A stretch of 62,612 bases of DNA from Deltaproteobacteria bacterium (lineage in GTDB: Bacteria; Desulfobacterota; Binatia; UTPRO1), in NCBI GenBank assembly GCA_029262315.1, contig JAJCZP010000109.1, positions 1 through 62,612 of the forward strand. Reading direction: 5' to 3'. This document shows, in pieces, positions 1-62,612 of this stretch. A program made the translations under genes and the position numbers. The notes under the pieces are model-generated. The model worked only from the letters and a program-made list of their open reading frames with translations, was not told the DNA's origin and made no database searches. Numbering within the stretch: the first letter of the stretch is position 1; each line of letters starts with the position of its first letter.

Positions 1-75
1 TCCTGGACCCCGCGGACGTCCCGGGTTGAGCGGGGGCGCGGGCACAGTCGCGACTTCTCGCGAACTGTCTCTTAG

Positions 76-740
76 CTGCGCGCTCTTCGGATCAAGAGCG
101 GGTAGCGAGGGGAAGTGGTCGCGAGCGCGCACCTCCGCCGCACCCCGACGCGATCCCGCCCGCCGTCCTGCCCGTCTGCTACCGTCCCCTTAACCACCCG
201 CTCTTCAGATCAAGAGCGGGTAGCGAGGGAGAGTGGTCGCGATCGCGCACCTCCGCCGCGCCCCGCCGCGATCCCGCCCGCCGTCCTGCTCATCCGCTAC
301 CGCCCCCTTAACCACCCGCTCTTCAGGTCAAGAGAGGGTAGCGACGGGAAGTGGACGCGCTTCGCGTACCTCCACCGCACCTCCGGCGCCACGCCGCCCG
401 CCGTCCGGCCCGTCCGCTCCCGTCCCCTTAACCACCCGCTCTTCGGATCAAGAGCGGGCGGCGAGGGAGAGTGGACGCGATCGCGCACCTACCCCGCGCC
501 CCGCCGCGACGCCGCCCGCCGTCCGACCCGTCCGCTACCTCCTCCTTAACCACCCGCTCTTCGAATCAAGAGCGGGTAGCGAGGGGAAGTGGACGCGCTT
601 CGCGTACCTCCACCGCACCTCCGGCGCCACGCCGCCCGCCGTCCGGCCCGTCCGCTACCGCCTCCTTAACCACCCGCTCTTCAAATCAAGAGCGGGTAGC
701 GAGGGGAAGTGGACGCGCTTCGCGCGTGCCCGCCACGCCC
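76..740. repeat. Tandem array of ~118-120 bp hairpin units
   Basis: Six copies of a conserved core sit at roughly 81, 197, 315, 435, 553 and 673, spaced 118, 118, 120, 118 and 120 bp. Each core is CCCGCTCTT, a six-base loop, then AAGAGCGGG (the first copy is shortened on the left; the third has one mismatch, AAGAGAGGG). The loop differs in every full copy: CAGATC, CAGGTC, CGGATC, CGAATC, CAAATC. Between cores each unit carries a second small GC palindrome after AGTGG and a C-rich stretch. The period is not a multiple of three, and reading frames through the array are low-complexity, so it is not a coding repeat. No flanking cas genes or integrase is visible. Function unknown. Confidence 0.85.
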
Positions 741-753
741 CACCGGCCGTCCT

Positions 754-777
754 GCTCGTGCGGGCCTAAGCACGAGC
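754..777. terminator. Hairpin at the end of the repeat array
   Basis: GCTCGTGC and GCACGAGC form a perfect 8-bp stem around an 8-base loop. It lies between the repeat array and the 3' end of the leftward outer-membrane protein gene, which stops at 859. There is no T-run on either side, so intrinsic termination is only a possibility. Confidence 0.4.
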
Positions 778-858
778 GGCGGCTCTCAAGGCCGCACGCA
801 TGCGACGCGAGAGGGCCGCGAATTCCCGGGGGCTCGCGCCTCTGCTTCTGCCCTTGAA

Positions 859-2346
859 TTAGAAACTATATCGCAGTTCGGTGAAGGCGCCGGTGTTGTC
901 TTCTACTCGGCCGAAGAATGAGTGGGTGGGGCCATGGAAGATTTCTCCACCTATGGTTGCCTCCCATCCGTCGGCGATGGCGTAGGTGAGCTTGGGGCGT
1001 AGGAAGAAGTCGTTGCGTTCGAAGTAGTGGACCCCGAGGAGTTCGCAGTGGAGGGTCTGATTCCAAAAGTATTTGGCGAGGCGTAGGGACCATCCGTTCT
1101 GGACTGTATCGAGCTGCTGATTGATCGTGGCGGTCTCACGGGCGGCGATGGAGCGGGCGATGCCTCGGGCGGGGTCGGGGTCGGAGAGGGCGCGGTCGGG
1201 GTCGATGCGATCGACGACATAGCGGCCGATGTATTGCACGATCAGGCTGAGATCTCCGCTGAAGGTCCGCTCGACGCCGAGCACGTAGAAGAAGTACGGC
1301 GTGATCGCATCCAGGCGCCGGCCATTGGGGTTGTCGGTATGAACGTAGGCGGCCTCTCCGCGAAAGCTGAAGCGGCCGGCCGCAGTCGCGAAATCGCCTC
1401 CGATCATATGCTGGCGTGAGTGGCGGAGCGCGACGTCTGCCTCGAGGTCACCCGTCGCGGGATTGGTGCGGGCGGTCTGGACTCGAACTTCGGGGAGGAG
1501 ATTGAATCCATAGAAATAGGAGAGCGAGCCATCGACACGTCCTCCGCTGTGATCGAGCTTGAAGCCGGCCGAACCCTGCTCCATGGAGATCGGTGGCGGC
1601 CGTGATTCGAGTCGGGCTCCTGCGGGGGCGGACAACGGTATGTCGGAGGGGGCGAAGATCGGCACCCACACGCCGCTCATCCGCAAGCGCGGATTCAGGA
1701 AGTAGTCGAGCTGCATTGCGGTCACGCCGAAGCGTTGGTCGGCTTGCCCCTCCGGGAGCAGGAGCCGGAAGTTCTTTGGTGTCACGACATCGGTCGGGTT
1801 GATCTCGTCGGCGCGCCCCCAGACGATCATCTGCCGGCCGAGGCGCAGCTCCCACGTGTCCCGTACGAACTCGACGTAGCCCTCGCGCAACTCGGTGGTG
1901 ACCTCGTCCTCGTAGCGAAGGGCGCGCGCCGACCAGTGATCGGCATCCTCGTGTTCATGCCCGACCTGCTGGGCCAAGACTCGGAGCTCACCGTACCATC
2001 GGAGGCCACGTGCCAAGCGCTGGCGGTGCTCGAGGGTCAGATTCAAACCGGGAAAGTGCTGCCGATCATCCAAATCGTGGTTCGAGCTGAAGTAGTCGAG
2101 CGCGATCGCGCCGCTCAACCCGAGGCGGGCCGGTGAGAGGTCGGCCGCCGTCGCCGCCCCGGTCAACGGAACGACCAGCAGCCCCAGGAGAGCCGCGACG
2201 GACGTTGCTCGACAGCTCAGTTTGAGGCCTCCGCTCTCACCGCGCCATCGCGACCGTATCGGCGCAGCGACCTTGGTCCAGGTAGTCGCCGTCGCTCGGG
2301 AGCCGTCCCGGAGGCACCGTCGCCCCACGCCCCGTCGCGTGCGCAT
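859..2346 (-). CDS. DUF1302-type outer-membrane beta-barrel protein
   Basis: About 495 residues. An N-terminal hydrophobic segment ending in a T-G-A-A-T-A-A-type signal cleavage region is followed by alternating amphipathic strands typical of an outer-membrane barrel, ending in the classic C-terminal aromatic ELRYSF. The composition and the RQMIVWGRADEINPTDVVTP stretch are those of DUF1302 proteins, which usually sit beside a LolA-like protein, as here: that gene ends 4 bp upstream at 2351, so the two form one leftward operon. The start is uncertain. The ATG at 2346 is the first after the upstream stop but gives a long positively charged N-region before the signal peptide. Cargo (lipid, hopanoid or other hydrophobic compound) cannot be told from sequence. 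Confidence 0.8.
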   Translation of the reverse strand: MRTRRGVGRRCLRDGSRATATTWTKVAAPIRSRWRGESGGLKLSCRATSVAALLGLLVVPLTGAATAADLSPARLGLSGAIALDYFSSNHDLDDRQHFPGLNLTLEHRQRLARGLRWYGELRVLAQQVGHEHEDADHWSARALRYEDEVTTELREGYVEFVRDTWELRLGRQMIVWGRADEINPTDVVTPKNFRLLLPEGQADQRFGVTAMQLDYFLNPRLRMSGVWVPIFAPSDIPLSAPAGARLESRPPPISMEQGSAGFKLDHSGGRVDGSLSYFYGFNLLPEVRVQTARTNPATGDLEADVALRHSRQHMIGGDFATAAGRFSFRGEAAYVHTDNPNGRRLDAITPYFFYVLGVERTFSGDLSLIVQYIGRYVVDRIDPDRALSDPDPARGIARSIAARETATINQQLDTVQNGWSLRLAKYFWNQTLHCELLGVHYFERNDFFLRPKLTYAIADGWEATIGGEIFHGPTHSFFGRVEDNTGAFTELRYSF

Positions 2347-2350
2347 CGGC

Positions 2351-3169
2351 TCAGTCCTCTTCGTCCAGGTAGCGCTCGCTGAAGAGGGCGTCGTCGAGCC
2401 CAATGTCGACTTCAAGATCGCTGACGCGGAACTCGGTGACATGCCCGGTTTGCTTGTTGGTCATTCGCAGTTGGAAGGCCTGCCACTTGGCCTTGGCCGG
2501 GTCGATCTCGCGCACGTCGTCAGCCTCGAGCTCCTTCAGGAGAGTGTCCCCCGTGTCCCAGTACTGTCCACGTATGGCGACGTAGTTGTCTCGGCGAATC
2601 CAGAGCTTGCGCTTGCCGTACCCGCTGTGCTCGCGCACGGCGTCCGTGCGGGGGATCGCTTCGATCACGTAGGTGTCGGCGCCATCGAGGACTTCGGTAC
2701 GGAGGAGCGCATACTTCCAGTCCTGGACGCGATGCCCGATGATGTCCCCGTACGAGAAATCCGTGCCGACGAAGCTGTCCTTCTTGTTGTTGGCCACGAG
2801 CCGCCGCACCTTCCGGAGAGCCGGCAGGTAGATCCAAATGTCGTCGTCTCCGTCGGCGTGCTCGACGAGGAGCGTCGCCGTTCCGCGCACCTCGGCGGGG
2901 ACTCGGAACCGAATCAGCCGCTTCTGGTCGATCCCGTTCGGGAGAAGCTTCGTCGTCGTGACGGTCTCCCGCTCGCGGCGCGTGCCGCGGGCGTTGGTCA
3001 GGATCATGCGGATGTTGCCGCGGGAGTCGACGACCTTGCCGACCATGAAATTCCGACGCATGATCTCTTCGACGTCCGGATCGCCCGCATTCAGGGCAGC
3101 CGGCGTCAGGAGGGCGCACGTCAGCGCCAAGAACCAGGGCCAGACCCCACTGCTGATCTTGTCGCGCAT
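2351..3169 (-). CDS. LolA-like outer-membrane lipoprotein-sorting family protein
   Basis: 272 residues with an N-terminal signal peptide (hydrophobic FLALTCALL segment, then A-L-N-A). The body matches the large LolA-like group that partners RND/MMPL exporters and DUF1302 barrels: an RDNYVAIRGQYWD-type strand, DDIWIYLPALRKVRRL and a C-terminal YLDEED. The DIWIYLP and SFVGTDFSYGDI stretches are characteristic. The ATG at 3169 was preferred over the GTG at 3181 because GAGGTGG lies at suitable distance. Likely role is periplasmic carriage of a hydrophobic ligand to or from the downstream barrel. An RND exporter that often completes this set is not in the window. Confidence 0.8.
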   Translation of the reverse strand: MRDKISSGVWPWFLALTCALLTPAALNAGDPDVEEIMRRNFMVGKVVDSRGNIRMILTNARGTRRERETVTTTKLLPNGIDQKRLIRFRVPAEVRGTATLLVEHADGDDDIWIYLPALRKVRRLVANNKKDSFVGTDFSYGDIIGHRVQDWKYALLRTEVLDGADTYVIEAIPRTDAVREHSGYGKRKLWIRRDNYVAIRGQYWDTGDTLLKELEADDVREIDPAKAKWQAFQLRMTNKQTGHVTEFRVSDLEVDIGLDDALFSERYLDEED

Positions 3170-3348
3170 GCGCCACACCACCTCGAACCTCTACGACGGC
3201 GCCCCATACCGCAAATGGCCCGATCGGGCTAGGGCGTGTTGTGGACGGATTCCGACGAATGCGGTACAGGCACGCGTTACGCCAAGGTGGAGGCTAGATG
3301 CTCGGAGTGGTGATGGGCCGGATCGATTCCAATGAAGCTGGACGACGG

Positions 3349-4791
3349 ATGCGATCGGCCGCTCTGATCGGCCTGGTATTGGTCGTTGCGGGGTGTGGTG
3401 ACGATCAAGGGGGACCCTTCGTCATGCCCGCGGGTACCGAGTTCGACGCGGTCGGATCTGATCAGGTCATCGTGGTCGTCGAGACGCAGAACGAATGCGC
3501 GGACCTCGGCAACTGCCTGCCTAACCCTACGAGCCCTTGCGATCTGGGCGATGGCAATCGGCGTGGTCTGGCCGTGTACCGGCTGGGGAGCAGCGGGCGC
3601 TTCGTGAGCGCGACTGGCGATCAGGCTGGTGCGCTCCCCGAGGCGATCATCCCGACCGGAGACAATCCGCGTCGTGTCATCGCACATCCGAACGACCCAA
3701 CGCTGCTCTATGTCGCCACCCTCAAGAGCGTGCAGGTCTTTCGGCTCGCAGCGGGTGGTGGCAGCGAGTGTCTCGACCAAACCACGGAAGACAAGGTGGT
3801 CGCGCCCGACCTCGACGACGATCTCGAGCCGGTCGACCTGCTGATCGATCCCAATTTCGGCACGAACGGTGTGCTCTACATTGCGGGTGAAGAAGGGCAT
3901 CGCGTCGATGCCTACGACATTGCGCTCGATGGGACGCTCCCCGATCTGCCGAGCAGTTGCATTGTCGGCAGCACGGCCGAAGAGTTCACCGCGCTCGCCG
4001 TGGTCGACGACACGTTGTTCGCGACCGGGAGCCGGGAACGCATCGAAGTATACCAGCGCGTCAACGGGCAGTTCCCGGACGTTCAGGTAACGCCCACTGC
4101 GACCGCGGAGCCAGATCCCAACGAGCCAACGCCGATGCAGACGCCGATGCCAACGCCGACGTCTACCGACCCCACGCCCCTGGCGACACCATCGCCCGCT
4201 CCGACCTGTATCGACGCCTTGCGCATTACGTCGCCGCTCTCCTCGCTTGGCGCGGGACGTGTGACTGACATCGAGTTCTTGGCTGCGGAGAAGCCCAACG
4301 AAGAGACGGTCGGGAGTCTGGTCGTCGCCGAGGAGTTCACGGGCCGTCTGACCAGCTTTCCGATCGACCCGAATGGGGAACTCGACGGGGACGACGATGG
4401 CCAGACCGATCGCACCGGATTCTACCAACGTCTCCTGCGCATCGATCGCGTCGGCACGACGTTCCTGTACACGACCGCATTTCAGGAGGGCGAAACAGAC
4501 GTGTTCCGGCTGGGCGACCCCGACGATGGGGAAGACCGACTGCCCGACCGCCCGCTTTCGCGAACACGCTCCGATCCGTTTTCGCTTCCGGTCGGGCTCG
4601 CGATCGACGGCAGCACGGGTTCCATCATGTACGTGGCCCAAGAAGGCCTTCAGCGTATCGATGGCTTTCGTATTCGCCCGGACGGCGGGACCGACAATGA
4701 GCCGGTAACCAGTACAGCACCCGCGCGCGCGATTGACGGGCGGGCGCTCGATCTGTTTCCGAACGACGTCGTCATCGTCACCCTGCCCTGA
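3349..4791 (+). CDS. Secreted lipoprotein with beta-propeller-like repeats
   Basis: 480 residues. The N-terminus has a short hydrophobic run and the lipobox LVVAGC, so it is probably lipidated. The body contains repeated strand patterns (LYVATLKSVQVFRL, LYIAGEEGHRVDAYDI, LFATGSRERIEVYQ) suggestive of a beta-propeller, interrupted around residues 255-285 by a Thr/Pro-rich linker (PTPMQTPMPTPTSTDPTP). An Asp-rich stretch (DGDDDGQTD) could bind calcium. The ATG at 3349 was chosen because it places the signal peptide correctly; upstream in-frame ATGs at 3298 and 3313 would add a charged leader. No enzymatic motif is seen. It precedes lnt by 16 bp and may be cotranscribed. Confidence 0.65.
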   Translation: MRSAALIGLVLVVAGCGDDQGGPFVMPAGTEFDAVGSDQVIVVVETQNECADLGNCLPNPTSPCDLGDGNRRGLAVYRLGSSGRFVSATGDQAGALPEAIIPTGDNPRRVIAHPNDPTLLYVATLKSVQVFRLAAGGGSECLDQTTEDKVVAPDLDDDLEPVDLLIDPNFGTNGVLYIAGEEGHRVDAYDIALDGTLPDLPSSCIVGSTAEEFTALAVVDDTLFATGSRERIEVYQRVNGQFPDVQVTPTATAEPDPNEPTPMQTPMPTPTSTDPTPLATPSPAPTCIDALRITSPLSSLGAGRVTDIEFLAAEKPNEETVGSLVVAEEFTGRLTSFPIDPNGELDGDDDGQTDRTGFYQRLLRIDRVGTTFLYTTAFQEGETDVFRLGDPDDGEDRLPDRPLSRTRSDPFSLPVGLAIDGSTGSIMYVAQEGLQRIDGFRIRPDGGTDNEPVTSTAPARAIDGRALDLFPNDVVIVTLP

Positions 4792-4807
4792 CAAGGTCGT
4801 CGACCTC

Positions 4808-6346
4808 ATGTCGACAGGATTGCTGGGAGCCGTCGTTGCAGGAGTCCTGCTCGGGGCGAGCTTCTTTGATTTTCGCCTGTTTGCGCTGGCGTGGATCGGG
4901 GCAGCGGTGCTCGTCGCGGTCCTTGCGGGGCGCACTCCGCGTCGAGCGTTCCTCCTGGGATTCGTCGCCGGCATGGCAGGCTTGACGCTTGCGTTCGCCT
5001 GGCTGATCTACGCGCTCCAGGTCTTCGGTGGATTTCCGTTCGTGATCGCGGTCATCTTCAGTTTGGTGCCGATCGCTTGGATGGCAGCCCAATTGGGCCT
5101 GTTCGGCGCACTGCTGGCGTGGCTTGGCCCCCTACCCTTCGGGCTTGCCGCACCGCTGGTGTTCACGGGAGTCGAGTTTCTGTTTCCCTCGCTTTTCCCC
5201 TGGCGGTTGGCGCACTCGCAGTATCACCTCCCCGTTCTTCTCCAGAGCGGCGATCTGACAGGCCCGTTCCTGCTGACATTTGCGATCGTCTGGATGGGCG
5301 CGTGCGTGATCGGCGCGCGCGACCTACTTCGGCGCGAGGACGCGCGGAAGGGCCGCGCGGTGCTGCTCCACATCCTCCCACCCTTGTTGCTGGTCGGAGC
5401 GCTCGTCGTCTACGGACAGGCGCGCATCGCGGTGATCGAAGCTGCGCGTCGACAAGCACCGGCGCTGCGTGTCGGCATCGTGCAAGGCAACGTGGGGGTT
5501 GCCCGTAAAGGCCGGCAAGCATCGTTTACGCGCAACATGCAGGACTACCGCGATCTCTCGGCGGCGATCGCTCCCGCCAGCGACGTGCTGATTTGGCCCG
5601 AAACGGTCTTCCAGCGACATATTCCGACGACCATGCGGACCCTGGATGTCGGCTATCATCCGTTTCCCGACGCCCCGCGCCCCCTGATCTTCGGGGGCCT
5701 GGGTGTCGCGCGCGAGCTGAGACCGAGGCGCATTTTCAACAGCGCGTTTCTCGTCGACGTCGGCGGCCAGGTCAGAGGCCGCTACGACAAGCGCGTGCTC
5801 GTACCGTTTGGAGAGTACATGCCACTCGGAGACAGATTTCCACGGTTACGCGAGTTGAGTCCGGCTACGGGCCACTTTCATTCTGGTACCGGTTCGCCGC
5901 TGCTCACGCTCGACGACAATGCGCGGTTCGGCACCCTCATCTGCTACGAGGATGTCCTCCCCGGCCCGGCACGCGCGGCGGTGCGAGCCGGCGCAACGCT
6001 TCTCCTGAACCTCACGAACGACGCCTGGTATGGGGACACCGCCCAGCCGCACCAACATCAGGCCCTCGCAATCTGGCGCGCCATCGAAACCCGGCGCGAT
6101 TTCCTGCGAGTGACCAATACGGGCCTGACGAGTGTCATTGCTGCCTCGGGTGCTGTGGTGACGACGTTCCCCACGTTTGCTCCCCACGCAGAGGCCACCG
6201 AGGTTCGGTTGCTCGAATCGATCACGCCCTACGCGCGGTATGGCGACCTCTTCGGGTGGAGCGTCGTCGGATTCCTTGCCCTGGCCCTCGCCGCCCGCTG
6301 GCGGAGGGGTCGGCCCCTACCTTGCAATGCCCACGGCCCTGATTGA
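4808..6346 (+). CDS. lnt: Apolipoprotein N-acyltransferase
   Basis: 512 residues, the usual Lnt length. It transfers an acyl chain from phospholipid to the N-terminal Cys of diacylated lipoproteins at the periplasmic face of the inner membrane. The first 220 residues hold about six hydrophobic segments. The C-terminal half is the nitrilase-fold domain, with the catalytic Glu in LIWPETVF, the Lys in YDKRVLVPFGEYMP and the nucleophilic Cys in LICYEDVLPG, followed by NLTNDAWYG. The start at 4808 begins right before the first membrane segment; an upstream extension would overlap the previous gene. The window encodes several lipobox proteins that would be substrates. Confidence 0.95.
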   Translation: MSTGLLGAVVAGVLLGASFFDFRLFALAWIGAAVLVAVLAGRTPRRAFLLGFVAGMAGLTLAFAWLIYALQVFGGFPFVIAVIFSLVPIAWMAAQLGLFGALLAWLGPLPFGLAAPLVFTGVEFLFPSLFPWRLAHSQYHLPVLLQSGDLTGPFLLTFAIVWMGACVIGARDLLRREDARKGRAVLLHILPPLLLVGALVVYGQARIAVIEAARRQAPALRVGIVQGNVGVARKGRQASFTRNMQDYRDLSAAIAPASDVLIWPETVFQRHIPTTMRTLDVGYHPFPDAPRPLIFGGLGVARELRPRRIFNSAFLVDVGGQVRGRYDKRVLVPFGEYMPLGDRFPRLRELSPATGHFHSGTGSPLLTLDDNARFGTLICYEDVLPGPARAAVRAGATLLLNLTNDAWYGDTAQPHQHQALAIWRAIETRRDFLRVTNTGLTSVIAASGAVVTTFPTFAPHAEATEVRLLESITPYARYGDLFGWSVVGFLALALAARWRRGRPLPCNAHGPD

Positions 6347-6367
6347 TGATCGGTGAGGTCGCCCTGC

Positions 6368-8086
6368 ATGTACGAAGAATTCTATCGGTTTAACGAGGCG
6401 CCGTTCCGGCTTACGCCCGACCCGAACTACCTCTACCTCAGTAGCCAGCACCGGGAGGCGTTCGGTCATCTGCTGTTCGGTATCCGTGAGGGAAGCGGGT
6501 TCGTCGCGGTCACGGGTGAGATCGGCACCGGGAAGACGACGCTGCTGCGGGCCTTGTTGCGGGATCTCGAGCCGACGACGATCGTCGCCTACCTGTTCAA
6601 CCCCGCGCTCTCCGACCTCGAGTTGTTGCAGACGGTGAATAGTGAGCTCTCGCTCCCGTCCAGCTCGACCAGCAAGAAAGAGCTCGTGGAACATCTGAAC
6701 CGCTTCCTCGTGGCGCAGAAGCTCGCGGGTCGCAGGGTTGTGGTGATCGTCGATGAGGCCCAGGCCCTGGCGCCAGCAACTCTCGAACAGTTACGTCTGC
6801 TGTCGAATCTGGAGACCGAGACCCAGAAGCTTCTGCAGATCATCCTCGTTGGCCAGCCGGAGCTGCGTACGTTGTTGCGCCGTCCGGAGCTGGTGCAACT
6901 CAATCAGCGGATCACGATCCGTTGGCACCTGAAGCCGCTCGATCCGGCGGAAACCCTGGCGTACATCCGGCACCGCTTGCGGGTTGCTGGCGGCGCCGCG
7001 GCCGTCGGGGTGTTCACACCACGCGCGTGCCGCCGCATTCACCGCTACGCGCGAGGCGTGCCTCGGCTGATCAACATCGCGGCGCACCATTCGCTCCTCA
7101 TTGGGTACACCGCGGATCAACAAACGATCGACACGCCGACGGTGCGCCGGGCGTTGCGCGAGCTTCGACAGCACGATGGCGGCCCGAGCGGCCGCCGGCA
7201 GATGCTGTGGCCCGCCGCCGCCATTGGCATGACCGCGATCGCGGTGGCCTTGGCGTTCGTTGTCCTAGACCTCTGGCCCAAGTCCCGCCCGTCAACTCGG
7301 GCGGCAGCTCCTCCTATTGCGACTCCGGCCGTCGCGAGCGCTGCCACGACCGTACCGACCGTCCCGTTGAGGGCGAGCCTCGCCGCCGCCGAGGTCCTGC
7401 CCGAGGCGGACGTTGACCTGCCCGATACGGCGGAGGAACTCACCGGGGTCAGCGCCTGGGAGCAGCTGGCGGAGCTCGACCACCAGGGGGCGGCGGCCGT
7501 GGCAACCGACGGTCTGCTCGAGGCCTGGGGCGCCGCCACGCTCAGCCAACAGGAACTCGATCGGGGCCGGCTGGATCTCGCACGAATCGCCGAGGATCGC
7601 GGACTGCACTATCTCACCACGAGCGGGACGCTGGCGCGCTTCGCGACTCTCAATCTCCCGGCCATCCTGGAGCTTGCGGTTCCGCCATCAGGAAAACGCC
7701 GCTCGGCACTCCTGGTCGAGGTCGCGGCAAGCGGCATTACGTTGCGAGTGGCCGACTCCCAGGCTACGGTATCCGCGGATGAGTTGGCGGCGGTGTGGTA
7801 CGGGAAGGCTCATCTTTTCTGGCGTGATTTCGAGGCGCTGCCTTCAATGTTAGCGCCCGGCAGCAGCGGCACCGAGGTCCGACGCTTGCAGAACCTGCTG
7901 CACCGCGTTGGCGAACTCAGCGGGCCGCCTACGCTGGCCTACGACCGGGCCACGGAAGAGGCCATCGCGCGATTCCAACGCTCGCACCGTCTGGAACCCG
8001 ATGGTATTGTAGGCCCCTTGACCAAGATCGTTCTGTACGATGCCTTGGCCACCTACGACCACCCGAGGCTGAGCGGGGACTCATGA
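6368..8086 (+). CDS. exeA: ExeA/GspA-type AAA+ ATPase with peptidoglycan-binding domain
   Basis: 572 residues. It starts MYEEFYRF, typical of the ExeA family, which with GspB helps assemble the type II secretion secretin through the cell wall. The AAA domain (residues about 40-270) has Walker A GEIGTGKTT and Walker B VVVIVDEAQAL. A single TM segment near residue 285 (AIGMTAIAVALAFVVL) separates it from a Pro/Ala-rich periplasmic part ending in a PG_binding_1 domain (GSSGTEVRRLQNLL to DGIVGPLTKIVL). The ATG at 6368 fits the family start better than one 15 bp upstream. Its stop overlaps the next gene by ATGA. No other type II secretion genes are in the window. Confidence 0.9.
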   Translation: MYEEFYRFNEAPFRLTPDPNYLYLSSQHREAFGHLLFGIREGSGFVAVTGEIGTGKTTLLRALLRDLEPTTIVAYLFNPALSDLELLQTVNSELSLPSSSTSKKELVEHLNRFLVAQKLAGRRVVVIVDEAQALAPATLEQLRLLSNLETETQKLLQIILVGQPELRTLLRRPELVQLNQRITIRWHLKPLDPAETLAYIRHRLRVAGGAAAVGVFTPRACRRIHRYARGVPRLINIAAHHSLLIGYTADQQTIDTPTVRRALRELRQHDGGPSGRRQMLWPAAAIGMTAIAVALAFVVLDLWPKSRPSTRAAAPPIATPAVASAATTVPTVPLRASLAAAEVLPEADVDLPDTAEELTGVSAWEQLAELDHQGAAAVATDGLLEAWGAATLSQQELDRGRLDLARIAEDRGLHYLTTSGTLARFATLNLPAILELAVPPSGKRRSALLVEVAASGITLRVADSQATVSADELAAVWYGKAHLFWRDFEALPSMLAPGSSGTEVRRLQNLLHRVGELSGPPTLAYDRATEEAIARFQRSHRLEPDGIVGPLTKIVLYDALATYDHPRLSGDS

Positions 8087-9003
8087 GCACGATCCTCGAC
8101 GCATTGAAGAAGGTCGAGCGGGAGCGGGAGTCCCCTGGCGACCGCCTGCGCCACGATCCCGAGCCCACACCGCCGCGTTCGAGGCGTGTGTCGACGATTA
8201 CCATCGTCGTCTGTGCCATCCTTGGATTTGGCGCTGGCGCCGGTATCGCCCTCTGGCGAAACGCTGCCCCGGCCCCTGGGGAGAACCAGGGCCCGCTGGC
8301 GGTGCCTGCGGCCCCGCACATCGACGTCCCCGCCTCTTCGGAGGATGTGCCGGATGCGGAGGCGCCACGACGGGTCGCGCGGGCCGAGTCCGAGGTCGAC
8401 GAGGGCTCGGCGTTGGAGCCTTCGCCGTTCGCACGGCCATCGGCGCCGAAGGGCGAGCTAGCCGAGGCCGCGGTACCCGCACACTGGGGTGAACCAGCCG
8501 AAATGGTGGTGCGGAGGGGCACGCTCGGCGAGGTGACCGCGCCTCCGGCCGCCACCGGAGGGGACAACGTCGAGCCCCAGAATCAGATCGTCGCAGGGGT
8601 GGAAACCCGACCAGAGATCCGGCCGCCGACCATTGGAAGTGCCCTCGGCGTGTCAGACGACGTTCCGGCCGTCGACGGCATTGCCCCGACTGACGAAGCG
8701 CTCGACGACAGCCTCGAGGTCGAAGACGCGGCGCTCGACGAGGACTCCCCGCCCGCGGAGTCCGACACGACCGTCATCGATACTGGTCGATCGCCGCCCG
8801 GCGCGCCGCGCGTTACGCTGAGTTTTCTCCAGTACTCGGCCGATCCGGCGCGGCGCTTCGCGTTTCTCAGCGTTGACGGAGGTCCGAGTCAGCGAGTACG
8901 CGAAGGCGACGCCGCGGGTGCGGCGAGCGTCGATCTCATCACACCCGACGGCGTACGCCTGCGTCACGCCGATACGTTGTTCGTCATCCGGCCGCGCCAC
9001 TAG
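8083..9003 (+). CDS. gspB: GspB-like type II secretion accessory protein
   Basis: 306 residues. The N-terminal MSTILDALKKVERERE is the hallmark of the GspB/ExeB family. One TM segment follows at about residues 38-60 (VSTITIVVCAILGFGAGAG), then a long acidic, Pro/Ala-rich linker, and a compact C-terminal domain (VTLSFLQYSADPARRFAFLS to LRHADTLFVIRPRH) matching the conserved periplasmic GspB fold. It overlaps the upstream ExeA-like gene by 4 bp, so the two are translationally coupled, as expected for a two-protein complex. It converges on the PKD lipoprotein gene 11 bp downstream. Confidence 0.88.
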   Translation: MSTILDALKKVERERESPGDRLRHDPEPTPPRSRRVSTITIVVCAILGFGAGAGIALWRNAAPAPGENQGPLAVPAAPHIDVPASSEDVPDAEAPRRVARAESEVDEGSALEPSPFARPSAPKGELAEAAVPAHWGEPAEMVVRRGTLGEVTAPPAATGGDNVEPQNQIVAGVETRPEIRPPTIGSALGVSDDVPAVDGIAPTDEALDDSLEVEDAALDEDSPPAESDTTVIDTGRSPPGAPRVTLSFLQYSADPARRFAFLSVDGGPSQRVREGDAAGAASVDLITPDGVRLRHADTLFVIRPRH

Positions 9004-9014
9004 GGCGCGCCCGC

Positions 9015-9437
9015 TTACTCGTCCTCGACTTCGATGTCGACGTAGTCCGAGTCGGAGTCGCCGCTCGTGTCGGCGACATCGACGGACGCGCGATAGGTGC
9101 CGGCTTTTTCGTAGGTGTGCTCGGGGTTTTCTTCGCTGCTGGGCGGCGAGCCGTCACCAAAGTCCCACTTGACGGTCCGCTCGCCGACGCCACCCGAGAT
9201 GTCGGCCAGCAGTTTCACCGTGAGCGGCGGCGCGCCTTCATCGGGCTCGGCCTCGGCCCAGACCATGAGGATCTCATCAGGGTCGGGGATCTCCAGCTCC
9301 GCTGCCGCGGCCGGCGCTTCCGCCGCCGGTGCGGGGGCCTCAGTCGCGACCGGCGCTTCTCCGCCGCCTTGCGAGCAACCGGCAACCATTCCCAACAACG
9401 TGACTACTCCCAAGCTCGTCCTGAGCGAGAATCGCAT
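9015..9437 (-). CDS. PKD-domain lipoprotein
   Basis: 140 residues. The signal peptide ends in the lipobox GMVAGC. An Ala/Pro/Glu-rich spacer (residues 25-45) leads to a single PKD domain marked by VKWDFGDGSPPSSEENPEHT and YEKAGTYRASVDVADTSG. PKD domains are beta-sandwiches mediating protein or carbohydrate contact on the cell surface. The protein is strongly acidic (ends DIEVEDE). It probably lies in one leftward unit with the esterase upstream (18 bp gap). Partner unknown. Confidence 0.85.
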   Translation of the reverse strand: MRFSLRTSLGVVTLLGMVAGCSQGGGEAPVATEAPAPAAEAPAAAAELEIPDPDEILMVWAEAEPDEGAPPLTVKLLADISGGVGERTVKWDFGDGSPPSSEENPEHTYEKAGTYRASVDVADTSGDSDSDYVDIEVEDE

Positions 9438-9455
9438 ACGAACATCCTCCGAGAT

Positions 9456-10259
9456 TCATTGGACTTCGTCGAACGACGACGGGCGCGGATTGTCGCGAAA
9501 GGCCCCGAGGGAGTCAAGCCGCCCCCCCGGGTTCACCTGTAGGGGGGGGACCGCCGCCAGGCTGGCCAGCACGGTTCGGACGGCGGCCTGCATGAAGATC
9601 ATCCCGCCGTGTGATGCCAGGAGCACGTCGCGCGGCGGCACGTCGCTGAGGATGATGTTGCGGGCTCCGTCGATGACACAGGAGGTTGGGGGTGCGACCA
9701 TGTCTCCTGGCGACGAAATGGTGGTCACGCGATCGACGTAGGGTGCGGCTCGCTCTCGGAGCCCCAGCGTCTCGCTGCCCTCCACCTGGAGGACACGCTC
9801 GGCGACGCGCTGGAGCGGCTTCCATGGCGTGCCACCGACGATGGGACTGCCAACCGCTATGACCTGCGCTATGGATTCAGGGAGGTCGGCGAGGAGCGCC
9901 ATGGCGTGCAGGCCACCGAGGGAGTGGCCGATGATGCGAACCGGGACGCCGGCCTCGGCCGCAATCTCCAGAACGCGGGCCCGGAGATCCACGAGATGGG
10001 GGCGGAAGGGCCGGGCGTTGACCACATCGTCGAAGTGCACCGCGTAGCCGCGCTGGCGCACGGTGCGACCGAGTGGCGCATAGTAAAAGGGGCGACTGAA
10101 CAGGCCGCCGAGTACGAGTACCGGATCGTCCCCGCCGGCTGAGCCGACGGAGTCGGCACTCGCGGACTCCGCGCGCATGGCTGAGAGACAGATCCACGGT
10201 GCGCGCACCAGCTCGTGATAGAGCACCTGGAATGACGGGATCTGCGTGCGAGCTGCCAT
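9456..10259 (-). CDS. Alpha/beta-hydrolase, lipase/esterase-like
   Basis: 267 residues, cytoplasmic by appearance. The nucleophile elbow GHSLGG is at about residue 112. The likely acid residue is in SSPGDMVAPP and the catalytic His in LASHGGM, in the right order for a triad. VLVLGGLFSRPFYYAPL at the N-terminal side gives the oxyanion-hole strand. Such proteins are annotated as triacylglycerol lipases or esterases; the substrate is not predictable here. The C-terminus becomes disordered after PPLQVNPGGR. It lies upstream of the PKD lipoprotein, same strand, 18 bp apart. Confidence 0.8.
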   Translation of the reverse strand: MAARTQIPSFQVLYHELVRAPWICLSAMRAESASADSVGSAGGDDPVLVLGGLFSRPFYYAPLGRTVRQRGYAVHFDDVVNARPFRPHLVDLRARVLEIAAEAGVPVRIIGHSLGGLHAMALLADLPESIAQVIAVGSPIVGGTPWKPLQRVAERVLQVEGSETLGLRERAAPYVDRVTTISSPGDMVAPPTSCVIDGARNIILSDVPPRDVLLASHGGMIFMQAAVRTVLASLAAVPPLQVNPGGRLDSLGAFRDNPRPSSFDEVQ

Positions 10260-10525
10260 CGAGTGTACGATGGAGCAAGCGCCATGCCCCTCGGGGCAGT
10301 GCCCTCTTCTCCAGGCTCAGTCACCGAAAAGTCGGCGGCGGCGCTCGCGATGTGTCATCGGTGACCCACTTTGCGTGCCAGTGGTGTGCGCTGGTGGCCC
10401 ATCCGACGGCATCGCATTTCTCCGTCGCGACGTGGACTGTCACCGGGGTGCCGGCTGTGCGAGGCTCTGAGGTCCGCGAATCCCCGGGGCCAGCCATGTC
10501 GGTTGCACGATGATGGCCGCCGCCC

Positions 10526-11248
10526 TCAAGCGGAGGTTGCGAGGGCCGCGAACAGGCGCCTGCTGACGCGCCCAAGGACATCGGAGGCTTTCGCGGCATG
10601 TGCATGCAGCAGACGCAGCTTCGGCCACAGGGCCGGCGCCGCCACGAGACGTGCCCGTGCGCTCCAGCTGGTTCCGATCTCCGGGGGCAACGCCGGGAGC
10701 GAGAGTTCCATGGGGTCGAGGATGGCTCGAATGGGGAGAAACGGAATGTCGTGCCGCGCGGCGTACCGAGCCAGGGCCGCTCCTTCCATTTCCACGGCCG
10801 CGGCATCATAGCGCTCCCCCGCCGCCGCCTTCTCCGCGCACGTGGTGAGCACGGTAGGTGAGGACAGGAGGGACCCGGTGACCCTGGGTCCGTCAGCCGC
10901 CTCCCGAAGCATGGCGACGAGCGGAGCCGGCACTTGGTACGTCGAGCGGCCAGACCCGTCCTCCCACACGACGTCGGTGCAGACGACCAGGGTTCCGACG
11001 TCGGCATGTGGACGGAGCGCGCCTGCGAAGCCTATCGAGACGATCAGATCTGGCGGCAACGCGAAGCGGGTCGTCGCGGCTTCCGCGCGCGCGACGCCCA
11101 CGCCTGATTGAACGACGACGACGTCGGCTGCGCCTGCCCTTCCACGCCACATGGGCCCTACACGATCACGAACGCGCCGCACCGCGGAGATTCCGGTCAG
11201 CGCCGCGCTTGTCTCCTGACGAAGCGCCGTGACGACCCCGATCAGCAT
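10526..11248 (-). CDS. Nucleoside phosphorylase / MTA-SAH nucleosidase family protein (HpnG-like candidate)
   Basis: 240 residues in the PNP_UDP_1 family. Visible signatures are the N-terminal MLIGVVTALRQETSAAL, the glycine-rich QSGVGVARAEAAT, the SIGFAGAL strand and the ribose/purine-binding VEMEGAALARYA with the catalytic-type Asp in PIRAILDPME. Length and layout resemble the hopanoid-associated phosphorylase HpnG, which cleaves adenosylhopane, better than Pfs, but no other hopanoid gene is nearby, so the assignment is tentative. The C-terminal 50 residues (WPKLRLLHAHAAKASDVLGR) are as in HpnG-like proteins, where they may pack as helices. Standalone gene with 266 bp of non-coding sequence downstream. 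Confidence 0.75.
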   Translation of the reverse strand: MLIGVVTALRQETSAALTGISAVRRVRDRVGPMWRGRAGAADVVVVQSGVGVARAEAATTRFALPPDLIVSIGFAGALRPHADVGTLVVCTDVVWEDGSGRSTYQVPAPLVAMLREAADGPRVTGSLLSSPTVLTTCAEKAAAGERYDAAAVEMEGAALARYAARHDIPFLPIRAILDPMELSLPALPPEIGTSWSARARLVAAPALWPKLRLLHAHAAKASDVLGRVSRRLFAALATSA

Positions 11249-11427
11249 TTCGACGCCGCCGTGACAGCGTGGAATGCCGACAATGGGTGCGCCGGTACAT
11301 CAGCGGCGGTCGCCGCGCGTCGTCGACCGGTCCACGACGTGAGTCCGACGGGGACGAGCGAGCGTCGGATCATGATCGCGAGGATCACGGGCGAGTCGTA
11401 ACCCGGCTGTTCAGGCACGACAAGCCT

Positions 11428-11457
11428 GGGATGCCGGGCTCGTGTGCCCGGCATCCC
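11428..11457. terminator. Perfect 11-bp inverted repeat
   Basis: GGGATGCCGGG and CCCGGCATCCC pair perfectly around the 8-base loop CTCGTGTG. It lies 31 bp past the stop of the leftward ComEA-like gene and upstream of the leftward nucleoside phosphorylase gene. No T-run follows, but position and stability fit a transcription terminator for the ComEA-like gene. Confidence 0.6.
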
Positions 11458-11487
11458 GGCGTCCACCCCACCCCCTCCGCCGCCGCG

Positions 11488-11790
11488 TCAGTCTGCTGAG
11501 CCGCTGACGGTGATGCTCGAGCGCAGCGAATCGTACGTACGGTCGCCTATGCCCGGAACCTGCTTCAAGTCATCGATCGTTCGAAACGGCTCGGCCGTTC
11601 TGTGATCGACGATGGCCTGTGCTTTCGTGGCACCGATGCCCGGTAGCGCAGCGAGTTCGGCGGCCGACGCCCGGTTGAGATCGACCTGCACCGCGTCCGT
11701 TTCGACTCCCCAGCTGGGGATCGGCGCCACACACGCGGCCAAGAGGAGTGCGACGAGCGCCCCTCGGCGTCGAGGTCCATGGAAAAGCAT
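11488..11790 (-). CDS. ComEA-like helix-hairpin-helix protein
   Basis: 100 residues. A hydrophobic export signal (ALVALLLAACVAPI), possibly a lipobox LLAAC, is followed by two helix-hairpin-helix motifs: DLNRASAAELAALPGIGATK and LKQVPGIGDRTYDSL. This is the ComEA fold, which binds double-stranded DNA in the periplasm in competence systems. Many short exported HhH proteins in non-competent bacteria are of unknown role, and no other competence gene is present here. It ends 31 bp before a strong hairpin. Confidence 0.85.
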   Translation of the reverse strand: MLFHGPRRRGALVALLLAACVAPIPSWGVETDAVQVDLNRASAAELAALPGIGATKAQAIVDHRTAEPFRTIDDLKQVPGIGDRTYDSLRSSITVSGSAD

Positions 11791-11833
11791 GGTGATGTCC
11801 TTTCTGCGAGAACGATAGGCCTGGGATGGAGCG

Positions 11834-12955
11834 TCATCTCTCTGCGGGCCCCTCCGTTACGGGGCCATGGCTGACGTGGGAAGCACGGGTCAGGGCGGCG
11901 CTCAATCCGAGGCGCGCGGTCCAGTATCGAAACTTCCGCAGCGCCAAATTGCGACGCGCCTCGGTTGTCGGAGCGCCGTCGGCGACATCGTTGGGCGAGC
12001 GGTGGAAGCCAAGGAGGATGCCCGCGGCCGTTTTGTTCCCGCCAGAGGTTTCGAAGGCATGCACCAGGGCCCGGCGCTGGGCACGAATGGTGACGGCCTG
12101 AAAGTCCCCGACATGTGGCAGCGGGGCGAGCGGCGGCGAGCATGAGGGCGCCGGTGTCGGCGGGGTCGAGCCGAAGCGTCGGAGGGCCATCTCGACGGCG
12201 TCATTGGTGAGCACACCGCTGCCGAGGCGCTGGGCGATCCGCAGCACACTCAGCAGCTGTCGCACGTTGCCGGGCCAGGCACAGTTGGTCAGGGCGTCGT
12301 GCGCTGCCGGGTCGACGCGGGTACCCGCTCGGGTGGCGAAGTGTCGGACGAGGACAGCGACGTCCTCGGGGCGCTCGCGCAGTGGGGGGATGACGAGCAG
12401 TCCGTCGTGCGTCAAGCGGTAAAAAAGATCGTGACGAAAGCCGTCGCGGGCGGCGAGAGCCGCAAGATCTTGATGGGCGGCCGCAATGACCACGACATCG
12501 ACCGTAATCGGCGCACTGCCCCCAACGCGCCGGAAGGCCTTTCCCTCGATCGCGCGGAGCACTTTCGCCTGATGGTCGCGGCGCATCGCGCCGATCTCGT
12601 CGAAAAACACCGTGCCACCATCGGCCCGCTCCAGGACTCCCGCTTTGTCGACCGCCCCAGGGAACGCGCCACGCGCCGTGCCGAAGAGCTCGCTTTCCAG
12701 GTGGTCTTCAGGAACGGCGGGGCAATCGAACACCTCGGACGCCGCGCCGGCTCGTCCCGAAGCGAGCCGTAGCGCTTCGGCGACGAGTTCCTTGCCGACA
12801 CCGCTCTCGCCCTGGATCAGCAACGATCGGAACCCTGCTCGCCCGATCGCCAGGATTTCGTCCCGGAGATGAGCGATGGCCGGTGAGACACCGAGGATCT
12901 TGCTCGTGACCCCGTGCGCCCGCATTCCCTTCCGCACCGCCAGCGCTACCGTCAT
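11834..12955 (-). CDS. Sigma54-type AAA+ regulator with altered GAFTGA loop
   Basis: 373 residues. The AAA+ domain of bacterial enhancer-binding proteins occupies about residues 17-255: Walker A GESGVGKE, Walker B VFFDEIGAM, FRHDLFYRL and PPLRERPEDV. There is no receiver or other sensory domain in front. Two features are odd. The sigma54-contact loop reads GAFPGA instead of GAFTGA. The C-terminal Fis-like helix begins normally (ETSGGNKTAAGILLGF) but the second half of the helix-turn-helix does not match the family (HRSPNDVADGAPTTEARR). It may therefore act without sigma54, or be a degenerate regulator. It is monocistronic and diverges from the MetE-like pair. Confidence 0.8.
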   Translation of the reverse strand: MTVALAVRKGMRAHGVTSKILGVSPAIAHLRDEILAIGRAGFRSLLIQGESGVGKELVAEALRLASGRAGAASEVFDCPAVPEDHLESELFGTARGAFPGAVDKAGVLERADGGTVFFDEIGAMRRDHQAKVLRAIEGKAFRRVGGSAPITVDVVVIAAAHQDLAALAARDGFRHDLFYRLTHDGLLVIPPLRERPEDVAVLVRHFATRAGTRVDPAAHDALTNCAWPGNVRQLLSVLRIAQRLGSGVLTNDAVEMALRRFGSTPPTPAPSCSPPLAPLPHVGDFQAVTIRAQRRALVHAFETSGGNKTAAGILLGFHRSPNDVADGAPTTEARRNLALRKFRYWTARLGLSAALTRASHVSHGPVTEGPAER

Positions 12956-13098
12956 GCCCGCAGTGTCCTAGCGGGCCCCACGGCAGTCAATCGACGAGTG
13001 CATTCCCGACGATCGGATGATGGGGGGATCATAGATGGAACGGAACGCGGCGGCAGCAGGCTTGCCACCCGCGCCCAGCCGTGCAAGCAGAGAGCGTT

Positions 13099-14097
13099 AT
13101 GGAGCTACAGGCGGTGAGCGCGGGGAGTTATCCGCGGATCGGGGATGCGACGGGGGAGCAGCGGCTCCGCTATGCCTATGCGTCGTTCCGATCCGGGGAA
13201 CTCACGGTAGCAGCCCTACGGCAGGTCGAAGACGAAGTCGCGGCGAGTATCCTCTCCGAACAGATCGCCGCCGGCCTCGATTTGGTGACCGATGGGCTCG
13301 TGCGGTGGTACGACCCGATTTCGCACATGGCCCAAGCTCTGATGGGCATCGCGCCCGGTCCGTTGCGCCCATACTTCGACACCGGTTCCGAGTACCGTCA
13401 GGCCCTGGTACGGGGTCCGTTGCTGCGGACGCGCGCGCTCGTTGCCGATGAGTACATCTTCGCGGCCGCACAGAGTACGCGGCCGGTGCGGGTCGTGTTG
13501 ACCGGGCCCCTCACCCTCGCCCGCGCCTCGGTGATCGAAACGCCAGCGTACCCGAGTCTTGCCATTCTGGCGCGCTCCTACGCCGAGATCCTCGCCACGG
13601 AGGTCGGCGCGTTGGTCGCCGCCGGCGCCCAGCATATCCAAATCGACGAACCCGCGCTCGCGAGTGAGCCCGATCTCCTCGAGCTCGGAGCCGAGACGCT
13701 GACGCCGATCGCCGAAGCCAAGGGCGCGGCGGAGCTTGCCCTGGCCCTCTTCCACGGTGACCCGGGCCGCGCGCTGCCAACGCTCGCGGCCCTTCCCATC
13801 GATGTACTGGCCATCGACATCCTGCACGCACCGCGGGCGGTCGAGGCGTTGATCGGCGCACCGCCACCACAACGGTTGGCGCTTGGCGTCGTTGATGCAA
13901 CCAACGTGAACAGCGATGATGTCGAGAGCCGTGCGCGTACCCTCGAGCCCGTGCTGGCAGGGCTTGGTGCGGGACCGCACTATCTGACGTCCACCGGAGG
14001 CCTCGAGCATCTGCCGCGTGCGTCCGCGCACGAGAAGATCATCTCGCTCGCACGCATTCGGAATGCGATCGTGGGCAGCGCGGGAGCGACAGCATGA
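13099..14097 (+). CDS. MetE-like protein lacking zinc ligands (first of pair)
   Basis: 332 residues in the UROD/MetE-like TIM-barrel superfamily, matching the C-terminal (core) half of cobalamin-independent methionine synthase: SAGSYPRIG at the N-terminus, GLDLVTDG, VVLTGPLTLA and IQIDEPAL. The zinc site that activates homocysteine in MetE is not conserved. The region expected to hold H-x-C reads FHGDPGR, the expected Glu strand reads LAIDIL, and the NPDCGL loop reads TSTGGL. The whole protein has no cysteine. Methionine synthase activity by the classical mechanism is therefore unlikely. The ATG at 13099 has AGAGAG upstream; a GTG at 13081 is an alternative. It overlaps the second copy by 4 bp. 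Confidence 0.8.
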   Translation: MELQAVSAGSYPRIGDATGEQRLRYAYASFRSGELTVAALRQVEDEVAASILSEQIAAGLDLVTDGLVRWYDPISHMAQALMGIAPGPLRPYFDTGSEYRQALVRGPLLRTRALVADEYIFAAAQSTRPVRVVLTGPLTLARASVIETPAYPSLAILARSYAEILATEVGALVAAGAQHIQIDEPALASEPDLLELGAETLTPIAEAKGAAELALALFHGDPGRALPTLAALPIDVLAIDILHAPRAVEALIGAPPPQRLALGVVDATNVNSDDVESRARTLEPVLAGLGAGPHYLTSTGGLEHLPRASAHEKIISLARIRNAIVGSAGATA

Positions 14098-15299
14098 ACC
14101 GTCCAGGCCTTGCAGAACTTGGCGTCCATCTACCGCCGCTAGCCGTAACGAGCGCGGGCCCGCTTCCCGCGACGCCTGCGCTACGCGAAGCGCGGCGGGC
14201 GCACGCACGCGCCGTGCTGTCAGACGCTGAACTTGCCGAGGAAGCCCAGCGTGCGAGCGAGCATTGGGTCGGGGTGCAGGAGCGCCTCGGTCTGGACGTC
14301 CTCGTCGATGGTGCTCAGGATGTCCGCGACCTGGTTTGCCGGTTCACCGACGGGCTCGCGGGCTTCACGCCGGGTGGACTGGTGCGAATCTACGGTGACC
14401 GCTACCGCCGCAAGCCCATCATCGCCGGACCCGTATCGTGGCGGGCGCCGATCAGTGTCGAGGGGTGGCAGACTCTTCAATCGTTGACGACCCGACCGCT
14501 GAAAGCCCGCGTGACGGGGCCGTACACGTTGGCGCGATGGTCATTCGACGCGCACTACGGCTCCCGGGCCGCTGCCTGTCTGGCGATTGCCACGGCCTTG
14601 CGGCACGAGGTCAACGCACTCGTTGCCGCAGGGGCGAAGGTCCTACAACTCGACGAACCCGCGCTGACCGAGCCCGGTGCCGAATGGGAGCTTGCCGCCG
14701 AAGCCCTGCGTCTCGTCACGACGGGAGTCGGGGCGTATGTCATCGCACACACCGGGCACGGAGGTGACCCCGAATCGCGCGATCCGCGTTCGGAGCTTCC
14801 AGTGGACAATCTCGACGTCTGGAATCTCGACGGGTCCGCTCACCTGCCCGAGGGCGTCGACGCGACGATCGACGTCTTCGCGCTCGGGGCACCGGACACG
14901 CCGACATCCGAGGCGATCGATGCACGATTGCGGGAAGCCGTTGACGCGTACGGTACCGAACGCCTCTGGGTCGGTTCGTCATGGCATCTCGGAGCCGTGA
15001 CACCGGATCGAGCCGAGGCCCACCTCGAGGCGTTGGTCCGGGCCGCGGCGACCCTGCGGGGCGGATCCACGGCGGCCGGAGACGTGTCACCGGAGGCCAT
15101 GCCTGTAGCTGAAGGAGCACCTGCAGCAATCGCGACGGCTGTGATCGTGGCTGCTTCCACGGAGGTCGCCGCGGAGACGGAGGTGGACGCGCAGCCCGAG
15201 CCCGGGTTCGAAGAGGCGCCACAGGAGACGGAGGCGTCAGTGGCGGCGTCGGCGGTCATAGGAACTCCCGCAGAGGACGACGCGCCTGACGAGCAATGA
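14094..15299 (+). CDS. MetE-like protein lacking zinc ligands (second of pair)
   Basis: 401 residues, diverged paralogue of the gene before it, whose stop it overlaps (ATGA). MetE-core landmarks are present: RVTGPYTLARWSF and LQLDEPAL. The zinc site is absent: the His-x-Cys segment reads AHTGHGGDP and the NPDCGL loop reads GSSWHLGA. Its only cysteines (DLVCRF and RAAACLAI) are outside the active site. Residues 345-401 form an Ala/Glu/Pro-rich acidic tail not found in MetE. The tight coupling suggests the two copies form a heteromer; the substrate may be another methyl or alkyl thiol donor/acceptor, or the pair may be non-catalytic. Confidence 0.78.
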   Translation: MNRPGLAELGVHLPPLAVTSAGPLPATPALREARRAHARAVLSDAELAEEAQRASEHWVGVQERLGLDVLVDGAQDVRDLVCRFTDGLAGFTPGGLVRIYGDRYRRKPIIAGPVSWRAPISVEGWQTLQSLTTRPLKARVTGPYTLARWSFDAHYGSRAAACLAIATALRHEVNALVAAGAKVLQLDEPALTEPGAEWELAAEALRLVTTGVGAYVIAHTGHGGDPESRDPRSELPVDNLDVWNLDGSAHLPEGVDATIDVFALGAPDTPTSEAIDARLREAVDAYGTERLWVGSSWHLGAVTPDRAEAHLEALVRAAATLRGGSTAAGDVSPEAMPVAEGAPAAIATAVIVAASTEVAAETEVDAQPEPGFEEAPQETEASVAASAVIGTPAEDDAPDEQ

Positions 15300-15304
15300 A
15301 CCCT

Positions 15305-15613
15305 TCATCCACTAGACATCCGATGTCGTGAGGCCCCGTGGCGTACGATTGCGGAGGCGCTCGCTTCCGGACGGCTGACGGAGGCGGACGTTCCGAAGAG
15401 CAACTCCAACTCCAAGGACACGCGCTCGGGCGGCTCGCCGAGACAGTCACGTTTGTGCGACGACAGCTCGGCGAGCAACGAGGGTGGAAACTGACACGAG
15501 CGTCGACTGCGCCCCCAGGAGAACGAGGCCCGCACCAGGATCAGCAGCAGGGCCAGAGCGAGTATCAGGAGCGCCGCTTCTTGGAGTGTCCCCTCTGCCG
15601 CTCCCATGCTCAT
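15305..15613 (-). CDS. Small single-pass membrane protein of unknown function
   Basis: 102 residues. One TM helix near the N-terminus (ALLILALALLLILVRA, residues about 13-28) is followed by a basic, Ser-rich soluble tail. The start ATG overlaps the stop of the upstream small gene (ATGA at 15613-15610), which supports both as real, translationally coupled genes despite their size. It ends 5 bp from the convergent end of the second MetE-like gene. No recognised domain. Position opposite an ECF sigma/anti-sigma pair suggests an envelope-stress or sensing role, but that is inference. Confidence 0.5.
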   Translation of the reverse strand: MSMGAAEGTLQEAALLILALALLLILVRASFSWGRSRRSCQFPPSLLAELSSHKRDCLGEPPERVSLELELLFGTSASVSRPEASASAIVRHGASRHRMSSG

Positions 15614-15879
15614 GAGCCTCTCCTCCGCAGCCGCACGAGGGGTCGCTGCATGCTCAAAATCTCCTCCCACGCCCAGGGCGCGAGCGGGAGCGCCTCCGCC
15701 AACTCAGCGCGAATGCGCTGGCCATCCTGCCCGAGGCAGTGTCGACGATGGTCCACCAACTGAAAGATCGGACGCAGCGGAATCGTCCTTGTCTGGCCGC
15801 GGTATCTCCCCATGGCGTAGCTCGCCAGGCACAGGGGCGGCGCGGCGAGTACGGAGACCGTGAGCAGCCAGACGAGCAT
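15610..15879 (-). CDS. Small membrane or exported protein of unknown function
   Basis: 89 residues. The N-terminus MLVWLLTVSVLAAPPLCLA is a TM helix or signal peptide, followed by a basic tail (AMGRYRGQTRTIPLRPIF, then an Arg-rich end). It starts 40 bp from, and is divergent to, the ECF sigma gene, so the two share one short regulatory region. It overlaps the next small membrane gene by 4 bp. No Shine-Dalgarno sequence is obvious, so the exact start is uncertain. No homologous family is recognised. Confidence 0.5.
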   Translation of the reverse strand: MLVWLLTVSVLAAPPLCLASYAMGRYRGQTRTIPLRPIFQLVDHRRHCLGQDGQRIRAELAEALPLAPWAWEEILSMQRPLVRLRRRGS

Positions 15880-15919
15880 GGAGGTAGGACGATCCGCCCA
15901 GCGGTACCTTTCAAGGCCT

Positions 15920-16528
15920 ATGAGCGACCAGTCACCGCCCCCGAGTGAGGATGCCCTGCTCGCCGCTTGGCGACGTGGGGCTCCCGATGCCGCAGAGGCG
16001 CTCGTCACCGGGTACCGCCCGCTCGTACACGCCGCGATCGCACGCTATCTCCACTTGCGGTGCCGGGGCCAGGCCGACCTGGCCGACGATCTGACCCACG
16101 AGGTGTTCTTGGCGTTGTTCCGGGACGACGGCGCGCGGCTCCGGCAGTTCGAGGGACGTAACGGCTGCTCGTTCGGGGGCTGGCTGCGAGTGGTTGCGGT
16201 ACGGCTGACGATCGACATGCTGCGCCGAGAGCGGCGGTTGACCTCCCTCGATGCCGAGACCCCGAGCATGAACGAGTTGCGACGGGAACTGGCCAGCGCC
16301 GATGCGGGACCGGAGGAGATGGTCGTTGGCGTCGAACTCGGCGAGCGCTTGCAGGCGGCCGTGGCCACCCTTGCGGCCAAAGATCGCCTGTTGATCGAGC
16401 TCCACATCCTACGGGGACGCCCGCTGGAGGACGTTGCGACGATACTCGGGGTGACGATGAATGCGGTATACGTGAGAAAGAGCCGAGTCCTCGACCGGCT
16501 ACGCACAATGGTGAGGCTTGGCCAATGA
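15920..16528 (+). CDS. ECF-type RNA polymerase sigma factor
   Basis: 202 residues. Region 2 is visible as DLADDLTHEVFLALFRDD and FGGWLRVVAVRLTIDMLRRE; region 4 as LAAKDRLLIELHILRGRPLE then VATILGVTMNAVYVRKSRVL. It is a two-domain ECF factor that directs RNA polymerase to stress or envelope promoters. The ATG at 15920 was chosen since residues upstream of it would run into the divergent gene. Its stop overlaps the start of the anti-sigma gene (ATGA), the usual layout for a sigma factor and its inhibitor. Confidence 0.9.
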   Translation: MSDQSPPPSEDALLAAWRRGAPDAAEALVTGYRPLVHAAIARYLHLRCRGQADLADDLTHEVFLALFRDDGARLRQFEGRNGCSFGGWLRVVAVRLTIDMLRRERRLTSLDAETPSMNELRRELASADAGPEEMVVGVELGERLQAAVATLAAKDRLLIELHILRGRPLEDVATILGVTMNAVYVRKSRVLDRLRTMVRLGQ

Positions 16529-17826
16529 CGCCCTGTCCAGATCACGAGGTCCTCACCGGGTTTATCGAGCGGCAACTGCCCGAGCCGCAGCGCGCGGAGA
16601 TCGAACGCCATGTCGCGGGATGCGGCTCGTGTTTGGATGTCGTTGCCGCCGCTGCGATTCCGGCGGAGCAGACGCCGGCCCTCACTCCGCCTGCGCGGCC
16701 GGTCCGGTTGGCGGCTCCCGCACCCACGTCACGCCGACCGGCATCGTACGCGCTCGCCGCTGGCCTCGCTCTGCTCGTCACGGCCGGTATTGGCTATCTC
16801 GGGATGGGCGTGGTCACGGAGCAGGCTCGCCTGGCCGCTGTGCGGATGGCGACGGAGCAGCTCGGCTTGAGTGTGGACGTCGAGAGCCTCGGGATGGCGG
16901 TCGCCGGAGACTTGCGAGCGATCAGGGTGACCGCGCGGCAGCTCGACCTCGGGGCATTCGGTCGCGCGGTGGCTGCGGAGTTCGAGATCGCTCCTGGCGA
17001 TCTCGCATTCGGCGCCCCTACCCTACGCGCGATTCGCCTCTTCGCTCCCGAATTCCGGTGGACCCTGGAAGAAGACGATCCCGAGCGTCTTCGACTCGCC
17101 GACGCGCTCGGTGCGTTCGCGCTGGCGCCTGCGATCGAGATCCACGACGCGGTACTGCACGTCAATCAACCGAACGGTCCGCCGATCGTCGTCGAACACC
17201 TCTCGGCAACGGCGCACACGGTCGACGGGCGCGTCCGGGTGCGCGCAACGGGCACGCTCGGCGACGGCACCCTGAGCATACGCGGCAGCATCGACACCGA
17301 CGACGAGCCACGCGTCGACGTGACGATAGGCGGGTGGGATCTCCCGAGCGCAGTCCTGCCGTACGTGCGGGATTGGATGGATGGTCGTTTGACGATGGCT
17401 CTACGCGTGACAGGGGCCACGAGCAATCCGCGCTGGGCGGGACGACTGCGGATCGCCGATGCGCGTTTGCTCGGTCTCGATCCTCTGCGCGATCTGGCCG
17501 CATCCTTCTGGCTCAAACAGGCGGCGCTATCGACGAGTCGCAATCAGGCCGCGGGAGTGCGCGCGACCGTTCGGATCGACCAGGATGGATGGCGCGTTCC
17601 TCGCGGCCGGATCGTTCAAGGCGAACTGGAGACGCGCATGGTCGTCAAGGGCACGCCCGATGCAGGAGTCACTGGAGAGGGCGTCGCGCTCCTGTCCGAG
17701 GCCCCCGCCGCGGCGCTGATCGCACGGAGCCCACTGTTCAGGCTATACGGTACACGCACCGGCCGCCTACGCATTCCGTTTGCGCTCCAGGGCGTGCCGG
17801 GAAAGGTGACCATCGTTCGCAAGTAG
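16525..17826 (+). CDS. Zinc-finger anti-sigma factor fused to AsmA-like periplasmic domain
   Basis: 433 residues. Residues 1-45 form a zinc-binding anti-sigma (ZAS-type) domain: CPDHE followed by H-x3-C-x2-C in RHVAGCGSC. A TM helix (YALAAGLALLVTAGIGYLGM, about 74-93) leads to a periplasmic region of some 340 residues. This has the repetitive beta-strand pattern of AsmA/DUF3971-like lipid-transfer proteins (VEHLSATAHTVDGRVRVRAT, GRLTMALRVTGATSNPRW, SFWLKQAALSTSRNQAAG). It is coupled to the ECF gene by a 4-bp overlap, so it almost certainly controls that sigma factor. The AsmA-like part would be the sensor. The fusion is unusual. Confidence 0.78.
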   Translation: MTPCPDHEVLTGFIERQLPEPQRAEIERHVAGCGSCLDVVAAAAIPAEQTPALTPPARPVRLAAPAPTSRRPASYALAAGLALLVTAGIGYLGMGVVTEQARLAAVRMATEQLGLSVDVESLGMAVAGDLRAIRVTARQLDLGAFGRAVAAEFEIAPGDLAFGAPTLRAIRLFAPEFRWTLEEDDPERLRLADALGAFALAPAIEIHDAVLHVNQPNGPPIVVEHLSATAHTVDGRVRVRATGTLGDGTLSIRGSIDTDDEPRVDVTIGGWDLPSAVLPYVRDWMDGRLTMALRVTGATSNPRWAGRLRIADARLLGLDPLRDLAASFWLKQAALSTSRNQAAGVRATVRIDQDGWRVPRGRIVQGELETRMVVKGTPDAGVTGEGVALLSEAPAAALIARSPLFRLYGTRTGRLRIPFALQGVPGKVTIVRK

Positions 17827-17856
17827 CGCTCCCTCTGGACGCGCTGACCCGACAGG

Positions 17857-19395
17857 TCAGTCTTCCATCTCGACACGTAGCCGAACGCCGAGTGCGCGCT
17901 CGAAGACGTCGGCCTTGCGGCGTACCGCCCAGCGCTCCAATTCGGCGTCGCGGCCGCCGGTGAACGCCCGGATCGTCAGCACATCGCCCCGCCGCGTCGT
18001 CTTGATGTCGCGCACGACGCCGAAATGGCTGCGGTCAAGGCCGTCCGCGATCCGGAGAATCCCCGCGAGCGGCGCGACGACCGGACGCAGCCGCTCGGGA
18101 AGTGCCAGCATCTCCTCATCACGATCTTTCGGACCGCTCTTACGATGATAGCGGGCGATCGCCGCGATCAGTGCAATCTCGTCCGGCTCGACGCCCATCA
18201 GTTCGCCGTTACGGATCAGATAGTAGCTGTGCTTCTGATGGCCAGTATGTGCGACGTGGTTTCCGACGTCGTGCAGCAGTGCAGCCTCTTCGAGCCAGTT
18301 GCGCTCGCGCGGACCGAGCTCGTGCAATCGACGCGTCTGATCGAACAACTTCCCGGCGAGCCATGCGGTATGCTGCGCGTGCTCGGCCTCGAAATCGAGT
18401 CGACGGGCCAAGTGCAGGATGGCGCGGCGGCGAACATCGGTGGTGGAGTCGCTATCGGCGATGTCCTGCCCGTGGCGACCGACGAAATCGAGAATCATGC
18501 CCTCACGGAGGGCCCAGTCGCAGGCAGTGAACGTGTGGACGCCGACCGCTTCGATCAACCAACCCAGCAGGATCGCCCCCGGGACGATGATGTCGACACG
18601 CCGGCGCTCTAGCCCGAGGATGCGTTGCCGCTTCTTCCGGTCGCGCCGGACGATGAGATCGCGCGCGCGCAGGACCTCTGCCGCTTTCATCTTGAGGGCG
18701 TTCAAGCGAGGGGGCGGCTGGCCGTCGTCGAGATGCGTTGCGATAGCGGCCACGTTGAGCGCCGTGCCGGAGGTGCCAATCATCGTCCCGACCTCGTGTG
18801 ATCGGATTTGCTCTGCCAGCGCATCGAGTGCGTCGCTGATCGTGGACTCGAGCTCTTCGACCTCGTCGGCAGTCGGCGGATCCGAAGTCGTCCAGCCCTC
18901 GGCCAATCGGATGACGCCGACCTTCCTGCTGTCGAGCAGCACGGCACGCTTTCCCTGGCTCACGACGAACTCGACACTGCCGCCGCCGATATCGACGATG
19001 ACGACGGGCTCCTCGCCAAGCTCGAGGGCGTTGATCACCGCCAGGTGGATGAGGCGTGCCTCCTCGGCCCCCGTGATGACCTCGACGTGGATACCGAGTT
19101 CCCGGCTGACCTCGGCAAGGAAATCCCCACCATTTTCCGCTTCCCGGACCGCACTGGTTGCCACTGCAAGAATGCGCTCTACCTCGTGCGTCTCGGCCAG
19201 GCGCTGAAAGGTTCGAAGTGCCTGTAGGCCGTCGGCCTGAGCCTGGCTGGACAGGGAGTGTGTCTTGAGTGTTCCCGCGCCCAAGCGAACCGATTCCTTG
19301 GCGCGGTCGACCGGGACGAAATGCCCGGCCGCACCTATACTGGCCACGACCATGTGGATGGAGTTACTGCCGATGTCGATAGCGGCGATCTTCAC
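17857..19395 (-). CDS. ppx: Exopolyphosphatase / guanosine pentaphosphate phosphatase family (Ppx/GppA)
   Basis: 512 residues. The ASKHA-fold phosphatase part has the N-terminal AAIDIGSNSIHMVV, the Glu-bearing ITGAEEARL and the phosphate loop VIVDIGGGSVEFV. The C-terminal third is an HD-type domain (LEEAALLHDVGNHVAHTGHQ). This two-part layout is that of Ppx/GppA, which degrade polyphosphate or convert pppGpp to ppGpp; the two activities cannot be separated by sequence. It converges on the anti-sigma gene with 30 bp between stops, where a short CTGACC/GGTCAG hairpin (17844-17860) may serve as terminator. Confidence 0.93.
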   Translation of the reverse strand: MKIAAIDIGSNSIHMVVASIGAAGHFVPVDRAKESVRLGAGTLKTHSLSSQAQADGLQALRTFQRLAETHEVERILAVATSAVREAENGGDFLAEVSRELGIHVEVITGAEEARLIHLAVINALELGEEPVVIVDIGGGSVEFVVSQGKRAVLLDSRKVGVIRLAEGWTTSDPPTADEVEELESTISDALDALAEQIRSHEVGTMIGTSGTALNVAAIATHLDDGQPPPRLNALKMKAAEVLRARDLIVRRDRKKRQRILGLERRRVDIIVPGAILLGWLIEAVGVHTFTACDWALREGMILDFVGRHGQDIADSDSTTDVRRRAILHLARRLDFEAEHAQHTAWLAGKLFDQTRRLHELGPRERNWLEEAALLHDVGNHVAHTGHQKHSYYLIRNGELMGVEPDEIALIAAIARYHRKSGPKDRDEEMLALPERLRPVVAPLAGILRIADGLDRSHFGVVRDIKTTRRGDVLTIRAFTGGRDAELERWAVRRKADVFERALGVRLRVEMED

Positions 19396-19482
19396 GTCGT
19401 CACGCTAGTTTACGCGAGCGACCGACGATGGACAACGAAGCGAGTGACACGGGGCGAGCGTAGGCAGTAGGATGCCGCCTTC

Positions 19483-21120
19483 GTGCCTTCGTTGACGCCG
19501 CCGAGCTGGATTGAGATCCAACGTGGAACGACGCCCGTGGTGTTGCTCGCACCGCACGGTGGCAGACGACGCGCGGCGCGCCAGCCGGGGCAACACAAGG
19601 TCAACGATCTGCACACGGCCGCGCTGACCGATACATTGGCGGCGCGGACGGGAGCGACCGCGATTGTCAATCGGGTACGCGATCGGAACGAGCTCGATCT
19701 GAACCGCATTACGCAGGTACGTGAGCACGCGCTTTGGCTGCCGGCCCTGCTCGCCGACGCGCTCGAGCAGGAGGTTGCCCGGGCGGGGCATGTGACAGTG
19801 CTCGTCGTCCATGGATGGAACATCGGGCAGGCAGCGTGCGACATCGGCATCGGACTGGTAGAGCGTGCGGGCGTTCTCGAGGGAGCTCGAACCGGATCGC
19901 CAACCGTGAGTGCTCGCTTTGTCGAGGAGTTGCTGCCCGGATTCCGCGCGGCGGCGGTCCGCGCTGGTATCGCGGTGACCGTCGGCGCGAGGTATCCCGC
20001 CGCCCATCCGAACAATCTCATGCAGCTGTTTACCGCCGCGTACGCGCAGGATCCTGACCCGGGCATTCGGCGCTTGGGCGCGTTGGCGGCAGCCGGAACG
20101 CTCGATGCCGTGCAACTCGAGCTCGGCATCCCACTCCGCTGGCCGGGAGTGATGCGCGAACGGATGATCGAGCTTTTGGTGTCGGCGCTGGGCGGCGCCG
20201 CGTCCACAGACCCGCTCACGCGGACGTCGCCAGCTTTACCAAGCCGCCTCGGGTGTCGGGGACGCGTGACCGAACGGCGTGCACTTCAGTTCGCTCACGA
20301 CGACTTGTTCGGTCTTACCGCCGTCGAGGTCGGCGAGACCGGAAGTGTCGGTGGACGGTTGCTTCTCAGCACCGAGGCCGGAGCGGTAACGCTGTTCACA
20401 GGTGAGCTCGGTGACCGCACTGGCCCCCGGTGGCACGTCCCGCCGCTTCGCTACGATGACGATGGTGATCGCTGGTCGTTGCGCTACCGGGGCGCGGTCC
20501 TATCGTTCGGTAGTCTCGAGCCGTTCCTCGATCTGGAGAACGGGCTTGCCGACGGGCGGCTGGTGGATGCGGATGTCGAACTCGAGTTTCGCGCTCGTGC
20601 CATTGCGAACGCAGATGCGCAGGACGCACGCAACCCACTGACATTCGGAGATCTGACCGGACACGTCACCCTGGCGGATCGGTCGATCGGCATCGAGACG
20701 GTCGGCCTGCGGACTGATGGCGGCGGAGCGCCCACGCGAGGTCTTCCGTCGCTGCGGCTGGTTTTTCCGCAGGCGTCGTTCGGCGCGCTCGCGCTCGCCT
20801 CTCTTTCAGGGGTCGTCGACGCGGGCGAGTTGCGGTTCGCCCTCGCTGGTCACGCCGAACGCGAGGGCCGACGCGAGGCGATCACCGGGACCGCCGTTGT
20901 CCAACTCGGGACGGAGGCGGCTACCCTCGTCGCGCGAGTGGGCGCACGTGAACTCATTGGTCGGGTGGAACGCCTCATTCCGATCCGCCGGCCGGGGCGA
21001 CCTGGCATGATCTTGCACACGACCTACGGCCTCTGCCAGCTCGCCGAGACACCGGTCGCGACGGGTTGGATCGAACTCGTGACGGAGCACGCGATTCCCG
21101 TCACCCCTCAGGAAGCGTGA
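19483..21120 (+). CDS. N-formylglutamate-amidohydrolase-like domain fused to an unassigned beta-rich domain
   Basis: 545 residues with a GTG start. Residues 1-240 resemble the FGase family: VVLLAPHGG, ADT-like NDLHTAALTD, RDRNELDLNR and VLVVHGW, placing His/Asp/Glu metal or catalytic residues as in that family; FGases hydrolyse N-formylglutamate in histidine degradation. Residues 270-545 are strand-rich (VGGRLLLSTEAGAVTLFTGE, DVELEFRARAIANAD) and look like a lipocalin or CrtC-like fold, which is not part of known FGases. No histidine-degradation gene is nearby. The 3' end overlaps the convergent cytochrome gene by 20 bp. Confidence 0.6.
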   Translation: MPSLTPPSWIEIQRGTTPVVLLAPHGGRRRAARQPGQHKVNDLHTAALTDTLAARTGATAIVNRVRDRNELDLNRITQVREHALWLPALLADALEQEVARAGHVTVLVVHGWNIGQAACDIGIGLVERAGVLEGARTGSPTVSARFVEELLPGFRAAAVRAGIAVTVGARYPAAHPNNLMQLFTAAYAQDPDPGIRRLGALAAAGTLDAVQLELGIPLRWPGVMRERMIELLVSALGGAASTDPLTRTSPALPSRLGCRGRVTERRALQFAHDDLFGLTAVEVGETGSVGGRLLLSTEAGAVTLFTGELGDRTGPRWHVPPLRYDDDGDRWSLRYRGAVLSFGSLEPFLDLENGLADGRLVDADVELEFRARAIANADAQDARNPLTFGDLTGHVTLADRSIGIETVGLRTDGGGAPTRGLPSLRLVFPQASFGALALASLSGVVDAGELRFALAGHAEREGRREAITGTAVVQLGTEAATLVARVGARELIGRVERLIPIRRPGRPGMILHTTYGLCQLAETPVATGWIELVTEHAIPVTPQEA

Positions 21121-22852
21121 ACGGGATCCAGGAGGATATGGCGTGGCGTGGGCCGTGCTCCCCCTGCGATCCCTCCCAGAGTTGCAACGATAGCGCCAAA
21201 CGGGCGCCAGGACGCAAGAGCTGCCGCGTCTCTGGGGCGACCCGTGAGCGGGCCAGCACGAGCTGCCAGCGGCCGTTGTCGAAGGAGGCGGAGGCGCAGC
21301 AGCCGTCGACTTCGGACGGCTGCTGCGCCTCGGACGACCAGCGCAAGCGCGCCTGCAGCGGTCCGTCTTCGTGGCCCTCGAGGGGCGGCAATGGGCCCTC
21401 TTCGGGGACGCGAATCAGCCTCAGGGACGCCTGGTCGGGCAGTCGCCATCGTCCGGGGCGTCGGGGATCATCGACCGACTGCGCCACCAGCGCCACGTCC
21501 TCGGACGCCCTGTCCTCGAAGGGATCGTCCCAGGCGAGATGAAACGCAAGCTCGTCCGCGAACCAGCCTACGCGTACCTCCGCGACGTCGATCGCCGGGC
21601 GATGCCACCGCGGTGCGACGAAGCTCTGAGGGCCGAGCGGGATGCTCGTCGGGTCGAGTGTGGTCCAATACCGATCGTTGGGGTCACGTGGCAGCCGGCG
21701 CGTGGATCTCCGGACAGGAAGCACGATGGGCACCACCGGACGGGCCTCGCCGAGACTTCTCACGTAGTGCGCCAAGGCCCAGAGGTCGTCCGTCTCGAGC
21801 ACCTCGCCATAGCTGGGCATGGGTGTCCCGTTCAATCCGTTTCCGATCGTCCGTGCGAGACTCGCCACGTCCACGCCGCCCTTCAACCTCCAGGGTCGTC
21901 GCAGATTGGCCGGGAGGGACGCCCGACCGCCGTCGTCCCGGAGTTCGCGTCCGGACGGACCGTCGCCGCGGCCGTCGACTCCGTGACATTGCCAGCAGCG
22001 GGCTTCGTCGTAGAGAACCCGACCGCGGGCGATCTCCTCCTCGCCACCCGCCGGCGGCACGGCGCCTGTCGCCTGCTCAGGGTCTGGATCGAGTGTGGTC
22101 AGGGCTCCGACGAAGGCGGCGAGCTGCTCGATCCGGTCATGTCCGAGCGCGCCGAATCTCCCCATTGCGGTCACGCCGAGGCCCCGTTCCAGGCTCGCCG
22201 ACAGATCGGCGATGTGCGGTCCCTCGCCCGAGGGTGACGATCGAAACCGGTACCAAGATCGCGTGAGATCACGAGGGCGCGGAATCAGTTCCGCTGCGAG
22301 TGGACCATCGCCCTCACCGCTCGGTCCGTGACAGCTGGCGCAGCGGGCGCGAAAGAGGCGCGCACCGTCTGAGTCTTCGGCCTGCAGCTCGCGACCCAGG
22401 TGCGCGAGCAGCGCGACGATGGCTCGTGCCTGTCGATCACTCAGCACGTCGCCGAAGGCGGGCATTGCGTTCTCCGCGCCGTCTTCCGGCGGCGAGCCGC
22501 GGAGGATGTGCTCGACGAGTGTCTGCCCGTCCGCGGCGGCCGCAGCCAACGGCCGCAGGTCTGGTGCAGGCGTCCGGAAGGTGGCCGCATAGGGCCCATC
22601 CCCGGCGCCGAGATTGCCGTGACAAGACCGACAATGGCGCTGGAATAGCAGCCAGGCCTCGGCCTGGCGTGAGGCGGGACGCACCCGCTCGAAGGCGGTG
22701 GCCACCCAGGACGGCGCGCACGCGGTCGTAGTTGTGGTCGTGGCGAGGGCGAGCGCGAGGACGGCGGTGCGGAAGCCGTCAGGAAACCGTGTGCCGAGAA
22801 CGACACGGGGCACCACACCCTTTCGGTGCGATGCCCCGTGTACGAGCTGCAT
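21101..22852 (-). CDS. Triple c-type haem cytochrome with ethylbenzene-dehydrogenase-gamma-like haem-binding domain
   Basis: 583 residues. A signal peptide (VLALALATTTTTTACA, possibly a lipobox ending TTTAC) is followed by three cytochrome c domains with CRSCH, CASCH and CWQCH, each with a downstream Met-bearing segment (NAMPAFGDVL, TAMGRFGALG, TPMPSYGEVL). From about residue 390 the protein resembles the b-haem-binding domain of DMSO-reductase-family gamma subunits (RWHRPAIDVAEVRVGWFADE, FHLAWDDP). It is the last gene of the leftward bc operon, 15 bp after the copper protein. It probably passes electrons from the complex to a periplasmic acceptor. The start could also be a GTG at 22816. Confidence 0.78.
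   Translation of the reverse strand: MQLVHGASHRKGVVPRVVLGTRFPDGFRTAVLALALATTTTTTACAPSWVATAFERVRPASRQAEAWLLFQRHCRSCHGNLGAGDGPYAATFRTPAPDLRPLAAAAADGQTLVEHILRGSPPEDGAENAMPAFGDVLSDRQARAIVALLAHLGRELQAEDSDGARLFRARCASCHGPSGEGDGPLAAELIPRPRDLTRSWYRFRSSPSGEGPHIADLSASLERGLGVTAMGRFGALGHDRIEQLAAFVGALTTLDPDPEQATGAVPPAGGEEEIARGRVLYDEARCWQCHGVDGRGDGPSGRELRDDGGRASLPANLRRPWRLKGGVDVASLARTIGNGLNGTPMPSYGEVLETDDLWALAHYVRSLGEARPVVPIVLPVRRSTRRLPRDPNDRYWTTLDPTSIPLGPQSFVAPRWHRPAIDVAEVRVGWFADELAFHLAWDDPFEDRASEDVALVAQSVDDPRRPGRWRLPDQASLRLIRVPEEGPLPPLEGHEDGPLQARLRWSSEAQQPSEVDGCCASASFDNGRWQLVLARSRVAPETRQLLRPGARLALSLQLWEGSQGEHGPRHAISSWIPFTLPEG
21291..21331. repeat. 17-bp perfect inverted repeat inside the cytochrome gene
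   Basis: GAGGCGCAGCAGCCGTC (21291-21307) pairs without mismatch with 21315-21331 around the 7-base loop GACTTCG. It lies within the C-terminal coding part of the triple-haem cytochrome, where it encodes Gln-Gln-Pro and Cys-Cys-Ala residues. A perfect stem of this length is unexpected in coding sequence and may be an mRNA hairpin acting near the operon end. Confidence 0.8.
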
Positions 22853-22867
22853 GCGTTGTCGCCGTGC

Positions 22868-23596
22868 TTACTTCTTCGCCATCTTCACGGTCAAGGTGGC
22901 CGTGCCGCCAGCGGTCACGCTCACCTTGTCCATGTGCTTGCCGAGAGTCTCGTGCCAGAACTCGATGTCGTAGTCGCCAGCGGGGACATCCCCCATCGAA
23001 AAGGCGCCCTTCGCATCAGTCAGCGCGTAGTACGGATGATCCTGCGAAATCCACCACGCGCTCATCCAGCCGTGCGCATCGCAAACGACCTTGATGCCCA
23101 TCTCCGGCTTCTCGATCGTCTTCTGCAGCTTCTTCTTGAACTTCGGCTGGGCTTGATTGAACGACGTGTTCGCCTCGGATGTGGTGTGGACGTTGTGCAA
23201 GATGCCATCGCTATTGAGGATGTCGATCGTCGTACCCGCGGGGAACAGCAGAACGTGCGGTGTGTACTCGCAACCCTTTTGATCGAAGACCGGGTTCGAC
23301 GCCGGCACTTCCAGCGGTTTCCCCTTGGAGATGTTGGTCAACCGTACGACGACGTTCGCGATGCCGCCATCGGCGCCGACGGCTAGCGCGGGCGAGACCT
23401 TCTCCTCGCCGCATACGGGCTTGTCTTTGGTGACAGCGATCTTTTCTGGTGCCGGGGCCGCGCCGTCGAACACAACCGTACCGCTAATGGTCCCACCATC
23501 GGCGACTGGGCCGCCATCGTAAGCGTGCGCGCCGGTTCCGAGTGCCAAGAACGCGGCCAAAGCCGTCAGGGTAACCGTGAGAGTCGAGGTTCGCAT
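22868..23596 (-). CDS. Exported cupredoxin-like copper protein
   Basis: 242 residues with a signal peptide ending AHA. The middle section is cupredoxin-like, with a candidate type-1 copper site: the His in ILHNVHTT and C-x2-H-x2-M in VVCDAHGWM. An early part (TISGTVVFDGAAP) and the C-terminal ALTDAKGAFSMGDVPAGDYD form carboxypeptidase-regulatory-like beta sandwiches. ATG 23596 is preferred over 23605, which is too close to the AAGGAG ribosome site. It lies 77 bp downstream of the eight-haem cytochrome gene and 15 bp upstream of the triple-haem gene, so it is probably a mobile or membrane-associated electron carrier in this chain. Confidence 0.8.
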   Translation of the reverse strand: MRTSTLTVTLTALAAFLALGTGAHAYDGGPVADGGTISGTVVFDGAAPAPEKIAVTKDKPVCGEEKVSPALAVGADGGIANVVVRLTNISKGKPLEVPASNPVFDQKGCEYTPHVLLFPAGTTIDILNSDGILHNVHTTSEANTSFNQAQPKFKKKLQKTIEKPEMGIKVVCDAHGWMSAWWISQDHPYYALTDAKGAFSMGDVPAGDYDIEFWHETLGKHMDKVSVTAGGTATLTVKMAKK

Positions 23597-23682
23597 CGTC
23601 GTCATTCTCCTTTAGTAGCCATCGGGGCAATGTGCTGTGGCCCCTGAAATACATCTAACACGCATGAATGCGCGTGGTTGCG

Positions 23683-26364
23683 TTATGAGTTGGGATCCGG
23701 CGGTGGCTCGGCGAGGACCGTGGCTGCCTGCGCTCTCGGAGTCCCGAGGATCATCAGATAGTCACGAATGGCGTCGATCTGCCGGTCGTCGCTCCCGCCG
23801 AGCAAGTCATCGGGCCCGCCAGGATAGAAGCTTGGCATTTTGGTGCCCGGCTGCACCTGCTGTGGATCGTGCAGCCATTCGACGATCCAGTCCGGGTTCA
23901 AGCGGTCCTTCGCCATGGCGAAATCGGGTGCCCAGCCCTCTGGAGGTCCTTCGGGCTTATTGGCACCTTGCACGTGGCACGAGAAGCAGTCGAAGTAGTC
24001 CTTCGAAAGCAGGAGCTTGCCCGCAGTGATGTGATCCTCGGGAATGGCGTCGGCGGCGACGTGCACGAAGGGGACATCGAGTTCGGCCAGCGCCGTGAAA
24101 TAGTTGACGAGGGTGTTGGTCTCCTCGTTCGACAAATTGAACGTCGGCATCCGCACTTGGAGCCAGGGACGAATCGGGATCGGGTCCTGCAGGAAGCCGA
24201 ACAGCCAGTCGGGCTGCACCTTCGACCCTTCGCCGTTCAGTATCGGCGGCGCGAATGATGGCGTCTCCTCGTAGAGCGCGCGGATGAAGCCGCCTTGCTC
24301 GTCCACGACGTGGCACCCGGTACAGTTATACCGAGCGACGAGGCGCTGCCCCTCGACGATTTGCGCCTGGCGGCTGTCGTCGGCGGCGTAGCGATACTTC
24401 TTCGGTACGTATTCTTCGTTGCGGCCCGCGAGGAAGATGATGAGCGCCTCGATATCCTCCTTGGGGAGATCGAAGTTCGGCATCAGCTGTTCGATACGCT
24501 CGGTTTCGTATGTTCGGGGTGTCTTGATCTTGTTGTAGGTCCAATCGTACCAGGTGTGGGGGATGTCGCCGCGCTCGCCAAAGAAGAGCTGGTCCAACGT
24601 CTTGTTCTCGAAGGTGGAAAGCTCGACGCCGATGCGCGACTCGCTCTCCATGCCGGGGATGTCGTGACAACCGGCGCAGCCGAACTTGCGGACGAGCGTC
24701 TCGCCATGCGCCACGGTCGCGTCCGCATCGAGCGCGGCGAGACGAGCGGCGGGCTCCGCCTTCTTGGTGCCGAGCGTGAGCAGGTAGGACGCCACCGCGC
24801 TCGCCTCCCCGTCGGAGAGTCGGAGGCTCGGCATCTTCGATGCGGGCGAATAGTGACGCGGGTTCTTGAGCCAATGGAAGATCCAGCGGGCATCGGTCTT
24901 TTCGGCGATGTTCGACAGGTTGGGGGCGATGTCCTTGCTGGCGCCGAGCATGGGCCCGCGCTCGCCCGCGACGAAAGCATGACAGCCCTTGCAGCCAACC
25001 GATTGGGTCAAGGCCTCGCCTTCGGCGACCAGCGCCGCGTTTGCGGGATCGATACCCGAAGGCGCTGGGTGTTCTTCCAACCAGGCAGAGGATTCCTCCG
25101 CGGAGACGCTCAGGAGATAGGCAGCAACTGCCGTTCCGTCATCGTCGTCGAACATGAAGTTCGGCATACGGGTGTGGGGGCGATAGTCGTGGGGATTGGT
25201 GACCCAGCGGGTGAGCCACGACGGATCCACTTTGGCGGCAACGCGGCGCAGATAGGGTCCGACCTTGGTGAGTTCGCCGTAGTCGGTCACGAGATGACAT
25301 CCGTGACAGCCGAGTTCCTCGAAGAGACGCCGGCCGTCGGCCAGGCGCTCGGCGTGCGGGAGGTTCTCGACGTTCTGATGGCAGCCGTCACAGCGCGCCT
25401 GAAGCTCGTCGCCATGGAGGAGCGGATGCTCCCAGTGAATCACGTGGCCGTGTGCTTGTTCGGTACTGTTCGGCGCCGCTCCCTGCCCATCGTGGCACGG
25501 GGTGCAGCCCACCTGTTCCGGGGGGTGCTTAGCGAGCAGGAGCTCGCGATCTGGGTGCGTCGTCAGTGGTTGCGGGAGATCTTCGAAGCCTTTGCGGTTG
25601 ATGGCGATATGGCAGGACATGCAACGATCGACCCGTGCCACCGGTTGGTTGTAGGCGTTCCGATCGAACTCTTCGAGGATGGTCTGCTCGATCTTCGGAA
25701 CCTTGAATACTCTGAGCGGGCCACCGACGTGCACCAGCAAGCCATCACGCTGCTGCTCGAGCGAGACGGCTTCGGCGACGAGCTTGGTTACCGCGCTATC
25801 GGCCTCGGTGACGCTCGCGCGGAGGGTGGCCATCGCTTCTTCGACTGCCGTGACCTCGCCCTGGACGCGGTCGAGTTCTGCCTGCGCTTTGACGCGGTAC
25901 TCTTCGAGGCTGTCGACCCGAGCGCGCTTCTCTTCGGTTGCTCCCCCGATCTCTTTGGCGTGCTCGTACTCGTACCAGGCTTCTTCGAGCTCGCTCTTCA
26001 CGAAACGAACATCGAGATCCACGGTGGCGAGCTCATCGTTGAGTTCGTCGAGCTCGGTTTGGCGCGCGGACAAGCTGCGTGCGCCCTCGCCTTCATCGAA
26101 ACTCTTCCGGGAGGCAGTGGCGGTCTCGACCGCCTTCAAGTACTCCGGGTCTTCGGCCAGGCGGGCCTGCTCGTTCTGGAAGGCCTGGTCGGCGCGCTCG
26201 TATTCGACTTGCCGGAATTCGTGCTGGTAGTGCTTCCAGGGACGGCGGGAGATGTTGTCGTTCCAGACGGCCCACAACCCGGTCACCACCAGCGCGATGG
26301 CCGAGAGCAGGAACAACACGCTGCGTGATTTCTGTTCCTCGTCTATCTTCTTGGGGTCGCTCAT
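23683..26364 (-). CDS. Membrane-anchored octahaem c-type cytochrome with coiled coil
   Basis: 893 residues. A TM helix at 14-34 anchors the protein. Residues 45-205 are a long heptad-like coiled coil rich in Glu, Ala and Arg. Eight CXXCH sites follow at about 248, 287, 325, 353, 458, 563, 681 and 793 (CMSCH, CTPCH, CDGCH, CHGCH, CKGCH, CAGCH, CTGCH, CFSCH). Several are followed by a Met-Pro segment (HTRMPNF, ASKMPSL, LMPNFDL, RMPTFNL, TKMPSFY) that gives the sixth ligand in mono-haem domains. It sits in the Rieske/cytochrome b operon, which has no cytochrome c1 or f gene, so it is the probable haem c subunit of that complex. Confidence 0.9.
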   Translation of the reverse strand: MSDPKKIDEEQKSRSVLFLLSAIALVVTGLWAVWNDNISRRPWKHYQHEFRQVEYERADQAFQNEQARLAEDPEYLKAVETATASRKSFDEGEGARSLSARQTELDELNDELATVDLDVRFVKSELEEAWYEYEHAKEIGGATEEKRARVDSLEEYRVKAQAELDRVQGEVTAVEEAMATLRASVTEADSAVTKLVAEAVSLEQQRDGLLVHVGGPLRVFKVPKIEQTILEEFDRNAYNQPVARVDRCMSCHIAINRKGFEDLPQPLTTHPDRELLLAKHPPEQVGCTPCHDGQGAAPNSTEQAHGHVIHWEHPLLHGDELQARCDGCHQNVENLPHAERLADGRRLFEELGCHGCHLVTDYGELTKVGPYLRRVAAKVDPSWLTRWVTNPHDYRPHTRMPNFMFDDDDGTAVAAYLLSVSAEESSAWLEEHPAPSGIDPANAALVAEGEALTQSVGCKGCHAFVAGERGPMLGASKDIAPNLSNIAEKTDARWIFHWLKNPRHYSPASKMPSLRLSDGEASAVASYLLTLGTKKAEPAARLAALDADATVAHGETLVRKFGCAGCHDIPGMESESRIGVELSTFENKTLDQLFFGERGDIPHTWYDWTYNKIKTPRTYETERIEQLMPNFDLPKEDIEALIIFLAGRNEEYVPKKYRYAADDSRQAQIVEGQRLVARYNCTGCHVVDEQGGFIRALYEETPSFAPPILNGEGSKVQPDWLFGFLQDPIPIRPWLQVRMPTFNLSNEETNTLVNYFTALAELDVPFVHVAADAIPEDHITAGKLLLSKDYFDCFSCHVQGANKPEGPPEGWAPDFAMAKDRLNPDWIVEWLHDPQQVQPGTKMPSFYPGGPDDLLGGSDDRQIDAIRDYLMILGTPRAQAATVLAEPPPDPNS

Positions 26365-26406
26365 CTATCTCTTCCGCTCTTCCGCTCCCACACTGTCACT
26401 CCGCCC

Positions 26407-26580
26407 TCACGCTGCGGCGCGGTGCTCGATCAGCCGACCGATGTAGAAGATCGCCGAGCCTAGCATCAACAAACGCAACTCCGCGCTCATCGCGTTCGGC
26501 TCGGTCAGTCCGACGAACAGCGCATAGCCCACGTGGGCAAAGCCGATCAGCTGTAGCAGCTTGCCGAAATAGAACACCAT
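26407..26580 (-). CDS. 57-residue two-helix membrane protein in the bc operon
   Basis: Reads MVFYFGKLLQLIGFAHVGYA onward for 57 residues and is too short for most gene callers. Two hydrophobic helices are visible: residues 8-25 and about 35-50 (LRLLMLGSAIFYIGRLIE). It lies between subunit IV (47 bp upstream) and the octahaem cytochrome gene (42 bp downstream), same strand. It is a plausible small subunit or assembly factor of the Rieske/cytochrome b complex. No named family is recognised. Confidence 0.65.
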   Translation of the reverse strand: MVFYFGKLLQLIGFAHVGYALFVGLTEPNAMSAELRLLMLGSAIFYIGRLIEHRAAA

Positions 26581-26626
26581 CGGTTCGCACCCGCGCCACC
26601 ACCGGTAGTACTTGCGCCACCACCGG

Positions 26627-27385
26627 TCAGATGTTCAGCCATGGTGTCACCCAGACGTACTTGATCGACGCCAGGTGCCGCATGAGCATTTTGATGACGA
26701 CCGCCCACATGTTCAGGAAGAGGAACGATGTGAGGCCGAAGCGGACGGCACCCCACCGTTGCATGAACTCCTTCCCCTTGAGTCGTATGATCCACCAGTA
26801 CATCAGCGCAGTGCCGACGGCGAAAAAGCCAATCACCGACGCGCCGCCAACGATGAATGTCAGTACAGGGTCGCGCACGCCGAGAAGATAGGGCAGATCG
26901 ACTGCCGTCATGGCCTCGACCTTGTGGGCGTCCCATGGTTCCCAGAACCAGAACCAGTTCCAGCCGGGACCTCGGAGGAAAGTCCCGATGATGATGAGCG
27001 AGATCCAGAGGATGTGGAAGCCCGTATAGAACGTAATGATCTCGTACTTCCGGTCTTTGAAGCAGTAGTAGCCGTTGCCCTTCGGATTGATGTCGATGAA
27101 GGGCAGCACCATGAGGCCGAGAATGATCAGGCTGGGAAGGACGACCCCGGCGTGCCAGGGATCGAAGAATACGAGCATCTCCTGTAGCCCCAGGAAGTAC
27201 CACGGCGCCTTGGAGGGGTTTGGCGTACGCGTTGGATTGGCGGGCTCTTCGAGCGGTGCGTCGACGAGCAGCGACCAGACGATCAGCAGCAACGTGGTGA
27301 AGATCGCGCAAAGAAACTCCGAGCGCACCAAGTACGGCCAGGTGTGGATCTTGTCGTCGATCGGAGGACCCTTGCGTGCAGCCAC
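26627..27385 (-). CDS. petD: Cytochrome b C-terminal / b6f subunit IV-like protein
   Basis: 252 residues with a GTG start. It corresponds to the C-terminal (non-haem) half of cytochrome b, split from the haem half as in b6-type complexes. TM helices include LCAIFTTLLLIVWSLLV, VVLPSLIILGLMVLPFI and ITFYTGFHILWISLIIIGTF. The quinol-site motif PEWY reads APWYFLGLQEML, so the Glu is replaced. The protein is longer than plant subunit IV (160) and has extra C-terminal helices (VLTFIVGGASVIGFFAVGTA, SFLFLNMWAVVIKMLM). It follows the 26-residue TM peptide by 2 bp. Confidence 0.9.
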   Translation of the reverse strand: MAARKGPPIDDKIHTWPYLVRSEFLCAIFTTLLLIVWSLLVDAPLEEPANPTRTPNPSKAPWYFLGLQEMLVFFDPWHAGVVLPSLIILGLMVLPFIDINPKGNGYYCFKDRKYEIITFYTGFHILWISLIIIGTFLRGPGWNWFWFWEPWDAHKVEAMTAVDLPYLLGVRDPVLTFIVGGASVIGFFAVGTALMYWWIIRLKGKEFMQRWGAVRFGLTSFLFLNMWAVVIKMLMRHLASIKYVWVTPWLNI

Positions 27386-27387
27386 GA

Positions 27388-27468
27388 TTAGTCCTTCCTC
27401 GGCTTTGCCAGGACGTACAGCACCCAGATCATGACGCCGAAGATGACCGGCAGAACCAAGACTCGCAC
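27388..27468 (-). CDS. 26-residue single-TM peptide between cytochrome b6 and subunit IV
   Basis: GTG start at 27468 with an AGGGG ribosome site 7-8 bases before it, immediately after the cytochrome b stop (27479). The peptide has one hydrophobic helix (LVLPVIFGVMIWVLYVLA) and a basic end (KPRKD), giving a one-helix protein with cytoplasmic positive charges. The stop lies 2 bp from the subunit IV start, so spacing in the operon is fully explained by this gene. Size and place recall the PetG/PetL/PetN one-helix subunits of b6f complexes, but sequence relation to them cannot be claimed. Confidence 0.6.
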   Translation of the reverse strand: MRVLVLPVIFGVMIWVLYVLAKPRKD

Positions 27469-27478
27469 GACAACACCC

Positions 27479-28246
27479 CTAGAGTGGCGGGCCCGAGAAC
27501 CCGTCGCGGCGAATTCGCCAAAAGTGAACGGCCAAAAACAGACTGGTCACGAGGGGGAAGAAGATGCAGTGCAAGATGTAGAAACGCATCAATGTATGCG
27601 TTCCGATCTCACCCCCACCGAAGAGGAAGGCCCGCGCGTCGTAGATGGGATTGACGCCGAGCAGCTCCGCGCCAGGTCCTTCGTTCCCGAGAAACGGGGT
27701 GGCACGTCCCATGTTTGATCCGACCGTCACGGCCCAAATGGCCAGCTGGTCCCACGGCAGCAAGTAGCCGGTGAAGCTCAGCAGAAGCGTCAGGACGAGC
27801 AGGATGACACCCACGATCCAGTTGAACTCGCGTGGTGGCTTGTAGGATCCCGTGAGGAACACGCGAAACATGTGCAGCCACACCGCGATGACCATCGCGT
27901 GCGCCGCCCACCGGTGCATGTTCCGCATCAACATACCGAAGGGCATGTCGAACTCGAGATACTTCATGTCGGCGTACGCGTACTCCGCGGTCGGCCGATA
28001 GTAGAACATGAGATAGATGCCGGTAACGACGGTCACGAGGAACATCAGGAAGGTGATGCCCCCCATGCACCAAGTGAAGCGCATGCGCACGGCGTGACGC
28101 CGTACCTTCGAGGGGTGCAGGTGGAGCCACACGTTCCCGGAGACCATGAGAATCCGGTTGCGTGCGCTGTCGTCGTACCCGTGGCGAAACATCGATCGCC
28201 ACACGTCACTATCGGTGATCTGACGCTTGATATCTTCCCACGCCAT
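27479..28246 (-). CDS. petB: Cytochrome b6-like protein with haem c_n cysteine
   Basis: 255 residues, the haem-bearing half of cytochrome b with four main TM helices. Haem ligands follow the b6 pattern: two His 13 residues apart in helix B (from NMH to WLH) and two His 14 residues apart in helix D (from ILH to AVH). A Cys at about residue 60, in FTWCMGGIT, matches the cysteine that covalently binds the extra haem c_n (c_i) in b6f and Firmicute b6c complexes. It carries out quinol oxidation with the Rieske protein encoded 31 bp upstream. Confidence 0.93.
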   Translation of the reverse strand: MAWEDIKRQITDSDVWRSMFRHGYDDSARNRILMVSGNVWLHLHPSKVRRHAVRMRFTWCMGGITFLMFLVTVVTGIYLMFYYRPTAEYAYADMKYLEFDMPFGMLMRNMHRWAAHAMVIAVWLHMFRVFLTGSYKPPREFNWIVGVILLVLTLLLSFTGYLLPWDQLAIWAVTVGSNMGRATPFLGNEGPGAELLGVNPIYDARAFLFGGGEIGTHTLMRFYILHCIFFPLVTSLFLAVHFWRIRRDGFSGPPL

Positions 28247-28277
28247 CCGGAGCGTTCCTCGTCTTGGACTAAGGGCC

Positions 28278-28799
28278 CTAGGCCTTGAGACTTAGAAAGG
28301 CGCCTGGCTTACCCCAGTCGCCCTTCTCGTAGAGATACTTCACGCCGGAATCGACGACGAGTTGACCATCCTCTGCGAGCGAGACCCGAAACCGCTCCAG
28401 CGGTCGCGGAGCCGGCCCTTCGAAGTTGATCCCGGTTTTGAAGAATCCGCTACCATGACACGGGCACTTGAACTTATTCTCGGCCTGAAGCCAGCGCGGC
28501 GTGCAGCCGAGGTGCGTACACTTGGCAAACAGTGCGTAGAAGCCTTCCTCAGTGCGAATGATCCAGGTGCGGTACTCTTTTTTGAACTTTTCGGAAACCT
28601 CACCGATAGTGAAATCGCTGGGCATGCCTGCCTTGAAGGCCGTCGGCGGCACGAACAGAACGCGCGGAAAGGCCGAACGAAGAAACCCGAGGAGGGTTAG
28701 GCCAGAAAAGGCGTGAAACATGCCCCAGCCCATGCGTCCGATAAAATCGCGACGCGACCAGAGAGAGGCGGTTGTCTTGCTCACGGGCTCTTTTGCCAT
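28278..28799 (-). CDS. petC: Rieske [2Fe-2S] protein
   Basis: 173 residues. The N-terminus carries a twin-arginine motif (SRRDFIG) and one TM helix (about 24-44), so it is probably Tat-inserted and anchored. The cluster site is intact: CTHLGC at 94-99 and CPCHGSGF at 112-119, with the Cys-Cys disulfide pair. It accepts electrons from quinol in the complex with the cytochrome b genes downstream. The ATG at 28799 fits the family; an in-frame upstream start at 28847 would overlap the previous gene. Confidence 0.95.
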   Translation of the reverse strand: MAKEPVSKTTASLWSRRDFIGRMGWGMFHAFSGLTLLGFLRSAFPRVLFVPPTAFKAGMPSDFTIGEVSEKFKKEYRTWIIRTEEGFYALFAKCTHLGCTPRWLQAENKFKCPCHGSGFFKTGINFEGPAPRPLERFRVSLAEDGQLVVDSGVKYLYEKGDWGKPGAFLSLKA

Positions 28800-28818
28800 G
28801 GCTCTCTTGCTCGTCACC

Positions 28819-29163
28819 TCAGCGTCGCACGAGCGACGCGACCACACCCCAGACGATCATGACCACCGCAGCACCGAACAGCAGCATTCCGACCGGGGGG
28901 AAGAGGAAGAAGAGTACGGCGCCGGCGCCAAACACCGGAATCGCCATCCCCACGGGGTTGAACGGAATGTCGTCACTCCCGGTATGCCCAGACTCGACGA
29001 TCTCCGCGGTTTCCAGCGCGTCGTTGAGCAAGCCGATCGTGAATTCCTTGAGTTCGCTACGGACTCCCGGTGATCCCGCGTCCTCCGCTCCATTTATCGT
29101 CTTCACGATTTCCCGAGCCAACTCCTCGACGCGTCGCTCTGCGAGGGCAACTCGATCATCCAT
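28819..29163 (-). CDS. Small membrane protein at the head of the bc operon
   Basis: 114 residues. The N-terminal half is a predicted charged helix (RVALAERRVEELAREIVKTI); the C-terminal half has two TM helices (MAIPVFGAGAVLFFLFPPVG and MLLFGAAVVMIVWGVVASL). It is 19 bp upstream of the Rieske gene on the same strand and is therefore the likely first gene of the operon. No named family is recognised; it could be an accessory subunit or assembly factor. Confidence 0.6.
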   Translation of the reverse strand: MDDRVALAERRVEELAREIVKTINGAEDAGSPGVRSELKEFTIGLLNDALETAEIVESGHTGSDDIPFNPVGMAIPVFGAGAVLFFLFPPVGMLLFGAAVVMIVWGVVASLVRR

Positions 29164-29362
29164 GAAGCACGCAGACCTATGCCATGGCTCGAAATTTTGT
29201 CAAGCTCGCGCCATATCCGCGCAAGCGCCCCTCGCCGTTCCTGGCGGCCGCGCCGCGCCGTTGCGCGGCCGTGACGATCTCGTACATGCGTGGCGCGCGC
29301 TGGACAGCGTACCTGCGCGGCGCGTTGTCTCGCGCCCCACTCCGTTCTAGCATCGCGCCCCC

Positions 29363-30187
29363 ATGACGGATTTCGCCCATTGTTTTCTGCTGGTCTTCGG
29401 CCAACTGGCCGCCGGCGGATTCTTCGCGCTCAGCAGATTGCCGTTCCACGACATCGAGCGCGGATTCTACAAGTCAACGGCGGCCGTCTACCTCGCCAGT
29501 GGCGCCGTGATCGTCGTGGGCCAGGTCGCATTGCTCGATCGGAAGGCGGGCGTCAGCGCGGGCGCGACGGTAGAAGTCGTCCTCTGGATGGCGATGCTGG
29601 CCGCGGGCGCTGTCTATCTCGGTTCCCTGTGGGGCGAGCCCTACCGACGCCGGGCGATCGCCTATGCCGCCACCGTATCGTTCGCCTTTCTCGCGGTGGT
29701 AACGAGCGCGCTCCGCTACTCGCCGGCGCCTCCCTTTTCGGTCGAGAGCCTGCTCTATCCCCTGAGCTTCCTCGTGTCCGCGTTGATGCTCGGCGCTACC
29801 GTGACCGGCATGCTTCTCGGCCATTGGTATCTGATCGATGTCGGCATGCCGCTCGGCCCACTGATTCGCATCTGGCAGCTCTATCGCACGAGCCTCCTGG
29901 TCCAACTCGGGACCCTGGCGACGTGTCTTCTGGCGCTCTCCTTGATGGGCGCCGCGCCGACGACGACCGCGTTGCAGTCTCTCTGGGGTCCGTACCAGTC
30001 GTTGTTCTGGGCGCGTCTCGCGGTGGGTCCCTTCGCAGCACTGGGCATCGCGTGGATGATCTGGCGCACTCTGGCTATTCCTCAGACGATGGCCGCCACC
30101 GGACTGTTCTACGTCGCGATTCTGTCGACCGTCGTCGGCGAGTTTCTCGGCCGCTTCCTGCTCTTCCGAACGTCGCTCCCGTTGTAA
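29363..30187 (+). CDS. Polytopic membrane protein with eight predicted helices
   Basis: 274 residues with hydrophobic segments at about 5-24, 40-58, 72-89, 98-117, 131-153, 178-196, 214-233 and 244-266. There are conserved-looking His residues in CHFLL-like FAHCFLLVF and in GHWYLIDVG, which could bind haem or quinol. It is divergent from the bc operon (199 bp apart) and 30 bp upstream of another membrane protein. It resembles NrfD/DmsC-type quinol-interacting proteins only in topology. Function not assigned. Confidence 0.6.
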   Translation: MTDFAHCFLLVFGQLAAGGFFALSRLPFHDIERGFYKSTAAVYLASGAVIVVGQVALLDRKAGVSAGATVEVVLWMAMLAAGAVYLGSLWGEPYRRRAIAYAATVSFAFLAVVTSALRYSPAPPFSVESLLYPLSFLVSALMLGATVTGMLLGHWYLIDVGMPLGPLIRIWQLYRTSLLVQLGTLATCLLALSLMGAAPTTTALQSLWGPYQSLFWARLAVGPFAALGIAWMIWRTLAIPQTMAATGLFYVAILSTVVGEFLGRFLLFRTSLPL

Positions 30188-30217
30188 GGACTGCCCTCAC
30201 ACGTTAAGGAGCGCCGC

Positions 30218-30706
30218 GTGGATCAATTCCTTCTTTGGCTGCACCTGCTGAGCCTCGCCGGGTATGTGGGCGCAACGCTGGCACTCGTCCTGGTGATCCT
30301 TCCGGCGACCGAGCGCCTCGAGTCGCACCAGGAGCGGCTCAGCATGCTCACCAGCACCCTGGCACGTCTGAACCCGCTGATCATCGCCGTACTGGGCGTG
30401 CTCATCATGAGTGGGGCGTTCGGGCTCACTGCTTACAAAGCGGAACTCGGCACCGAGTTTTTCGCGCGGGTCGGTGAGCCCTTGTCGCAGAAGCTCATCC
30501 TCGTGTTCGTCCTGATCATCGGCGCGACCTACGTCGTCTTCGGCTTGGCGCACCGTCTCGTGCGGATGGTCGAATGGGGAGACCCCGTGTCGCCCGAGAA
30601 GCTCGCGAGCATGATGTCGCGAATGCGCAGCGCCTCGATCGTCAATCTCGGACTTGCTGCGTGGATTACCTGGGTGGCGCTCGGCATCCCGGGCGGCACG
30701 CCGTAG
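30218..30706 (+). CDS. CopD/DUF4149-like four-helix membrane protein
   Basis: 162 residues with GTG start and AAGGA ribosome site. Four TM helices: LLWLHLLSLAGYVGATLALV, LIIAVLGVLIMSGAFGL, LILVFVLIIGATYVVFGLAH and IVNLGLAAWITWVALGI. His in LHLLS and LAHRL are positioned as in b-haem or copper-handling CopD-like proteins. It follows the eight-helix protein by 30 bp and probably belongs with it. Role in the respiratory neighbourhood is inference. Confidence 0.6.
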   Translation: MDQFLLWLHLLSLAGYVGATLALVLVILPATERLESHQERLSMLTSTLARLNPLIIAVLGVLIMSGAFGLTAYKAELGTEFFARVGEPLSQKLILVFVLIIGATYVVFGLAHRLVRMVEWGDPVSPEKLASMMSRMRSASIVNLGLAAWITWVALGIPGGTP

Positions 30707-30737
30707 GCGCGCCGCTCGCCGAATCGCGGGTATTGCG

Positions 30738-30769
30738 CGTCCGGGGCGGCGGGAGGCCGGCCCCGGACG
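30738..30769. terminator. Bidirectional terminator-like hairpin
   Basis: CGTCCGGGGC (30738-30747) pairs with GCCCCGGACG-type sequence at 30760-30769 around a 12-base loop. It stands between the convergent ends of the CopD-like gene (30706) and the aldolase gene (30790), the position expected for a shared terminator. No clear T-run. Confidence 0.6.
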
Positions 30770-30789
30770 TCGCGTAACCTCGGAACCAC

Positions 30790-31704
30790 TCAGCCGGCGT
30801 AGATGTCCATGACCGAGTGCAGGAACTTGATCGCCTCCTCACGCGGACGCTGAAAAGAGTTGCGTCCGATGATGGAGCCGAACCCGCCGCCGTCGTTGAT
30901 GGCGCGGATCTCGTCCATGATCGCGTTGGTTTCCTTCGCCTCGCCACCGGAGAAGATGACGATCCGACGGCCCCCGAACGCACTTTGCACGACGTGGCGG
31001 ATGCGGTCGGCCAGGGTGTCGATCTTGATACCTTGCTTCTCGTAGACCTTCTTGGCAGCCGCCTGCTCGAGGTGCGCGGTCGGCGGCTTCACCTTGACGA
31101 TATGCGCGCCGAGTTGGCAGGCGATCTGGGCAGCATACGCCGCGACGTCGATCGCGGTCTCACCTTCCTTGGAGACGCCGGACCCTCGCGGATACGACCA
31201 CACGACGACCGCCAATCCCTTACGCTTGGCTTCCTCGGTCAGCTCGCGGATCTGAGCGTACATCCGATTGCGCTCCGAGGACGCTGGGTAGATCGTGAAC
31301 CCAATGGCTGCACAGCCGAGACGCAAGGCTTCGTCGACGCTGCCCGTAATCGCCGGGCACGGATCGGATCCCGAGTACAAGCTATCCGAGTTGTTCAGCT
31401 TGAGAATGAGCGGCACCTGGCCCGCGAAGTCCGCGGCCCCGGCTTCGAGAAACCCGAGGGGGGCGGCGTACGCGTTGCATCCGGCGGCCAAGGCCAACTC
31501 AAAATGATAGCGCGGATCGTAGCCCGCCGGATTGATCGCGAATGAGCGTGCCGGACCATGCTCGAATCCTTGATCAACTGGCAGGATGACGAACTTCCCG
31601 GTGCCTGCGAGGCGACCGCTGTTCATCAACCGTGCGAGGTTGGCGAGGGTGCCAGGGTTGTCACTGCCGTACCAACTGAGAATTTCGGACACTCGGTTCT
31701 TCAT
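30790..31704 (-). CDS. fbaB: Class I fructose-bisphosphate aldolase (DhnA/FbaB type)
   Basis: 304 residues. It cleaves fructose-1,6-bisphosphate in glycolysis by a Schiff-base mechanism. Family features include ILPVDQGFEHGPARSF at the N-terminal strand, the Schiff-base Lys region HIVKVKPPTAHL, and the phosphate-binding IVIFSGGEAKE with GGGFGSIIGRNSFQRP. Archaeal-type class I enzymes like this are common in deltaproteobacteria. ATG 31704 has an AAGGAG ribosome site; the longer in-frame start at 31800 has none. A TATTAT -10-like hexamer at 31765-31770 on the same strand may drive it. Confidence 0.92.
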   Translation of the reverse strand: MKNRVSEILSWYGSDNPGTLANLARLMNSGRLAGTGKFVILPVDQGFEHGPARSFAINPAGYDPRYHFELALAAGCNAYAAPLGFLEAGAADFAGQVPLILKLNNSDSLYSGSDPCPAITGSVDEALRLGCAAIGFTIYPASSERNRMYAQIRELTEEAKRKGLAVVVWSYPRGSGVSKEGETAIDVAAYAAQIACQLGAHIVKVKPPTAHLEQAAAKKVYEKQGIKIDTLADRIRHVVQSAFGGRRIVIFSGGEAKETNAIMDEIRAINDGGGFGSIIGRNSFQRPREEAIKFLHSVMDIYAG

Positions 31705-32027
31705 GGTGGGCTTACTCCTTACGTATGGTGAGGTGTGAACAAATACAGCGACCGCAGAGCCTCCATAATACAGGCGAGTTCCCAAAAAAAAAGAGCCCAT
31801 TCGGCCGCGCCCGACGCTCGTGGGGAACGCGCCGGCGGCCGCCAGCGCACCCGCGCTACTTTGCGTTCCCGCCCCGAGAATGGTACCGCGCCCGCTAACG
31901 CAGACGACACGCGCAAGAGACCGGAATGCGGATCAACGATCAGACCGAGCCACGGGACGGCCACTGCGCGCAAGGGGCGACCCGTGCGCACGTCTCCAGG
32001 GCCCAGGCCCAGGAGGAGTGTCGGTCG
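31705..32027. other. Intergenic region between divergent fbaB and trmB
   Basis: 323 bp with no convincing gene. It holds a run of nine A at about 31784-31792, a TATTAT hexamer on the minus strand (31765-31770) that could be the -10 of the aldolase gene, and GC-rich sequence toward trmB with AGGAGGAG at 32011-32018 as its ribosome site. Reading frames here lack codon structure. Confidence 0.5.
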
Positions 32028-32633
32028 ATGACGCACCCGGGTGACGCGTTACCAGGCGCCGAGGCGGCCGTGCCCGCGCACCCGTTCTGGGTCGAGTTGT
32101 TTGGGAACGACGGTCCCGTCGAGCTCGAGGTCGGGTCGGGCGATGGGACTTTCCTTCGTGCGGCGGCGATGCGCGACGCCGAGGTCAACCTCCTGGGCAT
32201 CGAAAACGCCTACCCACGCATTCGCCGTGCTGAGGAACGGGTCGCGGCAATGGGATCGCCGCGGGTCCGGACGCTCATGGCAGACGCGACCTGCGTGATC
32301 CGGACGATCGTCCCGGCCGCGTCGGTCCACGCGTACCACATCTATTTTCCCGATCCGTGGCCCAAACATCGCCACGCGAAGCGCCGCGTCGTGACACCGG
32401 CGCTCGTGCGTGCGCTTGCCCGCACCCTGGTTCCCGGGGGGCACGTCTTTCTGGCAACCGACGTGCATGGCTATGGGTGGTTGATGCGGGGCTGTGTTCT
32501 TGCCCATCCCGCGTTCGTCGAAGTGCCCGTGGACGACACGCACGGCGGGCTGCTGACGGGATTCGCGCGCAAGTATCGCGCCCGGGGTCGTCAGGTCTTC
32601 TTGGCGACCTTCCGACGCCTCGACGCGTCTTAG
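32028..32633 (+). CDS. trmB: tRNA (guanine-N7-)-methyltransferase
   Basis: 201 residues. It methylates G46 of tRNA using S-adenosylmethionine. The SAM-binding loop is VELEVGSGDGTFL, with the acidic LGIENA; the TrmB signature is YFPDPWPKHRHAKRR. The start at 32028 has AGGAGGAG 10 bases upstream; an in-frame ATG at 31926 gives an unlikely 34-residue leader. It converges on the DUF4340 gene with a 4-bp overlap of stops. Confidence 0.92.
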   Translation: MTHPGDALPGAEAAVPAHPFWVELFGNDGPVELEVGSGDGTFLRAAAMRDAEVNLLGIENAYPRIRRAEERVAAMGSPRVRTLMADATCVIRTIVPAASVHAYHIYFPDPWPKHRHAKRRVVTPALVRALARTLVPGGHVFLATDVHGYGWLMRGCVLAHPAFVEVPVDDTHGGLLTGFARKYRARGRQVFLATFRRLDAS

Positions 32634-33172
32634 TTGTCGGCTCGTACGCCCGCGAGTACGAGATCGAGGTAGTAGCGGACGTTCATCCCAACCAGAAAGA
32701 CCGCGTCGCGATCGCTGCGCCGCGCATAGACCGCCGTTCCGGTGGGGTTCTGCGCGCCGAGCTGGACCACGATCGCCTCCACACCCCCGGCAAAACCTAT
32801 TTCGATCTCCGCGCTGGGGTCGACGAGGCCGAACTCGGCCAGCTCGGCTCCCGATAGAGCGGCCAGCACCTCCGACGCCTGACCGGCCGTCAGCGTGCCA
32901 ACAATGGCCGAGAGCAGATCGGACGGCACGTCGGCCTCCGTGGGGCGGAGGACCTGCCAGCGGTCGCCCGCGAGCACCGCATGCACCTCATCGGCGCCTC
33001 GGCGAAGCGTCAACGAGACGATCGCCTCGGAGCCTGCTTGCAACAGTGACTCTTCCATCGGCGGCGGGATATTCTTCGGGTCGACGTCGGCCTCGAGGCG
33101 CTCGAAGATCGCGACGTATCCCGCCAGGAGAATCAGCACGACGTAGACCTGCAGTACTCGTGCCCAGGTCAT
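32630..33172 (-). CDS. DUF4340-like protein of the Gld-type ABC operon
   Basis: 180 residues. One N-terminal TM helix (VYVVLILLAGYVAIFERL) is followed by a periplasmic domain of the DUF4340 kind (LAGDRWQVLRPTEADVPSDL, VYARRSDRDAVFLVG). In related operons this protein follows the GldG-like subunit, as here with a 4-bp overlap. It is shorter than most DUF4340 proteins, having a single domain copy. Last gene of the five-gene leftward operon. Confidence 0.75.
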   Translation of the reverse strand: MTWARVLQVYVVLILLAGYVAIFERLEADVDPKNIPPPMEESLLQAGSEAIVSLTLRRGADEVHAVLAGDRWQVLRPTEADVPSDLLSAIVGTLTAGQASEVLAALSGAELAEFGLVDPSAEIEIGFAGGVEAIVVQLGAQNPTGTAVYARRSDRDAVFLVGMNVRYYLDLVLAGVRADN

Positions 33173-34497
33173 CGCCGACGCCGCCGTACCGCGACCACCG
33201 CGCCCATGAAGAGGAAGATCGCCGGCTGAATCACGACCGCCAACCAGAACGCACGCTCGAACTGCTGTGAGCTGACGAAGAACTGCTCGCGCCCGGGGGC
33301 CTTGTCGGTCGCGCGTTGACCGATCAGCGACTCGTCACGCGCGAGCCAGTTGATGCTGTTCATGAGCAGATCTTTGTTGCCCTTGTATTCGAAGAAGCGG
33401 TTGCTGGCGAAATCGGCGTCTCCGTAGACGAGGAGTCGTCCGGACGCTCCAGCCGCGCCGTCGCGTGTGGGGTACACGGCGGCGCCGACGACGCGGGCTC
33501 CGCTCGCTCCGTCCGAATCGGTAGTCCTGCCCTGCCCCGGCACGACACCCGTGCTCGACGCGCTACTCGAGAGGAAAGCAACCACCGCGCCCGCGGCGCC
33601 CTGTTCGACGCGTAAAGTGCGAGCATTGGAGAACACCGGAGGCGCGCCGAGTGTTCGGCTGATCAGAAAGTTCTTGTCGAGGTCGGTGACCTCGAAGGTC
33701 ATGCCCTCGCCGAAAGCTAGGCGGCCGTCGCTGTCGACGACGACCTCGTTCAGCGGGACAACGCCACGCCGCGCGGCGCGCGCGGCGAGCGTGGCCGGGC
33801 TCTCGGGTTCGATGGCCAGCAGCAGGTCGCCTCCCCGCCCGATGTAGTCGTCGAGGTGCGCCAACTCCTCGGGCAGATAGTCGCGCTGGGGTCCGGCGAC
33901 CACCAGCACGGAGGCATCCGCGGGCACGCCCTTCGCGCCAAGCAGCGACACTTCGCGGACGTCGAACTGCTCATCGGTCAGGGCGGTGGCCGCAAGCGCC
34001 CAGCCGGTTTTCCGGTCGCGCTCGGTGGGTGACCGCTCCCCGTGGCCCGTCACGAAATACACGATGCGCTCGCGGTCGCGCGTGACCGCGAGAATCGCGC
34101 TCATCATCAGCGCCTCGTCGGGGTTGCCGATATCGCGGCGCTTGCCGCCAGACTCGAAGACCAGCGCCCCGTAGCGATCGACGCCGTGCCGGCGCGCCAA
34201 CGCGGGCGAGCGGTTGATGTCGACAAACGAGTAGGTCACGCGCGGCGTGGCCTCTGCCATGCGCCACAGGAGGTCCTTGATGTTTGGTGTGCGGGGATCC
34301 GCCGAGCGGACGAAGACGGTGATCCGCACGTCGTCGTCCAGGGCATCGAGAATGCTCCGCGCGTGTGCCGAGAGGGTGTAGCCACTGTTCGCCGTCAGAT
34401 CGACGCGGATGTTGTGACTATACGTCAGGACGAGAACCAGCGCCGCGCATCCCAGCAAGCCGATACTGCCGATCACCAACGGGAACGTGCGCTTCAT
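33169..34497 (-). CDS. GldG-like ABC transporter auxiliary protein
   Basis: 442 residues. TM helices at the N-terminus (LVIGSIGLLGCAALVLVLTY) and C-terminus (AFWLAVVIQPAIFLFMGAVV) flank a large periplasmic domain of the GldG/ABC_transp_aux type: ANSGYTLSAHARSILDALDD, IVYFVTGHGERSP, VVAGPQRDYLPEELAHLDDY. Apparent in-frame extension upstream to 35232 is an artefact running through the permease gene; the ATG at 34497 overlaps the permease stop by 4 bp. It works with the permease and ATPase upstream in an export or motility-linked ABC complex. Confidence 0.88.
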   Translation of the reverse strand: MKRTFPLVIGSIGLLGCAALVLVLTYSHNIRVDLTANSGYTLSAHARSILDALDDDVRITVFVRSADPRTPNIKDLLWRMAEATPRVTYSFVDINRSPALARRHGVDRYGALVFESGGKRRDIGNPDEALMMSAILAVTRDRERIVYFVTGHGERSPTERDRKTGWALAATALTDEQFDVREVSLLGAKGVPADASVLVVAGPQRDYLPEELAHLDDYIGRGGDLLLAIEPESPATLAARAARRGVVPLNEVVVDSDGRLAFGEGMTFEVTDLDKNFLISRTLGAPPVFSNARTLRVEQGAAGAVVAFLSSSASSTGVVPGQGRTTDSDGASGARVVGAAVYPTRDGAAGASGRLLVYGDADFASNRFFEYKGNKDLLMNSINWLARDESLIGQRATDKAPGREQFFVSSQQFERAFWLAVVIQPAIFLFMGAVVAVRRRRR

Positions 34498-35240
34498 CGG
34501 CGGCCTCGCCACTGGCGCGAATCCATGGAGCGCAGCGTCAGGAAGAGAAAGAACGCGATGAAGAGGACGAAGTAGGTGACGTCTTTCAAATCGATGACGC
34601 CGCGTGAGAACGCCCAGAAGTGATCGAAGGTCGAGAGCTGGCTCAACGCGGTTAGCAGCGAGGAGTTCACGGCCGCTTCGTTCCAGGTGACGATCCAGAA
34701 CAGGAGCAGAATGACCAGCGTGCATGAACTGGCCACGACCTGGCTGTCGGTCAGTGAGGAGATGAACAACCCACAGGCGATGCAGCTCGCGAGAAAGAGG
34801 ATCGCGCCGAGGTAGCGGGCGATAAATGGTGCTGGGTCGAACGGCTGCAACCAATACACGATGGCTGGATAGAGAAGCGTGCCCCCGAGGAAGACGAGGA
34901 AGACGGTGAGGCACGCGGCGAACTTGCCAAGCATGATCTCGCTGTCGCGTAGAGGGTAGGTATAGAGCAATTCGATGGTGCCCAGACGACGCTCTTCGGC
35001 GAGCAGCCGCATCGTGAAGAGCGGCACGACGATGAGCAGATAGCGTCCGATGTGTTGGACGAAGAACTCCTGCCAGAAATTGTCGAGGATGTTCATCCCG
35101 AAGCCAATCTGCACGTACCCCTGCAGCGTCGTGTAGAACTGGTACCCGGTAACCGTCAGGAAGACGCCCACGACCACGTACACGAGCGGCCCCGAGAAGT
35201 AGGACACGAGTTCCTTGCGCATGACCGCCCAAGCTCTCAT
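34494..35240 (-). CDS. ABC-2 type permease, GldF-like
   Basis: 248 residues with six predicted TM helices. RKELVSYFSGPLVYVVVGVF at the start and LAEERRLGTIELLYTYPLRD are typical of GldF/NosY-type ABC-2 permeases. The start at 35240 gives a 4-bp overlap with the ATPase gene. Together with the ATPase and GldG-like protein it forms a complete transporter. In Bacteroidetes Gld homologues serve gliding, but elsewhere such operons export unknown substrates. Confidence 0.9.
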   Translation of the reverse strand: MRAWAVMRKELVSYFSGPLVYVVVGVFLTVTGYQFYTTLQGYVQIGFGMNILDNFWQEFFVQHIGRYLLIVVPLFTMRLLAEERRLGTIELLYTYPLRDSEIMLGKFAACLTVFLVFLGGTLLYPAIVYWLQPFDPAPFIARYLGAILFLASCIACGLFISSLTDSQVVASSCTLVILLLFWIVTWNEAAVNSSLLTALSQLSTFDHFWAFSRGVIDLKDVTYFVLFIAFFLFLTLRSMDSRQWRGRR

Positions 35241-36184
35241 GCCGTGCCCTCGCGATCCTCGTGGACCAGGCGTACGAAGAGATCCTCGAGGCTCATCGGA
35301 AGCGGGCGGATCTCGAGAAGGTCCCACCCCTTGCCAACGACCAGCGCGGCGAGGTCACGGCGAAGCGCATCCCCACGCACCGAGCGCGTGACGAGCGTCA
35401 CAACGCCTTCCACGGCGCCCTCTTCGCGGACGGCGTCGACCCCCGGAAGGGAACGGACGGCGTCGAGCACCTCGGCATGCGTCCCGACGATTCGAACCCT
35501 GGTCTCCTCCGACCCCCGCAGCCGAAGCGTGAGTCCCTCGGCCGTGTCTTCGGCGATGATGCGTCCGTAGTCGATGATGATGACGCGCTCGCAGGTCATG
35601 CTGACCTCGGGCAGGATGTGCGTGCTCAGGAGCACCGTCGTGCTGCCGCCGAGCGATTTGATCAATGAGCGGATGTCAACGATCTGGCCGGGGTCGAGCC
35701 CGACGGTGGGCTCGTCCAGCACCAGCACGCGGGGTTCGTGAATGATGGCTTGAGCGATCCCGACGCGCTGGCGGTAGCCTTTAGACAACTGCCCGATGAG
35801 CTTGTGGGCGACCTCGGTCAACCCGCACGCCGTCATGACCTCGTCCAGCCGCCCGCGCCGACGCGCGGAAGCGATGCCTTTGACCTCCGCGCAGAAGGTG
35901 AGAAATCTCCGCACGGTCAAGTCGGGGTAGAGGACGACGTTCTCGGGAAGGTATCCGATGCGCTGTCGGACCTCGAGCGAATGCTCGCCAACGTCGAGCC
36001 CGTCGATGGCGACCCGCCCCTCCGTCGGCGGAAAGAACCCCGTGAGCACGCGCATGATGGTGGTCTTGCCGGAGCCATTCGGTCCAAGCAGTCCCAAGAT
36101 CTCACCGGGTTGGACGGAGAAGCTCACATGATCCACGGCGCGCGTGGAACCGAACTCCTTGACGAGGTTTTCAACAGTAATCAC
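35237..36184 (-). CDS. ABC transporter ATPase, GldA-like
   Basis: 315 residues with GTG start. Walker A GPNGSGKTT, signature LSKGYRQRVGIAQAI, Walker B VLVLDEPTVGLDP and the switch His in LLSTHILPEV are all present. The C-terminal extension (DAVRSLPGVDAVREEGAVEG) is that of GldA/NatA-type exporters. Overlaps of 4 bp with both the lipoprotein gene before it (GTGA) and the permease after it show strict coupling. Confidence 0.92.
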   Translation of the reverse strand: MITVENLVKEFGSTRAVDHVSFSVQPGEILGLLGPNGSGKTTIMRVLTGFFPPTEGRVAIDGLDVGEHSLEVRQRIGYLPENVVLYPDLTVRRFLTFCAEVKGIASARRRGRLDEVMTACGLTEVAHKLIGQLSKGYRQRVGIAQAIIHEPRVLVLDEPTVGLDPGQIVDIRSLIKSLGGSTTVLLSTHILPEVSMTCERVIIIDYGRIIAEDTAEGLTLRLRGSEETRVRIVGTHAEVLDAVRSLPGVDAVREEGAVEGVVTLVTRSVRGDALRRDLAALVVGKGWDLLEIRPLPMSLEDLFVRLVHEDREGTA

Positions 36185-36942
36185 GGAAGAGGGGCCTCAT
36201 GTGTTCGCGTCTCCGGCCCGATCGCGAACCGAACGAGCTCGATCGTCGCCAGGACGACGGCGCTCGCATCGCGTTGTTCGGTCTTCACCAGGCCCACGCC
36301 GGGTGCGTACCAGTCGGCGTAGTAGAAGACGACCCCTGGTCCCACAGCCTTCCCGTCGGGGCCTGTCGCCGCATGCATCGCCGTGGTGTCGACCCGCATG
36401 CAGTTCTCGAATGCCCCCGCCGGCACTTCGATGGTCTGCGACTCGAATACTCGAGCGTGAAACTGGCGCACCTCGAATCCCGAGCCGTCAGGCAGACGAT
36501 ACGCGTTGGTCCAGCCCTCCCAGGTTGCGGTCTTGGCGGGATCCGTCGGCAAAAACTTCAATTCCCCGGAGCGCAATCCATTGTCCTCCAGCACCTCGCC
36601 GCGATACTCCAGCGACATCACGCGGTGCAGGAACCCGCCCTTGGCGCAGTAGAGCACGGGGAATCTCGTGCCGCCGGCGACATCGGTATAGCGCTCGTCG
36701 ACCACCCGGCACGCCTGCCCGTCCTCGGCGATGAAGTCGTGCTGCTGGACGGTCGCGATGAACTCGAAGCGGTCGCCACCCGCACGACGGCTGACGACGT
36801 ATTCCCACCGCGAGTTGGCCGTGAGCGGGAAGAAGCTTGCCGCTGGCGGAGCCTCCGGGCGTGGTCCAAGTGTCGCCGTACATCCGCCCAAGGCGGACAC
36901 CAGCAGCACCACACACGCGACCCGACCCACGATCCCTGGCAT
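36181..36942 (-). CDS. Lipoprotein heading the Gld-type operon
   Basis: 253 residues. The lipobox SALGGC follows a short signal peptide. The rest is beta-rich (LTANSRWEYVVSRRAGGDRF, EVPAGAFENCMRVDTT, ADWYAPGVGLVKTEQRD), a pattern seen in outer-membrane lipoproteins of unknown function. The ATG at 36942 is preferred to an adjacent TTG. Its stop overlaps the ATPase start (GTGA), so it is probably a functional part of the exporter, perhaps the outer-membrane or substrate component. Confidence 0.7.
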   Translation of the reverse strand: MPGIVGRVACVVLLVSALGGCTATLGPRPEAPPAASFFPLTANSRWEYVVSRRAGGDRFEFIATVQQHDFIAEDGQACRVVDERYTDVAGGTRFPVLYCAKGGFLHRVMSLEYRGEVLEDNGLRSGELKFLPTDPAKTATWEGWTNAYRLPDGSGFEVRQFHARVFESQTIEVPAGAFENCMRVDTTAMHAATGPDGKAVGPGVVFYYADWYAPGVGLVKTEQRDASAVVLATIELVRFAIGPETRTHEAPLP

Positions 36943-37026
36943 CAACCGGGGATGCTAGGCAATGCGGTCGGCGCATTCAATTCGATCGCCCGCTATGGCG
37001 TTCGGAAAGCTTCCGAACCGGATGAC

Positions 37027-38097
37027 TCAGGCGTAACTCTGGATCCAGGTCTTACCGCCGTCGTCCGTGCGGAGAATCGTCCCGAAGCCGCCTACGATCC
37101 ACCCGACGTTGTGGTCGAAGAAATCAATACCGCGGAGCCATGTGTAGACCGACATGCCGAGGTCGGCGCGCTTCCACGGCTGCCCGGGACCGGACGTGAC
37201 CACTTCGCCGCCAGACCCGATGACCCAGCTTTTTCCGTCCGGGAACATGAACGGCTCGTACAGGGGATCGAGTACTTTGACCTCCTCGTCGATGGGTTCG
37301 AAGCTCCAGGACGCGCCACCATCGTGGGTGCGCGCGATGGCCCCCTCGAGGCCCGCGGCGATGCCCTCGAGATTGTTGACGAAATGGACTCCAAAAAAGG
37401 TCGGCAGGTCGAGGATGTCGACGATGGACTCGCTCAGCAGGGTCTGCTGTTGCGGCTCCCAGGTCTCTCCGCCGTCCTTGGTGTGGTGGATCGTGCCGAA
37501 CTCGCCGACGATCCATCCGTGCAGATCGTCGCTGAACGAGAGGCCATACAGAACGGGATCCTGCACGGCGAGTGCGATGTCGTCGGAAATGCCCTCTGTC
37601 GATTGCGCAAGGGTGCGGTGCGACCAGGTGGCGCCACCGTCTCTCGTCTCCACGAGCAGTGATCGGTCTCCAACCGCAAAGGCGCGCGTCTCCGACAGGG
37701 CATAGAGGGAGAAGAGATATTCCTTCGTCCCACTTTCCTGCTCCACCCATGTCTTGCCACCGTCTTTGGTATGCAGAATCAAGCCGGCTTCGCCGACGAT
37801 CCATCCGACCTGATTCTTCGGTGCATCCGCGAATCGGAGGTTGTACAGGGCGCGCTTGGTCGGTGTCTGGATGATATTCCAGTTCTTCCCGCTGTCAGTG
37901 GTTTCGAGGATCTTGCCGCCGTAGCCGATGACGAGCGTGCGTTCGGCCGAGAGGGCCTTGACGTCGTAGAAGCGATCACCGAGGACCGAGATCTTGGCCT
38001 CGGGCAGTGGCGGCAGATGCACCTCTTGGTGACATCCCGCACTTACGAAACCCCCTACGATGATGAGCACTGCAACGATGTGCTTTGCGTGCCGCAT
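37027..38097 (-). CDS. Ycf48/BNR-repeat lipoprotein
   Basis: 356 residues. The signal peptide ends in the lipobox FVSAGC. The body consists of about seven propeller blades with repeated VGWIVGEAGLILHTKDGGKT-like units (GWIVGEFGTIHHTKDGGETW, GWIVGGFGTILRTDDGGKTW). This is the Ycf48/HCF136 and BNR-repeat family; the cyanobacterial protein aids photosystem II assembly, while homologues elsewhere are periplasmic proteins of unknown role. ATG 38097 has GGAGG upstream. A 17-bp palindrome lies 27 bp upstream of the start. Confidence 0.85.
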   Translation of the reverse strand: MRHAKHIVAVLIIVGGFVSAGCHQEVHLPPLPEAKISVLGDRFYDVKALSAERTLVIGYGGKILETTDSGKNWNIIQTPTKRALYNLRFADAPKNQVGWIVGEAGLILHTKDGGKTWVEQESGTKEYLFSLYALSETRAFAVGDRSLLVETRDGGATWSHRTLAQSTEGISDDIALAVQDPVLYGLSFSDDLHGWIVGEFGTIHHTKDGGETWEPQQQTLLSESIVDILDLPTFFGVHFVNNLEGIAAGLEGAIARTHDGGASWSFEPIDEEVKVLDPLYEPFMFPDGKSWVIGSGGEVVTSGPGQPWKRADLGMSVYTWLRGIDFFDHNVGWIVGGFGTILRTDDGGKTWIQSYA

Positions 38098-38123
38098 CGG
38101 ACCCTCCTTCACTACGTCCACAC

Positions 38124-38140
38124 GACGTCCAGTGGACGTC
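38124..38140. promoter_or_regulatory. Perfect 17-bp palindrome, candidate operator
   Basis: GACGTCCA-G-TGGACGTC is a perfect palindrome 27 bp upstream of the Ycf48-like start. A third half-site (ACGTCCA, 38114-38120) lies just beside it, giving three ACGTCCA elements in 27 bp. Position and symmetry suggest a binding site for a dimeric regulator of the Ycf48-like gene. Confidence 0.5.
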
Positions 38141-38167
38141 TTTGGGTTGGCGTTCCGACCGCTAGTG

Positions 38168-38183
38168 CCCCAGATTGCTGGGG
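38168..38183. terminator. Short hairpin past the 149-residue exported protein
   Basis: CCCCAG-ATTG-CTGGGG forms a 6-bp GC-rich stem 20 bp beyond the stop of the leftward gene ending at 38203 and upstream of the Ycf48-like gene. There is no T-run, so this is a weak terminator candidate. Confidence 0.35.
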
Positions 38184-38202
38184 GAGTCAAACGGACCCCG
38201 GA

Positions 38203-38652
38203 TCAACCGCCCTTGCGCGCGAACCACGGGGACTGGTCGCCCTTTTCGACAATCTCCTGTTGATCGATCTTCCAGGCGCCTTCTTCCTTGATCAACGTGT
38301 AGAGTTCGTACTCGTCAGCGCCCAACTGATTGAGGAACTTGTCCTGCGAGCTGAGAATGTTGGGAACCTTGGCCTTCTCCCCGTCGACCTTGCCGGGGAA
38401 AACCTCGTACTTGAAGATCTTCAGGTCTGTGGTCTCGAAGATGTACTTCTGCTCCTTGGCCCAGGCTTCCTGGTCCTTGTTGCCGGCCATACCCTTCGAG
38501 ATGTGCTTGTAGGCTTCCTTGAACTCGTGGCCCTTCATGGCCCCGAGCCACTTGGTGACCGCATCCTCCGGAGTGCCGGATTCCGCGTACGCTGCTCCAC
38601 TGAAAGCCAGCAGGGTCGCCAGGCCGATCGCAAGCATCCGTGCTTTGGTCAT
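38203..38652 (-). CDS. Periplasmic protein, NTF2/DUF4878-like
   Basis: 149 residues with a clear signal peptide (MLAIGLATLLAFSGAAYA). The mature part starts TPEDAVTKWLGAMKGHEFKE, then AYKHISKGMAG, and ends in strands ADEYELYTLIKEEGAWKIDQ, the layout of NTF2-like DUF4878 domains. Such proteins are periplasmic and of unknown function. ATG 38652 has an AAGGAGGA ribosome site. Monocistronic, with an 8-bp inverted repeat 55 bp upstream (38707-38731). Confidence 0.75.
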   Translation of the reverse strand: MTKARMLAIGLATLLAFSGAAYAESGTPEDAVTKWLGAMKGHEFKEAYKHISKGMAGNKDQEAWAKEQKYIFETTDLKIFKYEVFPGKVDGEKAKVPNILSSQDKFLNQLGADEYELYTLIKEEGAWKIDQQEIVEKGDQSPWFARKGG

Positions 38653-38706
38653 CGATGTCCTCCTTGTTGTGCGAAACCTCATACCCAACATGCATATCGA
38701 ATGCAC

Positions 38707-38731
38707 CAGGGGTGAGGCAACGACACCCCTG
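38707..38731. promoter_or_regulatory. Inverted repeat upstream of the NTF2-like gene
   Basis: CAGGGGTG (38707-38714) and CACCCCTG (38724-38731) form a perfect 8-bp stem. It lies 55 bp upstream of the leftward start at 38652, where an operator or leader hairpin could act. Nothing further supports either role. Confidence 0.35.
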
Positions 38732-38904
38732 CGTCACCCCGCCACGCAAGTGCCGAGGCGCACACGCTGAGATCGTCGAAAGTACGCGCAATTTCGTAGT
38801 TCGACCCGATGAATGGTGTGGCACGACGGTTGCTGCCTGCAGTGGCGAGCGCCATAGAGCGCTTCCCAGCGGAATCTGTGAGCATTCCGAGGGAGCGGGG
38901 TCAC

Positions 38905-39150
38905 ATGAACAGAAACTCAGAAGAAGTGAGCGACGAGCAGGTACAGGGACCGCAGTCGATCCGCGACCTGCGGGCCAAGCTCGGGCTTACCCAAGAGGAG
39001 TTCGCGCACGCCATTGCCGTCACGGTCTCGACCGTGAATCGATGGGAAAACGGACACGCGAACCCCAGCAAGCTGGCCTGGCGCGCCATCCAGACGTTCG
39101 CGCGCAAGCGCGGTGCGACGCTCGGCAATCGCGCCACCCCCGACGAGTAG
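38905..39150 (+). CDS. XRE-family helix-turn-helix protein
   Basis: 81 residues. A single Cro/CI-type HTH is visible: IRDLRAKLGLTQEEFAHAIA then VTVSTVNRWENGHANPSKLA. It is a compact DNA-binding protein without a sensory domain. The ATG at 38905 is preceded by GGGAGCGGGG. It converges on the hybrid histidine kinase gene. Target unknown; it is not accompanied by a toxin gene, which argues against a toxin-antitoxin pair. Confidence 0.85.
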   Translation: MNRNSEEVSDEQVQGPQSIRDLRAKLGLTQEEFAHAIAVTVSTVNRWENGHANPSKLAWRAIQTFARKRGATLGNRATPDE

Positions 39151-39175
39151 AACCCGTCATACGACCCGCCGAGCG

Positions 39176-40708
39176 TCAGTGCGCGACGCGCACGCCGCCC
39201 TGCAGCGTACGCGCAATCACGGCACGCAAGGCTTCGATGTCAACCGGCTTCGACATCACCTCGATGGCGCCGAGGCCATGCGCAAGCTCTGGCTCCGGTT
39301 GCACCGTCAGCATGACGATCGGAATCATTCCGGTGGCTTCGCTATGCTGCAGGATGCGCAGCACGTCGTAGCCGCTGAGGTCCGGCAATACGACATCGAG
39401 CATGATGAGGTCGGGGCGCTCGGCCCGCGCGATATCGAGCGCCTGCACCCCACGCTCGACCCGCAACACGCGATAGGTATCGCCAAGCGACGCTTCGAGC
39501 ACCCGCCCGAGATCGACGTCATCGTCGACCAGCAAGACCGTCGGTACGTCTCCTCCGCGCGCGGTGACGTGCTGCGGCCCCTCTCCCGCCGTCGACTCGG
39601 GGACGGTGGGAACCCGCACCGTGAACGTCGATCCCTGCCCTTCCTCACTTTCGACGCTGATCCCCCCACCGTGTCGGTCGACGATCGCTTTCGAGATCGC
39701 CAGCCCGAGACCCGTGCCAGGCTCCGTCGCCCGTTCGGGGTGGAGACGCTGAAACCGCCGGAAGAGCCGGCCACGGTCTTCCGCGCTGATGCCGACGCCC
39801 CAGTCGCGGACGGCGATCGCGATCTGATCTTCCTCGCGATAGGCGCGGACCATCACCCGTCCACCGGCAGTCGAGAACTTGACGGCGTTCGAGACGAGGT
39901 TCGTAACCACCTGAATGAGCCGATCGCGATCGCCGTGCACCGGCGGGAGATCGTCTTCGACATCACACCCTACCGTCACGTCCCGACCCGTTCCGTACGA
40001 GCGGAGACCGGAGACCGCCTCCTGCACCATCGAGCCGGTGGCAAGGGGCGCGAACGCCAGATCCAGCTTGCCGAGTTCGAGCTGCGAGATGTCGAGCAGG
40101 TCGTTGATCATCCGGATCAAGCGATCGGCATTCTTCAAGCTGATGCCGAGCAACTCGCGTTCGACGGGGGCCAGGGCCGCCGACTTCGCGAGCACGAGCT
40201 GCAGCGCCCCCTTCACCGAGGTCAGTGGTGTCCGAAGCTCGTGTGTCACTGTCGACAGAAAGTCACTCTTGAGCGCGGTCAGTTCCCGTTCCTGGCTCAG
40301 GTCGCGAAACACGAAGCTGCGTCCGATCGGGGTTCCGGCTCCGTCTCGAAGCGGCCGGCTGCGCCACGCGCACGCCCCAAGGCCGCTGCTCCCGCATGTG
40401 ACCTCGCCAGTAGCGCGCGCCTCCGGCTCATCGAGCAATCGTTGGACGGCGCGCTTGAAGTCCCCGGCCGCGGTTCCCCCCACCGCCATCGCTTCGGAGG
40501 CGGTGATCGGCGTGCCAACGACGTAGGCCTCACCGAATGCAACCGAGCTCGCCTGGTTCAGGTAGACGATCGCACCCGTGAGGTCGGTGAGAACGACCAT
40601 GTCAGAGCAGTCGTCGAACGCCCCCGCGAACAGGGAAAGCTGTGGCTCGTCGATGCCACCCGCTTCCGCGGCTTCAGATCCAGCTGCTGTTCCTGCGGAA
40701 ACGTCCAC
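39176..40708 (-). CDS. Hybrid sensor histidine kinase (PAS-HisKA-HATPase-REC)
   Basis: 510 residues from a GTG at 40708 (GGAAG/AAGAG upstream; a TTG at 40771 is the alternative). There is no TM helix, so it is cytoplasmic. A PAS domain (about 30-140, VVLTDLTGAIVYLNQASSVA) is followed by the H-box STVTHELRTPLTSVKGAL, an N-box LVSNAVKFS, G-boxes DWGVGIS and GTGLGLAISKAIV, and a C-terminal receiver with VDDD, phospho-acceptor Asp in MLDVVLPD and the Lys in MSKPVD. It diverges from the sigma54 activator gene and is its likely partner. Confidence 0.93.
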   Translation of the reverse strand: MDVSAGTAAGSEAAEAGGIDEPQLSLFAGAFDDCSDMVVLTDLTGAIVYLNQASSVAFGEAYVVGTPITASEAMAVGGTAAGDFKRAVQRLLDEPEARATGEVTCGSSGLGACAWRSRPLRDGAGTPIGRSFVFRDLSQERELTALKSDFLSTVTHELRTPLTSVKGALQLVLAKSAALAPVERELLGISLKNADRLIRMINDLLDISQLELGKLDLAFAPLATGSMVQEAVSGLRSYGTGRDVTVGCDVEDDLPPVHGDRDRLIQVVTNLVSNAVKFSTAGGRVMVRAYREEDQIAIAVRDWGVGISAEDRGRLFRRFQRLHPERATEPGTGLGLAISKAIVDRHGGGISVESEEGQGSTFTVRVPTVPESTAGEGPQHVTARGGDVPTVLLVDDDVDLGRVLEASLGDTYRVLRVERGVQALDIARAERPDLIMLDVVLPDLSGYDVLRILQHSEATGMIPIVMLTVQPEPELAHGLGAIEVMSKPVDIEALRAVIARTLQGGVRVAH

Positions 40709-40971
40709 CTCGATCTCTTCCCTTCCACGACGGCGCCGGCCTGATGGCGCGGGCGCGATGCGAAGGAGCAAGGAACGTGCCCTCGGGGGCGCTCCCCTAG
40801 TGTACGACGCGCGGCGAAGATCCCCTCATTTCAGCCCCCGACAGGCACCTAGGCCGTCGAGAACGCACGCGTTCGTCACCGAGTTGACGCTTTGCCGATT
40901 GGGTCCCGCCTGCGGACGCCCGCAAACCCAGACCAGGCATGGGTCCGTCTGTGTCAGCCTGGCTCACCGCC

Positions 40972-40987
40972 TGGCATGCGTCTTGCG
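40972..40987 (+). promoter_or_regulatory. Sigma54 (-24/-12) promoter
   Basis: TGGCATGCGTCTTGCG matches the sigma54 consensus TGGCAC-N5-TTGCA, with GG and GC exactly 10 bases apart. Transcription would begin near 40998, leaving a leader of about 43 bases before the ATG at 41041 of a gene that itself encodes a sigma54 activator. Autoregulation is likely. Confidence 0.75.
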
Positions 40988-41040
40988 ACACACGTCGCTG
41001 CGGCACACGCGCGCACCCGTGCCGTAGACGGAAAAAATTT

Positions 41041-42432
41041 ATGGCCTTGCACGATCAATATCGCGTCCTCGTCGTCGAGGATGATCCGGACATCCGTCGG
41101 ATCCTCCAGCTGTTCCTGACCGAGCGCGACTTCACCGTCACGACGGCGGATCGCGCCGCGACTGCCCTTGAACTGGTCAGCGAGGCCCCCTTCGATCTGA
41201 TCCTCTCCGACGTGCGGATGCCGGGCATGAGCGGCCTGGAGCTTTTGCAGACCGTCCGTCAGCGCGACCCCGACGTACAACTCGTGCTCATGACCGCGTA
41301 CTCGTCGGTGAAAGACGCCGTCGAGGCCATCCAAGCCGGCGCCACCGACTACATCGAGAAGCCGATCGATTTCCGACGGCTCGAGCGCATCCTGGATGTC
41401 GTGTTCGATCGTCACCGCCTCACGCATCAGAACAAGATTCTGCAACAACAGCTGCAAGGCAAAGTCGAGTTCCAGGGGATGGTCGCGCGCTCCCAGGAGA
41501 TGCTCGAAACCTTCTCGTTCGTGAAGCGGCTGGCGCGGTACCCCACGACCGCGCTCGTCACGGGGGAAAGCGGCACGGGTAAGGAGTTGGTCGCGCGGGC
41601 GCTGCACGACCTGAGCCCTCTGAAGGGGCGTCCCTTCGTCATCTGCAACTGTACCACGCTGGCTCCGTCGCTCATGGAGAGCGAGCTCTTCGGTCACGTT
41701 CGTGGATCGTTCACGGGCGCCGATCGCGACTCCAAAGGTCTATTCGAAGCCGCGCACGGAGGCAGTATCTTTCTCGACGAGATTGGCGAGCTACCACTCT
41801 CGGTGCAGGCGAAGCTGCTTCGCGTCATCGAGAACCGCGAGATCAAGAAGGTCGGATCGCCCGAGCCGATCAAGGTCGACATCCGGATCATTGCCGCCAC
41901 GAATCGGAACCTCGCGACGATGGTCGAAAAAGGCGAGTTTCGTGAGGATCTCTACTACCGCCTGAACGTCGGGAGCATCACCCTACCCCCTCTCAGCAAG
42001 CGCCCGGGAGACATCGAGATTCTCTGCGACCACTTCCTGGGACACCTCACGAAGCGGCTGGGCAAGGACGTGACCCAGATCTCGCCACAGGTCCTGGACC
42101 TCTTTCGCCGCTACGGCTGGCCGGGCAACGTCCGGGAGTTGCTCAACGTCATGGAGCGCGCGCTCATCGTCAGCCGCGGGCCCGACATTCTTCCGGAGCA
42201 TCTGCCCACCGAGATCATCGAGCCAACCGATCAAGGTAGACCCGGCATCGTCGAGGCGACGCAAGCTTTGCCGGCGGCGACCCAACCCGATCTCACCATC
42301 GAGGCGGCCGAGCGCGACCAGATCCGGCGGGCTCTCGAGGCCGCCGGTGGGAAGCGTATGGAGGCGGCCCGCTTGCTCGGGCTGAGCCGCCGGACGCTGT
42401 ACCGGAAGCTCGACAAGTACGGAATCAGCTGA
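41041..42432 (+). CDS. NtrC-family sigma54-dependent response regulator
   Basis: 463 residues. A receiver domain (VVEDDPDIRRI, phospho-Asp in LILSDVRMPGM, Lys in YIEKPID) precedes a full AAA+ domain with GESGTGKE, the sigma54 loop GSFTGA and FLDEIGELP, and a Fis-type HTH (RRALEAAGGKRMEAARLLGL then SRRTLYRKLDKYGIS). All residues for sigma54 activation are present, in contrast with the regulator at 11834-12955. It is preceded by a sigma54 promoter and followed 3 bp later by the CpaE-like gene, so it probably controls its own operon. Confidence 0.95.
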   Translation: MALHDQYRVLVVEDDPDIRRILQLFLTERDFTVTTADRAATALELVSEAPFDLILSDVRMPGMSGLELLQTVRQRDPDVQLVLMTAYSSVKDAVEAIQAGATDYIEKPIDFRRLERILDVVFDRHRLTHQNKILQQQLQGKVEFQGMVARSQEMLETFSFVKRLARYPTTALVTGESGTGKELVARALHDLSPLKGRPFVICNCTTLAPSLMESELFGHVRGSFTGADRDSKGLFEAAHGGSIFLDEIGELPLSVQAKLLRVIENREIKKVGSPEPIKVDIRIIAATNRNLATMVEKGEFREDLYYRLNVGSITLPPLSKRPGDIEILCDHFLGHLTKRLGKDVTQISPQVLDLFRRYGWPGNVRELLNVMERALIVSRGPDILPEHLPTEIIEPTDQGRPGIVEATQALPAATQPDLTIEAAERDQIRRALEAAGGKRMEAARLLGLSRRTLYRKLDKYGIS

Positions 42433-42435
42433 CCG

Positions 42436-43620
42436 ATGGAACCGACACTCGACATACCGAGCGCCCCGCCGCCACTGGAGATCGTGCTCGTCGCCACCGC
42501 CGACGAACGCGAGGCTCTGGCCGCTGTGCTGGGTCGACTCGACGCAACGATCCGACTGCGAGAAGAATTCGCGCAGGGTTCGGTGCCGCAAGTCGTCATG
42601 ATCTCCCTCGATGCGGCGGGCTTGGACAGCCCCGGGGTCGTCGAACGGCACGCCCAACTCGCACCGACCGCCATGATCATCGCGCTTGCGACGAAGCCGA
42701 CTCCCGAGATGACGGTGGGCGCGATGCGGGCCGGCGCTGCTGAAGTGCTCTCGCTGCCGCTCGATGAGCGTACGTGTGGGACCGTCCTGGCCAAGATCGC
42801 CGCGGTACGGGCGATGCGGCAGCCCTCGACGACGGATCCCGGTCAGATCATTGCCGTCCTCGCACCCAAAGAAGGTCTGGGAGCGACGACGCTCGTCGCC
42901 AACCTGGGATTCGAGTTGGGGCGGATCCATCCCCAGCGGGTGGCATTGGTGGATCTCGATCTTCGGAACGGCGATCTCGCGCTGCTCCTCAACGTGGACC
43001 CGCCGCAGTCGCTCGCCGATCTCGCGCTGGGTGTGGAATCGCTGGACGCGGTCTTCGTGCACGGATCTCTCGTGCGACACTCGAGCGGCGTGTCCCTGCT
43101 CGCGGCGGCCACCGAGCGCACTCGCGAGTCTCCAGATCTGACCGCGGCGCATATCGAGCACGTACTCACATTGCTACATGCCGCGCATCGGGTGGTGCTG
43201 GTCGACGCCCCGCCGCCGCATTCGGAGACGGCGCTGGCCGCGGCACTGCGGGCGGACCGGGTGCTCGTCCCGACCGAGGCGACCGTGCCGTGCCTCCGGG
43301 CGACGTGGCGGTTGCTCGAGGTTCTTGCTCGGCTCGGGGTTCCCGAGCGCGCACTCGAGGTCGTCGTCACGCGGTACGAACCGGACGACGCGCAGATTGC
43401 GCTCGATGAAATCGCCGATGCACTGGGTCGCCCGGTGCATCATGTCGTTCCACGCGAGGACGACACCGCGTCTCGCGCCCTCAACAGTGGGCTTCCGGTC
43501 GCCAGTGTGCGCGCCGACGGTCCGCTGCAGCAGGGCATCGCTGCCTTGGCGGCAACGATGATCTCTTCGAACAACACACACACGGCGCCGTCGCTTTCGG
43601 AGCCGTGGAGCACACAATAG
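42436..43620 (+). CDS. CpaE/TadZ-like MinD-family ATPase with receiver-like domain
   Basis: 394 residues. The N-terminal 120 residues have receiver topology (IVLVATADEREALAAVLGRL) without a phospho-acceptor Asp in the usual place. The P-loop reads PKEGLGATTLVANLG, with the GAT form of the deviant Walker A that is usual in CpaE/TadZ proteins. VALVDLDLRNGDLALLLNVD and VVLVDAPPPHSET follow. CpaE/TadZ localise Tad pili, yet no pilus gene lies in the window. It is 3 bp after the sigma54 activator, so it may be a signalling or polarity factor. Confidence 0.85.
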   Translation: MEPTLDIPSAPPPLEIVLVATADEREALAAVLGRLDATIRLREEFAQGSVPQVVMISLDAAGLDSPGVVERHAQLAPTAMIIALATKPTPEMTVGAMRAGAAEVLSLPLDERTCGTVLAKIAAVRAMRQPSTTDPGQIIAVLAPKEGLGATTLVANLGFELGRIHPQRVALVDLDLRNGDLALLLNVDPPQSLADLALGVESLDAVFVHGSLVRHSSGVSLLAAATERTRESPDLTAAHIEHVLTLLHAAHRVVLVDAPPPHSETALAAALRADRVLVPTEATVPCLRATWRLLEVLARLGVPERALEVVVTRYEPDDAQIALDEIADALGRPVHHVVPREDDTASRALNSGLPVASVRADGPLQQGIAALAATMISSNNTHTAPSLSEPWSTQ

Positions 43621-43638
43621 GAGCACTCGAGGAAAGCC

Positions 43639-44064
43639 ATGGAGACTCTCAGAGCGTCAGGATCAGACGACACCCCGCGCGTATTGATCGTCGAAGATCA
43701 TCCGATGATCGCCGAACTCGTCGAAACCAGGCTGCGCATCGAGGGCATGCGCCCGACCAAGTCTCTCGGCGGTCGGGAGGCCATCGAGGTGCTCGGTGGG
43801 CAGACGTTCGATCTGATCATCCTCGACATCATGATGCCGGAGGTCGACGGGTACGAAGTGTTGAAGTTCGTTCGGGCTCAGGAGAGCACGCAACACGTCC
43901 CCGTGATTCTGCTCACCGCGAAGTCCACGCAGGAGGATGTCGAGAAGGGGCTCAATCTCGGTGCCGACTACTACGTCACGAAGCCCTTTAGCGGCGCCGA
44001 ACTCGTCCGGAAGGTCAAGATCCTTCTCGAGCAGCGCCGCACCGGCGATACCGCGCAAGTCTGA
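43639..44064 (+). CDS. Single-domain response regulator (CheY/DivK-like)
   Basis: 141 residues consisting of a receiver domain only. Acidic pair VEDH, phospho-acceptor Asp in LIILDIMMPEVDGYE, Thr in LLTAKS and Lys in YVTKPFSG are all present, so it can be phosphorylated. With no output domain it probably acts by protein contact, perhaps with the CpaE-like protein encoded 18 bp upstream or as a phosphate relay from the hybrid kinase. Confidence 0.92.
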   Translation: METLRASGSDDTPRVLIVEDHPMIAELVETRLRIEGMRPTKSLGGREAIEVLGGQTFDLIILDIMMPEVDGYEVLKFVRAQESTQHVPVILLTAKSTQEDVEKGLNLGADYYVTKPFSGAELVRKVKILLEQRRTGDTAQV

Positions 44065-44067
44065 GCA

Positions 44068-44526
44068 GTGTCGATGCCGCGACTCGCCCTGGGCAGCGCG
44101 TTCGTCCTCCTCATCTGCGCCCTGATCGGCGTGGGTGGCACGCGTTCCACCCATCACGACATTCCGCTCACTGGAAACGGTCGCCATCTGATCGTCCAAG
44201 CGCGGCTCAACAGTACGGTCTCTGGACCGATGTTGGTCGACACCGGCGCCTCGTATTGCGTCGTCAATCCTGCCATCGCACGACAGCTCGAACTGCAACC
44301 TATCGGACTCCGCGGTGTATCCGTCGCCACCGCGAACGGGGCTGTGGACGCTGACCTCGTCGAACTCGATTCGGTCCAACTCGAGGGCGCGCGCCTTGCC
44401 CGTGTGCGCGCCGTCGTCATGGACGCGGTCGAGCCACCCTTGATCGGAGTGCTCGGATTGAGCTTTCTGACGCAGTTTCGCTTCTCCGTCGATCAGCCCG
44501 GCGGCGTGCTTCGACTCGAGCGCTGA
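44068..44526 (+). CDS. Retropepsin-like aspartyl protease, membrane-anchored
   Basis: 152 residues. An N-terminal signal anchor (LGSAFVLLICALIGVGG) is followed by a clan AA aspartyl protease domain: the catalytic motif MLVDTGASYCVV, the flap-like region RGVSVATANGAVDADLVEL, and the hydrophobic end VLGLSFLTQFRFSVD. Bacterial proteins of this type are active as dimers in the periplasm. GTG at 44068 or ATG at 44074 are both possible starts. It is the last gene of the signalling cluster, 3 bp after the receiver gene. Confidence 0.82.
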   Translation: MSMPRLALGSAFVLLICALIGVGGTRSTHHDIPLTGNGRHLIVQARLNSTVSGPMLVDTGASYCVVNPAIARQLELQPIGLRGVSVATANGAVDADLVELDSVQLEGARLARVRAVVMDAVEPPLIGVLGLSFLTQFRFSVDQPGGVLRLER

Positions 44527-44748
44527 TACGCGCAGTCGATACATCCACGTAACTTCCCCTACATTCGCTGGCCATATGCTGTTCACCAACAGCGAGCCAT
44601 TCGAAGTACCGTTGTGAAATCGACACGTTAGCCGTAGCACCCCACTCTTGTTTTCACGATACGATCTGACTACCCTCTTTCGTTAGCGGAAGCGTTTCGC
44701 GCAGCACCAGGCGGGTGCCACGGTGGCGTCGTCGCCCGGGAGGCTCGG

Positions 44749-44991
44749 ATGAACACCAATCTACGACTTCAGGACCTATACGGCCGCGACAAAGAGAACG
44801 AGACGAAGCTCCTTGCGTTGTATGTCCCCAAAGAGCTGACGACTCGTATCGACCGCTTGGCAAAGGAACTGAAAGCGAAGAAGCGTGAGGTGATCCTGGC
44901 GCTCCTGAACGAAGGCCTGGACCGGTATCATCGTTCACGTACACGCCGTCGCAAGCGACCCGCGGCACGCACGACCAGTCGGACGAGCTAA
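44749..44991 (+). CDS. Ribbon-helix-helix-like small basic protein
   Basis: 80 residues. LLALYVPKELTTRIDRLAKE followed by KKREVILALLNEGLDRY is the pattern of a MetJ/Arc-type ribbon-helix-helix DNA-binding domain. The C-terminal 20 residues are Arg/Lys/Ser/Thr-rich (SRTRRRKRPAARTTSRTS), giving a flexible nucleic-acid-binding tail. GGGAGG precedes the ATG. The stop codon lies within the first copy of a 25-bp tandem duplication. Independent of the cluster upstream (222 bp gap). No toxin partner is visible. Confidence 0.7.
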   Translation: MNTNLRLQDLYGRDKENETKLLALYVPKELTTRIDRLAKELKAKKREVILALLNEGLDRYHRSRTRRRKRPAARTTSRTS

Positions 44992-45032
44992 CCCGCGCAG
45001 GCGTCAGACGAGCCAACCCGCGCAGGCGTCGG
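44983..45032. repeat. 25-bp tandem direct repeat
   Basis: Two adjacent copies of a 25-bp unit, GACGAGCYAACCCGCGCAGG followed by CGTCR, differ at only two positions. The stop codon of the RHH gene falls in copy one, and copy two lies in the gap before the convergent 100-residue gene. It looks like a recent slippage duplication. Confidence 0.85.
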
Positions 45033-45043
45033 ACGGATCGACG

Positions 45044-45346
45044 TCAGGAGCAACGGCAGCCGTCAGGGACGGCTTGCCGGTCGGTACTGCCCGCGAAGAA
45101 CTGGGCGAGATCTTCGCGGACCAGCGCGCCATCGCTGCCGACCAGGTACGAGGCCACGAAGTCGTAGCGGAGCCAGTAGATGATCCGCTCGCGCGGGCGT
45201 GATGGCTCGTCGATCGGCGACGGGTAGACCCACTTCTCGTTGAAACGGATCCCGTGTTCTTCGCGTTCACGTGGCTCGTTCAGGCTGCCGACCGTCCGCT
45301 GCGGTGTCCCCCATTGGTGCACGACCATGTTTCGCCGGATGGTCAT
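45044..45346 (-). CDS. Unknown 100-residue protein coupled to nuoF
   Basis: The ATG at 45346 overlaps the nuoF stop (TGATG), so it is translated by re-initiation as the eighth gene of the nuo operon. The protein begins MTIRRNMVVHQWGTPQRTVG and ends in the cysteine-rich VPDGCRCS; it includes WVYPSPIDEPSRPRERIIYW and YDFVASYLVGSDGALVRED. It has no TM helix. It is easily missed because a longer frame extends upstream through nuoF. No family is recognised; a complex I accessory subunit or assembly factor is the simplest inference. Confidence 0.6.
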   Translation of the reverse strand: MTIRRNMVVHQWGTPQRTVGSLNEPREREEHGIRFNEKWVYPSPIDEPSRPRERIIYWLRYDFVASYLVGSDGALVREDLAQFFAGSTDRQAVPDGCRCS

Positions 45347-46629
45347 CAGGGACGAAAGCTCTCCGGCAAGGGGCAGCGGCCCTCGCGAACATGCGCCTCG
45401 AACTCTGGCCGGAACCTTCGGAGGAATCCGGTCGCCGCCCACGCGGCCGCATCGGACAGCGCGCAAATGGTTTGGCCTTCCATGTAGCCACCGACGCGAT
45501 CGATGGTCGCCAGGTCGTCCATAGTGCCCTGCCCAGTGTCGAGACGCTTCAGCAGTTTGTGAAACCACCCAGTTCCCTCGCGACACTGCGTGCATTGGCC
45601 GCAGCTCTCGTGACGAAAGAATCGCGCAATGACCGTGGCGGCCCGCACCATGCACGCGGTCTCGTCCATCACCACGATGCCGCCCGTTCCGAGCAGGGTG
45701 CCGGCTTGTTTCAGCGACTCGTGATCCATCCGGACGTCGACCTGCTCAGCCGAGAGGACCGGCATCGATACACCACCGGGGATGATGGCCTTCAAGGCGC
45801 GACCGTCGCGCACACCGCCAGCATGCTCGTAGATGATCTCGCGCAGGGTCGTCCCGAGCGGCAACTCGTACACACCAGGGCGCTCCACGTGCCCACTGAC
45901 GCCGAAGAGGGTGTGTCCGGTACTGGTCGGCATTCCAAGAGTTTTGAACCAACTCGCACCGCGCCGAAGAATCGAGGCGACCTGCGCCATGGTTTCGACG
46001 TTGTTGACGGTCGTGGGGCATCCCCACAGGCCGTAGACGGCTGGGAACGGCGGTCGCTTGCGGGGCTGGCCTTTCTTGCCCTCCGCGGATTCGATCATGC
46101 CCGTTTCCTCACCGCAGATGTAGGCACCGGCACCGCGCATGGCGTAGACATCGAATGGGCGTTCTATTCCGAATGGGCGCTCGCCCAGGAACCCGGCGTC
46201 GCGCGCCTGTTGGATCGCCGCCGACAGCGTGTGAAACGCTGTCGTGTACTCGCCGCGGATATAGACGTAGGCGGCACGCGCACCGATGGCGTGTCCTGCG
46301 ATTGCCAGTCCTTCGATCAAGAGGTGTGGATTGCGTTCGAGGATCTGTCGATCTTTGAACGTGCCGGGTTCGCTCTCGTCCCCATTGCAGGCGATATAGC
46401 TCGGCTTCGGGCCGCCGGGCTTCGGCATGAAGCTCCATTTTTGCCCGGTGCTGAACCCCGCCCCGCCGCGCCCTCGGAGGCCCGACTCCTTGACCTCCTC
46501 GATGACTTGCTCGGGCGCCATCTCGTGCACGGCCCGCCGCGCGGCCTCGTAGCCGCCTATCTGTCGATAGGCTTCGAGGTTGCGCCAATCGGCACCGGGT
46601 GGCGGCAAGAGATACGGCTCGTGCGCCAT
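45346..46629 (-). CDS. nuoF: NADH-quinone oxidoreductase subunit F
   Basis: 427 residues. NuoF binds FMN and NADH at the tip of complex I. GRGGAGFSTGQKW and the FMN-contact ACNGDESEPGTFKDR are present, and cluster N3 ligands lie in ESCGQCTQCREGTGW with a fourth Cys in QTICALSDAAAW. The ATG at 46629 is 2 bp past the nuoE stop. A longer in-frame start at 46740 would run back through nuoE and is rejected. Confidence 0.96.
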   Translation of the reverse strand: MAHEPYLLPPPGADWRNLEAYRQIGGYEAARRAVHEMAPEQVIEEVKESGLRGRGGAGFSTGQKWSFMPKPGGPKPSYIACNGDESEPGTFKDRQILERNPHLLIEGLAIAGHAIGARAAYVYIRGEYTTAFHTLSAAIQQARDAGFLGERPFGIERPFDVYAMRGAGAYICGEETGMIESAEGKKGQPRKRPPFPAVYGLWGCPTTVNNVETMAQVASILRRGASWFKTLGMPTSTGHTLFGVSGHVERPGVYELPLGTTLREIIYEHAGGVRDGRALKAIIPGGVSMPVLSAEQVDVRMDHESLKQAGTLLGTGGIVVMDETACMVRAATVIARFFRHESCGQCTQCREGTGWFHKLLKRLDTGQGTMDDLATIDRVGGYMEGQTICALSDAAAWAATGFLRRFRPEFEAHVREGRCPLPESFRP

Positions 46630-46631
46630 GG

Positions 46632-47111
46632 TCAGCCGATCGTCTGGAGCAGGTCGTCCAATCGCTCTGGACGCACGTTTTCGATGTACGGATCGTTGTT
46701 CACCTGCACGCAGACGGCCGTTCCGCACGATCCGAGGCACTGCACCTCTTCGATCGAGTACGCACCGTCCGCGGTGCGCTCTCCGGGACGAATGCCGAGC
46801 CGAGCCTCTATGCCCTCAACGACCTCACGGGCTCCAGCCAAGGCGCAGGCGATATTGACGCACACCCGAATGTTCGCGCGACCTACCGGATGCTCGTGGT
46901 ACATCGGATAGAAGGTCACGACCTCGCGGACCTCGATCGGACGTATCCCGAGAAGCTCGGCAACCTGACGCTGGATCCCGACGGGCACGTGCCCGATCTC
47001 GGCCTGGATGAAGTGCAGCGCCATCAGCAGGGCCGAGCGCGGCTCGGGATACTTCTTCACCTCTTCGGCGATGGCCTCGCGCACGCTTGGCGAGATTTCC
47101 AGTGCGCTCAT
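46632..47111 (-). CDS. nuoE: NADH-quinone oxidoreductase subunit E
   Basis: 159 residues. NuoE carries the [2Fe-2S] cluster N1a next to NuoF. Its cysteine ligands lie in RVCVNIACALAGA and VQCLGSCGTAVCVQVN. Start at 47111 gives a 4-bp ATGA overlap with nuoD; a GTG at 47120 is less likely. Length and order are normal for the family. Confidence 0.95.
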   Translation of the reverse strand: MSALEISPSVREAIAEEVKKYPEPRSALLMALHFIQAEIGHVPVGIQRQVAELLGIRPIEVREVVTFYPMYHEHPVGRANIRVCVNIACALAGAREVVEGIEARLGIRPGERTADGAYSIEEVQCLGSCGTAVCVQVNNDPYIENVRPERLDDLLQTIG

Positions 47112-48331
47112 CGGTCGCACTCTCCCCCGATCATGTTGATCATGTCGAATGTAGGCACGACGTCGGCCAGGAGCGCTCCCTGCACCATCTCGCCGAGCAC
47201 CTGCGTGTTACTGAAGCTTGGCGAGCGGCACCGGCACTTCCACGGCCGGCCGCTGCCATTGCTCACGATGTAGAACCCGAGTTCGCCGTTCGCACCTTCG
47301 ACCGCCTGATAGACTTCCCCTGCCGGCGGTCGCGCGCCCTCCGTGACAAGCTTGAACTGATCGATCAGTTCTTCCATCCGGTTGAAGACGCGCCCCTTCG
47401 GCGGCAAGCGGAGCCGCGGGTCGTCGACGTCGATCGGTCCGTCCGGGAGCGCGGCGAGCGCTTGCTCGATGATGCGGACGCTCTGGCGAATCTCCTCGAC
47501 GCGGACGAGGTATCGATCGTAGTTGTCACCTGTCTTGCCGATAGGCACGTCGAAATCGAGCTGATCGTAGACCAGATACGGCTGCGTGCGACGGAGATCG
47601 AGCGGCACGCCGGCTGCGCGCAGTAGCGGTCCAGTCACACCGTACGCAATCAGGGTTTCCGCCGAGGCGATCCCGGTGCCTTCGAGGCGGTCCCGGAAGA
47701 TCGGATTCTCGGTGAGCATCCGCTCCACGTCCGCGAAGATCGCCAACGCGGCCGCGAGCTTCTCACGACACAGCGCCGCGAAGCCCTCGGGCGCATCACT
47801 CTGCAGGCCACCGATGCGGACGTAGTTCGTGGTGACGCGCGCACCGCACAACGCCTCGTGCAGATCCCACATGTGCTCGCGCGCTTGCATGCAGTACAGA
47901 AACGGCGTCATCGCCGCCAGCTCCATCGCGCCCGCACCCAGGCAGGTAAAATGATCGCTCAAGCGAGAGATCTCGGATGCGATCGTCCGAAGATACTGGC
48001 CGCGGGGTGGCACTTCGACGCCGAACAGCTTCTCGACCGCGAGACAGTACCCGACGTTGTTGATGATCGGGCTCGCGTAGTTCAGTCGGTCGGTGTACGG
48101 GATGGCCTGCGCGTATTCGCCCGCCTCGCACTCCTTCTCGAACCCGCGATGCAGGTATCCAACCTGCACGTCGGACCAGAGGATGCGTTCGCCGTGCAGC
48201 TTCAAACTGATGCGGACCGTTCCGTGCGTCGCCGGATGGGAGGGCCCCATCTGGAGTTCGAGCGGCTCGCCATGGAGCTCGTCGAGACCCACCGTCCCGG
48301 GGGCTTTACTGCCAGCGTCCGTATCGCTCAC
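47108..48331 (-). CDS. nuoD: NADH-quinone oxidoreductase subunit D
   Basis: 407 residues from a GTG at 48331 (a GTG at 48292 is also possible). NuoD lines the quinone site with NuoB. MGPSHPATHGTVR and YLHRGFEKECEA are diagnostic, and the cysteine pairs that bind nickel in hydrogenases are absent, so this is a complex I subunit and not a [NiFe] hydrogenase. The N-terminus overlaps nuoC by 26 bp, an unusually long overlap within this operon, whose other junctions are 1-4 bp. Confidence 0.94.
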   Translation of the reverse strand: MSDTDAGSKAPGTVGLDELHGEPLELQMGPSHPATHGTVRISLKLHGERILWSDVQVGYLHRGFEKECEAGEYAQAIPYTDRLNYASPIINNVGYCLAVEKLFGVEVPPRGQYLRTIASEISRLSDHFTCLGAGAMELAAMTPFLYCMQAREHMWDLHEALCGARVTTNYVRIGGLQSDAPEGFAALCREKLAAALAIFADVERMLTENPIFRDRLEGTGIASAETLIAYGVTGPLLRAAGVPLDLRRTQPYLVYDQLDFDVPIGKTGDNYDRYLVRVEEIRQSVRIIEQALAALPDGPIDVDDPRLRLPPKGRVFNRMEELIDQFKLVTEGARPPAGEVYQAVEGANGELGFYIVSNGSGRPWKCRCRSPSFSNTQVLGEMVQGALLADVVPTFDMINMIGGECDR

Positions 48332-48848
48332 TGTCGCGCTCTCGCTGTCGTCGCTGTTGTGCCGGTTCGACGTCCGCACGTGTGACCAAGGGCTGCCGTT
48401 TCTCCTTCGGATAGTCCTTGCGCAGGGGGTGTCCCTCGAACTCCTCGTAAAGATAGATGCGCCGGAGATCGGGATGGCCGTCGAACTGAATCCCGTACAT
48501 GTCGTACGTTTCGCGCTCGAGCCAATTCGCACCGCGCCAGACAGGCGTAACGCTCGGCACGTGAGGACTGGCTTCCGAGGCGCCAACCTTCAAACGCACC
48601 CGGTGATTCAACTTCAAGGAGTACAGGTGGTAGACGACTTCGAATCGCGGCTCGCGTCCCGGGTAGTCGACCGCGGTGACGTCCATCAGAAAGTCGAACG
48701 CGAACGCGGGGTCGTCCCGAAGCGTGGTGCAGACCTCGACCAGTGCGACTGGAAGCACGCGGACGACCAACTCGCCGCGACTCTCCGCCACTTCGACGAT
48801 CCCCTCGAGCGCCTGGCTCGCGAGTGCCGTGACCAGCGACTGGCTCAC
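48306..48848 (-). CDS. nuoC: NADH-quinone oxidoreductase subunit C
   Basis: 180 residues with GTG start. The family signature is GANWLERETYDMYGIQFDGH followed by LRRIYLYEEFEGHPLRKDYP. NuoC is the 30-kDa structural subunit that packs on NuoD. The tail after KEKRQPLV is Arg/Gln-rich and overlaps the start of nuoD. GTGA overlap of 4 bp with nuoI upstream. Confidence 0.94.
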   Translation of the reverse strand: MSQSLVTALASQALEGIVEVAESRGELVVRVLPVALVEVCTTLRDDPAFAFDFLMDVTAVDYPGREPRFEVVYHLYSLKLNHRVRLKVGASEASPHVPSVTPVWRGANWLERETYDMYGIQFDGHPDLRRIYLYEEFEGHPLRKDYPKEKRQPLVTRADVEPAQQRRQRERDSERYGRWQ

Positions 48849-49423
48849 GCGCTCTCTCTTTCCACGGCCGGCTCCGACGCACGGGTGTCGTATCCACGAC
48901 GGATGCTTCCGAGGCGTTTCTCCAGATCTCCAACCGGAACCAGCAAATCCTGCTTGTGCCAGACGTTCCCACGCCAGTGCGTCGAGGCGATCGCCACCCG
49001 GTCACTCATCACGATCGCTTCCTCAGGGCAGGATTCCTCACAGAGGCCGCAAAACATGCAACGCGACATGTCGATGTCGAACACTCGCGGATAGCGCTCT
49101 ACCTCGTCGTGCGTCTCGGCCGGATAGATGGTGATGCAATCGACCGGGCACGCCCATTCGCAGAGTCCGCACGCGACACAACGCTCCTTGCCATCGGGCA
49201 TCTCCACCAGCACCGGCATGCCGCGGAACGCCGGCGCGAACTGCTGGGCTTCCTCCGGATAGTTGATCGTGAAGATGGTCGGACGCCCGCGGAGGAATCC
49301 CCAGAGATTGCGAAAGAAATGGCGCGAGGTCACGGCGAGCCCGCGCAGGATGGCGAGCGCGCCGAGAGAGTCCATGGCACGCGGTCGTGGGCGGCGCTCG
49401 ACGGTAACGACGCGTCCGGGCAT
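48845..49423 (-). CDS. nuoI: NADH-quinone oxidoreductase subunit I
   Basis: 192 residues. Two [4Fe-4S] motifs, CVACGLCEWACPVDC and CMFCGLCEESCPEEA, hold clusters N6a and N6b that pass electrons to NuoB. The N-terminal amphipathic helix (ILRGLAVTSRHFFRNLWGFL) is present. The start at 49423 directly abuts the nuoG stop. Confidence 0.95.
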   Translation of the reverse strand: MPGRVVTVERRPRPRAMDSLGALAILRGLAVTSRHFFRNLWGFLRGRPTIFTINYPEEAQQFAPAFRGMPVLVEMPDGKERCVACGLCEWACPVDCITIYPAETHDEVERYPRVFDIDMSRCMFCGLCEESCPEEAIVMSDRVAIASTHWRGNVWHKQDLLVPVGDLEKRLGSIRRGYDTRASEPAVERESA

Positions 49424-51022
49424 TCAGCCTTCCGCCTCGGCGTTGACCGGAGCCGCCACTTCACGCTCTGCCGTTGGGAGTCCTCCGCCCCCAAGGGCCT
49501 GCCAGCTGACCTGGGCATAGGTGGGCACGGCGCGCGCGATCTCCTGCAACATCAATGTGGGATCGAAACGGGGGGTCGAGAGCTTCGCACCCAGTCGGTG
49601 GGCGAGCGCGAAGAAGATTTCGCCATCGGACAGCTGCGATCCGGGGTCGAGCGCACGATCGATCCGCTGCACACGCCCGGCGACGTTGGTAAACGTCCCG
49701 CGCTTCTCGGCAAACGTCAGCCCTGGCAATACCAGATGCGCCAGTTCGACAATCGGATGCGCGTTCGTGGCATGGACGATCAGCGTCTCGAGACGCGCGA
49801 GGAGCGCGGCGCTCCGGGGGCCCCAGACCTCCCAAAGATCGGTCCCGGTCGCGTACAGCCCACGGATCGCGCCCGCCTCGATGCCGGCGGCGATTTCCTC
49901 GAGGGTGCCGGTCACCAATCCGAGGTCGCGCGCACCACGGCCATTCGCGGCCTTGTCCTCTTTGATGAGCAGCTCGTCCGCTGCCCCGAATTGAAGGGCT
50001 ACGTCGAAGCGCGCAGTTTGAAGGCCCTGCGCAATCAATTCGCGGAGCATGAAGAGCTCTTCGTTGGTGAGGTGCGGCGATACGATGACCGCCAATGCGC
50101 CCTCGGCTGCGCCGAGCGTCTTCAAACGCGCGGCTGCCTCGTCGAGCGCAGCCTCCCAACCGATTTCGCCGACGGCGCCGTCGCGGCGCACCTGTGGTTC
50201 GCGCACGCGCGCCTCGTTCACGAAGCGGTAGCCAAGTCGCCCGTGATCGCACATCCAGGTGTCGTTCACGGCGTCGTTGCGTCGTGGCAGCAATCGCTGC
50301 ACTTCGCGCCGCGCCACCCCGACTTTGACGTTGCATCCGTTCGAACAGCCAGGACACACACTCTCGGTCTCGTCGAGAAACCAGACGCGCATCTTGTGAT
50401 GAAAGTCCTTGCTGAGCAGGGCGCCCACCGGGCAAATGTCCGCAGTGCAGATCGAATAGTCGTTCGCCAGGGGCTCGTCGGGAAACGTGTCGATGCGGGA
50501 TTCGTCGCCGAGATTGAAGACGGCCAGTTCTCGCGTCTCGGTGATCTCGCTGCAGAACCGCACGCAGCGCCGACACAGGATGCAACGCTCTTGGTCGAGG
50601 ACGACGCGCGGACCCACATCGACGCGCTTCAGTAGTTTGCGGCGTGGCTCCGTCGACTGCCCTTCGCGGGTTCCGTACTCGAAGCTGTAGTCTTGCAGAT
50701 AGCATTCGCCCGCCTGATCGCAGATCGGGCAATCGAGCGGATGGTTGACCAACAAGAGCTCCAGCACTCCGTGCCTGGCGTTGACGACCTCGGGGCTCTG
50801 CGTGTCGATGACCATCCCGTCCCGCACAGGCGTGTTGCACGAGATGGTCAGCTTCGGCATGCCCTCGACCTTGACCATGCACATGCGGCAACTGCCATCG
50901 ATGGAAAGCTTCGGATGGTAACAGTAGTGCGGCACCTGCAGGCCGTGATCGAGGAGTGCCGGAAGCAGCATGCTGCCGTCGGGCACCTCCAACGGCGTGC
51001 CGTCGACGGTGATGTTCGCCAT
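49424..51022 (-). CDS. nuoG: NADH-quinone oxidoreductase subunit G, short form
   Basis: 532 residues, shorter than the usual 700-900. The N-terminal [2Fe-2S] motif (CYHPKLSIDGSCRMC with CNTP), the NHPLDCPICDQAGEC cluster and the double [4Fe-4S] set (CILCRRCVRFC, CTADICPVGAL) are intact. The Mo-bis-MGD-like domain starts with CPGCSNGCNVKV but is about half the normal size, ending after the RGTFTNVAGRVQRID stretch. It thus retains electron-transfer clusters but only a reduced C-terminal domain. ATG 51022 is 7 bp past nuoB. Confidence 0.94.
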   Translation of the reverse strand: MANITVDGTPLEVPDGSMLLPALLDHGLQVPHYCYHPKLSIDGSCRMCMVKVEGMPKLTISCNTPVRDGMVIDTQSPEVVNARHGVLELLLVNHPLDCPICDQAGECYLQDYSFEYGTREGQSTEPRRKLLKRVDVGPRVVLDQERCILCRRCVRFCSEITETRELAVFNLGDESRIDTFPDEPLANDYSICTADICPVGALLSKDFHHKMRVWFLDETESVCPGCSNGCNVKVGVARREVQRLLPRRNDAVNDTWMCDHGRLGYRFVNEARVREPQVRRDGAVGEIGWEAALDEAAARLKTLGAAEGALAVIVSPHLTNEELFMLRELIAQGLQTARFDVALQFGAADELLIKEDKAANGRGARDLGLVTGTLEEIAAGIEAGAIRGLYATGTDLWEVWGPRSAALLARLETLIVHATNAHPIVELAHLVLPGLTFAEKRGTFTNVAGRVQRIDRALDPGSQLSDGEIFFALAHRLGAKLSTPRFDPTLMLQEIARAVPTYAQVSWQALGGGGLPTAEREVAAPVNAEAEG

Positions 51023-51029
51023 GGGCCGG

Positions 51030-51599
51030 TCAGTCCTGAATCGCGCGCCCGCTGCCGTGGCGCGCGGGGTACGGCACCCCAGGTCGCTCGCTCTGCACGC
51101 GTTCCTGCAACTTGAGGAGCGCGTCGAGCACCGCCTGAGGATGCGGTGGACACCCGGGCACATAGACGTCGACTGGAATGATCGTATCGATCCCCTGTAC
51201 CACGGCGTAGTTGTTGTACGGACCGCCGGAACTCGTACACGCGCCGAATGACATTACCCACTTGGGCTCGGCCATTTGCTGATACACGCGCTGGAGTACC
51301 GGCGCTTGGCGGTGGGTGATGGTGCCGACGACCAGCAGGAGATCAGCCTGACGTGGGGTGAACCGAGGGAGCGCGGCGCCAAAGCGCTCGAGATCGAAAC
51401 GCGGACCAGCCACAGCCATGTACTCCATGCCGCAACATGCGGTCACGAACGGATAGCTGAAGAAGGAGTACTTGCGCGCCCATTGAATGACGTCCGCCAG
51501 CCGGCTCGCCGCAAACACGTTGCTGAACGCGCGCCCTTCGACGGCTGCCTGATCCTCTTCGGGCGACCCGCCCGAGACCAAGAAGCGCTCTTCCTCCAT
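51030..51599 (-). CDS. nuoB: NADH-quinone oxidoreductase subunit B
   Basis: 189 residues. NuoB holds cluster N2, with tandem Cys in FVTACCGMEYM and further ligands in FGACTSSGGPYNN and VPGCPPHPQAVLDALLKLQE. It is the first gene of the leftward nuo operon, starting 64 bp past the small metal-binding gene. The other partners in this window are exactly the peripheral-arm subunits (B, G, I, C, D, E, F). Confidence 0.95.
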   Translation of the reverse strand: MEEERFLVSGGSPEEDQAAVEGRAFSNVFAASRLADVIQWARKYSFFSYPFVTACCGMEYMAVAGPRFDLERFGAALPRFTPRQADLLLVVGTITHRQAPVLQRVYQQMAEPKWVMSFGACTSSGGPYNNYAVVQGIDTIIPVDVYVPGCPPHPQAVLDALLKLQERVQSERPGVPYPARHGSGRAIQD

Positions 51600-51663
51600 A
51601 ACGGCTTGGTTCTACAGCGGATGACGGAAGGGCGCAAAGGTCCGCCCCCCCGTGATCGGGTGC

Positions 51664-51861
51664 TCAGCGCGGACGATGACGCAACTCGGGAAGTCCGACG
51701 TCGGGGAGCTGTTCACTGCCCGTGGTGCGCTGCCGGCAGCCGCTACGCTCACAGTCGCCGCCGGTTGCACATCCGCGACAGCAGTAAGTGACTCCACGCC
51801 ATCGCATGCCGCGATCGATCGCGATGGGACAGCCGCAACGTGGACAGAGCATGTTCGCCAT
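51664..51861 (-). CDS. Small Cys-rich metal-binding protein
   Basis: 65 residues. Two cysteine clusters are visible: MLCPRCGCPIAIDRGM and YCCRGCATGGDCERSGC, about ten cysteines in all. The second motif resembles the YCC-GCA-GG-C pattern of metallothionein-like and YHS-related metal-binding proteins. The tail is disordered. It is immediately upstream of nuoB (64 bp, same strand) and may be cotranscribed. A metal-storage or chaperone role is inference. Confidence 0.6.
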   Translation of the reverse strand: MANMLCPRCGCPIAIDRGMRWRGVTYCCRGCATGGDCERSGCRQRTTGSEQLPDVGLPELRHRPR

Positions 51862-51949
51862 GACCGGCCCTCTACCGAGTGGCTCGGCGAACGTCAATTC
51901 CAACAGTCGACGATCGGTCGAGTGCGCCGTCGCGGTGCACTCGCACATC

Positions 51950-51998
51950 GCGAGAGGCGCTGTGAGCCGCGAAAAACGCGGCCCACAGCGTCTCTCGC
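51950..51998. promoter_or_regulatory. 49-nt near-perfect hairpin in a divergent intergenic region
   Basis: GCGAGAG, CGCTGTG and GCCGCG on the left pair with CGCGGC, CACAGCG and CTCTCGC on the right around a loop of five A, with one G-T wobble and one A-C mismatch (about 21 pairs). It sits 2 bp upstream of the TTGACA of the HU promoter and 89 bp upstream of the start of the leftward metal-binding gene. The flanking genes diverge, so a terminator role is unlikely; an operator or leader RNA structure is possible. Confidence 0.7.
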
Positions 51999-52000
51999 GC

Positions 52001-52029
52001 TTGACAGTTTCACGAAAACTGCCTTAGGG
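52001..52029 (+). promoter_or_regulatory. Sigma70-type promoter of the HU gene
   Basis: A perfect TTGACA at 52001-52006 is followed after exactly 17 bp by TTAGGG (52024-52029). The -35 is consensus and the spacing ideal; the -10 matches only partly. It would start transcription near 52036, about 35 bp upstream of the HU ATG. Confidence 0.6.
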
Positions 52030-52070
52030 TTGCGCTTCCGTTGTTACCAACACCAGAGGGGGGAATGCTG

Positions 52071-52355
52071 ATGACGAAGACACAGTTGGTCGGAAAACTC
52101 GCGGATCAGACCGAGCTGCCGAAGAAGCAGGTCGAGGAAGTGCTGAGTTCGCTCGTCGAGATCATTCGGAAGTCTGTGAAGAAGAGTGATCCAGTGAAGA
52201 TTCCAGATCTTGGGGGATGGCGCCTGCGCTCGATGAAAGCACGCATGGGTCGCAATCCGCAGACCGGAGAGCCGATCAAGATTCCAGCTCGCAAGAAGGT
52301 CGGCTTCACAGTTGCCAAGAGCTTCAAGGAACACGTACTCGCAGCGAAGCGCTAG
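52071..52355 (+). CDS. HU/IHF-family DNA-binding protein
   Basis: 94 residues. The N-terminal helices (TKTQLVGKLADQTELPKKQV) and the DNA-arm motif GRNPQTGEPIKIPARKKVGF, then TVAKSFKEHV, identify an HU-type nucleoid protein that bends DNA. ATG 52071 is preceded by AGAGGGGGGA; an ATG at 52065 is two codons earlier. It has its own promoter at 52001 and is followed by a short tandem repeat region. Confidence 0.95.
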   Translation: MTKTQLVGKLADQTELPKKQVEEVLSSLVEIIRKSVKKSDPVKIPDLGGWRLRSMKARMGRNPQTGEPIKIPARKKVGFTVAKSFKEHVLAAKR

Positions 52356-52425
52356 CGCCGCATTGTAGTCGGCAGACCGCGACGGGGGACCTGCTCCTTG
52401 GTTCGCGCCAAGGACGCATCCCCCG

Positions 52426-52522
52426 GGCGCACCACATTACTTCCCCGGCAGGCGCACCACATTACTTCCCCGGTCGATGCACCGCTCAACTTCCCGGCGC
52501 GTGCACCAGCCCACTTCCCGGG
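52426..52522. repeat. Four ~25-bp degenerate tandem repeats
   Basis: Two identical 23-bp units, GGCGCACCACATTACTTCCC plus CGG, at 52426-52448 and 52451-52473, are followed by two degenerate units at 52476-52497 and about 52498-52522 that keep GCACC and ACTTCCCGG. The array lies between HU and a minus-strand gene. Function unknown; copy number probably varies. Confidence 0.75.
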
Positions 52523-52532
52523 CCGAGTTGCC

Positions 52533-52751
52533 CTACGACGTCGCGGGCGGATCCTTCTCTAAGAGCCGGACGTTCGAAGCGAGGACCTGCTTCCGTAGCC
52601 CCTGTGCGGTCACAATCGTCAGCATGGTGCCGACGATTTCCACGACCGTGAACGGCGCTACGTGCGACATCGTGACCACCGTGTCCCCGATCTTCACCAT
52701 AGAGACATCATCGCATCGAAGAATCGAGTCAGCAACATCGGGGCGGCTCAT
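52533..52751 (-). CDS. Hypothetical small protein
   Basis: 72 residues from the ATG at 52751. The C-terminal part, MVKIGDTVVTMSHVAPFTVV then LRKQVLASNVRLLEKD, has the look of a small SH3/KOW-like barrel similar to DUF2158. The start is uncertain: an ATG at 52700 gives only the barrel, and a TTG at 52874 gives 113 residues. The region is less GC-rich than its surroundings. Function not assigned, and reality of the gene is not certain. Confidence 0.42.
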   Translation of the reverse strand: MSRPDVADSILRCDDVSMVKIGDTVVTMSHVAPFTVVEIVGTMLTIVTAQGLRKQVLASNVRLLEKDPPATS

Positions 52752-52984
52752 TCGCAACGTCCGGAGTGAATCGTGCAACGTTGCCGCATCACAACCTCGC
52801 CAAGTAACCAAAGAATCAAGCACAGCCGTGGCACCGTAATTGCTGTCTACCGAGTAGCGGGGGAGATATCGCAACCACTACCCCTCTTACACTTCCAGAA
52901 CTCCACCCCTCCTCGCGGTATCTCCTCCGCCCTTCCCTCCCACCATCAACTGACGTGGGACGGAACCTCGCCAACAGCGTCCGA

Positions 52985-53353
52985 CTAACGGATCTCGAAG
53001 GCGAATGGCAGCCGCCATTCCGACTTGCGGCGCTTCTGATCGTGCACGCTGACGTAGAGTTGACCGGCTTCGGCTCGGAGCGGCGAATCAAGCGTGAGCT
53101 TCCAGTGGAGGTCGCCTTGCTTGGAACCGCCTTTGGCGAGCGCGAAGGTACTCCAGTCTTGCGGCACGTCGAACTCGATCCGGCGAAATCCGGCGATGAG
53201 AATCATCTCGACTCCGCTGATTTCGGCATCGCTTCCACTGTTGCTCAGGGTCAGGGCTCCGGTCAGCTCGACCTCGCGCGAGAACTCGTCACTGTGTGCG
53301 TGGCTCGCGTCGAAACGCGCGTCGAGCTTGGGGCGCGCAAACATACCAAACAT
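52985..53353 (-). CDS. Hypothetical cytosolic beta-rich protein
   Basis: 122 residues. GAGGAGG precedes the ATG, which supports the gene. The sequence alternates strands (REVELTGALTLSNSGSDAEI, SGVEMILIAGFRRIEFDVPQ, LYVSVHDQKRRKSEWRLPFA) suggestive of an arrestin- or Spo0M-like immunoglobulin fold, but similarity is too weak to name. It diverges from the helicase gene. Function unknown. Confidence 0.6.
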   Translation of the reverse strand: MFGMFARPKLDARFDASHAHSDEFSREVELTGALTLSNSGSDAEISGVEMILIAGFRRIEFDVPQDWSTFALAKGGSKQGDLHWKLTLDSPLRAEAGQLYVSVHDQKRRKSEWRLPFAFEIR

Positions 53354-53482
53354 CTCAACCTCCTCGGCCAGGGCGGCGTTACATCGTGGCCAGCGCTCGC
53401 TGTCAAGATCGGGGACTCCAGGGCGAGTCGCCTTGCCGCGGCCGGCACCGCTATGGCATAGGTGCCCAACTCAGGATTCCAT

Positions 53483-54892
53483 GTGACCGATCCGATCAGT
53501 CCAGCCGCGCCGTCCAACCCTTCACCCGCGAGCGGCCCATCCTTCGACTCCTTCGACCTGCCCTCCTCGGTACAGGCTGGTCTGAAACAGACCGGGTTCA
53601 CGCACTGCATGCCGATTCAGGCTCGCACACTCCCGTTCAGTCTCGAGGGCCGCGACGTCGCGGGTCAAGCCCAGACGGGAACCGGCAAGACGGCGGCGTT
53701 CCTGATCACGGTCTTCGCCCGCCTCCTGCGCTCCCCTATTGAGGCTCGTGGCCTTGCTCCACGCGCCTTGATCATCGCACCCACCCGTGAACTCGTCGTC
53801 CAGATCGCAGCGGACGCCGAGCAGATCGGTCGCGCCACCGATCTGGCCGTACACGCGGTGTACGGCGGCGTCGACTATCGCAAGCAACGGGACATTCTCG
53901 GTGCCGGGATCGACGTTCTGATCGGCACGCCGGGGCGGCTGATCGACTATCTCAAGCAGCAGGTGTACTCGCTTTCGGCTATCGAAGTACTCGTCATTGA
54001 CGAAGCCGACCGCATGTTCGACATGGGCTTCATCAAGGACCTGCGATTCCTGCTCCGCCGACTGCCGTCGGTCGAGGAGCGTCAGTCCATGCTGTTCTCG
54101 GCGACACTGTCCTGGGACGTGATGGAGTTGGCCTACGAGTTCATGAACGAGCCGGAGCGCATCACGATCAGTCCGGATCAGATCACCGCCGAGAACGTCG
54201 AGCATCTCGTCTATCATGTCGGCAACCACGAGAAGGTCGGGCACCTCCTCGGATGCCTCGCGCGCGAAGGCGGCGCGCGGACGTTGGTCTTTACGAACAT
54301 GAAGCGGACAGCAGACGACGTCGTGACCGCGCTGCAATCGAACGGCTACGACGCGGGTGCCATTACCGGTGACGTCGAGCAGCGCAAGCGCCTTCGCGTC
54401 CTGGCCGACTTCAAGGAAGGCCGTCTTCCTCTGCTCGTCGCCACGGACGTGGCGTCGCGAGGGCTTCACATTGCCGGGGTCACGCACGTCATCAACTACG
54501 ACCTGCCCCAAGATCCTGAGGACTACGTGCACCGCAGCGGTCGCACCGCGCGCGCGGGTGCGTCCGGGCGCGCCATCAGCCTTGCCTGCGAGCGCTATGC
54601 CGACTCGCTCGAGGCCATCGAGAAGTACATCGGCTTCAAGCTCCCGTTCGAGATTCCGGGACCAGAATTGATGGTAACACCTGTCCCGTCGCCCGCTCGC
54701 AGCCGACGCCCGCGGAATTCTGCGCAACCGGCGCCACGTAGGACACCGTCTCGCGCCCGGCCCACGGAAAGTTCGCACACGCCCCCGGCGCCCGTCGAAG
54801 CGAAGGCCGGTGATGCCCCACGCAAGCGCCGACGGAGACGACGGAAGAGCGCCACGGCCACCGCCACCGCCCCCACACCCTCCGCGCCCTAG
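53483..54892 (+). CDS. DEAD-box RNA helicase (RhlB/RhlE-like)
   Basis: 469 residues from a GTG at 53483 (AGGA upstream; a GTG at 53462 is an alternative). Helicase motifs are complete: Q motif THCMPIQ, motif I AQTGTGKT, APTRELVVQ, TPGRLIDY, DEAD in LVIDEADRMFDMGF, SAT in LFSATLS, VATDVASRGLH and HRSGRTARAG. A disordered basic tail (PRKRRRRRRKSATATAT) probably binds RNA. It unwinds RNA in ribosome assembly or decay. Confidence 0.92.
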   Translation: MTDPISPAAPSNPSPASGPSFDSFDLPSSVQAGLKQTGFTHCMPIQARTLPFSLEGRDVAGQAQTGTGKTAAFLITVFARLLRSPIEARGLAPRALIIAPTRELVVQIAADAEQIGRATDLAVHAVYGGVDYRKQRDILGAGIDVLIGTPGRLIDYLKQQVYSLSAIEVLVIDEADRMFDMGFIKDLRFLLRRLPSVEERQSMLFSATLSWDVMELAYEFMNEPERITISPDQITAENVEHLVYHVGNHEKVGHLLGCLAREGGARTLVFTNMKRTADDVVTALQSNGYDAGAITGDVEQRKRLRVLADFKEGRLPLLVATDVASRGLHIAGVTHVINYDLPQDPEDYVHRSGRTARAGASGRAISLACERYADSLEAIEKYIGFKLPFEIPGPELMVTPVPSPARSRRPRNSAQPAPRRTPSRARPTESSHTPPAPVEAKAGDAPRKRRRRRRKSATATATAPTPSAP

Positions 54893-55279
54893 TGGATGGG
54901 TGCTAGGCGTCAGGGAAAGCGCCAACTAGGCGCAGTCCATGCCAGCCGCCTGCTGTGCGATTTCGGCGCACCGCAGGCGCTGAACGAGAGACGTGCCGCG
55001 GGCGGTGAGGCAGATGGGTGCCACGTGCAGATCCGGTCGTTAGAGGTTGAACCTGCCGCGACCCCAATGCGCGCTCGATCGAGACGCCAGTGCTTCGCCG
55101 GCACCGGCCTGCGCCGCCCGAACGGCTTCGCGACGAAAAACAGAGGTTTCGATTGACTGGGCGTACCGCAGCGGCCTAGTATCCGACCTCCACGCGGTCT
55201 GGCCACGATACCCTCTATTCTGAGCACGCCCGGGCACTCGGGCGGGTTCGCTGCCATATGTAGTAGGAGGCACGGAAAT
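54893..55279. other. 387-bp intergenic region
   Basis: No convincing gene. Open frames on both strands are low-complexity and without ribosome sites. It ends with AGGAGG (55270-55275), the ribosome site of the next gene. No hairpin array or tRNA is seen. Confidence 0.5.
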
Positions 55280-55615
55280 ATGGGTCGAAGCTCCATTCCT
55301 CCATTTCCACCCCCGCTCGAGCCCCGGCGAGCGATGCAGAAGATGTCGGGCATCGAGCACCTCATGATCGCAGTGGTCAGCACTGCGTTCGACGACCTGC
55401 AGTGTGCCGACACGCGCCAGCGGGATACGGCTGTCCGCTATTTCTTCGACGATCCCGAAACACACGTTCTGAGCTTCCCGTCCGTGTGCCGACAGATGGA
55501 TTGGTCGGTCTCGGCGGTTCGCCAGCGGTTGCATCGGACACTCGAAGTTCCGATGCTGGCCCCCGACCTGCCCCTTGCGGTGGGTGCGGCGGCGGCCAGC
55601 CCCGCGAGCCCCTAG
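55280..55615 (+). CDS. Hypothetical protein, possible DNA-binding
   Basis: 111 residues with AGGAGG upstream of ATG 55280. After a Pro-rich start (SSIPPFPPPLEPRRAM), the core IEHLMIAVVSTAFDDLQCAD then RQRDTAVRYFFDD and FPSVCRQMDWSVSAVRQRLH looks like a helical domain with a terminal HTH-like segment. The last 15 residues are Ala-rich. No family can be named with confidence. Same strand as the next small gene, 91 bp away. Confidence 0.6.
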   Translation: MGRSSIPPFPPPLEPRRAMQKMSGIEHLMIAVVSTAFDDLQCADTRQRDTAVRYFFDDPETHVLSFPSVCRQMDWSVSAVRQRLHRTLEVPMLAPDLPLAVGAAAASPASP

Positions 55616-55706
55616 TCTCGGCCACGTCCCAGCTGCACCACAATCGAAGCGTTGCCGCCTCCGGCTTGTCCCGGAGCGCGTCGACCGTTATGTCCTAGCC
55701 GCACTC

Positions 55707-55982
55707 ATGAGCGAGTTGAAGATCGACCTACGCCAGGAGTTCCTCGGGCGCGTCAAGCAAGAGTTCATCGACGCGCTCCAGCCTGATGAGCGCGCCGCTG
55801 TTGGCGCCGCCACGGGCGAGATGGGCAACAAGCCCGACGCCGTCAAACTCGGTTGGCTCCGGATGCGGACCAAAGAAAGCTGGACCAAGCAGCGCTACAC
55901 AATCACGGTAGGGCGTGCGCTCGGCAAGCTCCAGAAGATGCTCGACGCGCACGAGGCCGCCGAGCGGCCTCGTCAGAGCTAA
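55707..55982 (+). CDS. Hypothetical small helical protein
   Basis: 91 residues. MSELKIDLRQEFLGRVKQEF leads a charged, helix-rich sequence ending RALGKLQKMLDAHEAAERPR. Two helix pairs with a loop at AATGEMGNKPDAVKL are suggested. The start at 55707 is the first ATG in a frame that opens earlier. No ribosome site is obvious. Function unknown. Confidence 0.5.
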   Translation: MSELKIDLRQEFLGRVKQEFIDALQPDERAAVGAATGEMGNKPDAVKLGWLRMRTKESWTKQRYTITVGRALGKLQKMLDAHEAAERPRQS

Positions 55983-56062
55983 CACCCAGCGTCAGCCTAT
56001 GGCCGTCCCCAAGAGCCAGGGTCGTCGCCAAGCGGCTACGCGAGAGCGGACGCTGCCGCCCG

Positions 56063-56563
56063 TCAGCCGGTGGTTTTGAGGTTCGCCCGCTCTTCCGCGG
56101 ACATCTTCTCGCGAATGCGAGAGCCGTGCCCGAGGTGGCGATACAATCCGCCCTCGGCGAAGTACTCTTCGTACGGCTGTGCCGGTATGTACTCGGCCGG
56201 CTTCTTGTCACCGATCTTGACGCCGGTCACTTCTTCGACCAAGGCAACGTCGTACATTCGCACCGCATCGTAGTCGGTCAGCAAAGCGCAGATCTCGACG
56301 CAGATGTAGCACCCGATGCACTCCTGGAACCGATCCTGGACCGGCTGCAGCCCTCGATTGTCCACGGAGTCTGGAGCCAGGTACTCGATGCACGCGACCG
56401 GACAGAACTCCGGACACTTGCCGCACGGAAAACACAGATTGACGTCCATGAAGGCGACCTCGCGCGGTCGCTTCGTCTTCTCACCGATGTCCTCCGGGCC
56501 CTCCGGGGCATCGGCCATCCGGTCTTCCTTGAGGCGACGCTTGATGACCTCGACGGCGTCCAT
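56063..56563 (-). CDS. Ferredoxin-like protein with two [4Fe-4S] motifs
   Basis: 166 residues. Two cluster motifs, CFPCGKCPEFCPVAC (about 44-58) and CIGCYICVEICA (about 83-94), give a bacterial-type 2[4Fe-4S] ferredoxin. A charged N-terminal extension (MDAVEVIKRRLKEDRMADAP) and an unusual 70-residue C-terminal part (GGLYRHLGHGSRIREKMSAE) flank it. There is no TM helix, so it is cytoplasmic. Electron partner unknown; it is not coupled to the nuo genes. Confidence 0.88.
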   Translation of the reverse strand: MDAVEVIKRRLKEDRMADAPEGPEDIGEKTKRPREVAFMDVNLCFPCGKCPEFCPVACIEYLAPDSVDNRGLQPVQDRFQECIGCYICVEICALLTDYDAVRMYDVALVEEVTGVKIGDKKPAEYIPAQPYEEYFAEGGLYRHLGHGSRIREKMSAEERANLKTTG

Positions 56564-56653
56564 GGGCGTTGTCTCCCCCTACACGATGACCCGGTCTGGC
56601 GAAGCCGCGCAGTCATGCGGTGCCGTGCGCGGTCGCCAACGGTCAGCGGCGGA

Positions 56654-56872
56654 TCAGCTACTGCGGTAGACGATGAATCCGTGGCTCAGGTCGTACGGTG
56701 ACACAGCGATGGTAACGCGATCGCCCGGCACGACTTTGATGTGGTAGCGACGAAGTCGCCCACTGATGCGCGCGAGGAAGGAATGGCCTTGCTCCCCTTC
56801 CACACGGAAGTGGCCGCCGGCGAGTGCCTCGACCACCTTACCTTGAATCTGAATGAGATCGTCTCGTGCCAC
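56654..56872 (-). CDS. infA: Translation initiation factor IF-1
   Basis: 72 residues, the standard IF-1 length, with GTG start at 56872 and AAGGAG 6 bp before it. KVVEALAGGHFRVEGEQGHS, LARISGRLRRYHIKVVPGDR and the end SPYDLSHGFIVYR are diagnostic of the S1-fold IF-1 that binds the A site of the 30S subunit. A longer open frame in phase from 57334 is not used. It is not next to ribosomal protein genes. Confidence 0.95.
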   Translation of the reverse strand: MARDDLIQIQGKVVEALAGGHFRVEGEQGHSFLARISGRLRRYHIKVVPGDRVTIAVSPYDLSHGFIVYRSS

Positions 56873-57136
56873 GGAACTCCTTGATCGCCGAAGAGGCGCC
56901 CCCTCTACTCGATTCAGATCCTCGACTGCTGCAGTTTGTCGAGATCGACGCGTACGCATCCTCTGGTGAAGCCCGTAGCCTGCACCTGGGGGGCTGAACC
57001 CGTCGCGGGACGTATCCGACATGATATAGCAAGAAGCGGTCGTCTTGTCGACACTCGAGATGGCGGGGACCTTCTCCTTGACGCCCGCGTTGGCCCCGCG
57101 TACGGTTGCGCCTTCCAACCCCAGCCTGGAGGAATG

Positions 57137-57418
57137 ATGGGATCGATCGTCGAGTTCAACTGCTTGAGCTGCGGCTACGCCAGCGGCAATCTGTCCGTCG
57201 GCTGGGGCAAGGCCGGTCGGACCCGCTTCTGGGGAGGGCTGGGTGTCTGCGCCGCCTGTCAGCGCGTGTGCGTCGTCGATCTGTCCTCGAAGCAGGACAC
57301 GCACAAGTGCGAAGACTGCGAGGGCGCCCTCCAACTACTCGAGGGTCTGGCTCAGGACATTCCGTGCCCGTCCTGTCAGACGGTGCTGAAGACCAAGAAT
57401 CACGGCATCTGGAACTAG
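57137..57418 (+). CDS. Zinc-ribbon protein with four CxxC motifs
   Basis: 93 residues. Four CxxC knuckles are visible: CLSCG, CAACQ, CEDCE and CPSCQ, suggesting two zinc ribbons. GGAGG lies 4 bases before ATG 57137 (the ATG at 57134 is too close to it). The region between knuckles (ASGNLSVGWGKAGRTRFWGG) is conserved-looking but unnamed. It is a probable nucleic-acid or protein-binding protein. Confidence 0.7.
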   Translation: MGSIVEFNCLSCGYASGNLSVGWGKAGRTRFWGGLGVCAACQRVCVVDLSSKQDTHKCEDCEGALQLLEGLAQDIPCPSCQTVLKTKNHGIWN

Positions 57419-57449
57419 CGCGGCCGCTGCGTTCTAACCCGTCGCATTT

Positions 57450-58580
57450 CTACCAGCACCCGGCATCTCGCGCCGCGCGATCGATCTCCTCCAGCGCGAC
57501 GCTGAGTTCATCTACGAAGGCTTCGGTCTCGGCCGCGATCTCCGCAGTTTGCGCCGCGTGCGCCTCGGGAAGCCACTCCGGGAGCACGACGACCGTCGGG
57601 GGAACCGTCCGCCGCGAGTAGAGATGCCCATTCCACTTCGGCGCGCCCACCGGCGGACGGGCGGGCTTCCGATACCTTCCCACCTGCGCAGGGACATCGA
57701 ATGTCGCCGGCCGAAGATGAACCGGCCGCCCCGCCGCGTAGCGCACGGGCTGGTGATGCAGCCGGGTTGTCTCCTGCTCGGCGCGAATCCACTCCGGCCG
57801 CACGAACGGTCTGACCGACTCGAGCTCGTTGCCCGACTCGTCGCCATTGTGGATGCGCACGTCCATCGGCGCGTTCTCCCGGCCATCGAAGTAGTACCCC
57901 TGCGCGGCGGCTTCAGCCACGTTCTCCGCGACCGAGCGAAACGATCGCACGACAGCGTCATCGCGACTCGCCGTGATGCCTACCTGGGCGAAGGCGCGAC
58001 GGAAGTCGCTGCAAAGACCGCGGCTGCGCGCGGAGTTCCCCGAGCGGACGGAATACGCTTCGAGCGGAGGGTGCCCCATGCACGGCGCGGCACCCGAAGG
58101 GAAAGCCAGCGAGGCATCTTTGAGCGATGCCGAAGAATGCTCCGCATCGACGCCGCCCACGACCTGAACGATCGAGCTATCTCGGTACATCACCGGCTCG
58201 CCATCGACGAACAGCGTGAACGCTTCAGGTCCACGGCGGCGCGTGCGGGAATACTTCGGATCGATCGTGCGCGCCATGACCTCGCCGACGCGAGTCGGTC
58301 GCTGAGGAGGACAGTCAGAGCGCTGCTCGCGGCGGGTTTCCTCGCGCGGCGGACGCGACTTGGTCGAGGGACCGCGCTTCGTGGGTCCGATCCGTCTGGT
58401 GCTCAAATACCCGAGCGGTGGTGGGCTCGCGACCTTGGCTCCGGGCGGGACGCGTTCTACACGGTTGGAGCAGTGCAGTTGCTGGTCGCTGTCATGCCAG
58501 CAATAGATGGAGTCGGCATGCGCCGACGCAGCAGTGAACAGAAGGCCAAGGATGGCAAGGGAAGAGGAAAGACAGGTCAT
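57450..58580 (-). CDS. Secreted protein with DUF4124-like N-terminal domain
   Basis: 376 residues. The signal peptide (LAILGLLFTAASAHA) precedes a DUF4124-type domain with DSIYCWHDSDQQLHCSNRVE then RVPPGAKV. A long basic linker follows, then a region that may contain a catalytic-like APCMGHPPLEAYS and HNGDESG. The C-terminus (EIAAETEAFVDELSVALEEI) is helical. Role unknown; DUF4124 domains are found in envelope proteins of proteobacteria. A longer frame from 58838 is not used. It diverges from the Cys-rich gene across the 58654 palindrome. Confidence 0.7.
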   Translation of the reverse strand: MTCLSSSLAILGLLFTAASAHADSIYCWHDSDQQLHCSNRVERVPPGAKVASPPPLGYLSTRRIGPTKRGPSTKSRPPREETRREQRSDCPPQRPTRVGEVMARTIDPKYSRTRRRGPEAFTLFVDGEPVMYRDSSIVQVVGGVDAEHSSASLKDASLAFPSGAAPCMGHPPLEAYSVRSGNSARSRGLCSDFRRAFAQVGITASRDDAVVRSFRSVAENVAEAAAQGYYFDGRENAPMDVRIHNGDESGNELESVRPFVRPEWIRAEQETTRLHHQPVRYAAGRPVHLRPATFDVPAQVGRYRKPARPPVGAPKWNGHLYSRRTVPPTVVVLPEWLPEAHAAQTAEIAAETEAFVDELSVALEEIDRAARDAGCW

Positions 58581-58653
58581 CGGGAGGCTCCGGGAATCGG
58601 TGGTAGGAATGTGACGTTCGCCACGAGCGTAACACCGGGTTTCCGGGATCGTC

Positions 58654-58672
58654 AACGTACTTATTGTACGTT
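58654..58672. promoter_or_regulatory. Palindrome in a divergent promoter region
   Basis: AACGTAC-TTATT-GTACGTT is a perfect 7-bp inverted repeat with a 5-base, AT-rich centre. It lies 74 bp upstream of the leftward DUF4124 gene and 36 bp upstream of the rightward Cys-rich gene. The half-site and spacing fit an operator for a dimeric regulator of both genes. Confidence 0.5.
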
Positions 58673-58707
58673 TCTTGCGGGCACGACGATTGCTCCCTTT
58701 TTGCGCC

Positions 58708-58998
58708 ATGCGCCTCGCAACTGCCATCGTCTTCGCCCTAGCGGTTCTCATCCCCAGCCACGCCCCGGCGGCGTTCGAGCCTGGAACAGATCCCGAACGC
58801 GCTGGGATGTGCGATGCGTTCGACGGGCTCGCGTTCACGTTTTGCGTCGCACTCTGCGAGGCACGTGAATGCGATCGGCAACCACTCGACGACGTGCGCT
58901 GCGATGCTCTGCAGCGCGGCTTCGATCGCGTCAGCGACGGCCGGGCCGCGCCCTGCGAGGCTGGTGGTTGGTTGTACCCTTCGCTCGATCCTCTCTAG
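58708..58998 (+). CDS. Small Cys-rich secreted protein
   Basis: 96 residues. The signal peptide is LATAIVFALAVLIPSHAPA. The mature part has seven cysteines in the pattern GMCDAFDGLAFTFCVALCEARECD to PCEAGGW, a form of the C..LC.ayCEAmdCD domain recurring in deltaproteobacterial secreted proteins. It is probably disulfide-stabilised and periplasmic or surface-located. Its end overlaps the probable start of the peptidase gene by about 31 bp, suggesting coupling. Confidence 0.7.
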   Translation: MRLATAIVFALAVLIPSHAPAAFEPGTDPERAGMCDAFDGLAFTFCVALCEARECDRQPLDDVRCDALQRGFDRVSDGRAAPCEAGGWLYPSLDPL

Positions 58999-60035
58999 CC
59001 GGTCCGATCGCCGCGCTGCTCTCGATCCTGGTCACCCTCGGGTGCCTCCCTCTTCCCGCGGAACGGATGGCCGCTTCAACCGCGCCGCAAGCCGCTCGGG
59101 CCTCGCCTCAGATCACGGTGGTCCTGGACGGTGACACTCTCCACCCGAACGTGAAGAGTGTCACGTTGCGCCCGAGCGAATCGATGCCGCTGCTCGATCG
59201 TGTTAGCCACGACTCGCTTCCCCAGGGTCCCGGATTCGCCCTGTGGCTCGCGGAACCCGCGGCGCCGGCGCGCTGGCAGGCCGATCGCGGTTCGATCTCG
59301 GTCGAACGTGCGGGCACGCCGGCGCGCACCCACTACACCGCGCCGGCGACGGCGGGTATCGACCGTCTGCGGATCGTCGACGATGGGTCTCCAGCACGCC
59401 CCCTAGCGGAGATCATCGTTCTGACGCTGATCCCGTTCGAGGTACTTCGCACCGAACGCATCGACACCTATCGGATCGGGCGCTACCCTCCCCCGCTCGC
59501 CGACACGGCTCCCCAGGCTCGAGCGCGGCGGTCGTCCATCGATGGGTTCGTCGAGGTTACGCACGAGAATCGTCCGACGCGACTCTCGTCGCATGTGCGG
59601 CTGCGAGACCTCGAGTGCAAGCAGGCCCACGAAGGGTATCCGCGGTATCTGGCCCTCGACGTGCGCATCCTCGACAAGCTCGAGCGTCTGACGGATCTGC
59701 TGCAGGCAGAGGGTATTCCTGGGACCGCCCTCACGATCATGAGCGGCTACCGTACCCCCTACTATAACCGACGGATCGGCAACCGGACGGCGTGGTCCCG
59801 CCATGTGATGGGAGACGCGGCGGATGTATTCGTCGACCGCGATGGCGATGGCAACATGGACGACCTGGACGGCGACGGGCGGGTTTCGCTCGCCGATGCC
59901 GAGGTGCTCCTCAGGTTCGTGGATGCGCTCGACGCTGAGTCGCCGATGGTCGGGGGTGCTTCAGCGTATCCGGCGACCGCGAGTCACGGCCCGTTCGTCC
60001 ACCTCGACGCACGTGGCTACCGTGCGCGCTGGTAG
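58968..60035 (+). CDS. DUF882/M15-type metallopeptidase lipoprotein with EF-hand-like loop
   Basis: About 355 residues, with a likely TTG start that places the lipobox LVTLGC correctly. The catalytic domain shows IMSGYRTPYYNRRIGNRT, the zinc-ligand SRHVMGDAADVF and the final HGPFVHLD, as in DUF882 and M15 peptidases that cut peptidoglycan cross-links. Between them lies DRDGDGNMDDLDGDGRVSLA, two overlapping EF-hand/dockerin-type calcium loops, which could make activity calcium-dependent. The N-terminal 180 residues are a separate unnamed beta domain. Start is uncertain. Confidence 0.75.
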   Translation: MVVPFARSSLAGPIAALLSILVTLGCLPLPAERMAASTAPQAARASPQITVVLDGDTLHPNVKSVTLRPSESMPLLDRVSHDSLPQGPGFALWLAEPAAPARWQADRGSISVERAGTPARTHYTAPATAGIDRLRIVDDGSPARPLAEIIVLTLIPFEVLRTERIDTYRIGRYPPPLADTAPQARARRSSIDGFVEVTHENRPTRLSSHVRLRDLECKQAHEGYPRYLALDVRILDKLERLTDLLQAEGIPGTALTIMSGYRTPYYNRRIGNRTAWSRHVMGDAADVFVDRDGDGNMDDLDGDGRVSLADAEVLLRFVDALDAESPMVGGASAYPATASHGPFVHLDARGYRARW

Positions 60036-60069
60036 GCACTCGAACGAGCCGTGTGATGTGGTGTGACAG

Positions 60070-61743
60070 CTACCGCGTCAGTCGCTTGTACCGGATGCGG
60101 TGTGGTTGCTCCGCATCCGCACCCAGACGGCGACGGCGATCCAACTCGTAGTCGGCGTAGTTGCCCTCGAACCATGTCACCTGGCTCTCGCTTTCGAAGG
60201 CAAGGATGTGGGTTGCGATACGGTCCAGGAACCACCGGTCGTGGCTAATTACGACCGCGCAGCCGCCGAAGTCGAGCAGTGCGTCCTCGAGAGCGCGCAG
60301 CGTGTCGACATCGAGGTCGTTCGTCGGTTCGTCGAGCAGGAGAAGGTTGCCCCCTCGACGGAGAAGCTTGGCGAGATGGACGCGGTTGCGTTCGCCTCCC
60401 GAGAGGTCCCCAACACGCTTTTGTTGATCCGACCCCTTGAAGTTGAACGATGCGACATACGCGCGTGAGGGGACTTCCCGCCGACCGACCATGAGCTGGT
60501 CAGCCCCATCACTGATTTCCTCCCACACGGTCTTGGTCGAATCGAGCTGATCGCGACTTTGATCGACATAGGCGGTCTCCACGGTATCGCCGACCTGCAG
60601 CGTGCCGGCGTCAGGCGCTTCGGCTCCCGTGATCATCCGAAAGAGCGTTGTTTTCCCCGCACCGTTCGGTCCGATGACGCCGACGATGCCACCGGGCGGG
60701 AGCGAGAAGGAGAGCTCGTCGACGAGCAATCGATCGCCGTACCCCTTGCGGAGACTCTCGGCCTTGACGACGACGTCGCCGAGACGCGGGCCCGGTGGGA
60801 TGACGATCTCGGCGTGCGACTGGCGCGCAGCGCTATCCGCTTCGAGCAGACTCGAATACGCCTGAAGGCGCGCCTTACTCTTCGCCTGTCGCGCCCGCGG
60901 AGCCATCCGGACCCATTCGAGCTCGCGTGCCAGGGTGCGCGCGCGCGCCGACTCGTGCTTCTCTTCCTGCTCGAGTCGTTGACGCTTTTGATCGAGCCAG
61001 GAGGAGTAGTTGCCCTCCCAGGGAATGCCGGCTCCACGGTCCAGCTCGAGGATCCAACCGGCCACATTGTCGAGAAAGTAGCGGTCGTGGGTGATCGCTA
61101 CGACGGTGCCTGGATACTCCTGCAGATGCCGCTCCAGCCAGGCGACGGACTCGGCGTCGAGATGATTCGTCGGCTCGTCGAGCAGCAGGAGATCGGGTGC
61201 TTGCAGAAGCAGGCGACACAGGGCGACGCGTCGCCGCTCGCCGCCAGAGAGCGTCGTAACGTCGGCGTCGCCCGGCGGCAGTCTGAGCGCATCCATCGCG
61301 ATCTCCACCGTCCGCTCGAGTTCCCAGCCGTTGGCGGCTTCGATACGATCCTGGAGCTCCCCCTGCTCTTCGAGCAGTCGTTCCATCGTGTCGGGATCCG
61401 CCGTGCCGAGTTCGACACTCACCTCCTCGAAACGGGCAAGCACGGCTTGCAACTCGCCGACCCCTTCCATGACGTTTCCTTGGACGTCCTTGTCCGGATC
61501 GAGATCGGGCTCCTGTGGGAGATGTCCGACACGAACGCCGTCCGCGGCCCAGGCTTCGCCGGTGAAGTCGGTTTCCAGGCCAGCCATGATGCGAAGAAGC
61601 GTGCTCTTTCCGGATCCGTTGGCCCCCAGAACGCCGATCTTGGCTCCGGGCAGAAAAGAGAGCCAGATGTCGTGCAGGACCTGTTTGTCCGGCGGATGGA
61701 TCTTGCCGAGATCCTTCATCGTAAATACGAACTGCTTGGCCAT
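60070..61743 (-). CDS. ettA: ABC-F protein, energy-dependent translational throttle EttA
   Basis: 557 residues with two ABC domains: Walker [10 protein letters not shown] and GPNGAGKTT, signatures [15 protein letters not shown] and [15 protein letters not shown], Walker [13 protein letters not shown] and [12 protein letters not shown]. The arm and linker fit EttA ([20 protein letters not shown], then [20 protein letters not shown]). EttA binds the ribosomal E site and gates translation with ATP. There is no TM segment. It diverges from the tag gene. Confidence 0.95.
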
Positions 61744-61858
61744 TGCGTCCCCGATCCCCTTTTGGTGAATCCCGTGTGCTATACCGGCCCGCGACCACCA
61801 TCAAACGGCTGTCTGGACCCGACCGAACCGTCCAACACTCTTCGAGGAGTTTGCTTCC

Positions 61859-62479
61859 GTGCCATCGCCACGAGCTGCACTGATCACGATTGACGGCGTC
61901 ACCCGGTGCTGGTGGGGTGCGAGCGATCCCCTCTACCGCCACTACCACGACACCGAGTGGGGTCGGCCCGTGCATCGCGACCGTGCGCTCTACGAGAAGC
62001 TCTGCCTCGAGGGCTTCCAGGCAGGGCTGGCCTGGATCACCATTCTCCGCAAACGGGAGCACTTCCGGGAGGCTTTTCGCGGTTTCGATCCTACCGTGGT
62101 GTCTCGGTTCGGTGCCCGTGACGTCCGCCGACTGCTCACGAATGCAGGGATCGTCCGTCACCGCGGCAAGATCGAAGCGGCGATCCACAACGCGGCACGC
62201 GTCCTCGAGGTGCGTCGTGAATCGGGCTCGTTCAGCCGCTACATCTGGAGCTACGCTCCTCGTCCCCGGGCGGCTCCGCGCCGACGCGCCGGGATTCCCG
62301 CGGTCACCCCGACCTCACGAGCGCTCGCCGCGGACCTCCGTCAGCGGGGCTTTCGCTTCGTCGGCCCCACGACCGTCTACGCCTTCATGCAAGCAATGGG
62401 TCTGGTCAACGACCACCTCGCGGGCTGCGACTTCCGGGCGCCTGCGCGCGCGCTTCCCAGACCTCGGAGCGGCCGTTAA
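61859..62479 (+). CDS. tag: DNA-3-methyladenine glycosylase I
   Basis: 206 residues with GTG start and GAGGAG ribosome site. It removes 3-methyladenine from alkylated DNA. Signatures: CWWGASDPLYRHYHDTEWGR at the N-terminal zinc snap, CLEGFQAGLAWITILRKRE, and near the end FVGPTTVYAFMQAMGLVNDH with the final LAGC completing the zinc site. Length is normal apart from an Arg/Pro-rich insertion near residue 140. Confidence 0.95.
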   Translation: MPSPRAALITIDGVTRCWWGASDPLYRHYHDTEWGRPVHRDRALYEKLCLEGFQAGLAWITILRKREHFREAFRGFDPTVVSRFGARDVRRLLTNAGIVRHRGKIEAAIHNAARVLEVRRESGSFSRYIWSYAPRPRAAPRRRAGIPAVTPTSRALAADLRQRGFRFVGPTTVYAFMQAMGLVNDHLAGCDFRAPARALPRPRSGR

Positions 62480-62491
62480 GCTGCCCCGACC

Positions 62492-62612
62492 ATGACCGAA
62501 GTCACCGCGATCTTCCATCGCACGAAGAGTGTCTCCATCTATCCGATCGAGGGTGATCGATTCTTGATCGACGCCCTCCTCCAGGACGAGGTGCACGACG
62601 TGCATGTGGAGG
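62492..62612 (+). CDS. DUF2889-like protein, cut by the window edge
   Basis: Only the first 40 residues are present, starting MTEVTAIFHRTKSVSIYPIE and continuing GDRFLIDALLQDEVHDVHVE. The HRTKSV, then Y-x-x-x-x-x-x-x-x-IDALLQDE pattern resembles the N-terminus of DUF2889 proteins. It lies 13 bp after tag and may be cotranscribed. The call is tentative because the gene is truncated. Confidence 0.5.
   Translation, partial: MTEVTAIFHRTKSVSIYPIEGDRFLIDALLQDEVHDVHVE

Follow-up and report, generated by a model that had tools for sequence, protein, structure and literature searches.

Does the 26-codon reading frame between the genes for a cytochrome b6-like and a subunit IV-like protein in a Candidatus Binatota genome encode a subunit of the electron-transfer complex, and is it a relative of the small Pet subunits of cytochrome b6f? 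We followed this frame, here called S1, in a window of 62,612 nucleotides, by which we mean the whole stretch of DNA that was analysed, and in related genomes. In the window, S1 is part of an operon-like series on the minus strand, given here in the order of transcription:

28278..28799 (-), Rieske iron-sulfur subunit, 173 aa (Pfam PF00355, 5.1e-8)
27479..28246 (-), cytochrome b6-like subunit, 255 aa (Pfam PF00033, 4.7e-42; PDB cytochrome b6 profile match, 5e-50)
27476..27480 (-), AGGGG, putative ribosome-binding site of S1, 7 nt 5' of the GTG and overlapping the b6 stop codon (GAGG/AGGA counterparts in nearly all standalone relatives)
27388..27468 (-), S1, candidate small TM peptide, 26 codons, MRVLVLPVIFGVMIWVLYVLAKPRKD, GTG start, TAA stop (same-frame conservation, purifying selection, single gain on the tree)
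26627..27385 (-), subunit IV-like protein, 252 aa (Pfam PF00032, 1.1e-6; PDB 1q90_D, 6e-4; fused to S1 in some relatives)
26407..26580 (-), S2, second small subunit candidate, 57 aa, two hydrophobic stretches, directly 3' of subunit IV (conserved across Binatia loci)
23683..26364 (-), multiheme cytochrome c, 893 aa, eight CxxCH counted in the translation (Pfam PF00034 and related cytochrome c families)

The S1 operon and related complexes

The b6 stop codon and the subunit IV start codon are 93 nt apart, and the S1 ORF occupies 81 nt of this gap, with its GTG ten nucleotides past the b6 stop and its TAA two nucleotides short of the subunit IV GTG. Coordinates, frame, start, stop, AGGGG site and neighbours of S1 are as an earlier note on this DNA gave them. 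The single TM helix and basic end which that note had described are likewise borne out, with a best 19-residue hydropathy window of 2.7 (Kyte-Doolittle) followed by AKPRKD. The b6-like subunit contains the motif FTWCMGG, whose cysteine we take to occupy the site at which b6 has its heme c_n cysteine. H42 and H44 of the same protein (LHLHPSK; gene 27479-28246, minus strand) are invariant among 11 aligned Binatia b6 proteins; models of anammox b6 place an unexpected dimer-interface heme b on a histidine of the N-terminal region (PMC12954380). Directly upstream of the Rieske gene, a 114-aa protein with C-terminal TM stretches is encoded (28819-29163, minus strand), for which NCBIfam returned no significant match.

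The joint presence of a Rieske protein, a split b6/subunit IV pair and a large multiheme cytochrome c in one operon resembles the arrangement in Kuenenia, Nitrospina and Methylomirabilis, whose b6-type complexes have a five-TM subunit IV and multiheme c (PMC12954380, PMC3578206). In contrast to the S1 operon, the Nitrospinota and Methylomirabilota loci that we examined contain neither S1 nor S2, and the passages covered of the published operon descriptions make no mention of an S1-like peptide. Among named genomes, loci related to the S1 operon belong mostly to Candidatus Binatota/Binatia. Alternative complex III has been named as the complex III of all Binatota, and in the passages covered of that genome paper we found no description of this b6-type operon (PMC8262859).

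Conservation and forms of S1

Relatives were located via subunit IV; in these, the gap contains the corresponding open frame, which encodes MRVLVLPILFCVMIWALYVLAKPRDL-like sequences, and the GTG of the window aligns exactly with the ATG of the relatives. Loss of the frame or its interruption by stops, which the earlier note had regarded as fatal to its reading, was looked for in the relatives and not found, and the comparison of synonymous with nonsynonymous change that it had proposed gave pS of 0.309 and pN of 0.098 (15 independent pairs, no sequence shared; Fisher p 2e-15). Substitutions at codon positions 1, 2 and 3 are distributed 48:20:90. Judged from these comparisons, the codons of S1 are under purifying selection. 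Among 39 distinct sequences, V3, P7 and A21 are conserved in all 39, R2 in 38 and P23 in 36. A helical face in this conservation was not significant (periodicity peak at 101 degrees per residue, permutation p 0.26).

With a profile built from 23 S1 sequences, 59 matches at E up to 0.1 were obtained in 148 Binatia genomes, and 45 genomes had a strong match. Each of the 45 strong matches (E < 1e-6) precedes a subunit IV gene by 6-254 bp in the same orientation, whereas none of the 14 weaker ones adjoins subunit IV. The motif R-V-L-x-x-P ... L-Y-x-x-A-K-P recurs at the same frame and start position in 45 Binatia genomes, and nearly all standalone relatives have a Shine-Dalgarno-like AGGA or GAGG 8-16 nt before the start. 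Many of these genomes are metagenome-assembled, and the pattern spans dozens of independent assemblies including two single-contig ones (G021 and G061). S1 is hence very probably a real, hitherto undescribed small part of a b6-type electron-transfer complex, as far as sequence comparison can tell.

S1 occurs in four forms. The short form of the window type has one helix and 26-31 aa, a two-helix form has 50-56 aa (L005, L021, L022, L026, L138), the Binataceae form has an N-terminal extension (MGGVFSWLLHQGIVRVLSVP...), and in three loci (L006, L011, L033) the two-helix form continues in frame into subunit IV as its N-terminal part. This natural fusion supports the assignment of S1 to the complex. 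Since a similar first helix (M-S/P-x-E ... P-G-G-R-V-L) is found in two separate parts of the tree, the comparison suggests that two helices are possibly the older state and that the 26-residue form is a shortened one. An AlphaFold2 model of the L033 fusion (74 rows), with a mean pLDDT of 63.8 and a pTM of 0.51, has a pair of helices at the N-terminus, whose position this confidence is too low to fix. MAFFT misaligned the free S1 peptides when they were added to the alignment, and that version was set aside.

Distribution of S1 and S2

When b6 and subunit IV of 80 complexes are concatenated for a tree (quick search), the presence of S1 requires exactly one change. S1 is carried by all 42 complexes of one clade (SH-aLRT 85); the 26 remaining Binatia complexes and the 12 of the outgroup, all with intact b6 and subunit IV, lack it. 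The outgroups represent the next-closest lineages, namely Nitrospinota, Methylomirabilota, Tectomicrobia and Polyangia-type Myxococcota; none of 35 outgroup loci contains an S1 match, and 11 outgroup genomes gave only three weak profile matches. The statement of the earlier note that the gap between the b6 and subunit IV genes is filled is correct for the window, but the gap is empty in about half of the Binatia and in outgroup loci. With one change on the tree and no match in the outgroup loci, the simplest history of S1 is a single gain within Binatia, followed by retention in the complexes sampled. It is inherited and encoded together with the core subunits, as seen in the location of all strong matches beside subunit IV and in the single tree change. 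Since the same core is present without S1 in about half of the Binatia and in all outgroups, these comparisons also indicate that it is dispensable for the core enzyme in some lineages.

Two of these three weak matches, from two Methylomirabilota genomes and with E of 4e-4 and 0.02, were inspected and rejected, as they represent other one-TM ORFs (MRQILIIGLSYGITPILMALTILLAWWLAKRR...) whose neighbours are unrelated to a bc complex. As a separate observation, a conserved one-TM ORF of 39-41 aa, MRQI(L/V)IIxLxYGITPIxMALTILLAWWLAKR, is present in two Methylomirabilota genomes and is unrelated to the bc operon (L142:2004-2129 and L143:2058-2177, both minus strand).

S2, which follows the pattern MxFYLAKxLQAxGxADVGYALFVGLT...ELxLxxxGxxxFYxGRxLExR, is present in 42 of 45 Binatia loci, the remaining three being short of sequence, and in 89 of the 148 Binatia genomes (subunit IV in 91). 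None of the 35 outgroup loci contains it, Pfam and NCBIfam hold no known family for it, and S1 and S2 show no similarity to each other. From this distribution, S2 is probably a class-wide two-TM subunit of the same complex, S1 being a later addition. In Tectomicrobia-like complexes (L095, L099, L102, L104), a different short one-TM ORF (M-x-Q-x-x-R-Q-R-K-H-L-W-W-D-A-C-G-x-x-x-A-A...) directly follows subunit IV. Small TM subunits may have joined such complexes on more than one occasion.

Comparison with known small subunits and proposed role

S1 resembles PetG, PetL, PetM and PetN as a very small single-TM protein beside a split cytochrome b6/subunit IV core. Its short form (26-31 aa) fits the Pet size class of single TM helices with about 29-38 residues; two-TM forms occur in other families. 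S1 differs from the Pet subunits in that its gene lies between those of b6 and subunit IV, in that it can have a second TM helix or be fused to subunit IV, and in that its lineage is one without a known photosystem (PMC8262859). Neither the Pfam matches of the 23 S1 members nor the PDB matches of the profile include a Pet family or chain at E up to 10, and hhalign gave probabilities below 1% against all four Pet subunits, a comparison of limited power at 26-37 aa. Of the four Pet yardstick sequences, those of PetG and PetN were confirmed against PDB chains. The PetG/PetL/PetN-type properties named in the earlier note thus hold in the sense of a conserved, subunit-like single-TM peptide of a non-photosynthetic b6-type complex, but not as membership, for which neither a family match nor an hhalign signal was obtained. 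Its remark that such subunits have not been generally described for bacterial b6-type complexes outside phototrophs agrees with the part of the open literature that was covered.

Pfam, NCBIfam and PDB sequences contain no convincing relative of S1. The only PDB chain matched by the profile is AcrZ at an E of about 1, FbcQ not being among the matches; the AcrZ match reflects generic hydrophobic similarity (VxxVPxxxxxxLxY), and AcrZ has a different partner complex, AcrB. Like S1 as read here, AcrZ and CydX are short one-helix accessory peptides that were missed by annotation. CydX is a small single-TM partner of cytochrome bd. A further parallel is subunit IV (FbcQ) of the Rhodobacter sphaeroides bc1 complex, which stabilizes the complex and raises its activity about threefold (PMC10041115). 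FbcQ, too, is a lineage-specific supernumerary one-TM-helix addition to a bacterial Rieske/cytochrome b complex; unlike S1, it has 124 aa, is encoded outside the fbcFBC operon and belongs to a bc1 rather than a b6-type complex. By analogy with these proteins, S1 would work like PetG/PetN of b6f or Rhodobacter bc1 subunit IV, with no homology to any known family being detectable.

S1 is most simply read as a subunit of the complex, given that it is tied in the genome to subunit IV alone, is fused to it in some relatives and is strictly retained. We are largely confident that S1 is a translated, lineage-specific accessory subunit which would contribute one rim helix beside the N-terminus of subunit IV, with its C-terminus on the n-side, and aid assembly or stability. 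We infer from sequence that S1 is translated, is present in the purified complex, has this orientation and has a stabilizing role; by analogy with PetG/L/N and Rhodobacter bc1 subunit IV, the role is likely structural. The subunit IV N-terminus of b6f lies on the n-side. The fusion fits an S1 C-terminus and a subunit IV N-terminus on one and the same side of the membrane, the n-side if subunit IV starts as in b6f. The AKPRKD end fits the positive-inside rule and points to the same orientation. PetG has a cytoplasmic C-terminus close to subunit IV (PMC9342900). S1 would thus form one transmembrane helix in the complex of Rieske protein, cytochrome b6, subunit IV and multiheme cytochrome c, its basic C-terminus being cytoplasmic and next to the N-terminus of subunit IV. 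The helix would most likely pack against the rim near subunit IV and, like PetG and PetN in b6f, help to assemble or stabilize the dimer or the core formed by subunit IV and b6.

Other readings of S1 are far less probable. With low probability, S1 acts as an assembly or insertion factor or as a translational coupler during synthesis of b6 and subunit IV and is gone from the mature complex. Its position between the two genes and a GAGGAAGG-like site in its last codons, ahead of the subunit IV start, would suit such a function, but S1 is permanently fused to subunit IV in three loci, and coupling alone leaves the conservation of R2, V3, P7 and A21 unexplained. More speculative still is a Binatota-built ring of tiny TM subunits, in which S1 and, across the class, S2 would take the place of the fence that PetG/L/M/N form in b6f and would hold a pigment, as the b6f fence does. 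Binatota have carotenoid genes and most bacteriochlorophyll synthesis genes with no known reaction centre (PMC8262859).

That S1 is a true, divergent PetG/PetL/PetN/PetM member sharing an ancestor with the b6f subunits is very improbable. Size class, single helix, basic n-side end and b6-type partner agree with such descent, yet there is no detectable similarity, even though in the PDB one PetG or PetN sequence suffices to retrieve its own family across cyanobacteria and plants, and the absence of S1 from outgroups and the rest of the Binatia points to a gain inside Binatia. Least of all do we expect a chance ORF in an intergenic spacer: a frame of only 26 codons with a GTG start and no database family might be taken for one, but conservation, codon-level selection, exclusive context, Shine-Dalgarno-like sites and fusion contradict it.

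The literature treats as open, for bc1, why Rieske/cytochrome b complexes acquire small TM subunits again and again (PMC10041115). S1, read as an accessory subunit, is a gain that can be placed on a tree and was kept in every descendant complex sampled, and its one-helix, two-helix and fused forms make up a ready-made set in which the function of such a helix could be tested. On this reading, S1 also illustrates that genuine subunits of respiratory complexes from uncultured phyla escape gene finding; they would be absent from structures or AlphaFold3 models based on annotated genes alone.
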